Made by a program: the position numbers and the translations under genes. Of a stretch of DNA of 32,803 bases, positions 1 through 32,803 are shown in pieces. The DNA lies in the IMG/VR virus record IMGVR_UViG_3300010885_077769, positions 1-32,803 of that record; one strand, 5' to 3'. This DNA comes from a virus. The notes beneath the pieces are model-generated. The model did no database searches, had not been told where the DNA came from, and saw only the letters and a program-made list of their open reading frames with translations. The stretch's first letter is position 1, and each line of letters opens with the position of its first letter.

Positions 1-4
1 CCTC

Positions 5-193
5 CTACTGCTGTGCTACCGGCACAACGATCTCGTCCTCGGGTGAGAACTGATCGACCGGAGCGAGTTCTGCGGTATACACTACCTCGACGCCATACGG
101 CGTGTCAAGTAGGGTAGGCCAATCCCAGTTTGCCGGATGATCTGCGCGCTCGTCCACTTCGATAGACAAGCTCACCAAGTATGTTCGCGCCAT
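5..193 (-). CDS. Small hypothetical acidic protein (62 aa)
   Basis: A 62-residue acidic protein beginning MARTYLVSLSIEVDE. The ATG at 193 has a strong AGGAGG Shine-Dalgarno (plus 199-204). I recognise no domain; the start looks like a beta-strand. It is the last gene of the leftward run in this window and has its own promoter (plus 235-263) and leader hairpin (plus 215-228), so it can be expressed independently of the genes behind it. Function unknown; the gene call is secure because of the ribosome-binding site and promoter. Confidence 0.75.
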   Translation of the reverse strand: MARTYLVSLSIEVDERADHPANWDWPTLLDTPYGVEVVYTAELAPVDQFSPEDEIVVPVAQQ

Positions 194-214
194 AACTTCC
201 TCCTACTACTTCCT

Positions 215-228
215 ATCCCAAGCGGGAT
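215..228 (-). promoter_or_regulatory. 5'-leader hairpin ahead of the 5-193 gene
   Basis: On the minus strand ATCCC-GCTT-GGGAT forms a 5-bp stem with a 4-nt loop. It sits at the predicted transcript start (about 228) and about 10 nt before the GTAGGAGG ribosome-binding site. Copies with the same geometry lie at 1555-1566 and 5025-5038. Confidence 0.5.
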
Positions 229-426
229 TTACTTAGTATCTGGGTTGTCTATCACCTTGTCAAGTACGAACGCAAACCGGAATGGTGTCTTGCTCCTGGG
301 CTTGTGGGCAGCTCGACAATCCTCGCAGACCCATGCTCCGTTCGGATCGGGAACAAGGCCGTGCCTAACATTGTTCGGACAGCGGGGTGCCGGAGCACCC
401 TCCCATTCGCTAGTTCGACGCGCCAC
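229..426 (-). CDS. Small zinc-ribbon-like protein (65 aa)
   Basis: About 65 residues starting at a GTG (426) that follows GAGAGGGGAGATC. A TTG at 453 in the same frame would add nine residues but has no ribosome-binding site. A C-x2-C pair (VCEDC) near the middle and one more upstream Cys (PRCPNN) suggest a small metal-binding finger; the C-terminal half is basic and hydrophobic. It overlaps the end of the upstream gene by 17 nt. Function unknown. Confidence 0.6.
   Translation of the reverse strand: MARRTSEWEGAPAPRCPNNVRHGLVPDPNGAWVCEDCRAAHKPRSKTPFRFAFVLDKVIDNPDTK
235..263 (-). promoter_or_regulatory. Sigma70-type promoter, leftward
   Basis: On the minus strand TTGACA (plus 258-263), a 17-bp spacer and GATACT (plus 235-240) predict a start near 228. 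It lies inside the 3' end of the 229-426 gene and points at the 5-193 gene. Confidence 0.6.
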
Positions 427-637
427 GATCTCCCCTCTCAATCTCCTTGACAATCTTATGGATCATGCGGTCGCCGGCTTCTCGAACCTCCGCCGCAATC
501 TCCCGATACGAGCTGTCAATGAAATGTTCGGCCTCATCTGGCGTCCAGTCTGGGTAGAGCCGCAAAATGTCGGCGACTCCCCACGACACCGTAATAGAGA
601 TGATCTGAAATGACTCTGCGACCTGATCGTCGCTCAT
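410..637 (-). CDS. Hypothetical protein (75 aa), helical
   Basis: A 75-residue protein starting MSDDQVAESF. The ATG at 637 lies one base after the upstream stop (TGAGATG), so translation is probably coupled; a longer in-frame extension upstream would overlap the neighbouring gene heavily and is not credible. It contains DWTPDEAEHFIDSSYREIAAE, an amphipathic helical stretch, and a charged C-terminus. No family recognised. It sits in the leftward run of small genes. Confidence 0.65.
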   Translation of the reverse strand: MSDDQVAESFQIISITVSWGVADILRLYPDWTPDEAEHFIDSSYREIAAEVREAGDRMIHKIVKEIERGDRGASN

Positions 638-638
638 C

Positions 639-908
639 TCACTCACTTGGCACCACCAGTCGGCAGTTATCGAACCCCCGGGAACACATCCCCGGCTCGT
701 GGGCATAGGCCTCACTGATCGCGGCACCACACGACAGACACCACTCCCCACAAGGGCAGAAGTCATCTGAGGCAAAGACCGGATAGGGAGCATTCCCTTC
801 GGAGTCTAAGGCCGTGCTACTAAGCTCCGCGCCAAACCGGGATTCGGCACAGGGGACACAATGAACCCCAGCCTCATAGGTATAGGCCTGAACCACCCAC
901 GCCTTCAT
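639..908 (-). CDS. Cys-rich small protein, zinc-ribbon-like (89 aa)
   Basis: Starts MKAWVVQAYT at 908, where TAATG overlaps the stop of an upstream 18-residue ORF. The protein carries CVPC, CPCGEWCLSC and MCSRGFDNC clusters, enough for one or two zinc-binding knuckles. An ATG-less extension to 947 is open but would run through the 18-residue peptide in another frame. No family recognised; a small metal-binding phage protein is the likeliest description. Confidence 0.65.
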   Translation of the reverse strand: MKAWVVQAYTYEAGVHCVPCAESRFGAELSSTALDSEGNAPYPVFASDDFCPCGEWCLSCGAAISEAYAHEPGMCSRGFDNCRLVVPSE

Positions 909-964
909 TACCAGAACCATCCTGCGACAAAGAAAAAGAGAAGCCATAACAAATAGCGGCTCAT
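908..964 (-). CDS. 18-residue hydrophobic peptide
   Basis: A very short ORF, MSRYLLWLLFFFVAGWFW. It has a near-perfect GTAGGAGGT Shine-Dalgarno (plus 969-977), and its stop overlaps the next start as TAATG. The peptide is almost one pure transmembrane segment. It could be a real membrane micropeptide or a leader that couples translation of the following gene. The strong ribosome-binding site belongs to this ORF, not to the 639-908 gene. Confidence 0.5.
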   Translation of the reverse strand: MSRYLLWLLFFFVAGWFW

Positions 965-973
965 AAATACCTC

Positions 974-1285
974 CTACGGCTGTACGATTGTGGAGTCTGA
1001 GTATACCAGACCATACGATTCGGGATCGTGGCCAATGCGCGACTCAAGCTTCAGGGCCGGCATCTCGACCTTCCTAATGCTCTCGCCACAGTCATGGCAC
1101 CTGATCTCGGTAATGTCTGGGTAGCTGTATTCCTCAGGATTCTGCTGAACGGCAATCTGCGCCTTATCACCTTCGCCGATGATGGAGCAGACTACCTCAA
1201 GCAGCCCATAGAAGTAGATGCCATCCCACCACTCATCGGACGCCCGGGTCTTGCCGGAGCAGCCCTTATGAAGATAGGCCTTCAT
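974..1285 (-). CDS. Zinc-ribbon-like hypothetical protein (103 aa)
   Basis: 103 residues starting MKAYLHKGCSGK. The ATG at 1285 overlaps the upstream stop as ATGA, with GGAGAAG as ribosome-binding site. HKGC near the N-terminus and IRCHDCGESIRK in the middle make a plausible Cys/His zinc-ribbon. Its stop codon lies inside the Shine-Dalgarno of the 18-residue peptide downstream. Function unknown. Confidence 0.7.
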   Translation of the reverse strand: MKAYLHKGCSGKTRASDEWWDGIYFYGLLEVVCSIIGEGDKAQIAVQQNPEEYSYPDITEIRCHDCGESIRKVEMPALKLESRIGHDPESYGLVYSDSTIVQP

Positions 1286-1533
1286 GACTGCTTCTCCAAG
1301 GAGATCGCCTTATCCGCATAGTCCATACCTTCGGCGGTGAGCTTCCGTACTTCCTCGGAGTCTCCATCCTTCTCATAGGAGACCAAGGCCTCCTGATAGG
1401 CGACACCCGCACGGAGCCACTCCATTGCCGCCATAGGGTTCTCTGACTCCCTGCCATTCAGAAACGCGGTAGCCGCCCGGCTCCTGAGGAATCCATCGAG
1501 CAAGCCGCTCTCATACTTCTGGCCGTCTGCCAT
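1282..1533 (-). CDS. Hypothetical helical protein (83 aa), operon head
   Basis: Starts MADGQKYESG at 1533 behind AGGAGGT (plus 1541-1547); a longer frame to 1575 would remove the leader hairpin and is less likely. The protein is helix-rich and acidic with two Ala/Glu-rich helices (EWLRAGVAYQEALVSYEK region), resembling small TPR-like or helical-hairpin proteins, but I cannot assign a family. It is first in the leftward operon, under the promoter at 1575-1603. Confidence 0.7.
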   Translation of the reverse strand: MADGQKYESGLLDGFLRSRAATAFLNGRESENPMAAMEWLRAGVAYQEALVSYEKDGDSEEVRKLTAEGMDYADKAISLEKQS

Positions 1534-1554
1534 ACCGGTACCTCCTACTACATA

Positions 1555-1566
1555 CCCCAAGTGGGG
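1555..1566 (-). promoter_or_regulatory. 5'-leader hairpin of the leftward operon
   Basis: Minus-strand CCCC-ACTT-GGGG hairpin located just after the predicted transcription start and about 5 nt before GTAGGAGG. Loop and position closely match the hairpin at 215-228 (loop GCTT). Confidence 0.5.
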
Positions 1567-1574
1567 CTTCTCCA

Positions 1575-1603
1575 ATCCTAAGGCCTAGCTATCACGCTGT
1601 CAA
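1575..1603 (-). promoter_or_regulatory. Strong sigma70-type promoter, leftward operon
   Basis: Minus-strand TTGACA (plus 1598-1603), 17-bp spacer, TAGGAT (plus 1575-1580). The stretch GCCTTAGGAT is identical to that at the rightward promoter 4990-5018, so the two operons probably share regulation. Confidence 0.7.
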
Positions 1604-1660
1604 CCACCGAGCACGATAAGGAATCTTAACTTTCTATTCGTGCCCTGTGCTGCCCTGCTG

Positions 1661-1678
1661 TGTTAAGACGCCTTAACA
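1661..1678. repeat. Perfect inverted repeat TGTTAAG-ACGC-CTTAACA
   Basis: Two 7-bp arms with a 4-bp centre, 13 bp before the first AATAAC hexamer. This is the usual size of an operator or replication-protein site. It could also be a small hairpin; there is no T-tract for a terminator. Confidence 0.55.
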
Positions 1679-1885
1679 ATGCCCACCAGGAATAACACGA
1701 TGGAATAACTGCCTGGAATAACTGGAATAACCCGAATAACTGGCCAGAATAATAGCTGTGGTAATAACTCCGGTGCGAATAACTGCGGGAATAACACTGT
1801 AGGTATCAGTTGTGAAGTGAGGGAAAAACGGCCTGGCTGCTCTGCCCAGGTATGCAAGCATCCCAACCCACCACTCTTTTATCAT
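1673..1885 (-). CDS. Doubtful ORF (70 aa) through the repeat region
   Basis: MIKEWWVGMLAYLGR start at 1885, overlapping the stop of the upstream 42-residue ORF as ATGA, with GAAGGA about 9 nt upstream. The second half is translated AATAAC-repeat DNA (VIP and YS repeats) and ends inside the 1661-1678 inverted repeat. It may be a real small protein or merely open DNA across an iteron cluster. No homology recognised. Confidence 0.25.
   Translation of the reverse strand: MIKEWWVGMLAYLGRAARPFFPHFTTDTYSVIPAVIRTGVITTAIILASYSGYSSYSRQLFHRVIPGGHC
1691..1795. repeat. Nine AATAAC/T hexamers in 105 bp (iteron-like)
   Basis: AATAAC starts at 1691, 1704, 1717, 1726, 1735, 1763, 1778 and 1790, with AATAAT at 1748. 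Steps are 13, 13, 9, 9, 13, 15, 15 and 12 bp. Most copies are preceded by GG or G (GGAATAAC). The steps are not multiples of three, so a coding repeat does not explain them; clustered protein-binding sites such as iterons fit better. Whether this is an origin or a regulatory cluster cannot be decided here. Confidence 0.6.
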
Positions 1886-2010
1886 CTATAAGATTCCTTC
1901 ACCAAATCACCACCAGCCCACCACCAGCAAAAAGAAATGCCCAGCACCGGGAAGATCAGGTCATAGCGCAGAGAGGAGATACAGTCCCCAGCACAGAACG
2001 AATCAGCCAT
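1882..2010 (-). CDS. Possible small membrane peptide (42 aa)
   Basis: MADSFCAGDCISSLRYD start at 2010, with AGAGG 7-8 nt upstream and GTAGGAGGAGAG slightly further. One hydrophobic segment (LIFPVLGISFCWWW) could span the membrane. It overlaps the following 70-residue ORF by ATGA, which favours a real pair, but there is no clear promoter and no recognised family. Confidence 0.3.
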   Translation of the reverse strand: MADSFCAGDCISSLRYDLIFPVLGISFCWWWAGGDLVKESYR

Positions 2011-2207
2011 GATCGAACCTCTTCTCTCCTCCTACGATCTCTTAGTGTTTCTCCTTCCCTATGGAGCGTATACGGCGCCTGCCTCACGGCACCATGACCC
2101 TCCTCTCACGACTCAGCCGCCTTCGGCGTCTTCGGGCCGAGCCTGAGGCTCATTGGCGTAGAAGCTCATAGCGCAATCATGGTATAGCCGTGTGCTACAA
2201 TCCCCAG
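2011..2207. other. Intergenic stretch with short hairpins, no confident gene
   Basis: Two small hairpins are visible: CGCC-TTC-GGCG (about 2118-2128) and GAGCC-TGA-GGCTC (about 2139-2151). Neither is followed by a T-tract. A GAGGAGGG ribosome-binding-like site on the minus strand near 2098 precedes only a three-codon ORF. It ends in the extended -10 of the next gene. Confidence 0.4.
2193..2201 (+). promoter_or_regulatory. Extended -10 promoter TGC-TACAAT, leaderless start
   Basis: TACAAT (2196-2201) preceded by TGC. The ATG of the next gene begins 6 nt after the hexamer, at the expected transcription start. No -35 match at 17 bp and no Shine-Dalgarno before the ATG. Confidence 0.45.
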
Positions 2208-2330
2208 ATGAATCAAAACCTTGCTGGAGATTTTGCGTGGGCGCTGGCAATTGCCGGCGGTGTGGTCATGGTCATTATTCAGCTGGCCTATGAGTATCAG
2301 GAATCCCCTAGGCGCAAGCACAAGCGTTAG
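2208..2330 (+). CDS. Small single-pass membrane protein (40 aa)
   Basis: MNQNLAGDFAWALAIAGG start, one transmembrane helix, then a basic tail (SPRRKHKR). The ATG has no Shine-Dalgarno but sits 6 nt after TACAAT, so the mRNA is probably leaderless. A small phage membrane protein of unknown role; it leads into the larger membrane protein 23 nt downstream. Confidence 0.6.
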   Translation: MNQNLAGDFAWALAIAGGVVMVIIQLAYEYQESPRRKHKR

Positions 2331-2353
2331 GTCAACCCACGAGGAGATACACT

Positions 2354-2929
2354 ATGTCGTACATATTGCGCAAGTTCTCTGAAGAACTGATCGTAGTACT
2401 GCTGATTGGCCTTGTATCGACCACTACCGCCTGGACAGCGATCCAGGCCTCCTTTCATAACAATGCATCGTCTGCCGCCTATGGCGACTACCAGCTGATT
2501 ATTGCGGATGCGAATAACCTGTGGATTACGGCCGAGGTGAAGTACCGGGCCGACCTGCTAACCTGGGACACCGACCTCGGCGGCTCGTACGAGTACAGCG
2601 TCTACGCGGTGCCTTGCAAGGAGCGCAATCAGGTGATCCGCCCAGAAACCCAATTGCCAGACTGCATCGCGTATATGGATGCCGTGTACGGCCCATATAA
2701 CGAGATGTATAACAGCGGGGACGAGCCTTTGGCGCTCTCCGAGCTTGAAGGCAGCTACAGCAACCGACTGCAGGTGCTTACGGGTATCTTTGCCGTTGCC
2801 CTGTTCGCCCTGGGTGTCACCTCTCCGATGAAGAGCCGGAAGAACGCCTCCTATCTTGTTGCGTTTGCCGCAGTCCTGTGGGCGGTTGGCATTGGTCTAA
2901 TGGTCACGATCCCCGTCATTTTGCTGTAA
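2354..2929 (+). CDS. Multi-pass membrane protein (191 aa)
   Basis: Starts behind GAGGAGATACACT. A hydrophobic N-terminal helix (about residues 12-32) is followed by a roughly 100-residue polar segment and two C-terminal helices (about 140-158 and 168-190). The polar part has two Cys and would face outside or the periplasm-equivalent space. The shape recalls DUF4337-like membrane proteins, but I cannot claim membership. It is followed within 10 nt by the 2939 gene. Confidence 0.75.
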   Translation: MSYILRKFSEELIVVLLIGLVSTTTAWTAIQASFHNNASSAAYGDYQLIIADANNLWITAEVKYRADLLTWDTDLGGSYEYSVYAVPCKERNQVIRPETQLPDCIAYMDAVYGPYNEMYNSGDEPLALSELEGSYSNRLQVLTGIFAVALFALGVTSPMKSRKNASYLVAFAAVLWAVGIGLMVTIPVILL

Positions 2930-2938
2930 GGGGAAGGT

Positions 2939-3598
2939 ATGTCATACGTCATTGCAAACATCCCGCCCATTGCCTGCTATGTCCGTAAGGAGTACCTTCG
3001 AGACTTCCAGGATGGTCACGGAGAGTTCACCCCCGCCTACTGGGTCACCGTCAAGGCAATCCCTCACCGCGCTTTGTACATTGAGGCCTTTCTGCCCGAG
3101 TACGGCGCTCTATACGACAAGCTGCCGATTAGCGCCTTTGTCTGGAAGCCCCAAATCCCTAGCCCAGACCTAACGCTTGGCGACCTCCAGCTTTGGGATG
3201 CCATCTCGCCGCAGTTAGCCGTGGTTGAGAAGGCAGTATTGAAAAACATGCGCTGCAAATTCCGAACGCCCGCAGGGGTGTGGAGCGAAGGGCACTACTT
3301 GTTTACCGTTGACATGGTGCACAGCGACCCCAATGAGATTGATGCGTATTGGTCACGTGTTCCTGCAGAACATAAGTCGTACAACTTTATGCGCTTGGAC
3401 AACGGTCAGTTTGCTGCCCAGCCAAACAACAGAGTGCTGTGGTTGGACGAAGCACTTGTCTACAAGGAAACCAAGATGCCGGACTTCAAGGTTTCCACCA
3501 AGGAATTCTCGGCGGAAGAGGGCCGGTGGAAACTTGGTGATAGCGATGCTTGGGGCTACGAGCCAACACCTAAAGTTGACAATCCAAAAACCACCTGA
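2939..3598 (+). CDS. Conserved-looking phage protein, unknown function (219 aa)
   Basis: MSYVIANIPPIACYVRKEYL start behind AAGGGGAAGGT. A soluble aromatic-rich protein with motifs DGHGEFTPAYWVTVKAIP, AFLPEYGALYDKLPISAFVW and LDNGQFAAQPNNRVLW. From memory, proteins with these motifs occur in aquatic tailed phages, annotated only as hypothetical; I could not check this. No catalytic motif is evident. Its 3' end contains the promoter (3576-3604) for the next operon. Confidence 0.75.
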   Translation: MSYVIANIPPIACYVRKEYLRDFQDGHGEFTPAYWVTVKAIPHRALYIEAFLPEYGALYDKLPISAFVWKPQIPSPDLTLGDLQLWDAISPQLAVVEKAVLKNMRCKFRTPAGVWSEGHYLFTVDMVHSDPNEIDAYWSRVPAEHKSYNFMRLDNGQFAAQPNNRVLWLDEALVYKETKMPDFKVSTKEFSAEEGRWKLGDSDAWGYEPTPKVDNPKTT

Positions 3599-3604
3599 TA
3601 CCGT
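3576..3604 (+). promoter_or_regulatory. Sigma70-type promoter for the zinc-finger/sigma operon
   Basis: TTGACA (3576-3581), 17-bp spacer, TACCGT (3599-3604). Predicted start about 3611, giving a leader of about 150 nt. The -10 matches only TAnnnT. Confidence 0.45.
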
Positions 3605-3610
3605 TCCTCT

Positions 3611-3761
3611 TGTACCCACCGGGGAACATCAACAACCGGGGAAAAGAGATGCGAGTCTCTGCTCTCGGAAGTAGAACGGTTCGCCATAACCCGGTGGGGC
3701 ACTTGTGTCGGTTGAGGCGGGACTCCTACCCCGCCTCCCGATACCACAGTAGGAGGTACAC
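3611..3761 (+). promoter_or_regulatory. Structured 150-nt 5' leader
   Basis: No gene fits here. CCCACCGGG (3615-3623) pairs perfectly with CCCGGTGGG (3690-3698). Inside is AGAGA-TGCGAG-TCTCT (3645-3660). Downstream is an 8-bp hairpin GAGGCGGG/CCCGCCTC (3714-3721/3730-3737), whose loop holds CTCCTAC, complementary to the GTAGGAG of the ribosome-binding site (3749-3755). ACCGGGGAA is repeated directly at 3618 and 3635. A regulatory leader is plausible; no known riboswitch is recognised. Confidence 0.45.
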
Positions 3762-3983
3762 ATGAAGACTCGAGAACTTAGGAAGACCGCCCGAAAGGTC
3801 GCCAAAGCTCGCGGCCACCAGCTCACCAAGTTCACCCACCTGATGGGTGCCGGCTGGGATCTTGCCAGCCATGCCCAGTGCGAGAAGTGCGGGTTTGAGG
3901 TCAGCGTCTATCCGAGCCCTGCCCCAAACGGCATTGACATTGCCGGAAACGCGGTTGCGGTGAATTGCGGCACGCCAGCGTGA
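3762..3983 (+). CDS. Small zinc-finger-like protein (73 aa)
   Basis: ATG follows AGTAGGAGGTACAC. Basic N-terminus (MKTRELRKTARKVAKARG) and a CEKCGF knuckle with a second, weaker C-terminal Cys. The arrangement suggests a small nucleic-acid-binding protein. It is the first gene of a five-gene overlapping operon that ends with a sigma-like protein and another Cys-rich protein. Confidence 0.7.
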   Translation: MKTRELRKTARKVAKARGHQLTKFTHLMGAGWDLASHAQCEKCGFEVSVYPSPAPNGIDIAGNAVAVNCGTPA

Positions 3984-4156
3984 AGCCATTTGTTTTCCGC
4001 AGGGACGAAGAACTAAAAACAACGCTAGACTGCACCGACTGCGATGGGCAGGCTAGGGCGCTCTGGTGCGATAATGACGGCAACATCCCCCTGTGCGATC
4101 CTTGCGTCCGCGCACGTGAGGCGGCCTACCGGGTTAAGTACGCAAAGGAAGACTAA
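3980..4156 (+). CDS. Four-Cys zinc-ribbon protein (58 aa)
   Basis: GTG at 3980 overlaps the upstream stop as GTGA. DCTDCDG and LCDPCVRARE give two C-x2-C pairs about 20 residues apart, a zinc-ribbon layout. The C-terminus is a charged helix. Small phage zinc ribbons of this kind usually bind nucleic acid or a protein partner; no specific function can be assigned. Confidence 0.7.
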   Translation: MKPFVFRRDEELKTTLDCTDCDGQARALWCDNDGNIPLCDPCVRAREAAYRVKYAKED

Positions 4157-4362
4157 TGCCAATGAAGGTGTGCGTGCGTTGCAAAGAGGATTGGCCAACA
4201 GATACTGAATTTTACAAAACAGCTGATTCGATCAAGTGCATCGCCTGCGAGAGCGAAAGTCAAGATTGGCGGAAGTACCGCACCCCTGAGCATATGGCTC
4301 GTCGAAGGGAATATCAACGCGCGTATCAAGCGCGAAAGAATCAGAGGGAGGCCCAGTCATGA
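4156..4362 (+). CDS. Zinc-knuckle protein resembling endonuclease VII N-terminus (68 aa)
   Basis: TAATG overlap with the upstream gene. KVCVRCKEDWPTDTEFY and KCIACESE give two C-x2-C pairs, followed by a basic helix ending ARRREYQRAYQARKNQR. This is the layout seen in the N-terminal zinc module of recombination endonuclease VII-like phage proteins, but the HNH-type catalytic part is absent. Probably a nucleic-acid-binding remnant or stand-alone finger. Confidence 0.7.
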   Translation: MPMKVCVRCKEDWPTDTEFYKTADSIKCIACESESQDWRKYRTPEHMARRREYQRAYQARKNQREAQS

Positions 4363-4775
4363 CCCGAAAGAAAATTGTCACAGCTGAAGATGTGCGCGAG
4401 CTCAAAAAGCTCCTAGACACAGAGTACCTTACATCGTTAGATGCGCCGGTGTCTGAGGAGGGCGACAGCTCCTTTGGGGATTTCCTCAAAGATGAACACG
4501 CAGCCGACCCGCTAACTGAGGCCATGAGGAACGCCATGATAGAGGCGGTTCACTCGGTTCTTGACTCCCTGCCTTCGCGTGACCGGCAGATCTTGTCTAT
4601 GCGCTACGGCATTGGTTTTCCCCGCCCGATGACCATGGAAGAGATCGGTGCAGAGTTCAGCCTCTCCCGTGAGCGTGTTCGCCAGATTGAGAACGCCGCC
4701 ATGAAAACGCTGCGGCACCCAAGCAGAATGCGTAAAATGCGGCCGTACTCCGATGGCACCGGTAAGCAGCCATGA
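4359..4775 (+). CDS. RpoD-like sigma region 3.2-4 protein without region 2 (138 aa)
   Basis: Residues 26-46 (SLDAPVSEEGDSSFGDFLKD) match the region 3.2 linker of primary sigma factors. Residues 66-88 (VLDSLPSRDRQILSMRYGIG) match region 4.1, and residues 92-124 (MTMEEIGAEFSLSRERVRQ, then LRHPSR) match the region 4.2 helix-turn-helix. The first 25 residues do not match region 2, so the -10-recognising part is absent. By family knowledge region 4 binds the RNA polymerase beta-flap and the -35 element. An RNA polymerase appropriator or competitor is a reasonable inference. ATGA overlaps both neighbours. Confidence 0.88.
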   Translation: MTRKKIVTAEDVRELKKLLDTEYLTSLDAPVSEEGDSSFGDFLKDEHAADPLTEAMRNAMIEAVHSVLDSLPSRDRQILSMRYGIGFPRPMTMEEIGAEFSLSRERVRQIENAAMKTLRHPSRMRKMRPYSDGTGKQP

Positions 4776-4993
4776 CCGAAAGCGGACGATGCTGCTTCTA
4801 TTGCGGCAAACCCATGGCGCAACCGACCGAAAGCCGCTGCTGCAGCACGAAGTGCGAGCAGCTGGCGCTTAGGGTCGAGAGGACTTCGATGGACGAGCTT
4901 CTTGACGACCGGCTGGCAGAGATGAAGTTCCTGCGGCCTATAAACCCAGATCCGGTGACGGCAATTGCAAAAGAGCTTAAGCGGGGTAGTTGA
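4772..4993 (+). CDS. Small zinc-ribbon protein (73 aa)
   Basis: ATGA overlap with the sigma-like gene. CCFYCGKPM and CCSTKCEQ form a C-x2-C...C-x3-C knuckle near the N-terminus. The rest is helical and acidic-basic mixed. The close coupling to the sigma-like gene suggests co-expression, perhaps a shared transcriptional role (inference). Its last codons overlap the -35 of the promoter at 4990. Confidence 0.7.
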   Translation: MTESGRCCFYCGKPMAQPTESRCCSTKCEQLALRVERTSMDELLDDRLAEMKFLRPINPDPVTAIAKELKRGS

Positions 4994-5018
4994 CAGGCGA
5001 ATACCGATGCCTTAGGAT
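4990..5018 (+). promoter_or_regulatory. Strong sigma70-type promoter
   Basis: TTGACA (4990-4995), 17-bp spacer, TAGGAT (5013-5018); predicted start about 5025. The hexamers, spacer length and GCCTTAGGAT match the leftward promoter 1575-1603. Confidence 0.75.
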
Positions 5019-5024
5019 GTGTTG

Positions 5025-5038
5025 GCGGGGTTTCCCGC
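5025..5038 (+). promoter_or_regulatory. 5'-terminal leader hairpin
   Basis: GCGGG-GTTT-CCCGC at the predicted mRNA 5' end, 6 nt before GTAGGAGG (5045-5052). Same design as the hairpins at 215-228 and 1555-1566. Confidence 0.55.
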
Positions 5039-5058
5039 TATAGAGTAGGAGGTAGTAA

Positions 5059-5481
5059 ATGAGCTGCACGTATTGCGATCCGGCAACAAGCACAGAGATT
5101 AAGGTCACTCTTGGTGAAGGCACTATGGGCGTCTACACGGCCCGAGTCCGCACCGATTACCGGTGGAACGGCTGGCTCTGCCCAGCATTTGATTTCAAGA
5201 CCGCCCTGCGTGTTGCGGCTGACACCCACATCCTCGCCTCAGAGGCCACCGAAGAGGGCGACCATGGCGACATGGTGGAGTTTGCTTCGTATAACGCCCG
5301 GTACGGTACGTTTATCATGAGCGGCGGCGGTCGCTCGGTAGATGACGAACTTGTGGAGATTAACGCCACGAGCTGCTGTGGGCGCTATGATATTGGAGCA
5401 ATGAACTGGACGTGGGTAGAAGATATGCCTGAGCTGGGAGATGAGCCGGAATTTACGGCCACAATCCCCGTGCCAGTCTGA
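5059..5481 (+). CDS. CDPxTS...CCGRYxIGA family protein, copy 1 (140 aa)
   Basis: Starts MSCTYCDPATSTE behind GTAGGAGG. N-terminal C-x2-C-D-P and C-terminal SCCGRYDIGAMNWTW recur in the 8948-9373 protein, so the two are paralogues with matching termini and divergent middles. The Cys clusters could together make one split zinc site. First gene of the operon under the 4990 promoter. No known family recognised; function unknown. Confidence 0.75.
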   Translation: MSCTYCDPATSTEIKVTLGEGTMGVYTARVRTDYRWNGWLCPAFDFKTALRVAADTHILASEATEEGDHGDMVEFASYNARYGTFIMSGGGRSVDDELVEINATSCCGRYDIGAMNWTWVEDMPELGDEPEFTATIPVPV

Positions 5482-5495
5482 TAGAAGGAGAAATC

Positions 5496-6053
5496 ATGGC
5501 AAAGAAGAAGGAAGTAACTCAGACCATCACCATTCGTAAGTACGACGAAGAGATGGGCGATTCTTACGACGTAGAGGTTAAGAAGGAGCCAGTAAGCAAT
5601 TGTGAGCTGTGCTCGTGCGCGGGATGCCTTGATAAGCGTTGCTGCGAACATCTGGCGTATTGGGATACCGAGCATGGTCAGCCTGCGCGCTATCAGCTTG
5701 ACCGGCTCGTTCAAGAAATTAAGAATCGAGATGCTGTAATTGCCAAGCTCAACAAGCACATTGAATACCTTGGGGCCGCTTGCGATCTTGCGCTTGACAG
5801 CTTGGAGAAGTCTCACATTGGGCCGCACCCGGCAAAAGCATTCATTCACGTCATGAAGACTGCGCTTGAGCACGACGTTGCTCATGTTTGGCGACTGTTT
5901 GCAAAGGAAGCGTACCTTTGCGAAGCGTGCCGGTGCGACAAGTGCCTGGCCGCCCTCAGGGCTGTGTATAACAATGAGGCAAAGAGGCATGGCTACGAAA
6001 AGGTACCGGAGTGCTGCGGACACAAGCATGTCTCTGCAGACCTTCCGTTCTGA
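5496..6053 (+). CDS. Cys-rich protein with CxxCxCxGCx4CCEH motif (185 aa)
   Basis: ATG behind GAAGGAGAAATC. The N-terminal Lys/Glu-rich strand region is followed by CELCSCAGCLDKRCCEH (about residues 36-52), then a helical coiled-coil-like segment (LVQEIKNRDAVIAKLNKH), then CEACRCDKC and ECCGHKH. The first motif is repeated at the C-terminus of the 7601-7897 protein. Multiple metal sites are likely. Function unknown. Confidence 0.72.
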   Translation: MAKKKEVTQTITIRKYDEEMGDSYDVEVKKEPVSNCELCSCAGCLDKRCCEHLAYWDTEHGQPARYQLDRLVQEIKNRDAVIAKLNKHIEYLGAACDLALDSLEKSHIGPHPAKAFIHVMKTALEHDVAHVWRLFAKEAYLCEACRCDKCLAALRAVYNNEAKRHGYEKVPECCGHKHVSADLPF

Positions 6054-6070
6054 TGGGGAGGGGAGGTAAC

Positions 6071-6397
6071 GTGGGGCTCTGGATCAAGTGGGACGCTAAT
6101 GCCCATAAGGACGACAAGATTGCGTCGTTGACCGACACGGAGTTCCGCGCGTTTATCACGGCAATTAGTGAGGCAAAACAGATCCGCAGTGGCGGCCTCT
6201 TTAAGAGCCGGAACCACCTCAAGGCGTGCATTGGCAGTCGCTACAGCAAGGCGATTGACGGGCTCGTATCAAAGGGGCTGCTGGGGCTAGATGAGATCGG
6301 GGGCGTTGCTGTGCTGGAATGGCATCGGTATCAGGTTGACCCGACATCAAACAAGCGCCAGGCGGCGTACATTGCCCGGCAGCGCGTAAAGGTATAA
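6071..6397 (+). CDS. Winged-helix replication-type protein (108 aa)
   Basis: GTG at 6071 behind GGGGAGGTAAC; upstream in-frame codons overlap the previous gene and are not needed. GLWIKWDANAHKDDKIASL, a TEFRAFITAISEAKQ helix and an SKAIDGLVSKGLL recognition-helix region match the winged-helix N-terminal domain of phage replisome organisers (DnaD-like or replication initiator families). The usual C-terminal DnaC-binding part is missing, so it is either a minimal form or a regulator. Confidence 0.65.
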   Translation: MGLWIKWDANAHKDDKIASLTDTEFRAFITAISEAKQIRSGGLFKSRNHLKACIGSRYSKAIDGLVSKGLLGLDEIGGVAVLEWHRYQVDPTSNKRQAAYIARQRVKV

Positions 6398-6573
6398 TGG
6401 TAGAAGTAGTTTTTAACCCTTGCTACCAACATGACCCGAAGGTGTTCAGCCGTGAGTCATTTGCCTGGCACTGCAACGATTGTTTTAACAATGCGGTGCA
6501 AGAGCATGGGTGTGAAGACTTTTATCTTCCGGGCACCAAGGATTGCGAGCTTTGCTGGCTCGCAGAAAAGTAG
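6397..6573 (+). CDS. Small Cys/His-rich protein (58 aa)
   Basis: TAATG overlap at 6397. MVEVVFNPCYQHDP is followed by WHCNDCFNNA and DCELCWLAEK, giving two C-x2-C pairs and a further Cys/His pair, a probable zinc-binding fold. A TATAAT hexamer overlaps the start codon but cannot drive this start. Function unknown. Confidence 0.6.
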   Translation: MVEVVFNPCYQHDPKVFSRESFAWHCNDCFNNAVQEHGCEDFYLPGTKDCELCWLAEK

Positions 6574-6609
6574 GGATACGATGTGTAGCGAATACAAGGG
6601 CAAAGAGTA

Positions 6610-6897
6610 ATGAATGGAAAAATTTACGGCAACGTTGAAAGTTCAGTGCATGAAATTGCCAAAGCGTGGCAACAGCGCCATGCCGGAAAGCCAGCTGTGA
6701 AGCTTATTTACAGCGGTCGTTGGAGCGTATCGGTAAATCAGTACGGTTTTACCGATAAGTGCAAAGTATGGGGCCATTCGGAATCCTCAATAACCGCAGC
6801 ATTCGTTTCATTTTGGGATGCCTTTAATGCAGTGAATCAGCATTGCGATTGTATAATGCAAATTCATGCCGAAAATTTTGCTGTAGGGCAGAAGTAG
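6610..6897 (+). CDS. Hypothetical protein (95 aa)
   Basis: MNGKIYGNVESSVHEIA start with a weak AAAGAG ribosome-binding site. A possible 9-codon leader ORF (MCSEYKGKE) ends in TAATG at the start codon. The protein is a mixed alpha/beta domain with aromatic strands (IYSGRWSVSVNQYGF). No family recognised. The start fits operon coupling; otherwise unknown. Confidence 0.6.
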   Translation: MNGKIYGNVESSVHEIAKAWQQRHAGKPAVKLIYSGRWSVSVNQYGFTDKCKVWGHSESSITAAFVSFWDAFNAVNQHCDCIMQIHAENFAVGQK

Positions 6898-6918
6898 ACA
6901 GAGGAGCATAAGAGTAAC

Positions 6919-7245
6919 ATGTGCGAGAAGTACAACGGCTGGACTAACTGGGAAACTTGGAACATGGCGCTCTGGATTGGTGAAGACCACGACGGAGAGC
7001 ACATCTTGCTTCAGGCCCGGGAAGAGATTGCCGACTTTACCGACGATGAAGTGGTCAATGTGCACGAAGCAACGTCATCGCTGGCAAGCTGGTTGCGCGA
7101 CTTTGCCGAAGAGGTGTATCTTGGTCATCTCAACAAGGATGACATCAAGGGGCCTGTGGCGGATGCCATCTACCATAGCTACTTGCCAAAGGTTGAGTGG
7201 TATGAGATTGCAAAGCATTATATCGAGGAGGCTGGACAAGAATGA
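6919..7245 (+). CDS. YNGWTNWETWN-motif phage protein (108 aa)
   Basis: MCEKYNGWTNWETWNMALWI start behind GAGGAGCATAAGAGTAAC. The NGWTNWETWNxALW signature is recognisable from many phage and plasmid proteins of unknown function (from memory a DUF7249-type family). The rest is an acidic helical domain. Length is ordinary for this group. ATGA overlap with the next gene indicates translational coupling. Confidence 0.75.
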   Translation: MCEKYNGWTNWETWNMALWIGEDHDGEHILLQAREEIADFTDDEVVNVHEATSSLASWLRDFAEEVYLGHLNKDDIKGPVADAIYHSYLPKVEWYEIAKHYIEEAGQE

Positions 7246-7400
7246 AGTACAACATCATGCAGGACTTGGTAATTGTTGGAGGGGGCGCCCTTCTCATGAT
7301 TAGCGGCGTTCTCTCTAAGGAGCCGATCAACATTGTTATCGCCGGTTTGTTTTTCCTGTTTGGCATTGCAACCCTCTATGCCGACACTCGGCGGGGATAG
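7242..7400 (+). CDS. Two-helix small membrane protein (52 aa)
   Basis: MKYNIMQDLVIVGGGALLMI start, two hydrophobic segments separated by a KEP turn, basic end (DTRRG). ATGA overlap with the upstream gene. It lies next to another two-helix membrane protein, so the pair could act together. Function unknown. Confidence 0.6.
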   Translation: MKYNIMQDLVIVGGGALLMISGVLSKEPINIVIAGLFFLFGIATLYADTRRG

Positions 7401-7401
7401 G

Positions 7402-7617
7402 ATGTTTGCAGCAGGCCTTGCCCAATGGTTTGTATTTGTTATCTTTGGGAATGTAATATTCTGGCACGCAATCACGCACGAATATTGGTTTGGCTGGCTA
7501 GTGGCGGCAGTTTTCCAAATCTTTGGTATTGTAGCAATGGTTGATCACACGGCAGATCATTTCTTCCGTGAAGGGTTTAACAAAAACTGGGAGGAAAAGC
7601 GTGGCAAAAAGGGATAG
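7402..7617 (+). CDS. Two-helix small membrane protein (71 aa)
   Basis: Start MFAAGLAQWFVFVIFGNV at 7402, right after the previous stop; the longer frame from 7333 overlaps the previous gene. Two aromatic-rich transmembrane segments are followed by a charged cytoplasmic tail (NKNWEEKRGKKG). Histidines lie between and after the helices. No family recognised; holin-like size, but location within an accessory operon argues against a main lysis role. Confidence 0.62.
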   Translation: MFAAGLAQWFVFVIFGNVIFWHAITHEYWFGWLVAAVFQIFGIVAMVDHTADHFFREGFNKNWEEKRGKKG

Positions 7618-7897
7618 CACCTCTACTCTTAGCCTAGAGGCAGCTTGGTATCAGTACCGCGTCGGCCTTCTTGGGCCGGGAGAAGCGCTTTGGTTTAGCA
7701 GTAGCGCCATGTGTGAGTGCGGAAACTCAGACGGGTTCAACTGCTTTAACTCAGACCACCACGAGTGGCGACGAGTTATGAGCCTAGCCTTTATTGAAGA
7801 GCCCGTACGGGTTGAGCCCCCAGCATTTGCTCCGTGCGATGTATGCGCATGCGTTGGCTGCTCTGAGGGGAACTGCTGTGAACACGAGGGAATCTAG
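7601..7897 (+). CDS. Cys-rich protein with C-terminal CCEH motif (98 aa)
   Basis: GTG at 7601 behind GGGAGGAAAAGC, overlapping the previous gene by 17 nt. CECGNSDGFNCFN lies in the middle, and CDVCACVGCSEGNCCEH ends the protein. The latter repeats the spacing of CELCSCAGCLDKRCCEH in the 5496-6053 protein, so the two share a small metal-binding module. Function unknown. Confidence 0.66.
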   Translation: MAKRDSTSTLSLEAAWYQYRVGLLGPGEALWFSSSAMCECGNSDGFNCFNSDHHEWRRVMSLAFIEEPVRVEPPAFAPCDVCACVGCSEGNCCEHEGI

Positions 7898-7898
7898 G

Positions 7899-8246
7899 GT
7901 GATTGGAATGCTAGACAGGCTTTCTGATCTTCCTCCGGAAATCTTTCGAACCGTTGAGTACAATGGCGATATGATCCGGCTGCACCAGTGGGCCGGCAAG
8001 TGCTCTGGGGAGATTTCCCAAACACATGAGCCGTATTGCCGGTTAAGTGCCGAGCTGGATGAAAGCCCCCCAGCTGGATGGTTTTGGCTGAAGCACTGGA
8101 GCGAAAACGAGCTGTTTGTTGCGTTCCTGCTGCAGAATGATGTGATTGAGCTTCACGATACCGCCGAACGGGCGACCGGATATGTTGTTGCCAGGGCGGC
8201 ACGGCTGAAGGTAAAGATCTTTGCGGCGGAAATTCATGGCGCATAG
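7899..8246 (+). CDS. Hypothetical protein (115 aa)
   Basis: I choose GTG at 7899, 8 nt after GAGGGA and just after the previous stop; GTG at 7878 would also work. MIGMLDRLSDLPPEIFRTVE start, then an aromatic mixed alpha/beta domain (PPAGWFWLKHWSENELF). No Cys pairs and no recognised family. It overlaps the next gene by 11 nt. Confidence 0.6.
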   Translation: MIGMLDRLSDLPPEIFRTVEYNGDMIRLHQWAGKCSGEISQTHEPYCRLSAELDESPPAGWFWLKHWSENELFVAFLLQNDVIELHDTAERATGYVVARAARLKVKIFAAEIHGA

Positions 8247-8445
8247 CAACCACATCGAGGGCCACATTCACGTTGACTGCGAAGATAGCGCCGGGGCGAC
8301 CGTGTACTCTGCCTGTAGTTGCTGTAATGCATTCCTTGACGAAGTAAAGGTAAACGTCTACGAGCTGCAGCAGTCTGCGCGTGAGCAGGGGCTATGCCCC
8401 GGGTGCGGCAGCGACTGGTGCGCCGGAGGATGCGACGATGAGTGA
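8236..8445 (+). CDS. Zinc-ribbon-like protein (69 aa)
   Basis: MAHSNHIEGHIHVDCED start. CSCCNAF, LCPGCGSDWC and the terminal CDDE give four or more Cys in two clusters, a zinc-ribbon arrangement, with His-rich residues at the N-terminus as possible additional ligands. It overlaps both neighbours. Function unknown. Confidence 0.62.
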   Translation: MAHSNHIEGHIHVDCEDSAGATVYSACSCCNAFLDEVKVNVYELQQSAREQGLCPGCGSDWCAGGCDDE

Positions 8446-8524
8446 GAGGGTGTATGATCTAACTATCACCGCTTTGGTCGGTGGGTTAATCTGGTTGCTG
8501 GTTTCAGCCGTTGGATTGCGTTAG
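8438..8524 (+). CDS. 28-residue membrane peptide
   Basis: MSERVYDLTITALVGGLIWL start overlapping the end of the previous gene; one transmembrane helix ending VSAVGLR. No strong Shine-Dalgarno of its own (GGAGG about 9 nt before the start). Its stop is 12 nt before the next start. Very short, so the call is tentative. Confidence 0.42.
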   Translation: MSERVYDLTITALVGGLIWLLVSAVGLR

Positions 8525-8536
8525 CAAGGAGTTGTT

Positions 8537-8665
8537 ATGGGTTTGATCTATTTGGGTATTTTCGTACTGGCCATGGTCGTCACCGGCATTTCGCAGTACC
8601 GCCGGTTTTTGCGATCACAGAGCCCTGAGGCCCGAACGGCTTTTGCCAAGAAGGGCAAGAAGTGA
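8537..8665 (+). CDS. Single-pass small membrane protein (42 aa)
   Basis: AAGGAG lies 5 nt before the ATG. MGLIYLGIFVLAMVVTGISQ is one transmembrane helix, followed by a basic cytoplasmic tail ending AKKGKK. The stop overlaps the next start as GTGA. Unknown function; a small envelope protein. Confidence 0.58.
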   Translation: MGLIYLGIFVLAMVVTGISQYRRFLRSQSPEARTAFAKKGKK

Positions 8666-8955
8666 GCTATACCTTCACCAAGAAGGATATCCAGGACGCC
8701 ATTGACGCCTTGAACCGCCGGGCAGGGTTCTTGCCAGACACAAAGCTCTGGGAGACTGTCGACGGCAAGCAGGTATCAAAGGTTGGTTTCTACCACTCTT
8801 GGTACGATGCGGGCCTGAAGTTGGTCTGCACAACTAATGACCGTGGTGGCCATCGCTCTGTGCTAAAGCTTCAGACGACGAGCAAGCGAGAGTTTTACAA
8901 CCTGATCTGGGCATACATTGCCGGACTCGATGATGCAAGGAGCAAGAATGACTGA
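8662..8955 (+). CDS. Hypothetical protein (97 aa)
   Basis: GTG at 8662 overlaps the previous stop. MSYTFTKKDIQDAIDALNRR start with a clear amphipathic helix, then beta-rich polar sequence (KVGFYHSWYDAGLKLVCTTN). No family recognised. It overlaps the next start by 8 nt and supplies that gene's AAGGAG ribosome-binding site. Confidence 0.65.
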   Translation: MSYTFTKKDIQDAIDALNRRAGFLPDTKLWETVDGKQVSKVGFYHSWYDAGLKLVCTTNDRGGHRSVLKLQTTSKREFYNLIWAYIAGLDDARSKND

Positions 8956-9373
8956 CGATATTAATATTCCAGAGCAGCAGATTGTCTGCGACTTTTGCGA
9001 CCCAGGGACGAGCCAGGCGGCATTTGTAACCCTACATGCAAAGGCTCCAATCTTTTACGCCCGTGAGCTTCTTGAGCCGGACTCTGACGGTTTCCGCGTC
9101 TGCTCGTTTAGCGACGTTGCTGTTCGAAGGATCGGCGCGTGGCTAGCCAAGCAGGCAATGGCCTTCTGGCCTAACGGGACTTTGATCGTTGAGGACGTCC
9201 ACGAGAAGAGCTTCTGGATTATCCGCTTGTCAGAGACGGCGCCTGATCTTGCGTTTGAGCAGTGCGTCCAAACGCCTTGCTGCGGACGATACGTTATCGG
9301 CGCAGAGACGTTCCCGTGGCAGTACGACGAGTCTGCCAGCCCCGAGTTTGCAGCCGAGGCCACCCCTTGGTAG
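8948..9373 (+). CDS. CDPxTS...CCGRYxIGA family protein, copy 2 (141 aa)
   Basis: ATG at 8948 is 5 nt after AAGGAG. CDFCDPGTSQ near the N-terminus and PCCGRYVIGAETFPW near the C-terminus match the ends of the 5059-5481 protein. The two have similar length and order, so they are paralogues 3.9 kb apart in one transcription unit. The middle part has diverged. Function unknown; metal binding likely. Confidence 0.72.
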   Translation: MTDDINIPEQQIVCDFCDPGTSQAAFVTLHAKAPIFYARELLEPDSDGFRVCSFSDVAVRRIGAWLAKQAMAFWPNGTLIVEDVHEKSFWIIRLSETAPDLAFEQCVQTPCCGRYVIGAETFPWQYDESASPEFAAEATPW

Positions 9374-9525
9374 CTCGCGTCCTGCGCGGAACCGAGCCGC
9401 TTGGCATCTGCAATCATTGCGGAACGGTCTCGCGTGTGTGGGAATACGGGGAGCCAGTTCGGGGAAAAGAGCACGCAATCTGCCACCAGTGCATTAAGGC
9501 GATTATTTCAGCCTTTACCCGCTAA
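9367..9525 (+). CDS. Small C-x2-C zinc-finger protein (52 aa)
   Basis: A TTG at 9367 overlaps the previous stop; no better start exists downstream, so the start is uncertain. ICNHCGT and ICHQCIKA give two C-x2-C pairs with a basic C-terminus, a mini zinc ribbon. The 3' end overlaps the convergent 9508-9948 gene by 18 nt. Last gene of the rightward operon. Confidence 0.5.
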   Translation: MVARVLRGTEPLGICNHCGTVSRVWEYGEPVRGKEHAICHQCIKAIISAFTR

Positions 9526-9948
9526 GATCCCTAGCTTGCGGACAAGCGGCCGAACAGGACGGTAATGCTTGCAGGCGTTCTTCATAGACGTACGTAAAAA
9601 CTCATCCGTCATGTAGTGCCGAGCCATCTTTACATAAATCCTTGCCCATTTCGGCGTGTGGTTTTCATTTGACTTGACGTGGGCCGCCTCGTGAATAGCT
9701 GTGTCAATGTCTTTTGCGCAAAGAATAATCTCGTGTTCTTCGGAGATAGATATGCCCATAGGGTGATGATACCCGTATGTTTTGCGTTCTCTCTCGTGAT
9801 GGTGCAATCGAACCAGCTGCACGCCTGACTTAAATGTCTTGCAGGAATCTGCAATGACCTCAATGGCTTCTCTCCACTTGGGTAGCTCTGACTTCGGCAT
9901 AGTGACCGGGACAACGAGCTCAAAGGGAAGATCGGCGTACCACTTCAT
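9508..9948 (-). CDS. HExxH metalloprotein, SprT-like (146 aa)
   Basis: AIHEAAH (His86, Glu87, His90), followed by NHTPKWARIYVKMARHY with His97 as a possible third ligand, resembles the SprT/WLM zincin core (HExxH...HGxxW). The length is near that of SprT proteins, but no C-terminal zinc ribbon is present. By family knowledge such proteins are DNA-associated metalloproteases or inactive relatives. It starts directly after the ParB-like stop (TAAATG), so the two form an operon. Confidence 0.62.
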   Translation of the reverse strand: MKWYADLPFELVVPVTMPKSELPKWREAIEVIADSCKTFKSGVQLVRLHHHERERKTYGYHHPMGISISEEHEIILCAKDIDTAIHEAAHVKSNENHTPKWARIYVKMARHYMTDEFLRTSMKNACKHYRPVRPLVRKLGILAGKG

Positions 9949-10404
9949 TTATCGGCCCTTTTTGCGCTTTGAACCGCACGTTGGACAAACTTCCCCATCG
10001 TCAGACTCCGAGCCGTTTAGTTTTGCTAGGAGCTTTTGGATATCATCCTGGTCAAATGCGGTGTCAAGAAGGTAGTCGTTAGCGTCTGCCTCTTGGAGCA
10101 GCTCAAGAAGCGCATGGTCGTTCCAGCTCGCAAGCTCAGAGGTTTTATTGTCCGCAAGCAAAATTGCTTTTGCCCGCTCGTTATCGCAATCAACCCAGAA
10201 CACCGGAACTTCCTTGATGCCGCAGATGCGGGCGGCCTGGAGCCGGTGATTGCCAACAAGCACGTACCCGGTAGAAGTCTGGGCCACAATGGTGCCGAAC
10301 CACCCATTCTTCTTAATACTGGTAACAATAGCCCCAATATCACCCTCTCGAGCGTTCTCCGGGTGAAGCGCGAGTTTATCTACTGGTTCAATGCTGATTT
10401 CCAT
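9949..10404 (-). CDS. ParB/Srx-fold nuclease-domain protein with zinc-ribbon tail (151 aa)
   Basis: MEISIEPVDKLALHPENARE is a typical ParB N-terminal strand with the HPxNxR motif. GNHRLQAA (residues 51-58) is the GxHRxxA signature, and IVTSIKKNGWFGTIVAQ precedes it. The C-terminus ends in CPTCGSKRKKGR, a half zinc knuckle. The ParB helix-turn-helix and dimerisation domains are absent, as in phage ParB-like proteins. It may bind CTP or act as a DNase or regulator. Start behind CTGGAGGAAGC. Confidence 0.8.
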   Translation of the reverse strand: MEISIEPVDKLALHPENAREGDIGAIVTSIKKNGWFGTIVAQTSTGYVLVGNHRLQAARICGIKEVPVFWVDCDNERAKAILLADNKTSELASWNDHALLELLQEADANDYLLDTAFDQDDIQKLLAKLNGSESDDGEVCPTCGSKRKKGR

Positions 10405-10517
10405 GCTTCCTCCAGGGTGATTTTTGCTGGCAAGTGCCGCGTTTGCATCCTACCTGAGGAACCCTCCCTGAAACAACGGGGAGCTCTTTTCTATGTAACA
10501 AACATACTAATGAAGTC

Positions 10518-10526
10518 TGGTATCAT
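10518..10526 (+). promoter_or_regulatory. Extended -10 promoter TGG-TATCAT
   Basis: TATCAT preceded by TGG, predicted start about 10533, in the divergent spacer between the ParB-like gene and 10575. No -35 match at 17 bp. Confidence 0.4.
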
Positions 10527-10529
10527 CTA

Positions 10530-10560
10530 GACAAGAGCCCGGAAGGGTGCTAGGCTTGTC
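10530..10560 (+). promoter_or_regulatory. Leader hairpin next to the ribosome-binding site
   Basis: GACAAG (10530-10535) pairs with CTTGTC (10555-10560), with an inner AGC/GCT plus CC/GG extension. GGGAGG (10564-10569) follows 3 nt later. No T-tract, so a leader element rather than a terminator. Confidence 0.45.
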
Positions 10561-10574
10561 GAAGGGAGGTACCT

Positions 10575-11303
10575 ATGAAGCTACCGGCACACAGAGCTCA
10601 CCGACGATTTTGGACAGTGCTCGTTGCGTTGGCCGTGGCTACGGGCACTCTCCTTTATTCAGGGGCCCTACAAATTCATCCCGTAGAGGGGCCAACGCAG
10701 CCCGTAGAGACGCTTGGGCCGCCTGTCAGCCCTATAGACCCATGGGCCAAGGCAAAGACTTACAGCGGCCCGTTTCGCATCGCCACCACTTACGACGCCT
10801 TCCATGACGCAAACGTCCAGGCGTGGTACTCCCTAAGCAGCAAGGGAAAGCGCGGCTTTAACGGCTGGATCTACGCCAGCAAGGCTGATTGCGCTAAAAA
10901 CCCTGGGTGGAAGTGCTACACGCGGATGGTTGGCCCCTATAAAAAGCTGGTGCGCAACTGGACAAGCCCAATCAAAAATATGTACGCCGCCCTTGGCCCG
11001 GCGCTTCGAAAGCTGATCGGCAATCAAATCCCAATGTGGCACACTGCCCCTAGCAATAAAATTCTTATTACCTCTGTTGAGACCGGCATTGCTGTTGAGG
11101 TTTGGATTGCCGATTCCTGCGGATGCGGGGGAAACGACCAGGTCGCCGGAACAAAGGATGATCGGCTTGTTGATTTGAGCCCAGAGGCGTGGGCGGCGCT
11201 TGGCAGGGTGACATGGTATGATGCAAAAGGTAAGCGGCATTACAAGAATGCTGACGGAAGTAAGTGGAATAGCAACGCCGTAACTATTAAATACTTTGAT
11301 TAG
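10575..11303 (+). CDS. Exported double-psi beta-barrel (RlpA/expansin-like) protein (242 aa)
   Basis: Residues 11-30 are a signal anchor (WTVLVALAVATGTLLYSG), followed by a Pro-rich linker. The C-terminal half has ITSVETGIAVEVWIAD and DDRLVDLSPEAWAALG, matching the VxNxxNGxxVxVxVND...RxIDLSxAA pattern of RlpA-type double-psi barrels. Asp180 occupies the conserved acidic position; Cys182 and Cys184 may be disulphide-bonded. Acting on the cell wall outside the membrane is plausible (lysis or wall remodelling), but activity is unproven. It heads a short operon. Confidence 0.68.
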   Translation: MKLPAHRAHRRFWTVLVALAVATGTLLYSGALQIHPVEGPTQPVETLGPPVSPIDPWAKAKTYSGPFRIATTYDAFHDANVQAWYSLSSKGKRGFNGWIYASKADCAKNPGWKCYTRMVGPYKKLVRNWTSPIKNMYAALGPALRKLIGNQIPMWHTAPSNKILITSVETGIAVEVWIADSCGCGGNDQVAGTKDDRLVDLSPEAWAALGRVTWYDAKGKRHYKNADGSKWNSNAVTIKYFD

Positions 11304-11311
11304 GAGGGAAC

Positions 11312-11671
11312 ATGGGGCCAGAGCTTGTATTTATTCTTTCCCAGATTAGCGTGGGCCGCAAGAACGCCATTACCTATAAAGACCTTTCCCAGCGCACCCG
11401 GTGGAACAGCCGGGCAATCCAGCTGGCGGTCGAAGAGTTGCGAAATGTTTGGGAGCAGCCGATTTGCTCGGCATCCGACGCCCCGGCCGGGATCTACCTC
11501 GCCACCAGCTCTGAGGAGCTTGAGGCGTGGTCGAACATGCAACGAGAGCGCGCCCGGAGCCTTCTTCGATCTTCTTGGGCTGTCCGAAAGATTGCCAAGA
11601 AGTGGAAGGTCCAAGAAGATCAGGCTCGCCGCGACAACGCAATGCCTGGAGAGGTGACGCTCGGGCTATAG
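11312..11671 (+). CDS. Helix-turn-helix phage regulator (119 aa)
   Basis: ITYKDLSQRTRWNSRAIQLA (about residues 21-40) is a winged-helix recognition region. It is followed by a PICSASDAPAGIYLATS wing and a basic C-terminal helix (RARSLLRSSWAVRKIAKKW). This order is common in small phage HTH proteins related to replication organisers. Start behind TAGGAGGGAAC. It ends just before the promoter at 11654-11682, which lies partly inside it. Confidence 0.68.
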   Translation: MGPELVFILSQISVGRKNAITYKDLSQRTRWNSRAIQLAVEELRNVWEQPICSASDAPAGIYLATSSEELEAWSNMQRERARSLLRSSWAVRKIAKKWKVQEDQARRDNAMPGEVTLGL

Positions 11672-11682
11672 CGTGTTATAGT
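11654..11682 (+). promoter_or_regulatory. Sigma70-type promoter with extended -10
   Basis: GTGACG (11654-11659), 17-bp spacer, TATAGT (11677-11682) preceded by TGT. Predicted start about 11688-11689, at the first base of the GGGGCCG stem. GTGTTATAGTCC recurs exactly at 15361. Confidence 0.6.
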
Positions 11683-11687
11683 CCCCT

Positions 11688-11759
11688 GGGGCCGAGTAAA
11701 CGCCAAAGGTCATCATGCCTGAGGGTAACGGCGGGTGTAACTCCCGCCCGGCTCCACCA
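11688..11759 (+). ncRNA. tRNA/tmRNA-like structured leader, 72 nt ending CCA
   Basis: GGGGCCG (11688-11694) pairs with CGGCTCC (11749-11755), 7 bp with one G-U, followed by A and CCA (11757-11759). Just inside is GGCGGG-TGTAACT-CCCGCC with a 7-nt loop, like a T-arm. The 3' end recalls bacterial tmRNA/tRNA 3' ends, but the T-loop lacks the TTC consensus, no D-arm is present and no 5-bp anticodon stem forms. It begins at the predicted transcription start and ends just before the AAGGAG of the FmdB-like gene. It may be a tRNA-mimic leader, a degenerate tRNA or an attP remnant. Confidence 0.35.
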
Positions 11760-11770
11760 AAGGAGAAGGA

Positions 11771-11995
11771 ATGCCAGCTTACGACTACAAGTGCAAAAAG
11801 TGCGACATCGTCCGTGAGACCGTGCGCAAGATGAGCGACGACTCTAAGGAGCTATGCCTTGTGTGCAACGGCGAGATGAGCGTTGTATTCAACACCCCGA
11901 AGATTACCTACAAGGGGTCTGGTTGGGCCTGGCAGGAAAAAATCCCGCAAGAAACCCACCTCGTTATTGGCGCTGACCCCTCAGACAAGAAGTAA
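11771..11995 (+). CDS. FmdB-family zinc ribbon protein (74 aa)
   Basis: MPAYDYKCKKCDIVRETVRK and ELCLVCNGEMSVVFN give the two CxxC pairs of the FmdB regulatory/zinc-ribbon family. TPKITYKGSGWAWQ matches the family's C-terminal strand. FmdB-type proteins are common in tailed phages next to structural or replication genes; their role is unclear. Start behind AAGGAGAAGGA. It lies alone behind its own promoter and structured leader. The 3' end overlaps the convergent gene by 32 nt. Confidence 0.85.
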   Translation: MPAYDYKCKKCDIVRETVRKMSDDSKELCLVCNGEMSVVFNTPKITYKGSGWAWQEKIPQETHLVIGADPSDKK

Positions 11996-12323
11996 TCTCC
12001 TTAGCCAAGTTGTGCATTGCCTCGCCCGGATTTTCTCCGCGACCAATGATGCTGGCTTCGTCTGGGACAAGATCTCCAGGAAAGCATTCAACAATCCAAT
12101 GTGCTTCGCGCTTCTCGGTCTTCTCCCACCAAACAATCTGCACCGCTGGAAGCTCGACCCGCTTACCACAAGCTTGCTCAAATGCCCGCCATCCACAATC
12201 TAGGCACTTTTCAACATCTGTTGGTAATCCGTATGCCTTGGTTCCCTCTGGCCCAAGAATGATTGCCGCCGAATGCAAGCACTCTGCCTTCTCGTTCACC
12301 AGCTGTAAATCTTTTCCAATCAC
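11964..12323 (-). CDS. Hypothetical protein, possible HicB-like C-terminus (119 aa)
   Basis: GTG at 12323 behind CCGGAGGTTGA. CLDCGW near the middle and two other Cys suggest a metal site. The C-terminal part (WIVECFPGDLVPDEASIIGR, then NPGEAMHNLAKEI) vaguely resembles the HicB-like strand-helix pattern, but no HicA partner is adjacent. Transcribed from the promoter at 12390-12418. Function unknown. Confidence 0.6.
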   Translation of the reverse strand: MIGKDLQLVNEKAECLHSAAIILGPEGTKAYGLPTDVEKCLDCGWRAFEQACGKRVELPAVQIVWWEKTEKREAHWIVECFPGDLVPDEASIIGRGENPGEAMHNLAKEITSCLRGQRQ

Positions 12324-12342
12324 TCAACCTCCGGTATCAGCC

Positions 12343-12366
12343 CGTCGCCCCGTCACTCCGTCACCC
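12343..12366. repeat. 8-bp tandem repeat, three copies
   Basis: CGTCGCCC, CGTCACTC and CGTCACCC follow each other at 12343, 12351 and 12359, in the leader between the promoter at 12390-12418 and the 12323 start. Could be an operator or RNA element. Confidence 0.5.
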
Positions 12367-12520
12367 CATCCCCCCCAGGAAGGATTGCGATCATACGCCC
12401 CCCGGATACTCCCGTCAAGTTCAATCCTGTGTTCTAACTACAAAAGAAGTATTAGCCCAGACCCCCGGATCTCTGGAGCCCCATCCCCCCCTCTCCTTAA
12501 AGGTTCTCCCCCCCTTCCCC
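12364..12520. repeat. Poly-C tract cluster (G-tracts on the minus strand)
   Basis: C-runs of 7 (12370-12376), 6 (12398-12403), 5 (12463-12467), 7 (12485-12491) and 7 (12508-12514). CCCATCCCCCCC is repeated exactly at 12365 and 12480. The spacer lies between divergent genes; no gene is supported here. Minus-strand G-tracts could form a G-quadruplex. Confidence 0.5.
12390..12418 (-). promoter_or_regulatory. Sigma70-type promoter, leftward
   Basis: Minus-strand TTGACG (plus 12413-12418), 17-bp spacer, TATGAT (plus 12390-12395); start about 12383, leader about 60 nt. Confidence 0.65.
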
Positions 12521-12548
12521 AAAATCGTCACCAAACGGGCAAAAAATG

Positions 12549-12557
12549 TGGTATCTT
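12549..12557 (+). promoter_or_regulatory. Possible extended -10 TGG-TATCTT
   Basis: TATCTT (12552-12557) preceded by TGG, 20 nt before the ATG of the first glycosyltransferase. No convincing -35. Confidence 0.35.
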
Positions 12558-12577
12558 CCATCCACGAAGGAGAACCC

Positions 12578-13396
12578 ATGAGCAAGAAAAAGCAGCGTCG
12601 AGCGGCAAGCTTTGTGAAAACTGCGGCCCCCCAGCCGGAGAAAATTTCGCTGATTGCCATTACGCCGATTATCGACGGCAAGGTGGACCACGGCTATACG
12701 CACTCGCTGCTAAGCATCCAACGGGCGTGCCTCCAAGTTGGAATTGATTTTCATTGGAGTTTTGTTGTTGGCAGCTCAATGCTTCCGGCAGCGCGAAACC
12801 GATGCGTTGCCAAGTTCATGCAAGAGTCCACAGCAACACACATCCTCATGCTTGACGCCGACATCACGGTTGACTGGGAAGACGTGATGTATGCCATTGC
12901 GGCAGGAAAAGAAATTGTTGCATTGCCGTGCATCAAGCGGCAAATTCGTTGGGACCGGGCAGTAGATCTTGTGAGAAAGCGCCCTGAGGTTCCAGCGGAG
13001 GCCATTGAGGCCGTGCTCGGTAGGCCAAACTTTGTCTTAGACAACTCGGCGCCGTCGCCCAACGAGCAAGAAGCAGCTCTTGGCTTAATGCGTGCCACAC
13101 ATGCCGGAACGGGGTGTATGATTGTCCAGAGAAGCGCCTTCGAGCGCTTCCAGAAGGCCTATCCGGACCGATGGTATATTGAGCTAATGGATGAAAAACA
13201 GGTAAGAACTGTTGAGTATTTTCGCTACGGTCGGAGAGAAAATTATTTTATCGGAGAAGACTACAATTTCTGCGATGAGTTCCGGGCAATCGGTGGAGAG
13301 GTGTGGGTCAAGGTTGATGGCCATACTCGGCACAGCGCCTCACTTGCGCTGAAGTACGATCTAGCTGCGCTACATGCGCTTGAAGGAGAAAAGTAA
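12578..13396 (+). CDS. GT-A-fold glycosyltransferase-like protein, copy 1 (272 aa)
   Basis: MSKKKQRRAASF start behind GAAGGAGAA. ISLIAITPI begins the nucleotide-sugar fold; SSMLPAARNRCVAKFM precedes the LMLDADIT motif (DAD at residues 93-95), the metal-binding DxD. GEDYNFCDEFRAIGG and a late His (RHSAS) match the acceptor/metal region of GT2-like enzymes. It shares order and motifs with the next-but-one gene (13622), so the two are tandem paralogues. Sugar and acceptor unknown. Confidence 0.78.
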   Translation: MSKKKQRRAASFVKTAAPQPEKISLIAITPIIDGKVDHGYTHSLLSIQRACLQVGIDFHWSFVVGSSMLPAARNRCVAKFMQESTATHILMLDADITVDWEDVMYAIAAGKEIVALPCIKRQIRWDRAVDLVRKRPEVPAEAIEAVLGRPNFVLDNSAPSPNEQEAALGLMRATHAGTGCMIVQRSAFERFQKAYPDRWYIELMDEKQVRTVEYFRYGRRENYFIGEDYNFCDEFRAIGGEVWVKVDGHTRHSASLALKYDLAALHALEGEK

Positions 13397-13397
13397 C

Positions 13398-13622
13398 ATG
13401 GACTTTGCGGCACTGCTTCTTGGATTTGTTGTTGGGTTTTTGATCAGCACGCTTTTGCTTGCCGGGGGAATGGCAATGAAAGTTGCGGAGGGCGAGCGCA
13501 GGGCGTGGGGGGAAGCTATTGGCGTCTTTATCAACCTGCAGCGCGAGCATACAAAGTGGCACGAAGAGGAGAACAAGCGAAAGATGCCTGACCCTATTGG
13601 CGCAAAGCGCAAGGCCAACTAA
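13398..13622 (+). CDS. Single-pass membrane protein (74 aa)
   Basis: MDFAALLLGFVVGFLISTLL is a transmembrane segment, followed by a cytoplasmic helical charged domain (LQREHTKWHEEENKRK). The Shine-Dalgarno GAAGGAGAA lies 8 nt upstream, within the end of the previous gene. It lies between two glycosyltransferase paralogues and could anchor them at the membrane (inference). Its stop overlaps the next start as TAATG. Confidence 0.65.
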   Translation: MDFAALLLGFVVGFLISTLLLAGGMAMKVAEGERRAWGEAIGVFINLQREHTKWHEEENKRKMPDPIGAKRKAN

Positions 13623-14434
13623 TGCCAGAGCCAAGGATTCAATCAGCGCCGACAAAGAGGTTCCCAAAGCTTTGGGTCTCGACGCCAACGCTAGATGGCC
13701 GAGTCTCGTCGGAGTACATGCACTCATACGACAATCTAAAGTCTGCGCTTTTCCAGCAAAAGATCAACTGCAAGGTTGACTTCCTTACCGGCAACTCGAT
13801 TCTTCCCTCGGCAAGGAACTATCTTGTGGATCGCTTCCTAGAGACAGATGCAGACTGGATCTTCATGGTTGACTCTGACATTAACTACGAGCCAGGCGAT
13901 GTGTTGGCGTGCTTACCGCACCTTGAAAACACAATTGTTGGCTTTCCTTGCTGCAAAAAGTTTGCAAAATGGGACCGGATTGCCGAAACTGTTCGAAACA
14001 ACCCAGACTTTGCCCCAAAAGACATCCCGGCAATTTTGTCTGACGCAAACTTCTCTATCCCAGAAAGCGGAATTATGCACACCGATGACTACGGGCTTGC
14101 GACTGTCGACTGGATTGGCACCGGTGCAATGCTTGCATCACGAACTTCGCTTATGAAGATCATCGCAGCAAACCCTGAAGACAAGGTTGAATTTGACAAA
14201 AGGGCTATTCATCAATTTTTCCGCTACGAGCATCAGCAGATTGTCATTGGTGGGGTGAAGTGCACGCAATACGCCGGTGAAGACGTATCATTTTGCAGGC
14301 TGGCAAAAAAGTCAGGGGTCGAGGTCAAGGCAAAGATTGACGCCAGGACCGGACACGCTGGCTTTTTGGACTACCGGTTTGATGCTTCCGCTGTCAGTAA
14401 GCTTAAGTACGTTCCGCCTGCGAAAAGGGACTAA
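13622..14434 (+). CDS. GT-A-fold glycosyltransferase-like protein, copy 2 (270 aa)
   Basis: KLWVSTPTLDGRVSSEYMHS begins the domain. GNSILPSARNYLVDRFLE and FMVDSDINYE (DSD at 84-86) match copy 1; KFAKWDRIAETVRNNPD parallels RQIRWDRAVDLVRKRPE. YAGEDVSFCRLAKKSG and GHAGF repeat the C-terminal GED-FC and His features. Probably a duplicated enzyme with a different sugar or acceptor. The 3' end overlaps the convergent regulator gene by 32 nt. Confidence 0.78.
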   Translation: MPEPRIQSAPTKRFPKLWVSTPTLDGRVSSEYMHSYDNLKSALFQQKINCKVDFLTGNSILPSARNYLVDRFLETDADWIFMVDSDINYEPGDVLACLPHLENTIVGFPCCKKFAKWDRIAETVRNNPDFAPKDIPAILSDANFSIPESGIMHTDDYGLATVDWIGTGAMLASRTSLMKIIAANPEDKVEFDKRAIHQFFRYEHQQIVIGGVKCTQYAGEDVSFCRLAKKSGVEVKAKIDARTGHAGFLDYRFDASAVSKLKYVPPAKRD

Positions 14435-14861
14435 ACCGAGACTCCTCAAGCGGATAGGCGTACATCAACCAGTTAGAGCGGATCTCCCTACCTGGAATTT
14501 CTGTCCCTTCTAGCTTTGGAACGTACGCAAGAACATGCTCTCGGTTGCTGAACTGCCGAAGATCAACGTGGGCCGTGTCCGGAGTTGAGTTGATGACGCA
14601 ATCAAACTTTGGAATAATCTTCGCCGCAGACCAGTCCATCATTACGCTACTGGCGATATCCCCAAAATTGAGCGCAACGATGTACGGATCAGGTAGCGTA
14701 ACCGTTGTAAAGGACTCCTCTGCGCGGATGCCAAGCTTGTGGAGGATAAAGGAGACGCGCTGCTTGCTGATGCTGTGCATCCTTCCGATTTCGTTGGCCG
14801 TGTAGCCATCCAGGAACAGACGTGCGATTTCTTCATTGCGATCCTTTTTTCTAGACTTCAC
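14403..14861 (-). CDS. HTH protein fused to an unknown domain (152 aa)
   Basis: GTG start at 14861. Residues 8-45 (EEIARLFLDGYTANEIGRMH, SKQRVSFILHKLGI) form a sigma/resolvase-like helix-turn-helix. Residues 55-150 form an alpha/beta domain (YIVALNFGDIASSVMMDW; DCVINSTPDTAHVDL) of no recognised family. The gene lies leftward within the rightward glycosylation cassette, making it a candidate local regulator or DNA-acting protein. Confidence 0.65.
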   Translation of the reverse strand: MKSRKKDRNEEIARLFLDGYTANEIGRMHSISKQRVSFILHKLGIRAEESFTTVTLPDPYIVALNFGDIASSVMMDWSAAKIIPKFDCVINSTPDTAHVDLRQFSNREHVLAYVPKLEGTEIPGREIRSNWLMYAYPLEESRFSPFSQAERT

Positions 14862-15024
14862 GACAGATCTCGCAAAGCATCACATAGGTTTCGTGGTCAT
14901 AGCATGCAACGAATGTTTCATCGCATGCGTCACATACCCGCTCAGCAAGCGCAGCCCCGCATAAATCACCGCACTCTTCCTCAGTGTTCTCATCTTCGGG
15001 GAACGGGGCGAGCAGGTCGATCAT
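14851..15024 (-). CDS. Acidic zinc-ribbon-like protein (57 aa)
   Basis: MIDLLAPFPEDENTEEECGD start at 15024, overlapping the upstream stop as ATGA. VCDACDETFVAC and LCEICREV give two C-x2-C pairs, with an extra C-x3-C earlier. It overlaps the HTH gene start by 11 nt. A small metal-binding partner of the HTH gene is plausible; function unknown. Confidence 0.6.
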   Translation of the reverse strand: MIDLLAPFPEDENTEEECGDLCGAALAERVCDACDETFVACYDHETYVMLCEICREV

Positions 15025-15245
15025 TTCTTTTTACCTGCGTCTGCGGAAATTGTTGGGCCACACTTCTTGTGATACTGTCGAAATACTGAGCGCCTAGCTG
15101 CGCCTTCTGGGAACCAGATGTGCTTCCAGGTGCTTATCTCATTTGACATGATGTTATTGGAACATGTATAGCAAGCTATGCCAGTCAGGTGCGCCGGCTT
15201 TGGGGTTGCCTTAAGCGTGAGCTTTGTGTTTGTTTTGCCTGCCAT
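15021..15245 (-). CDS. Small basic Cys-containing protein (74 aa)
   Basis: MAGKTNTKLTLKATPKPAHL start behind AAAGGAGG. CYTCSNN and a later KKCG give a possible C-x2-C...C site; the protein is basic and ends DAGKKK. First gene of the three-gene leftward cluster, with two hairpins in its leader. Probably nucleic-acid-binding; no family recognised. Confidence 0.65.
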   Translation of the reverse strand: MAGKTNTKLTLKATPKPAHLTGIACYTCSNNIMSNEISTWKHIWFPEGAARRSVFRQYHKKCGPTISADAGKKK

Positions 15246-15263
15246 AATGCCTCCTTTCTTCCA

Positions 15264-15298
15264 GGCGCCCTTGTGGCGCCACTCCCCGGATAAAGGGG
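15264..15298 (-). promoter_or_regulatory. Two leader hairpins before the 15245 start
   Basis: CCCC/GGGG (15284-15287/15295-15298, 7-nt loop) starts near the predicted mRNA 5' end. GGCGCC-N5-GGCGCC (15264-15269/15275-15280) is followed 7 nt later by AAGGAGG on the minus strand. Confidence 0.45.
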
Positions 15299-15307
15299 CA
15301 GTAACAC

Positions 15308-15337
15308 AAGATAGTGGCGACTTGGTTACAAGCGCAA
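15308..15337 (-). promoter_or_regulatory. Possible sigma70-type promoter, leftward
   Basis: Minus-strand TTGCGC (plus 15332-15337), 18-bp spacer, TATCTT (plus 15308-15313); start about 15301. Confidence 0.4.
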
Positions 15338-15341
15338 TCCT

Positions 15342-15370
15342 GTGAAAATCTACTCATGGTGTGTTATAGT
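15342..15370 (+). promoter_or_regulatory. Sigma70-type promoter, leaderless start
   Basis: GTGAAA (15342-15347), 17-bp spacer, TATAGT (15365-15370) preceded by TGT. The ATG at 15377 is at the predicted transcription start; no Shine-Dalgarno is present. Confidence 0.6.
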
Positions 15371-15376
15371 CCTGCC

Positions 15377-15598
15377 ATGAACAACACACCGCCACCGAGC
15401 CCTAAAGTTGCGGCAATTTGGTACCTATGGTCTTCGTCGTTTAACATCGCCCTGGCGTACTCTCCAAGGTGGACAAACGACACCGACCCATACGCGGTGC
15501 ATTTTCCAGAAAACATTCAAGCGGAGGATTTTGTGAGACTCAATGAAGAAGAGGCCCAGTGGCTTATTACCATGAAATCGTCGGTGAAAAATGGCTAA
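15377..15598 (+). CDS. Hypothetical protein, leaderless start (73 aa)
   Basis: MNNTPPPSPKVAAIWYLWSS start. Tryptophan-rich, no Cys pairs, ending in an acidic helix (LNEEEAQWLITMKSS). The ATG lacks a Shine-Dalgarno and lies 6 nt after TATAGT. The stop lies 7 nt inside the next gene. It opens the second part of the glycosylation cassette. Function unknown. Confidence 0.68.
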   Translation: MNNTPPPSPKVAAIWYLWSSSFNIALAYSPRWTNDTDPYAVHFPENIQAEDFVRLNEEEAQWLITMKSSVKNG

Positions 15599-16247
15599 GA
15601 CACTCTTGATCGTGCCGACCAGGCACCGGCCAGCATCGTGCGACGCTTTGCTAAAGCAATTTCGTGAAACGTCTGAAGATTGCGACATTTTGTTCGGAAT
15701 TGACGAGGACGACTTCTCCCCGTACTCGGACGAGGTGATGGCCCTTGCGTCTGTGAACCCGCGCCTGCGAATGTGCGGAACGCTGAACCTTCTTGCCGTC
15801 AAGCATGCCAACGACTATGAGTACCTTGCATTTATGGGCGACGATCACCGGCCTATGACCAAGGGCTGGGACACAGAGCTTGCAAAAGAAATTGGCGACC
15901 GGGACGGCGTGGCATACGGAAACGACCTTTTGCAGGGTCAGAATCTTCCTACCGCCGTAATGATGTCGGCATCAATCGTTCGGGCTATTGGGTACATGGC
16001 GCCGCCGGAGCTTATCCACATGTACATGGATAATTTTTGGAAGGCGCTTGGACAGGATCTTGGCCACCTCATTTACCGTAGCGACGTTATCATTGAGCAC
16101 CTGCACCCATTGGCTGGGAAGTCACAGAATGATGCCGGGTATATGGAGGTTAATAGCCCAGAGATTTATACCAAGGACGTAGTTGCCTTTGACCGATATC
16201 TTCGAGATCGGTTTGTTAGTGATCTCCAAAAAATCCTTAACAAGTGA
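15591..16247 (+). CDS. Glycosyltransferase-like protein (218 aa)
   Basis: MAKTLLIVPTRHRPASCDAL opens a GT-A fold (P-T-R-x-R-P start seen in GT2-like enzymes). CDILFGIDEDD and LAFMGDDHRP (Asp84-Asp85) provide acidic motifs in the DxD position. YRSDVIIEHLHPLAGKS contributes a late EHxHP metal/acceptor motif. It overlaps the next gene as GTGA. Substrate unknown; it probably works with the neighbouring transferases and epimerase. Confidence 0.74.
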   Translation: MAKTLLIVPTRHRPASCDALLKQFRETSEDCDILFGIDEDDFSPYSDEVMALASVNPRLRMCGTLNLLAVKHANDYEYLAFMGDDHRPMTKGWDTELAKEIGDRDGVAYGNDLLQGQNLPTAVMMSASIVRAIGYMAPPELIHMYMDNFWKALGQDLGHLIYRSDVIIEHLHPLAGKSQNDAGYMEVNSPEIYTKDVVAFDRYLRDRFVSDLQKILNK

Positions 16248-16993
16248 AAAACGTTCTCTCTTTTGTTCTCTACGGAAACAACAGGCGATACATTGTCGGA
16301 GCGTTTATTAACGCAATCCTGGCAAAAAAGATTTACCCGGACTTTGTAATGCGCATCTATATCGCGCACGAAGTTCCCGCATGGGCCGTAGAAGAGCTAA
16401 AGAAGTTTTCCAATGTGGAAATTAAGATTGCACCAGCCGGAAACGAATGGTTTGCGAATGCCTGGAGATTTCTTGCGTTTTCCGACCGAGAAGTCGACGT
16501 TGTACTGATTAGGGATATTGATGCGCGCCTGACCGTCCGAGAGCGCCGAGCCTACGAAGAATGGCTTGATAGCGGCCTAGACTTCCATGTAATGAAAGAT
16601 CACGAGATTGGCCACAAGAAATGGCCGATGAGCGCAGGGATGTGGGGCGGCTACGCAGATAAGCTTCGAAATCTTGCCACAATGATGGGCATGTTTATGC
16701 AAGAGGAAACCCACAGAGAACCATACCTATCTGACCAGAAGTTTTTGTCACAGAGGGTTTGGGTGAGGGTGGAGAAAAGCTGCATGATTCACGACAGCTT
16801 TTTTGGCACAAAGGTAACAGCGCCAAGCGTTACCAAGAAGTTCCCAATTGAACTTGAGAATCCTGCAAATCACGTCGGCGCGGCGCTAGACGAGAACGAT
16901 TATTTTGTCTTCTGGCAAGATGAAAGCCTGTCCGTCAAGAATGGCGGAATTGGCAAGTTCGAATATGACCTTGAGCTACTGGAGGCTTACTAG
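16244..16993 (+). CDS. Glycosyltransferase-like protein (249 aa)
   Basis: GTG at 16244 overlapping the previous stop. LSFVLYGNNRRYIVGAFINA start, YPDFVMRIYIAHEVP, NAWRFLAF and VVLIRDIDARL (DID at 91-93) match the phage/bacterial family of DxD transferases whose N-termini read SFxLxGxNxxYxxG. KKWPMSAGMWGG forms the acceptor loop and SDQKFL a late acidic motif. Start and stop overlap neighbours, so it is co-translated with the epimerase. Confidence 0.74.
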   Translation: MKNVLSFVLYGNNRRYIVGAFINAILAKKIYPDFVMRIYIAHEVPAWAVEELKKFSNVEIKIAPAGNEWFANAWRFLAFSDREVDVVLIRDIDARLTVRERRAYEEWLDSGLDFHVMKDHEIGHKKWPMSAGMWGGYADKLRNLATMMGMFMQEETHREPYLSDQKFLSQRVWVRVEKSCMIHDSFFGTKVTAPSVTKKFPIELENPANHVGAALDENDYFVFWQDESLSVKNGGIGKFEYDLELLEAY

Positions 16994-17868
16994 TGAACAT
17001 TTTAATTACTGGGCACCGAGGGTTTGTCGGTCGACACTTTCAGAAGTTTTACGAAAGCCAGGGGCACACCATTCTTGGCGTCGACATTGTTGACTCAATG
17101 GACGTGCGTAAATTCTTCTCCCTGGCAAACCACACGAAGTTTGACCTGGTGATTCATTTGGCGGCCGTAGTCGGTGGTCGGGCAAAGATCGAGGGGAATC
17201 CTCTCTCTGTGGCCGTCGACCTCTCTATCGACGCGGAAATGTGGCAGTGGGCTATCCGCACCAGGCAGCCAAGAATCGTCTACTTCTCCTCTTCGGCAGC
17301 ATATCCAATAGAGCTGCAGACCAAGCAGTCGCACAAGAAGCTTACAGAGGCAGACATTAACCTTGGTAATATCCGCAACCCAGACCTTACCTACGGTTGG
17401 TCAAAGCTTACGGGAGAGTACCTTGCGCAGTTTGCCGAGGCAGAGGGTGTGCGCACGCACGTGTTCCGCCCATTCTCCGGGTACGGAGAAGACCAGGCCC
17501 TAGACTATCCGTTCCCATCGTTCATTGAGCGGGGACGTAATCGAGAAAACCCATTTGTTATTTGGGGCGACGGAACCCAGACCAGGGACTTTGTGCACAT
17601 TAGCGATGTCGTTGGCTGCGTCGACGCGGCAGTGAAGCAAGACTACCGTGGGCCGCTCAACATTGGCACCGGACACGCCACAAGCTTCCGCGAGCTGGGA
17701 GAAATGGTTGCCAAGGCGGAAGGGTACTTCCCGAAGTTTCAGTTTCTAACAGACAAGCCAGAGGGCGTAAACTGGCGCGTGGCAGACATTTCCTCTATGC
17801 TAAAGGTATACACACCGAAAGTCGATCTTGAGACTGGAATCAAGCGAGCACTAAGCGCAAGGAGGTAA
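16993..17868 (+). CDS. NAD(P)-dependent sugar epimerase/dehydratase (291 aa)
   Basis: Extended short-chain dehydrogenase: GHRGFVG (residues 7-13) is the GxxGxxG nucleotide motif. DLVIHLAAVVGG, YFSSSAAYP and YGWSK (Tyr134, Lys138) supply the catalytic Ser-Tyr-Lys set, and WGDGTQTRDFVHISDV is typical of NDP-sugar epimerases. The sequence is closest in style to GDP-L-fucose synthase or UDP-glucose 4-epimerase; I cannot separate these. It would supply the modified nucleotide sugar for the neighbouring transferases. Confidence 0.87.
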   Translation: MNILITGHRGFVGRHFQKFYESQGHTILGVDIVDSMDVRKFFSLANHTKFDLVIHLAAVVGGRAKIEGNPLSVAVDLSIDAEMWQWAIRTRQPRIVYFSSSAAYPIELQTKQSHKKLTEADINLGNIRNPDLTYGWSKLTGEYLAQFAEAEGVRTHVFRPFSGYGEDQALDYPFPSFIERGRNRENPFVIWGDGTQTRDFVHISDVVGCVDAAVKQDYRGPLNIGTGHATSFRELGEMVAKAEGYFPKFQFLTDKPEGVNWRVADISSMLKVYTPKVDLETGIKRALSARR

Positions 17869-17869
17869 C

Positions 17870-18259
17870 TTGAGCGACACAAAGGACCACCAGCTCACTG
17901 CAATCCCAGATCTTTTTGTAGAGGGATCATTTGAGTCCGAGTTTCAAAGGATCTACTCAGAGGCGTTCTCTCTTTTGGTTGAGAAGCAGCGCCGGTACGG
18001 AGACGCAAACATTCAGCACCTGGGGCTGTACGGCGTAATCGGACGCATCTCCTTCGACAAGGTTTCTCGCGCCCTGAAGTTTATGAATGGCAGGGTGATT
18101 GACGGGAAGGTTGTTCTTAGCGACATGGACTACAGCACCGAGGAGTCGCTTGAAGATACCTTGCTCGACATTGCAAACTACGCCCTGATTGCCGTTGCGC
18201 TTCGTCGCGGGCTATGGGGTAGGCCACTTGAAGAAAGCTTGCTTGCGGAGGACCGTTAG
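17870..18259 (+). CDS. DUF1599/Nmad1-like protein (129 aa)
   Basis: TTG start directly after AGGAGGTAAC. LVEKQRRYGDANIQHLGLYG, IGRISFDKVSRALKF and LEDTLLDIANYALIAVAL match the nucleotide modification associated domain 1 pattern (RYGD...KLxR...DTLxDxxxYA), known from phages and linked in name to modified bases; the biochemical role is unproven. Next to sugar genes this keeps DNA glycosylation open as a possibility. Confidence 0.7.
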   Translation: MSDTKDHQLTAIPDLFVEGSFESEFQRIYSEAFSLLVEKQRRYGDANIQHLGLYGVIGRISFDKVSRALKFMNGRVIDGKVVLSDMDYSTEESLEDTLLDIANYALIAVALRRGLWGRPLEESLLAEDR

Positions 18260-18711
18260 TGTCGTTGCGCGAGTCTGTGGTAATGACGTACCGGCAGCTC
18301 GAAGACGAACTTGAAAAGATGTACCCGGGCTTTAATCGCGGCGAAGCAGCCAAGAAGCTAGCCGAAGAGATGGGCGGTTACAGCCACCGGACAATCGCAG
18401 CCTACGTCTACGGCCACCGCAGGATTGTTCCTCAGTTCATTTCCAGGTTTGTTGACTTCTATTGCCTAAAGAGCGGCAAAGATAGCAGTGAGCTTCTGCA
18501 GAAGTTAGCAATTACCGAAAGCCCAACGAGAGCAAAGCGTGTTGTTCTTGCAGAAAGCAAGATGGTCACTAGGATGCAAAAGGCCGTGGATACGATGTGC
18601 CTGAACTGCGCCGGCTCTACAATCCAGGAAGGCGGCTTCTGCTGGGATAGCGGTTGCCCACTCGTTGAGTTTACTCAATACCCGTCAAAGCAGGAGGCCA
18701 AAGGTGAATAG
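18259..18711 (+). CDS. Putative DNA-binding protein with C-terminal Cys cluster (150 aa)
   Basis: GTG overlapping the previous TAG. FNRGEAAKKLAEEMGGYSHR followed by a TIAAYVYGHRRIVP region looks like a small helix-turn-helix. The C-terminus has CLNCAGST and FCWDSGCPLVEF, a four-Cys site. The layout (HTH then Cys cluster) suggests a transcription regulator. No family assigned. Confidence 0.62.
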   Translation: MSLRESVVMTYRQLEDELEKMYPGFNRGEAAKKLAEEMGGYSHRTIAAYVYGHRRIVPQFISRFVDFYCLKSGKDSSELLQKLAITESPTRAKRVVLAESKMVTRMQKAVDTMCLNCAGSTIQEGGFCWDSGCPLVEFTQYPSKQEAKGE

Positions 18712-18883
18712 GGATGACCTCTGGATCGTCCTAGAAAACGACCGAGAGCATAGCGTGGTATTCTGGGCAGTAATTGACCGGGTGCAACGAGTTGTGCTCG
18801 GCCAAGGCCTTTCAAATCAGACGGATACTGCCGCAGAGCATGCGGAACAATTGGTCAATAAGCTGGTAGGGGGTGCCGAATGA
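18704..18883 (+). CDS. Hypothetical protein (59 aa)
   Basis: GTG at 18704 behind CAGGAGGCCAAAG. MNRDDLWIVLENDREHSVVF, a mixed strand-helix domain ending in a helix (HAEQLVNKLVGG). The stop overlaps the next start as ATGA. No family recognised. Confidence 0.58.
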   Translation: MNRDDLWIVLENDREHSVVFWAVIDRVQRVVLGQGLSNQTDTAAEHAEQLVNKLVGGAE

Positions 18884-19212
18884 GCAGCAAGATGCCAAAG
18901 CCAAAGAGGACTCCCAGCCCCTTGGCCGAGCGCGCAATCATGCTTGACCTTTCCGACGAGCTGGCAGAGTACTTGACTACGGTTTCCAAGAAGCTTGCGC
19001 CGGTTCTTGGCGGCAAGGACGCAGACTACGAAGGGTTTTGCTTTATCGCCAGGGATCGCAAGACGCAGAAGATTCGAGCCCACGTGTCAATGCACGTTCC
19101 AAACGACCGTGTTGCAACAACCTACAACGGCAGTGATGTGGAGGACCTTCAGCTTTTTGTATACGCTTGGGCAAACCACACTTTTATTAATAAGATGGTT
19201 CGTGCAAAGTGA
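18880..19212 (+). CDS. Hypothetical protein (110 aa)
   Basis: MSSKMPKPKRTPSPLAERAI start: a basic Pro-rich N-terminal tail, then an alpha/beta domain (YEGFCFIARDRKTQKIRAHV and a C-terminal helix). No Cys pairs. ATGA and GTGA overlaps on both sides place it in a translated chain. Function unknown. Confidence 0.63.
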   Translation: MSSKMPKPKRTPSPLAERAIMLDLSDELAEYLTTVSKKLAPVLGGKDADYEGFCFIARDRKTQKIRAHVSMHVPNDRVATTYNGSDVEDLQLFVYAWANHTFINKMVRAK

Positions 19213-19571
19213 TTAGCAAGAACGCGAAAGCAGTTCTAGCCATTTTGCAGCGCTATCAAAACAGCTGGGTTGATGCCAAGCTGGTTCAGAACGAGCTTCC
19301 TGAAGGGGAGCGATTTGGTGCTCTGATTGCAGAGCTCAGGACTGCTGGTCATGTTATTGATCACCAGCAGAACGTAGACCCAAAGCGCAAGTCTTGGCAG
19401 TACAAGCTCGTTATTGTAGATAAGAAAACAATCAGCGGGGGATGGATTTGTTCCCGCTGTGGCAGGATTGAGGCTAAGGATTCGGTCAGGTCCAATACGT
19501 TGTCAGAGCTACATGCTTCAACGTACTGTATTTCCTGCAAGAAAAGGCAGGTCTTTGTATTTAGGAGTTGA
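19209..19571 (+). CDS. Winged-helix plus zinc-ribbon regulator (120 aa)
   Basis: NAKAVLAILQRYQNSWVDAK, then RFGALIAELRTAGHVID, form a winged-helix domain (about residues 1-65). WICSRCGRIE and YCISCKKRQ give a C-terminal zinc ribbon. Such two-part proteins are typical phage transcription or replication accessories. GTG start overlaps the previous stop; AGGAG inside its end serves the next gene. Confidence 0.66.
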   Translation: MISKNAKAVLAILQRYQNSWVDAKLVQNELPEGERFGALIAELRTAGHVIDHQQNVDPKRKSWQYKLVIVDKKTISGGWICSRCGRIEAKDSVRSNTLSELHASTYCISCKKRQVFVFRS

Positions 19572-19573
19572 AA

Positions 19574-19894
19574 ATGGCCTCAGTAACTGAAAAGATCGAA
19601 GGCGTTTTGTACGCCGACGGATGGGACGATTGCCTTATTGGACACGGAAACATTTTCCACGGATCTGACGGACAGCTTACGGTAGCAATTTATGACCGAG
19701 ATAAGATGGTCAAGAAGATGGCTCAAGAGATTATTGAGCAGGAGCAGAGCATCGATCAGGATCAGGCAGAAGACTCTGACCCGTATCTTGAGGCTGACGA
19801 GTACATCTCGTTTAATGTTGAAGGTGCGTACTTTCAGCCGGGCATGCCGGTGTATGCAAGCTTAGGGGAAAACGCCGAACAGATCGAGGCGTAA
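19574..19894 (+). CDS. Acidic hypothetical protein (106 aa)
   Basis: ATG 6 nt after AGGAG; the in-frame TTG at 19568 touches the ribosome-binding site and is less likely. MASVTEKIEGVLYADGWDDC start, an acidic middle (EQEQSIDQDQAEDSD) and a terminal strand region. It lies directly before the protease gene (3 nt). Function unknown; a chaperone or inhibitor of the protease is possible but unsupported. Confidence 0.62.
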   Translation: MASVTEKIEGVLYADGWDDCLIGHGNIFHGSDGQLTVAIYDRDKMVKKMAQEIIEQEQSIDQDQAEDSDPYLEADEYISFNVEGAYFQPGMPVYASLGENAEQIEA

Positions 19895-19897
19895 CCA

Positions 19898-20860
19898 ATG
19901 CTTAACTTTATTATTGCGCTAGCGCTCATTATTGTCCCCTGCTCTCCGGCCCCAGAGTATTTTGCGCAAGCAGAAGACGACTGGGCCCGAGACCGCATCC
20001 TTGAGCCAGATAATTTTTGGCGTGGCGGCTACGTTCGTGACGGTTTCGTCTGGAGCGGTGCCGGTAAGGGTGCTGGAATCACGGTATACGTTGTAGATAC
20101 TGGTATCGCCGACAACGGGTTTATTGAAAACCTTGCCCCTGGCTTTCATAGCTTTGGCAAGAACACCCTTGATTGCGGTAAGGGCCACGGAACTTCTGTG
20201 GCGTCTCTTATTGCCGGAGCCGGCTATGGCGTAGCCGAGGCTGCAACCATTGTTCCCGTGCGTGTGCTTAATTGCAGTGGCGGTGGCACAAGGGCGGCAA
20301 TCCTGGCTGGGCTTAAGTGGATTGCAACTAATGCAAGCCCAGACACCTCTGTTGTAAATATTAGTTTTGGCGGAAAGGCCGACAAGGCAGTAGACAAGGC
20401 CGTAGAGGCCATTAGCGACCTTGGGATTCCAGTAATCATTGCCGCCGGCAACTATGGAGCAAACGCTGCCAAGTATTCACCATCCCGCATGGGCTGTGCC
20501 GACGGGCTGATGGTTGCGGTAGCCGCAAGCACGTGGCTGGATCTTCCATGGACCGGCTCAAACTACGGCGATTGCGTCTGGCTGTATGCTCCGGGCGCCA
20601 ACGTATTGGCCATGGGCCCAACCGACGAGAGGTTGGTAAGCGGAACGTCGTTCTCAGCTCCGTATGTGTCGGGGGCGATTGCAGCCTACGCGGCAGAAAA
20701 CGGTGTCACTACCGAAGAGGCATTGAATATGGTGATGGAAGCAACTTCTAGCAGCATGACCATTGCCCGGAGGCTCAAGACTACCAAGGCTTTGCTGCAA
20801 ATGTTCTCAGGGGATGAGTTTGCCCCGGATCTTTGCACGGAAGATTGGTGGATGTGCTAG
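19898..20860 (+). CDS. Exported subtilisin-like serine protease (320 aa)
   Basis: Residues 1-16 are a hydrophobic signal sequence with a Cys (VPCS) that could allow lipid attachment. The S8 triad is intact: Asp67 (VVDTG), His97 (GHGTS) and Ser251 (SGTSFSAP); Asn185 (AAGN) forms the oxyanion hole. The propeptide is short (about 30 residues) or absent. Extra Cys residues (93, 126, 200, 226) suggest disulphides. Proteinase K-like by order of motifs. The target may be host surface proteins or a virion precursor. Its end overlaps the terminase stop by 4 nt. Confidence 0.9.
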   Translation: MLNFIIALALIIVPCSPAPEYFAQAEDDWARDRILEPDNFWRGGYVRDGFVWSGAGKGAGITVYVVDTGIADNGFIENLAPGFHSFGKNTLDCGKGHGTSVASLIAGAGYGVAEAATIVPVRVLNCSGGGTRAAILAGLKWIATNASPDTSVVNISFGGKADKAVDKAVEAISDLGIPVIIAAGNYGANAAKYSPSRMGCADGLMVAVAASTWLDLPWTGSNYGDCVWLYAPGANVLAMGPTDERLVSGTSFSAPYVSGAIAAYAAENGVTTEEALNMVMEATSSSMTIARRLKTTKALLQMFSGDEFAPDLCTEDWWMC

Positions 20861-22278
20861 TAGCGCTTAGCTGCAGTGAAGTAAAAGCCGTCTCCGCCAA
20901 GATCGGCTGCGTACACTAGCGCATCAACAACGTCGTCGTGTGACCCGTTTGGGAATGCAAGCAGCTGCATCTCAAGGTCATCAATGCCAGGGGCGTTGTT
21001 TACGTGGAAGACCTTACCGGCCTCATACCTTGCCGCAAGAGCCCTGGAGCGCGTGACCTTATCTCGGTCCGGGCGAATCGGCCTTGCCGGCAGGGTTGTG
21101 GTGGACAAGATCTCTCGAACGAACGTACTCTGATGTTGAACGGCCTCGATGTTGACCGACTCAAAGAAGCGAGCATCGTCGAGCTCCGGGTCAAGCCCCT
21201 TAAGGCCAACCAGTCGTTGTGGCCATAGTGCGCGGGGCCCAGAGTCGTAGTCAAGGTTTCCCTGGCCGTCAATGCCGGTCAACCAAGCCCTGTGCCCTTC
21301 CTGCAACCGAGACTTCCAGCTGCCGATGATGTAAATGTTGTGCTGGTCGTCTACCACAATCTCCACAGCAGCGGTGTAGTCGCTTCTCTGGGAGGCTGAG
21401 GATGCAAGGTCCACGCCTAGGCGTCGTGAACCTTCTGGGACCTTATCAACGCGCTGGAAGTTTTCGTATCTAAAAATGTTGCCACCCATTGAGGTAACGT
21501 CGTTCTGGAACTGCAACATAAAGATCGGCGTGCCAAGCTCCATCTTCTTTTGCTCCATGTCGGCAACGGTGTACATTTCCGGCCAGAGAACAGCGTCTCC
21601 CTCAAGCGCTCGTCGCTGGTAGTGGGGTACATTCTTCTTAACAAGCTCGGCGTAAAAGTCATCTTCGTGCCAGCGCGTGCCGATGTACCAACGCTTTGCC
21701 TTAGGCACAAGCATAGGGTCAACAACCTGCCAATACGTTTCACTTGCCTTTTGACGCTGCACGGCAGTAGCGTTTTCCTTCATGCCCACCATGTCGTCCG
21801 CAAAAAGAATGTCAAGTCGAGCTCCGGGCTTAATAGAGCCAAGTCCGTCGGCGAAGCACGTTGAGTCCTTGCCCAGGTTTGCCCCCTTTACTGTCCACAC
21901 TTCGTCGGTCCACTTGGAACCAATAACGCCTTCTTTCGCCCAGGGAAAGACCTCGGCAAAGTACGGGGACTCAATGATCACCTTTATAGCCCTAGATCGT
22001 GCCAGGGCGTCAGACATGACTGCGGTAAGAACGCCAATGCGCACCTTGCCCCTTGTTACGCCAACCATGCGGGCGGCACGATGAATCAGCTGCGTAGTTT
22101 TTGCGTGGCCACGGGGCATGAGTACCAACCCACGCTCGTTATCGTCAAGGAACTGCTCCATCTCGCGCAGATGCCTTGGGAAGACCAGCCCGCTAACATA
22201 CTCGGCAAAGGCAGCGTCGGAGGTCTGGGCCTTGACCCTGAGCCACTCCCGGTAGTTGTTATTGACCGTCGCTGTCAT
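20857..22278 (-). CDS. terL: Terminase large subunit (about 473 aa)
   Basis: DNA-packaging motor. Numbered from MTATVNNNYREW: MPRGHAKTT (about 54-62) is the Walker A-like adenine/phosphate loop, LDILFADD (about 155-162) Walker B, TRWHEDDF a coupling motif. The RNase H-like nuclease has GVDLAS (Asp290), VNIEAVQHQ and SHDDVVDAL (Asp448, Asp449, Asp452). I chose ATG 22278 over a TTG at 22299; both overlap the small subunit. Length is normal for TerL. It packages DNA into the procapsid with TerS. Confidence 0.92.
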   Translation of the reverse strand: MTATVNNNYREWLRVKAQTSDAAFAEYVSGLVFPRHLREMEQFLDDNERGLVLMPRGHAKTTQLIHRAARMVGVTRGKVRIGVLTAVMSDALARSRAIKVIIESPYFAEVFPWAKEGVIGSKWTDEVWTVKGANLGKDSTCFADGLGSIKPGARLDILFADDMVGMKENATAVQRQKASETYWQVVDPMLVPKAKRWYIGTRWHEDDFYAELVKKNVPHYQRRALEGDAVLWPEMYTVADMEQKKMELGTPIFMLQFQNDVTSMGGNIFRYENFQRVDKVPEGSRRLGVDLASSASQRSDYTAAVEIVVDDQHNIYIIGSWKSRLQEGHRAWLTGIDGQGNLDYDSGPRALWPQRLVGLKGLDPELDDARFFESVNIEAVQHQSTFVREILSTTTLPARPIRPDRDKVTRSRALAARYEAGKVFHVNNAPGIDDLEMQLLAFPNGSHDDVVDALVYAADLGGDGFYFTAAKRY

Positions 22279-22783
22279 CTTCTGTGGCCGTCCCTTCAAT
22301 TATCTTGAGGCTGTCCGTAACTTCGCTTGCCCACATTTGCAACCTCTTTGCAAGTTCTGCTGGGGGAAGGTTGTCAATTTCGTGAACGGTATTGATCTGA
22401 ATGGCCACGTTTGTCTGCCCTGGCCTGGAGGATGTTTCTGGGGCATAGGCACCCGTAAGTTTGGCAAGTCGATCAACCACTTCAAGCTGCAGCTTAAGGA
22501 AAGTTGCCTCTTCCTTTGAGCCACGGGCGCGGGCGGCTCCTCCGGCGGCCATTTTGCCAATAAGGTTTGCCCGCTGGATTAGCTCAATCCGGCTAGATGC
22601 AGCGTCTGGGCCTTCCTCAGACCATTGTTTTCTGATAGCATAGATATGTTTCCGGACAGTTTCGGGCGAAAGGTCTACGGCAGTGGCGATTTCCGGCATC
22701 GGAACCCCCTGCAGGTGCAGGCCCTTAATCTTTTCTCGAAGTACGCCCAGTTGCTCAGCGCCAACGCGCCCACGCTTTGCCAT
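22259..22783 (-). CDS. terS: Terminase small subunit (174 aa)
   Basis: LREKIKGLHLQGVPMPEIAT, with VDLSPETVRKHIYAIR, is an N-terminal helix-turn-helix. The middle is a helical oligomerisation region (FLKLQLEVVDRLAKLTGAYA). The acidic tail overlaps the large-subunit start. This is the standard TerS layout and position. The ATG at 22783 has no Shine-Dalgarno and lies 6 nt after TATACT, so the mRNA is probably leaderless. Confidence 0.82.
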   Translation of the reverse strand: MAKRGRVGAEQLGVLREKIKGLHLQGVPMPEIATAVDLSPETVRKHIYAIRKQWSEEGPDAASSRIELIQRANLIGKMAAGGAARARGSKEEATFLKLQLEVVDRLAKLTGAYAPETSSRPGQTNVAIQINTVHEIDNLPPAELAKRLQMWASEVTDSLKIIEGTATEDDSDGQ

Positions 22784-22789
22784 AGTTGT

Positions 22790-22798
22790 AGTATACCA
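22790..22798 (-). promoter_or_regulatory. Extended -10 promoter of the terminase operon
   Basis: Minus-strand TGG-TATACT (hexamer plus 22790-22795). The terS ATG begins 6 nt downstream. Weak -35 CTGATC at 17 bp. The palindromic GTATAC may also serve the divergent gene. Confidence 0.5.
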
Positions 22799-22810
22799 AA
22801 GGAAATCTGC

Positions 22811-23047
22811 ATGATCAGTATCTGCGACACCTGCGAGCTTTCTAATGAACGTACATGCAGGCTATGTAAAACTACGTTTAAACGCTGTCAAAACCATGCA
22901 GCGGAGCCCGAACTTTGCTATCCTTGCGACACGGCTTCTGGGCTTGTAGTGCTGCAATGCGCCAACTGTGGAGCAAGAATGCAAGAGTTTAAGTGCAAGC
23001 TTATTTGTGAATGTGGCTATTTTGCCTCCTGTTCCGACTATTATTGA
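22811..23047 (+). CDS. Multi-knuckle zinc-ribbon protein (78 aa)
   Basis: ATG 9 nt after AAGGAAA; divergent from terS. CDTC, CRLC, CQNH, CYPC, CANC and CECGYFASC provide at least six Cys pairs, two or three zinc sites in 78 residues. It precedes the tail-gene block and may be regulatory. Function unknown. Confidence 0.68.
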   Translation: MISICDTCELSNERTCRLCKTTFKRCQNHAAEPELCYPCDTASGLVVLQCANCGARMQEFKCKLICECGYFASCSDYY

Positions 23048-23054
23048 GGTGTCT

Positions 23055-23396
23055 ATGCATCGAGTTCCCATTGACGGCGGGGATCTACAGCGCATGCTGG
23101 CGCGCGACTACCCGCAATTTAAGTCCATCAAGGACGCCTGTGCGGCTGCTGGGCCAATATTTGGCCTAACCGCAGAGACAATGCGGTGCTACGCCTCCTC
23201 AGGCGTGCCAAGGCGCAGTAAGGCATACAACAAGATCCGTTCCCGCCTCATGCAAATGGAGCAGGAAGAGGCAACAGCCATGCTTGGAGTGCAGGTTGCC
23301 AATAAGAAATTGCTGGAAGCTATTGACAACCAGGTCAAGGCGTTTGAAAATGCAGTTGAAAACCTCAAAAGGCTGCGGTCTGGCCTTACCGGCTAA
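23055..23396 (+). CDS. Helical phage protein with HTH-like N-terminus (113 aa)
   Basis: MHRVPIDGGDLQRMLARDYP start. FKSIKDACAAAGPIFGLTAE and TMRCYASSGVPRR look like a helix-turn-helix. The rest is a long coiled-coil helix (IDNQVKAFENAVENLKRLRS). Could be a structural connector or regulator. It lies just before the tail-appendage genes. Confidence 0.58.
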   Translation: MHRVPIDGGDLQRMLARDYPQFKSIKDACAAAGPIFGLTAETMRCYASSGVPRRSKAYNKIRSRLMQMEQEEATAMLGVQVANKKLLEAIDNQVKAFENAVENLKRLRSGLTG

Positions 23397-23426
23397 TCCG
23401 GTTATCGTGTAACAATAGGATATACC

Positions 23427-23774
23427 ATGGCAAGTTCTGTGTACGACATCACCGCTGAACAAGGGGCAAACTACAACGCTACGCTGACCTATAGGGACAG
23501 CTCAAACGTGCTGATTAACATTACTGGCTATACCGCCAGGATGCAGGTGCGGAAGACCCTTGGCTCTGCAACTCCGTATTTGTCGCTGACTAATGCCTCT
23601 GGCATTACGCTCGGCGGTGCGGCCGGAACGGTTGCCATCGCTATTTCCGCCGCAACGCTTGCTGTTGTGCCGGCGGGGAACTACGTTTACGACCTTGAGC
23701 TTATCTCCGGAGCCGGTGTCGTTGTCAGGCTTATCTCCGGAGACTTTGTTGTCACCGGAGAAGTAACGAGATGA
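23427..23774 (+). CDS. Beta-sandwich tail-associated protein (115 aa)
   Basis: YDITAEQGANYNATLTYRDS, ITGYTARMQVRKTLGSATP, GTVAIAISAATLAVVPAGNY and YDLELISG are the sequence blocks of the small Ig-like phage proteins related to baseplate BppU N-terminal domains. In other phages such proteins sit beside tail-fibre genes, as here. A TAGGAT 5 nt before ATG and AGGA provide mixed promoter/ribosome-binding signals. Confidence 0.7.
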   Translation: MASSVYDITAEQGANYNATLTYRDSSNVLINITGYTARMQVRKTLGSATPYLSLTNASGITLGGAAGTVAIAISAATLAVVPAGNYVYDLELISGAGVVVRLISGDFVVTGEVTR

Positions 23775-24223
23775 GCCCAGACGTCGACGTAGTAGACATA
23801 AATTTAACGATTACAGCGGCTACAGATAATACTGTTACCGTATCTCCGTCAACAAATTCAATTACGGCCAACCAGACAACCAATAGCGTCACGGTAGGAA
23901 CACTTGGGCTGCAGGGTCCCCAGGGCCCGCAGGGAGCAGACGGCTTTGTTGGCTCAAATGGCCCGCAAGGCCCACAGGGACCGCAGGGAGCAACCGGCGC
24001 ACAGGGCCCTCAAGGCACCGGAGCTTCGCACACCACCTTTACCCACAGTCAGAATTCCGCCTCAGCTACCTGGACAATCACGCACAACTTGAACTGTTTT
24101 CCTTCAGTCATGGTTGTAGATTCAGCTGGTAGTGTGGTTTACGGAAACATTGAGTATCTTGATGCCAACAGCCTTCGACTAACTTTTGTTGCCTCTTTTG
24201 GCGGCAAAGCATATCTAAACTAG
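23771..24223 (+). CDS. Collagen-like tail protein (150 aa)
   Basis: Residues 1-45 form a Thr/Asn-rich strand region. Residues 46-84 are Gly-x-y repeats (GLQGPQGPQGADG, GPQGPQGPQGATG) that should form a collagen-like triple helix. Residues 85-150 form a compact domain (TWTITHNLNCFPSVMVVD, then VYGNIEYLDAN, FGGKAYLN) that recurs as a C-terminal tip on phage fibres. Likely a trimeric tail fibre or spike. ATGA overlap with the previous gene. Confidence 0.82.
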   Translation: MSPDVDVVDINLTITAATDNTVTVSPSTNSITANQTTNSVTVGTLGLQGPQGPQGADGFVGSNGPQGPQGPQGATGAQGPQGTGASHTTFTHSQNSASATWTITHNLNCFPSVMVVDSAGSVVYGNIEYLDANSLRLTFVASFGGKAYLN

Positions 24224-24232
24224 GGGGGAAAC

Positions 24233-25948
24233 ATGAAATTTCTAACCAATCTTGACCTTCAGAAAAATGAGCTGCAGAATGCCGCAATCCAAAACCTTGC
24301 CACCGACCCGGCATCTCCTGTTCAGGGCCAGATTTATTACAACACTGTTTCTGATGTAATTAAGGTCTATGACGGCGCAGCGTGGGTATCTCTTTCAACT
24401 GGCGCCGGAACCGTTACAGCGGTTACGGGCTCGGGCGCGATCTCCTCATCCGGCGGCACCACGCCAAACATCACCATTGCCGCCGCCACAACGTCCGTTG
24501 TCGGTGCCGTTCAGCTCAGCGACTCCACCAGCACAACCAGCAGCATCCTTGCCGCTACGCCAACTGCCGTTAAGGCCGCTTACGACCTTGCTAACGGCAA
24601 GGCTAACCCAGGTGATACACATTACGTTGGTACGACTGCAGTTGCGCTCAACCGCTCATCTGCAAACCTTGCGCTTACTGGAATCACCAGCGTTGCCATG
24701 CCGGGAAGCACTTCAGGGACAACAACCCTTCAGCCTTCTGCTACTGCTGGGACCACAACCGTAACGCTTCCTGCCGCAACCGGCACTGTAGCGCTGACCG
24801 CAAACAAGCTAAGCGACTTTGCCGCAACAAGCTCTCTTGAACTGAAGAACACCATCTCCGACGAGACTGGCTCTGGCGCGTTGGTATTTGCCACCAGCCC
24901 AACGCTGGTCACGCCAGCGCTTGGAACTCCAGCAAGCGGCGTGCTTACAAATGCTACGGGCCTTCCTATCAGCACGGGTGTTGACGGGCTTGGCTCCGGC
25001 GTTGCGACGTTCCTTGCCACCCCATCTTCGGCAAACCTCGCAGCAGCAGTAACTGGCGAGACAGGAACTGGTGCACTGGTCTTTGCTAACACGCCAACCC
25101 TTGTCACGCCAAACATTGGCGCTGCAACCGGTACAAGCCTTGTGCTTTCTGGCGACCTGACGGTCAACGGAACGACCACAACCATCAACTCAACCACTCT
25201 TACGGTTGATGACAAGAACATTGAACTTGGATCAGTTGCAAGCCCAACGGATGCTGGCGCTGATGGCGGTGGTATTACCCTTAAGGGAACAACCGACAAG
25301 ACGCTCAACTGGGTAGATGCGACTGACGCATGGACCTCGTCTGAGCACTTTAACCTCCTGACTGGAAAGAAGTTCTACATTGCAGGCACAGAAGTCCTCA
25401 GCGGCACCACGCTTGGATCAGGCGTCACCGGTTCAAGCCTCACCTCGGTTGGCACCATCGCCACCGGTGTGTGGAACGGCACGGCAATCGCCATTGCAAA
25501 CGGCGGTACCGGCGCTACGGACGCGGGCGCAGCGCGCACGGCACTTGGCCTTGCGATTGGCACCAACGTTCAGGCCTACAACAGCACGCTTGCTGCAGTT
25601 GCTGGTGGAACCTACAGCGGCGATGACAGCATCACCACCGTCGGAACAATCGCTACTGGCGTATGGAACGGAACAGACATCGCCGTAGCGGACGGCGGAA
25701 CGGGCGCAAGCACTCCGGGTGGCGCAAAGACCAATCTTGGATTTATGACGCGTTTCTCAGCAAGCGCAACATGGACTGCTGGAGAGGCTAGGACGGTCAC
25801 CCACAGCCTTGGAACAAAGGACGTTACCGTTGCTGTGTACGATTCTGGGGATGCTCAGGTCTTCTGCGATGTGGTAACTGCCACGACCGACACCTTGACC
25901 GTCACAATCAGCCTGGCCGGGACCTACCGAGTCGTCGTTCTAGGGTAA
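24233..25948 (+). CDS. Repeat-rich tail fibre protein (571 aa)
   Basis: KFLTNLDLQKNELQNAAIQN and a YYNTVSDVIKVYDGAAW start typical of fibre N-termini. The middle contains repeats TSVGTIATGVWNGTAIAIAN and TTVGTIATGVWNGTDIAVAD followed by GGTGA motifs, plus TLVTPALGTPASGVLTNATG-type repeats. The C-terminal 65 residues (TWTAGEARTVTHSLGTKDVT) form a probable receptor-binding tip related in style to the end of the collagen-like protein. Long beta-helical fibre expected. Confidence 0.88.
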   Translation: MKFLTNLDLQKNELQNAAIQNLATDPASPVQGQIYYNTVSDVIKVYDGAAWVSLSTGAGTVTAVTGSGAISSSGGTTPNITIAAATTSVVGAVQLSDSTSTTSSILAATPTAVKAAYDLANGKANPGDTHYVGTTAVALNRSSANLALTGITSVAMPGSTSGTTTLQPSATAGTTTVTLPAATGTVALTANKLSDFAATSSLELKNTISDETGSGALVFATSPTLVTPALGTPASGVLTNATGLPISTGVDGLGSGVATFLATPSSANLAAAVTGETGTGALVFANTPTLVTPNIGAATGTSLVLSGDLTVNGTTTTINSTTLTVDDKNIELGSVASPTDAGADGGGITLKGTTDKTLNWVDATDAWTSSEHFNLLTGKKFYIAGTEVLSGTTLGSGVTGSSLTSVGTIATGVWNGTAIAIANGGTGATDAGAARTALGLAIGTNVQAYNSTLAAVAGGTYSGDDSITTVGTIATGVWNGTDIAVADGGTGASTPGGAKTNLGFMTRFSASATWTAGEARTVTHSLGTKDVTVAVYDSGDAQVFCDVVTATTDTLTVTISLAGTYRVVVLG

Positions 25949-25951
25949 GAT
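25946..25951 (+). promoter_or_regulatory. Possible -10 TAAGAT, leaderless start
   Basis: TAAGAT ends 6 nt before the ATG at 25958 and overlaps the previous gene's TAA. No Shine-Dalgarno and no visible -35. Weak evidence alone; matches the pattern at 2208, 15377 and 22783. Confidence 0.35.
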
Positions 25952-25957
25952 ACCCCT

Positions 25958-26449
25958 ATGGTGAGAATTCTTAGCGACCTAACGCTTGACGCGGCAACAG
26001 ACGACTTGACAGTTGACGGCACTATTACTTCTGCCGGATACATCAAAAGCGGCATGACTGCCCAGCGATATAACAACGGTGGTGGAGTTACCAATACAAC
26101 TGGGGTTGGAACTGATTATGTTGATATTTCTGGGCATACAGTAACTTTTACGCCAAACTATGTTGGTCAGCGGTGGCTGATTACCTTCACGGGGGCATCT
26201 TACACAAATACAAATACCGACCAATACATTATTTATCAAGTTTACGTTGACGGCGCCAACCTTTTTTATACGCGAACAGTCAACATTGAGAGCGGAATTA
26301 ACTACTCAACCAACGTGAGCGGAATGGATGTTTACACATCTGTCGGCACAAGCGCCGTTGTGTGCAAGGTCGGTGTTCGCATGCAAACAACAACTAACGT
26401 TACCGTAAGCACAACATATGCTCGGCTTAACGCCGTACCGCTAACGTAA
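25958..26449 (+). CDS. Tail fibre/tip protein (163 aa)
   Basis: MVRILSDLTLDAATDDLTVD matches the start of many phage fibre subunits. The rest is a Thr/Asn-rich beta domain (VDISGHTVTFTPNYVGQRWL) like a TNF/C1q-style tip. It lies directly after the large fibre and probably forms part of the same appendage. No Shine-Dalgarno; see the -10 just before it. Confidence 0.72.
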   Translation: MVRILSDLTLDAATDDLTVDGTITSAGYIKSGMTAQRYNNGGGVTNTTGVGTDYVDISGHTVTFTPNYVGQRWLITFTGASYTNTNTDQYIIYQVYVDGANLFYTRTVNIESGINYSTNVSGMDVYTSVGTSAVVCKVGVRMQTTTNVTVSTTYARLNAVPLT

Positions 26450-26458
26450 GGGGAAGCC

Positions 26459-26623
26459 ATGAGCGAAATTGTTTTTATCATGACTGCAATTTGCCGGACA
26501 GCTGAGTGTGAGGCGAACGGCATTTCAAACGTGTATGAGCAAGAGTCTGGCGTTGATTTTGTGGTACACTGCGGGCAGTGTCAACATGCAATTGAAGACA
26601 TCACAGTAAGACCAAAGGAGTAA
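26459..26623 (+). CDS. Small Cys-containing protein (54 aa)
   Basis: Start behind AAGGGGAAGCC. MSEIVFIMTAICRTAECEAN and VVHCGQCQHAIED supply two Cys pairs; probable zinc ribbon. It lies after the fibre genes and could assist their assembly, but function is unknown. Confidence 0.6.
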   Translation: MSEIVFIMTAICRTAECEANGISNVYEQESGVDFVVHCGQCQHAIEDITVRPKE

Positions 26624-26625
26624 TC

Positions 26626-26802
26626 ATGGACCAGCGAATCACAACCGAGCAGTTGATTTACAAGATCGGCGCGCTCACACTAGAAAACGATATCTTGCGC
26701 GCGCAGATTGAGCAGCTGCAAAAGCAAGTTGCAGAACTTTCAAAGTCAGAAGAACACGTTTATCCAGCAACAACGGTGAGCTTTCAAAGCATCAGCGATT
26801 AA
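26626..26802 (+). CDS. Coiled-coil protein (58 aa)
   Basis: Residues 10-42 (LIYKIGALTLENDILRAQIE, then QLQKQVAELSKS) form a leucine-heptad coiled coil; the tail is polar. AAGGAG lies 6 nt before the ATG. Last gene before the terminator at 26827. A small oligomerisation or fibre-assembly factor is possible. Confidence 0.62.
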   Translation: MDQRITTEQLIYKIGALTLENDILRAQIEQLQKQVAELSKSEEHVYPATTVSFQSISD

Positions 26803-26826
26803 TTAGTTCATCGGTTTGTATTAAAG

Positions 26827-26856
26827 AGTCTGTCGGTTTTTTCCGGCAGACTTTTT
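26827..26856 (+). terminator. Rho-independent terminator of the tail-fibre block
   Basis: AGTCTGTCGG (26827-26836) pairs with CCGGCAGACT (26843-26852), one G-U, with a T6 loop and a following TTTTT. Confidence 0.85.
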
Positions 26857-26861
26857 ATTTG

Positions 26862-26890
26862 TTGTTCGTTACGTTTTCATTATGTATATT
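26862..26890 (+). promoter_or_regulatory. Promoter of the lysis-type operon
   Basis: TTGTTC (26862-26867), 17-bp spacer, TATATT (26885-26890), directly after the terminator; start about 26897. Confidence 0.5.
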
Positions 26891-26934
26891 GTGTACGTCA
26901 ACCCCTACTTGCGCAGAGTTTTTGAGGTGCAAAT

Positions 26935-27120
26935 GTGACTGCCGACCAATCCCGACAAATCCTTCAGCGTCTTGAAAAAATTGAAGAAGAGATCACTGCT
27001 ATGCGCGTTGAAATGGCAGAGACTCGTGGCGCATATCGACTTGCCAAGTTTATCCTTGGCATTCTTGGGCTAACCGGCATTAGCGGCCTTATGGCCTGGA
27101 TGTCAGGGCAGGGCAAATGA
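26935..27120 (+). CDS. XhlA-like small membrane protein (61 aa)
   Basis: GTG behind GAGGTG. Residues 8-32 ([20 protein letters not shown]) form a coiled coil and residues 38-57 ([20 protein letters not shown]) a transmembrane helix. This coiled-coil-plus-one-helix layout is that of XhlA/haemolysin-type lysis accessory proteins. ATGA overlap with the large secreted protein. Confidence 0.62.
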
Positions 27121-28631
27121 GTACTAAACTTGCCACTATTGCCGCAACCCTTTGGCTTATTTTTGCAACGCTTGCATATGGCATTGTTGCTGGCCCGGCC
27201 TCTGGAAGCCAAAACAATTACGTTAATCGCACACAGGATTTCTGGATTAATCTGCCGGAGCAGGGCGAACTTCACCTTTGGACGGACCTGTGCGATGACA
27301 CCACATCTCCTTGGTGCCCTGGAACGGTTGACTCTATGCTTTGGCTCTACGATGGCAATGGATCGCTACTTGCCGCCAACGACGACTCGTTTACCGAGCA
27401 CACGGGCGGATACTCACTTGCCTCAACGATTCGCATTTCCCTGCCCGCTGGCGATTATCGAGTCCGAGCTGGCGTCTGCTGCGGTGACCCAACGGCTGAC
27501 CGCTTTGGTGGCAATCACTACTATTTGATCAGCAACTTTGCGGCCGAGCTTGCCCCAGGAACGCCATCAGCTACGTGGACACCAACGCCACCGCCTACTC
27601 CGACCCCTACGCCCACACCAACACCCGAGCCGACGCCTACGCCAACTCCTGAACCAACCCCAACGCCCGTGCCGGACCCATACCTCAACGCGCCAACCGG
27701 TCTTATGGTGACCGTTTACACCGATGGGAATGTTTATCTAACGTGGAACGCCCCAGAAGCAAGCGGCACCGACATTGAGCGGTACGGAGTGTTCTGGACC
27801 ACCGGGGACTTTGCGGGCTGGGCTGCCGCTTCCAGCGAAACCAATATGGGCATTAGCAGCAACGTCTTTGCCATTACCGGCGGCACTGATCAAACCTACA
27901 CATTTTGGGTCAGGGCTGACAACGACACGCTAGGCATTCTTTCGCCTATCTCGGCGACGGTTTCTGTGTTTGTTCCGGCCCCGCCACCGCCAACCCCAAG
28001 CCCTACACCTGAGCCAACCCCAACGCCGACCCCAGAGCCAACGCCTACGCCAACCCCTACGCAGACACCAGAACCGCCAACACCAAGCCCTAGCGTGGCT
28101 CCTACGCCCACGCCAGAGCCTTCTGTGACGCCGACACCGACGCCACGGCCAACACCTAGCCCGGAGGTAACAAATGAGCCGACACCGAACCCGACTGCCA
28201 CACCCGAGCCGACGCCCGAGCCAACGCCCACCCCTACGGACTCTCCTACCCCTTCTGTTGATCCCAGCCCTGTACCTACTGACACACCTGGACCAATTGA
28301 TCCGGGCGCTGCGGTAGAAGCCGTTACGGAAGCGATTGGCCAGGCAGCAGAAGATGTAGCTGAATTTGCTGGAGAAGCTGCGGCAGCTATTGCTAATACT
28401 ATCGGTGATAGTGTAGAAAACGTTGGTAAAGCCGTCACTGCGGTTACCAATCTTGGCAAGGATCTCAGCCCAGAGGAAAGGAAGGAGGCTGCGCCAGTTG
28501 TGGTTGCAGCCGTCGTAGTGACACAAGTAGCCCAAGCTGCAGCCGCAGCTGCGGCCGCTGCAAGCTCGGGTAATTCAGGTGGAGGCGGAGCAAGTGGCTC
28601 GTCTTCTAGCGGAAGAAAAGGGAGGAGATAA
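27117..28631 (+). CDS. Secreted PPC-like/Fn3 protein with Pro-Thr linkers (504 aa)
   Basis: Residues 5-24 are a signal sequence. Residues 35-145 resemble a bacterial pre-peptidase C-terminal (PPC) beta-sandwich ([28 protein letters not shown]). Residues 150-188 are PTPTP repeats, and residues 190-285 an Fn3-like domain ([20 protein letters not shown]). A second 100-residue Pro/Thr-rich linker and an Ala-rich helical C-terminus ending Gly/Ser then RKGRR follow. No sortase motif or catalytic residues are seen. Extended wall-spanning or virion-surface protein is likely. Confidence 0.75.
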
Positions 28632-28633
28632 AC

Positions 28634-28810
28634 ATGCTTAAAAACGCAATCAACGATGTTATCGCTGGAGGCTGGACGATCTTCGGATTGGCTATCGCCT
28701 GGGCGGTGCTCCCAGAGGGGGAGACTCGAGACGTAGTGGGCTCAATCCTGCTTGCGCTCTCCGGTGCATGGCTTGTTACCGGACCACTTCGCTGGCGCGA
28801 AGACGACTAA
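28634..28810 (+). CDS. Two-helix membrane protein, holin-like (58 aa)
   Basis: Start behind GGAGGAGATAAAC. Two hydrophobic segments (WTIFGLAIAWAVL and ILLALSGAWLVTGPL) with short charged turn and tail (RWREDD). Size and position after an XhlA-like gene fit a small holin, but no family assigned. Confidence 0.55.
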   Translation: MLKNAINDVIAGGWTIFGLAIAWAVLPEGETRDVVGSILLALSGAWLVTGPLRWREDD

Positions 28811-28827
28811 TTAGTTCCTGGCAAACA

Positions 28828-28863
28828 AAAAGAGGAGGGGCCTCACGGGACCCCTCCTCTTTT
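28828..28863. terminator. Bidirectional terminator between convergent operons
   Basis: 13-bp stem AAAAGAGGAGGGG/CCCCTCCTCTTTT with a 10-nt loop; A-tract on one side and T-tract on the other, so it can end both rightward and leftward transcripts. Confidence 0.9.
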
Positions 28864-28901
28864 ATTTTACCCTATAGCAACTAGCCCTATCGGCTTACAT
28901 C

Positions 28902-29294
28902 TTAGGAGTTGTGCATCTCAGGATGATTCTCGTCGGCAAGAGTGCCAGCAAGCTCATCTGCGATTCCATCTCCGTCAGTGTCAATTGCGCTACCGGTAAT
29001 GTGAGCCGTGCTCTCGGTAGCTGCCTTCTCGTCTGCTCGTGCGGCCTTAGCCTTGCCAACACCAAACTTGGAGTCTTCAGGGTTCAGGGCGCGGACCACA
29101 ACCTGCAAGCAGGCGGCCAGACCGGCAGAGATTACGACTCGGAAATCGTTGCCTGAAATATCAAGCAGCGGGATGCCAAGACCGAGCGCAACGGCAATCG
29201 ACGTTGCGATAAAGGCGCGTGCGGCCTCCAGGAGCATCTCGTCGATGCCCGTGTTGGCCATGATCCATAGAACTGCGTTCTTAATGGCGCTCAT
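28902..29294 (-). CDS. Holin-like membrane protein with DxDxDG tail (130 aa)
   Basis: MSAIKNAVLWIMANTGIDEM start behind AGAAGGAG. Two membrane segments (about 25-42 and 50-70), then a charged ALNPEDSKFGVGKAKA region and DTDGDGIADEL, a calcium-loop-like motif. Position directly after the endolysin gene supports a holin or lysis-regulating role. The tail is unusual for holins. Confidence 0.62.
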   Translation of the reverse strand: MSAIKNAVLWIMANTGIDEMLLEAARAFIATSIAVALGLGIPLLDISGNDFRVVISAGLAACLQVVVRALNPEDSKFGVGKAKAARADEKAATESTAHITGSAIDTDGDGIADELAGTLADENHPEMHNS

Positions 29295-29308
29295 GTGTAC
29301 TCCTTCTA

Positions 29309-30043
29309 TTACTTACCGCAAGTCGGGCACTTGGCCGGACTGACGGGCGCCGTTACGGGCGCTGGTGCTACTGGTGCCACTGGGGCTACAGGAGCTGCCG
29401 CAGGCTTAGGCGCGACCCAACCCTTTGGTGCTGAAATGATAATAACATGCTTGTGGGGTGGCGCAACGTGCTTCTTTGACGCACCCTTGGAGTTTGCCAG
29501 GATCTTGAGGGTAGCCTCATCGATCTTTACGCCAAACTGCTCGGCACCCTTGCCGGAGCGCGTTGGGCAAGCCCACTGCCAGCCATCGATTGGGTCGTAG
29601 GCAGCTGAGGTCATGTGGCCGTACGTTCGCGTAGGCTGCTTCTGCTTGACCCACCACCACTTTTGCCACTTAGCATGCCACGCGGACACTTCAAGGTCCT
29701 TTGGATAGCCAAACGGCTGCTCAACCCACACCCCAAGAGCCGCGCCGGCCTTAGCAGAGTTGATCACGTCGTTCCAATCAGTAGCGTAGCGCGCCTCTGC
29801 GCCAAGCGTTCGTGCCGTAAGCACTAGCTGACCTAGCGTTGAGCCGTTGTCGCTGACGCCCTGCTTTTCAACAAAGCCGGTAGCCTTTGCCTTAGCTGCG
29901 ATGCCGTCGGCGGCAGAGAAATCCTTTCCCGGAGCGTACTTAAACGCCCAAGAAACTGCTGCGGCCATAGAAGACGGACCGCAATCGTCGAGAATCCCAC
30001 CTTTTTCCTCGTGGTCGAGCTGGGACTTAACCTTGTATTTCAT
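29309..30043 (-). CDS. C39-like cysteine peptidase endolysin with zinc-ribbon tail (244 aa)
   Basis: DDCGPSSMAAAVSWAF (Cys21), GHMTSAAYDP (His143, Asp150) and a DGWQWACP strand match the papain-like C39 peptidase fold used in phage endolysins. An Ala/Pro/Val linker (APVAPVAPVAPAPV) leads to a C-terminal KCPTCGK knuckle. It would cut peptidoglycan cross-bridges. It lies between the fibre gene and a holin-like gene. Start behind AAAGGGG. Confidence 0.78.
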   Translation of the reverse strand: MKYKVKSQLDHEEKGGILDDCGPSSMAAAVSWAFKYAPGKDFSAADGIAAKAKATGFVEKQGVSDNGSTLGQLVLTARTLGAEARYATDWNDVINSAKAGAALGVWVEQPFGYPKDLEVSAWHAKWQKWWWVKQKQPTRTYGHMTSAAYDPIDGWQWACPTRSGKGAEQFGVKIDEATLKILANSKGASKKHVAPPHKHVIIISAPKGWVAPKPAAAPVAPVAPVAPAPVTAPVSPAKCPTCGK

Positions 30044-30102
30044 GGGGTACCCCTTTCATATATGTGCCTCTCGGCTAGCACATCATACGGAAGATGGCAA
30101 GG

Positions 30103-32803
30103 TTAGGCACCGGTCTCGAGTTCTGCGATCCTTGCCTCAAGGGCATCGTTCTTTTGAGCCAACTCCTTAATTGCACCAATAAGGAAGACTGGGAGCTGGG
30201 AATACTGAACACTTTCAATCTCCCCAGTTTCCTCGTTATACCTGCAGATACGCTTCATGTCATCGCTAATAGCCTCAACTTCTTCGGCAATTAGCCCGGT
30301 CATTGAGCCGGCCTCATCACTCTTGGTCGTTTCCGGGTTCCATTTAAATGTTACTGGCCTTAACTTTAGAACATCACTCAACGGAACAGTAAAATCTTGA
30401 ATATCTTGCTTGTACCTTCTGGCTGAGCTAAATCGCGCAAGTGTGCCATAACCCGAAGCGGTATTAATGTAAAGATCAGATGTGCTTGAAGTGGTGCCCA
30501 TGTTGACACGCAAATCGTCATTAAGAACGAAATAAGTTGCTGCTACGTAATAAAGGTTTCCGTCTGTTCCGCTTGCGACATTGAAATACATACCAACACT
30601 ATCGTCGACAGTCAACGACCCTGATGCTGTGACGTTTGTAAATGACGGCGATGCGACTACGCTTACACTTGGGGACCAACCCTCTCCGGCAGTTCCGGCA
30701 ACAGAAATATTTGACCCAGCAGTTAGCCCTGCAACGTAGTTTCCAGCTGTTGTGGTGCCAAGCGTGTGGCTGTGGCTATCGTTGTCAACGGAAACAGAGT
30801 AGGTATTAGCTCCGCCAACAGTAAATGCTGCGGCCGTAACCGTTACGTCTCCGGTAAGGTCAAAGGTAGTGCCATCTAGGTCCTCTACTAGGGCCACCTG
30901 CCCATCTGCATTTGGTAGGGTAATTGTGCGGTCGGCAGTTATGGTGTCTGCAATAAGCCTAATTTCGTTGGCGTCGTTTATGTCACTCTCAAAACTTATT
31001 CCCTTAGATGTTCCAACTTGAATATCCCCAGAGAAATAGGCACTACCGTCGCTGGCAATGTGCGCAAGAACTGTGCCGCTACTAGTGTCATTAATCCACT
31101 CCTGAAGATTTCCCGTTTGCGACGGAAGCCCGTAAACCTTTAGCGGCACGGCGGCTGCTGACCCACCAGTGGATTTGCTTATAACCTTAAGGGCCCCAGT
31201 AGAAGATGGCCTAATTACAACGTCCCCAGAGGATTGAAGTTCTATTCGTGGGTTATTAGTTCCGTTTGATCCGCCATTCAGGCCAGCTTCATTTGGGGAA
31301 ATAGTGAGAATGCCGGAAGAGAGCCATATATCTCCGTATCCATAAGTATCCGGCGATACCTGATCAACTAGCTGGAGCTGAATTGGCCCTTTATCAATTC
31401 GAACTTCTGTTAGGTCAACAGTCCTTGCAGTCCCGCCAACTGTTGTGCCAACTAAAACACCGACCCGAATGCGCAGGTAGGCGGCATTTTCTGGAACAGC
31501 ACCATTAGACCTGGTCGAGCCGGGATTAGACCACGTTTCTGTTCCCCAGCTTGTGCTAAGTGCGTTAAGGAGCTTTGCTCCAGGGTACACTCGCGCAAAA
31601 CCATTTGTAAATGTTGCACTTCCAGATGCAACGCTTTGTGTGACGGTAAATGTAGTAGTGGTTGCCGAGTCTACAGTAATCGGGGTGTCCGGGGTCCCAA
31701 TATTATATTGAGAAAGGCTTGATCCACGAACAAAAATTGTATCTCCAGCAGAAATGGTGTTATTTGTATCTGCTGTATATGTGTACGTAAGAGTGGTGGT
31801 GTTATTAACAACCGCAGTGACAACGACGTGCTTGGCCCCCTGAGTGCCGGTTTTTGTTGTGGGAACCCCTCCCGATGTAGCATTTGTAAAAAACTGAGCG
31901 TCTTGGTACACCATAATCGCCGTATCGCTTGCGCTTCGATTAGACCAGGCAGCGCGCGGTTGGTATGTATATGATCGTGCGTAACTTCCAGGAACTGCCA
32001 CATATCGCTCAATATAGGCATAGTCTCCAACTGCTGCGCCCGAAGGAATTGTAAACCTAAGGACGTGTCCAGACGCGGCAGAGGCTGATGTAACAACTTG
32101 GGCATATGGCTTGTTGACCGAGCCTCCATCTGAATACGTCCAATACGGCAATGCATTAGTTGAGTTATTAATATTGCTAGAAAGTGTTGGCGCGGGGGCA
32201 CCAAAGGAACCGTTTTGAATGCCAGTATAAATTCCGTCACTAACGGCTTTGCTCAAAGCATATGCTGATCCGCCGGTTGAGCTTGTTGAAATAAGGTCTA
32301 CGCCGTTTTCGTTGGTGATAAATTTTTGCTGGATAACAAGCTTGTCGGTAATATTTCCTGAGGTGCTTAACAGAAAATTGCCAATGCTAATGCTTCCGCC
32401 GGTTACCGTAAGGTTTGTTGATGTGATTGCTCCACCAGAAGTTACTTGGAATGGGGCCAGCGCCGCCGTGGCGTTCCCTACCCACATACGGTATGTCGCG
32501 TCAGCTGCGGAAATGACTGCTACGTTGTTGCCGGTTCCGGCCGTTACTACGCCGGTATTGTTAAGCGTAACGTTAGTCCCAGTCAACGTAGTAGATCCTA
32601 GCGTCCAACCGCCAATTGAACCGCTTGTCGCAGTTAAGGCTCCGGCGTTAGTAACGCGGAATGGGGCCGATCCAGGTGTAGCACTACCTGCGTAAAAAGC
32701 TGGGTTTGTTCCGCCAGAGTCAACACCTACAGTATTTCCAGCTGATCCTGCGGTAAGTGAGGTTGCCCCTAGTGTCCAGCCGCCAATTGCTCCGCTCGTT
32801 GCC
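30103..32803 (-). CDS. Giant tail fibre/spike, C-terminal S74 chaperone (partial)
   Basis: At least 899 residues are encoded here and the reading frame runs off the window end, so the N-terminus is missing. Near the window end, IGGWTLG-type modules repeat with a 57-codon (171-nt) period. The middle is a long Thr/Ser-rich beta region. The C-terminal 105 residues (SARRYKQDIQDFTVPLSDVL; VTFKWNPETTKSDEAGSMTG; LIAEEVEAI) are the S74 intramolecular chaperone, which trimerises the fibre and then cleaves itself off. The final helix is a coiled coil (KNDALEARIAELE). Confidence 0.88.
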   Translation of the reverse strand, partial: ATSGAIGGWTLGATSLTAGSAGNTVGVDSGGTNPAFYAGSATPGSAPFRVTNAGALTATSGSIGGWTLGSTTLTGTNVTLNNTGVVTAGTGNNVAVISAADATYRMWVGNATAALAPFQVTSGGAITSTNLTVTGGSISIGNFLLSTSGNITDKLVIQQKFITNENGVDLISTSSTGGSAYALSKAVSDGIYTGIQNGSFGAPAPTLSSNINNSTNALPYWTYSDGGSVNKPYAQVVTSASAASGHVLRFTIPSGAAVGDYAYIERYVAVPGSYARSYTYQPRAAWSNRSASDTAIMVYQDAQFFTNATSGGVPTTKTGTQGAKHVVVTAVVNNTTTLTYTYTADTNNTISAGDTIFVRGSSLSQYNIGTPDTPITVDSATTTTFTVTQSVASGSATFTNGFARVYPGAKLLNALSTSWGTETWSNPGSTRSNGAVPENAAYLRIRVGVLVGTTVGGTARTVDLTEVRIDKGPIQLQLVDQVSPDTYGYGDIWLSSGILTISPNEAGLNGGSNGTNNPRIELQSSGDVVIRPSSTGALKVISKSTGGSAAAVPLKVYGLPSQTGNLQEWINDTSSGTVLAHIASDGSAYFSGDIQVGTSKGISFESDINDANEIRLIADTITADRTITLPNADGQVALVEDLDGTTFDLTGDVTVTAAAFTVGGANTYSVSVDNDSHSHTLGTTTAGNYVAGLTAGSNISVAGTAGEGWSPSVSVVASPSFTNVTASGSLTVDDSVGMYFNVASGTDGNLYYVAATYFVLNDDLRVNMGTTSSTSDLYINTASGYGTLARFSSARRYKQDIQDFTVPLSDVLKLRPVTFKWNPETTKSDEAGSMTGLIAEEVEAISDDMKRICRYNEETGEIESVQYSQLPVFLIGAIKELAQKNDALEARIAELETGA

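Follow-up and report, generated by a model that had tools for sequence, protein, structure and literature searches.

A hairpin with an R-N-U-U loop at the predicted 5' end of early messages in a clade of uncultivated freshwater phages

Operon heads and other leaders in the window

The window analysed here, 32,803 bases long, is an entire IMG/VR contig. Three of its operon heads, A, B and C (Table 1), share a single plan in which TTGACA, a 17-nt spacer and a -10 element are followed by a 5-bp hairpin with a 4-nt loop, the Shine-Dalgarno (SD) sequence GTAGGAGG and an ATG; an earlier note on this DNA had claimed three such strict copies, at 4990-5059, 1533-1603 and 193-263, and all of them lie where it placed them. 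The gene product behind head A has no family match. In the folded leaders of all three heads the SD is outside the hairpin and unmasked, and in hairpin A an extra outer pair, G5024-U5039, is possible. The energy of the hairpins is modest, with leaders at -6.5 to -10.6 kcal/mol (the minimum free energy of leader A being -10.6 kcal/mol), and the three leaders fold little better than their own shuffles (z -1.7 to +0.5).

Table 1. Coordinates of the operon heads and leader elements discussed in the text. Positions are those of the window unless a related locus is named.
Feature	Position	Strand	Details
Promoter, head A	TTGACA 4990-4995; TAGGAT 5013-5018	+	17-nt spacer
Hairpin A	5025-5038	+	GCGGG-GTTT-CCCGC; loop begins 11 nt past -10
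Predicted +1, head A	G5025	+	from 11-nt register
SD, head A	5045-5052	+	GTAGGAGG; ATG 5059
Gene behind head A	5059-5481	+	140 aa
Promoter, head B	TTGACA 1603-1598; TAGGAT 1580-1575	-	
Hairpin B	1567-1554	-	GCCCC-ACTT-GGGGT; loop begins 12 nt past -10
Predicted +1, head B	A1568	-	from 12-nt register
SD, head B	1548-1541	-	GTAGGAGG; ATG 1533
Gene behind head B	1282-1533	-	83 aa
Promoter, head C	TTGACA 263-258; GATACT 240-235	-	
Hairpin C	228-215	-	ATCCC-GCTT-GGGAT; loop begins 11 nt past -10
Predicted +1, head C	A228	-	from 11-nt register
SD, head C	206-199	-	GTAGGAGG; ATG 193
Gene behind head C	5-193	-	62 aa
Promoter and long conserved structured leader RNA	3576-3762	+	TTGACA 3576; not the same element
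-10, hairpin and SD	10518-10577	+	TATCAT; GACAAG-AGCCC...GGGTGCT...CTTGTC; GGGAGG; not RNTT class
Leader RNA resembling the tmRNA tRNA-like domain	11688-11759	+	not the same element
Leader with several hairpins	15245-15337	-	number varies among relatives; not RNTT class
Second-class promoter heads, L231	9778, 12859, 13939, 14479, 15052	+	
Second-class promoter heads, L179	7714, 6664, 6158, 5039	-	

The pattern TTGACA-N40-60-GTAGGAGG has three matches in the contig, against none for the same pattern read backwards. Promoters as such show no excess in the first 20 kb of the window (13 against 13.8 in shuffles), where heads A, B and C are three of the four top-scoring sites, and the surprise therefore lies in the hairpin behind the promoter and not in the promoter alone. 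A motif close to TTGACARRMTRATACY stands directly behind the -35 in many heads (window 4990; L083, L211, L217 and L238) and is possibly an operator or activator site. Positions 4359-4775 encode a 138-aa protein with sigma-70 regions 3 and 4 and without region 2 (Pfam PF04545, PF04539); it might serve the TTGACA heads as a regulator that binds their -35, or represent one half of a split sigma factor.

Four looser versions of the design had also been proposed in the window; they prove to be real leaders of a different kind from the RNTT hairpin heads. The one behind the TTGACA at 3576 carries a structured RNA of about 150 nt, supported by 11 pairs with compensatory changes, found in 12 contigs and without a match in Rfam. 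The loop of its second hairpin, ACTCCTAC (CTCCTAC, at about 3724-3730), is complementary to the SD GTAGGAG at 3749-3755, some 20 nt further on, and is identical in seven of nine relatives, so this hairpin could hide the SD. The leader (3595-3762) also has a long covarying stem, CCCACCGGG.../CCCGGTGGG, with a conserved GGTTCGCCATAAC; its kin are in L238, L227, L229, L240, L226 and L219, with a shorter form in L211 and L217, and it is possible that it acts as an SD-hiding switch or as a trans-acting anti-SD for the GTAGGAGG heads.

A second of these leaders lies ahead of a zinc-ribbon gene, with a GTGTTATAGT promoter on one side and the gene's SD on the other. It resembles the tRNA-like domain of tmRNA: its acceptor-like stem has 7 bp with G-U as the third pair, one hairpin looks like a T-arm, and the end reads ACCA. 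Related contigs conserve it in 14 stretches (for example L167, L184, L219, L225, L229 and L240). Its match to the Rfam tmRNA family is weak, at 10.8 bits (E 0.008), far under the gathering score of 47. The T-loop, TG(T/A)AACT, is without the usual TTC, the RNA is just 72 nt long, with neither an mRNA module and tag peptide nor pseudoknots, and ARAGORN found no tmRNA. Rfam searches of the window and of the separate leaders gave nothing beyond this match. The promoter-like sequence GTGTTATAGTC is common to 11654-11682 (+) and 15342-15380 (+); the latter would yield a nearly leaderless message, with an ATG about 7 nt past the -10.

Spread of the hairpin among related phages

Relatives were reached through the sigma-like protein encoded at 4359-4775, and range from L083-L085 (99% protein and about 95% DNA identity) through L086 (82% protein identity) to L087-L088 (about 55%). 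The heads are kept in close and medium relatives of this kind. Orthologous leaders of head A exist in them, the orthologs of hairpin B read CCCT-ATTT-GGGG, CCCT-CTTT-GGGG and CACCCC-ACTT-GGGGTG, and the homologue of head C in G003, G018 and G028 has the stem-loop ACGGC-AGTT-GCCGT instead. Two more heads, with ACGGC-AGTT-GCCGT and ACTCC-ACTT-GGAGT, lie in the relatives' sequence beyond the left end of the window. Homologous genes in different phages thus have different stems under the same type of loop, as is also seen at the MPNWCVNQ gene (ACTCC-ACTT-GGAGT, GCGGG-GCTT-CCCGC or TGGC-AGTT-GCCA). The sequences GTAGGAGG and GCCTTAGGAT are incidental and no part of the element: homologous heads differ in their -10, SD and stem, and the start-proximal sequences across heads include GTAGGAGG, AAGGAGG, AGGAGA and others.

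A pattern scan of 30 related records gave forward matches in number (nine in G009, eight in G019, five in G001), against one match across all 30 for the reversed control pattern, and two further scans brought in new records whose added heads have different stems and obey the same loop rule. At least two such heads occur in 75 loci from about 40 contigs. The clade comprises about 40 IMG/VR contigs, the longest of 73-91 kb, with the design heading up to about 20 operons per genome; its members are uncultivated freshwater phages in which the hairpin opens most of the short, early messages at their predicted first nucleotide.

Megablast of the window against 50,697 named phages gave no match, named relatives of the terminase and the sigma-like protein are all distant, and a terminase search of GTDB genomes found no relative. 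Other proteins of the window point to Streptomyces phages or to cyanophages: the glycosyltransferase at 15591-16247 has its nearest relatives in Streptomyces phages, and the product of 2939-3598, from a family annotated as PurM or ferredoxin, shares 50-55% identity with proteins of cyanophages and pelagiphages. Most phages to which nothing but TTGACA...GTAGGAGG had led are without the hairpin, and a few of them have other hairpins near +1 with no common loop. No promoter-linked RNTT hairpin was found in the stretches examined of S-EIV1, MW202426, TM4 and Annadreamy.

In another phage, L100 (heads at 4741, 3756 and 1854, minus strand) hairpins with variable stems and a common GAGGAAA loop lie near the +1 of TTGACA promoters, perhaps an independent version with another loop code. 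The G019 heads at L213 1242, 3718 and 6218 (+) have a hairpin with an NGGAGA loop just before the SD, and in L013 (4232), L014, L015 and L029 (15474) the promoter spacer holds CCTCCTACGTGT, a perfect inverted repeat of the ACACGTAGGAGG found at the SD of the same gene.

The excess over chance was measured on 95 distinct leaders (TTGAC promoter, SD and start codon) collected from the family records without using the hairpin. A hairpin of at least 4 bp beginning 4-9 nt past the -10 is present in 75 of the 95, against 10.9 ± 3.2 (maximum 23) in 200 dinucleotide shuffles, and a tetraloop hairpin in 63, against 3.5 (maximum 9); the remaining 20 TTGAC heads, about a fifth, lack a hairpin. Loop letters played no part in the choice, and T stands at loop position 3 in 63/63 and at position 4 in 61/63. 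When hairpins upstream of an SD were sought blind to the promoter, a TTGAC promoter preceded 82 of the 96 with an NNTT loop and four of the 146 with any other loop ending; most NNTT hairpins without it are explained by other promoters or by coding sequence. When RNTT sites 9-18 nt past a -10 were taken blind to pairing, all four flanking pairs were present at 71 of 97; loops with a different final dinucleotide reached 1-10%. Finally, in a search blind to the loop, TT ends the loop in 192 of 220 distinct TTGAC/-10 leaders with a tetraloop, and 187 of them conform to the consensus RNTT. It could be argued that the design is a chance likeness of three strong promoters, given that the window has just three strict copies, but the shuffle tests, the relatives and the promoter-, pairing- and loop-blind tests refute this reading, and its probability is negligible.

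A strong SD always lies within about 30 nt behind the hairpin, as would suit a translation element that places or boosts ribosome entry there. Such an element would be expected at internal genes too, however, whereas the NNTT hairpins are nearly all promoter-proximal, and folding leaves the SD of the leaders clear of the hairpin; we regard this function as unlikely.

An RNA-level element at the predicted start of the transcript

Across 46 distinct 14-nt cores, changes on both sides of the stem are found at all five pairs. Compensatory changes, whose absence from relatives the earlier note had named as grounds for giving up the idea, are therefore abundant. Of the pair cells 97.4% are paired (shuffling gives 52% and sliding 39-50%), a figure inflated because the cores were picked by their inner pairs; the covariation score in the same set is 1.05 against 0.23, and the pairing-blind RNTT test and the start-site tests that follow are less biased.

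The loop begins 11 (n=80) or 12 (n=89) nt past the -10 in 169 of 192 heads. In the 11-nt register the nominal +1 is a purine in each of the 67 heads, and bases further upstream of it pair no more often than in column shuffles. With the 12-nt register covariation extends to +2, where pairing is 75% Watson-Crick (25% after shuffling), and has disappeared at +1. The covarying helix thus begins at +1/+2 of the promoter-predicted start, leaving few or no unpaired 5' nucleotides. TT keeps to loop positions 3-4 whichever register is used, and is therefore a property of the loop and not of a fixed promoter position. Moreover, in G001 and L179 nine heads have a 7-8 bp version of the hairpin behind a quite different type of promoter. 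This second class, approximately CCTAACGAG..CAC.TAAATGAATC..N..GRCATTMTYC, also places an RNTT hairpin at the predicted start (Table 1).

A fixed register to the -10, and the frequency of repeated operators in phage genomes, might instead suggest that a dyad at +1 acts in the DNA, as an operator or part of the promoter; this has been proposed for the extended start-associated sequences (ESAS) of cluster K mycobacteriophages. The two arms have no common sequence among the 46 cores, yet they are complementary; the complementarity ends at the start site, the TT shifts with the loop and not with DNA position, and the hairpin stands behind two distinct promoter classes. On these grounds we rule out a DNA operator, which retains only the slightest probability. 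That covariation ends at the predicted start, on a purine +1, marks instead an RNA hairpin at the extreme 5' end, and the comparisons show an RNA-level element in which stem sequence is free, pairing and loop are kept, and the position is tied to the predicted 5' end. Nor does the hairpin terminate the operon before it: it is at +1 and nearly all copies are without a T-run.

The earlier note had drawn a parallel with the start-associated sequences (SAS) of mycobacteriophages, and the likeness holds loosely. Cluster K SAS and ESAS are repeated at many early operon heads with a SigA-like promoter and ribosome site, as is the hairpin described here (PMC3203893, PMC11373665). SAS is a fixed 13-bp sequence, GGGATAGGAGCCC (PMC3203893, PMC11373665), and the inverted repeats of ESAS keep their sequence; those who described ESAS saw little evidence of pairing in the RNA and preferred to read them as sites of DNA binding (PMC3203893). 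In the present clade, by contrast, there is no conserved GGGATAGGAGCCC at the start codon and the inverted repeats are not conserved in sequence; stems vary freely while remaining paired, and the hairpin lies at +1. The 18-bp palindromes of Microbacterium cluster EG phages, of fixed sequence GATCAACCNNGGTTGATC, and the 17-bp repeats of cluster O mycobacteriophages are also inverted repeats, which lie in short gaps just 5' of starts (PMC7302621). Both are fixed in sequence, as DNA-protein sites would be, and have no RNTT loop; the cluster EG palindromes are likely DNA operator or promoter elements. Our literature search, which covered few subscription papers, found SAS/ESAS and fixed palindromes as the only comparable phage designs; none of the papers described a 5' hairpin used as a module throughout a clade.

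A putative role in 5'-end protection

Protection from 5'-dependent decay, the role at which the earlier note had guessed, is our best inference for the hairpin, and we consider it rather probable that the early operons carry it as a standard 5'-terminal module that shields their mRNA. According to this model, which is built from sequence comparison, a sigma-70-type promoter (TTGAC-N, 16-19 nt, (T/G)A...T) heads most early operons of the clade, and the transcript would begin on a purine and immediately fold into a G/C-rich hairpin of 4-6 bp, from about +1/+2 to +14/+15, which carries the R-N-U-U loop and is followed by an unstructured stretch and a strong SD. Because at most about one 5' nucleotide stays unpaired, the hairpin would block both pyrophosphohydrolase of the RppH type and 5'-end-dependent attack by RNase E or RNase J. 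The strong ribosome site would contribute to protection, and short early messages would persist in the infected cell. Such effects have precedents: B. subtilis RppH requires two or more unpaired nucleotides at the 5' end, its action is hindered and the mRNA stabilised when a hairpin is appended there, and long downstream stretches are shielded by a ribosome binding site or a 5' hairpin (PMC3997798).

By anatomy, the closest known counterparts of the predicted module are the 5' stabilisers of ompA, papA and aprE. The ompA and papA 5' UTRs of E. coli, synthetic 5' hairpins and the B. subtilis aprE leader have a hairpin at the very 5' end; like the phage module, they combine it with a short single-stranded stretch and a strong ribosome site, and both would be expected to affect RppH, RNase E and RNase J in the same way (PMC3997798, PMC7509114). 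The phage hairpin shares with the ompA/aprE type its position at the extreme 5' end, as given by the promoter-predicted start, and the keeping of stem structure rather than stem sequence. Whereas ompA, papA and aprE are single leaders of individual genes, the phage module is repeated across a genome and a clade, with a fixed register and an RNUU loop over stems that drift freely.

The early units of G028 are short, mostly of one to a few genes, and strong terminator-like hairpins separate several of them, so that each message would need its own protection. For the same reason antitermination at every head makes little sense. The hairpin does bear a likeness to a nut- or put-like signal that would load an antitermination complex: lambda boxB is a hairpin of about 5 bp with a conserved GNRA-like pentaloop, lying downstream in the leader with a boxA partner, and the phage hairpin has a similar length and a small, conserved loop, promoter-proximal in each early unit. 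It differs from boxB in lying at +1 on short units and in its loop, an RNUU tetraloop instead of a GNRA-like one (RNTT in 187/220 leaders), and no similar element was found in the literature search. Antitermination is in our judgement very unlikely.

A uniform UU in the loop, which the earlier note had not remarked on, is needless for protection and suggests an added role in recognition or stability. With less confidence than for protection, we propose that R1 and U4 may pair across a two-nucleotide turn, adding stability, and that the invariant U3 may be read by a host or phage factor. It is conceivable, though doubtful, that the hairpin serves above all for binding: an RNA-binding protein of phage or host would read the R-N-U-U loop as a tag on phage early mRNAs, in the service of translation, stability or the control of timing. 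A conserved loop atop a variable stem is the usual mark of protein-recognised hairpins, and here the loop T's (63/63 and 61/63, and 192/220 in the wider set) sit on stems that vary widely. However, no candidate protein appeared among the families shown by Pfam and PHROGs scans of the 76 G028 proteins, none stood out among the 39 shared genes, and neither set held a convincing loop-binding protein or phage RNase; since an R1-U4 pair is possible, the loop is perhaps partly conserved for stability alone. In a related and equally tentative proposal, the R-N-U-U hairpin would be a phage-specific mark of the mRNA end, an analogue of a cap read by a dedicated phage protein or a captured host protein. 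If true, such a mark would distinguish the phage's messages from those of the host, so that they are protected or translated during takeover.

Protective 5' hairpins have so far been known from single genes, and here they would stand on most early operons of a clade. Their constant register and loop, together with a free stem, make the clade a natural mutagenesis data set for the protection or marking of mRNA 5' ends. It makes testable whether phage defence against 5'-dependent decay is a general strategy, and whether a factor reads the loop, and the signature may be used to find transcript starts and early operons in uncultivated phages.
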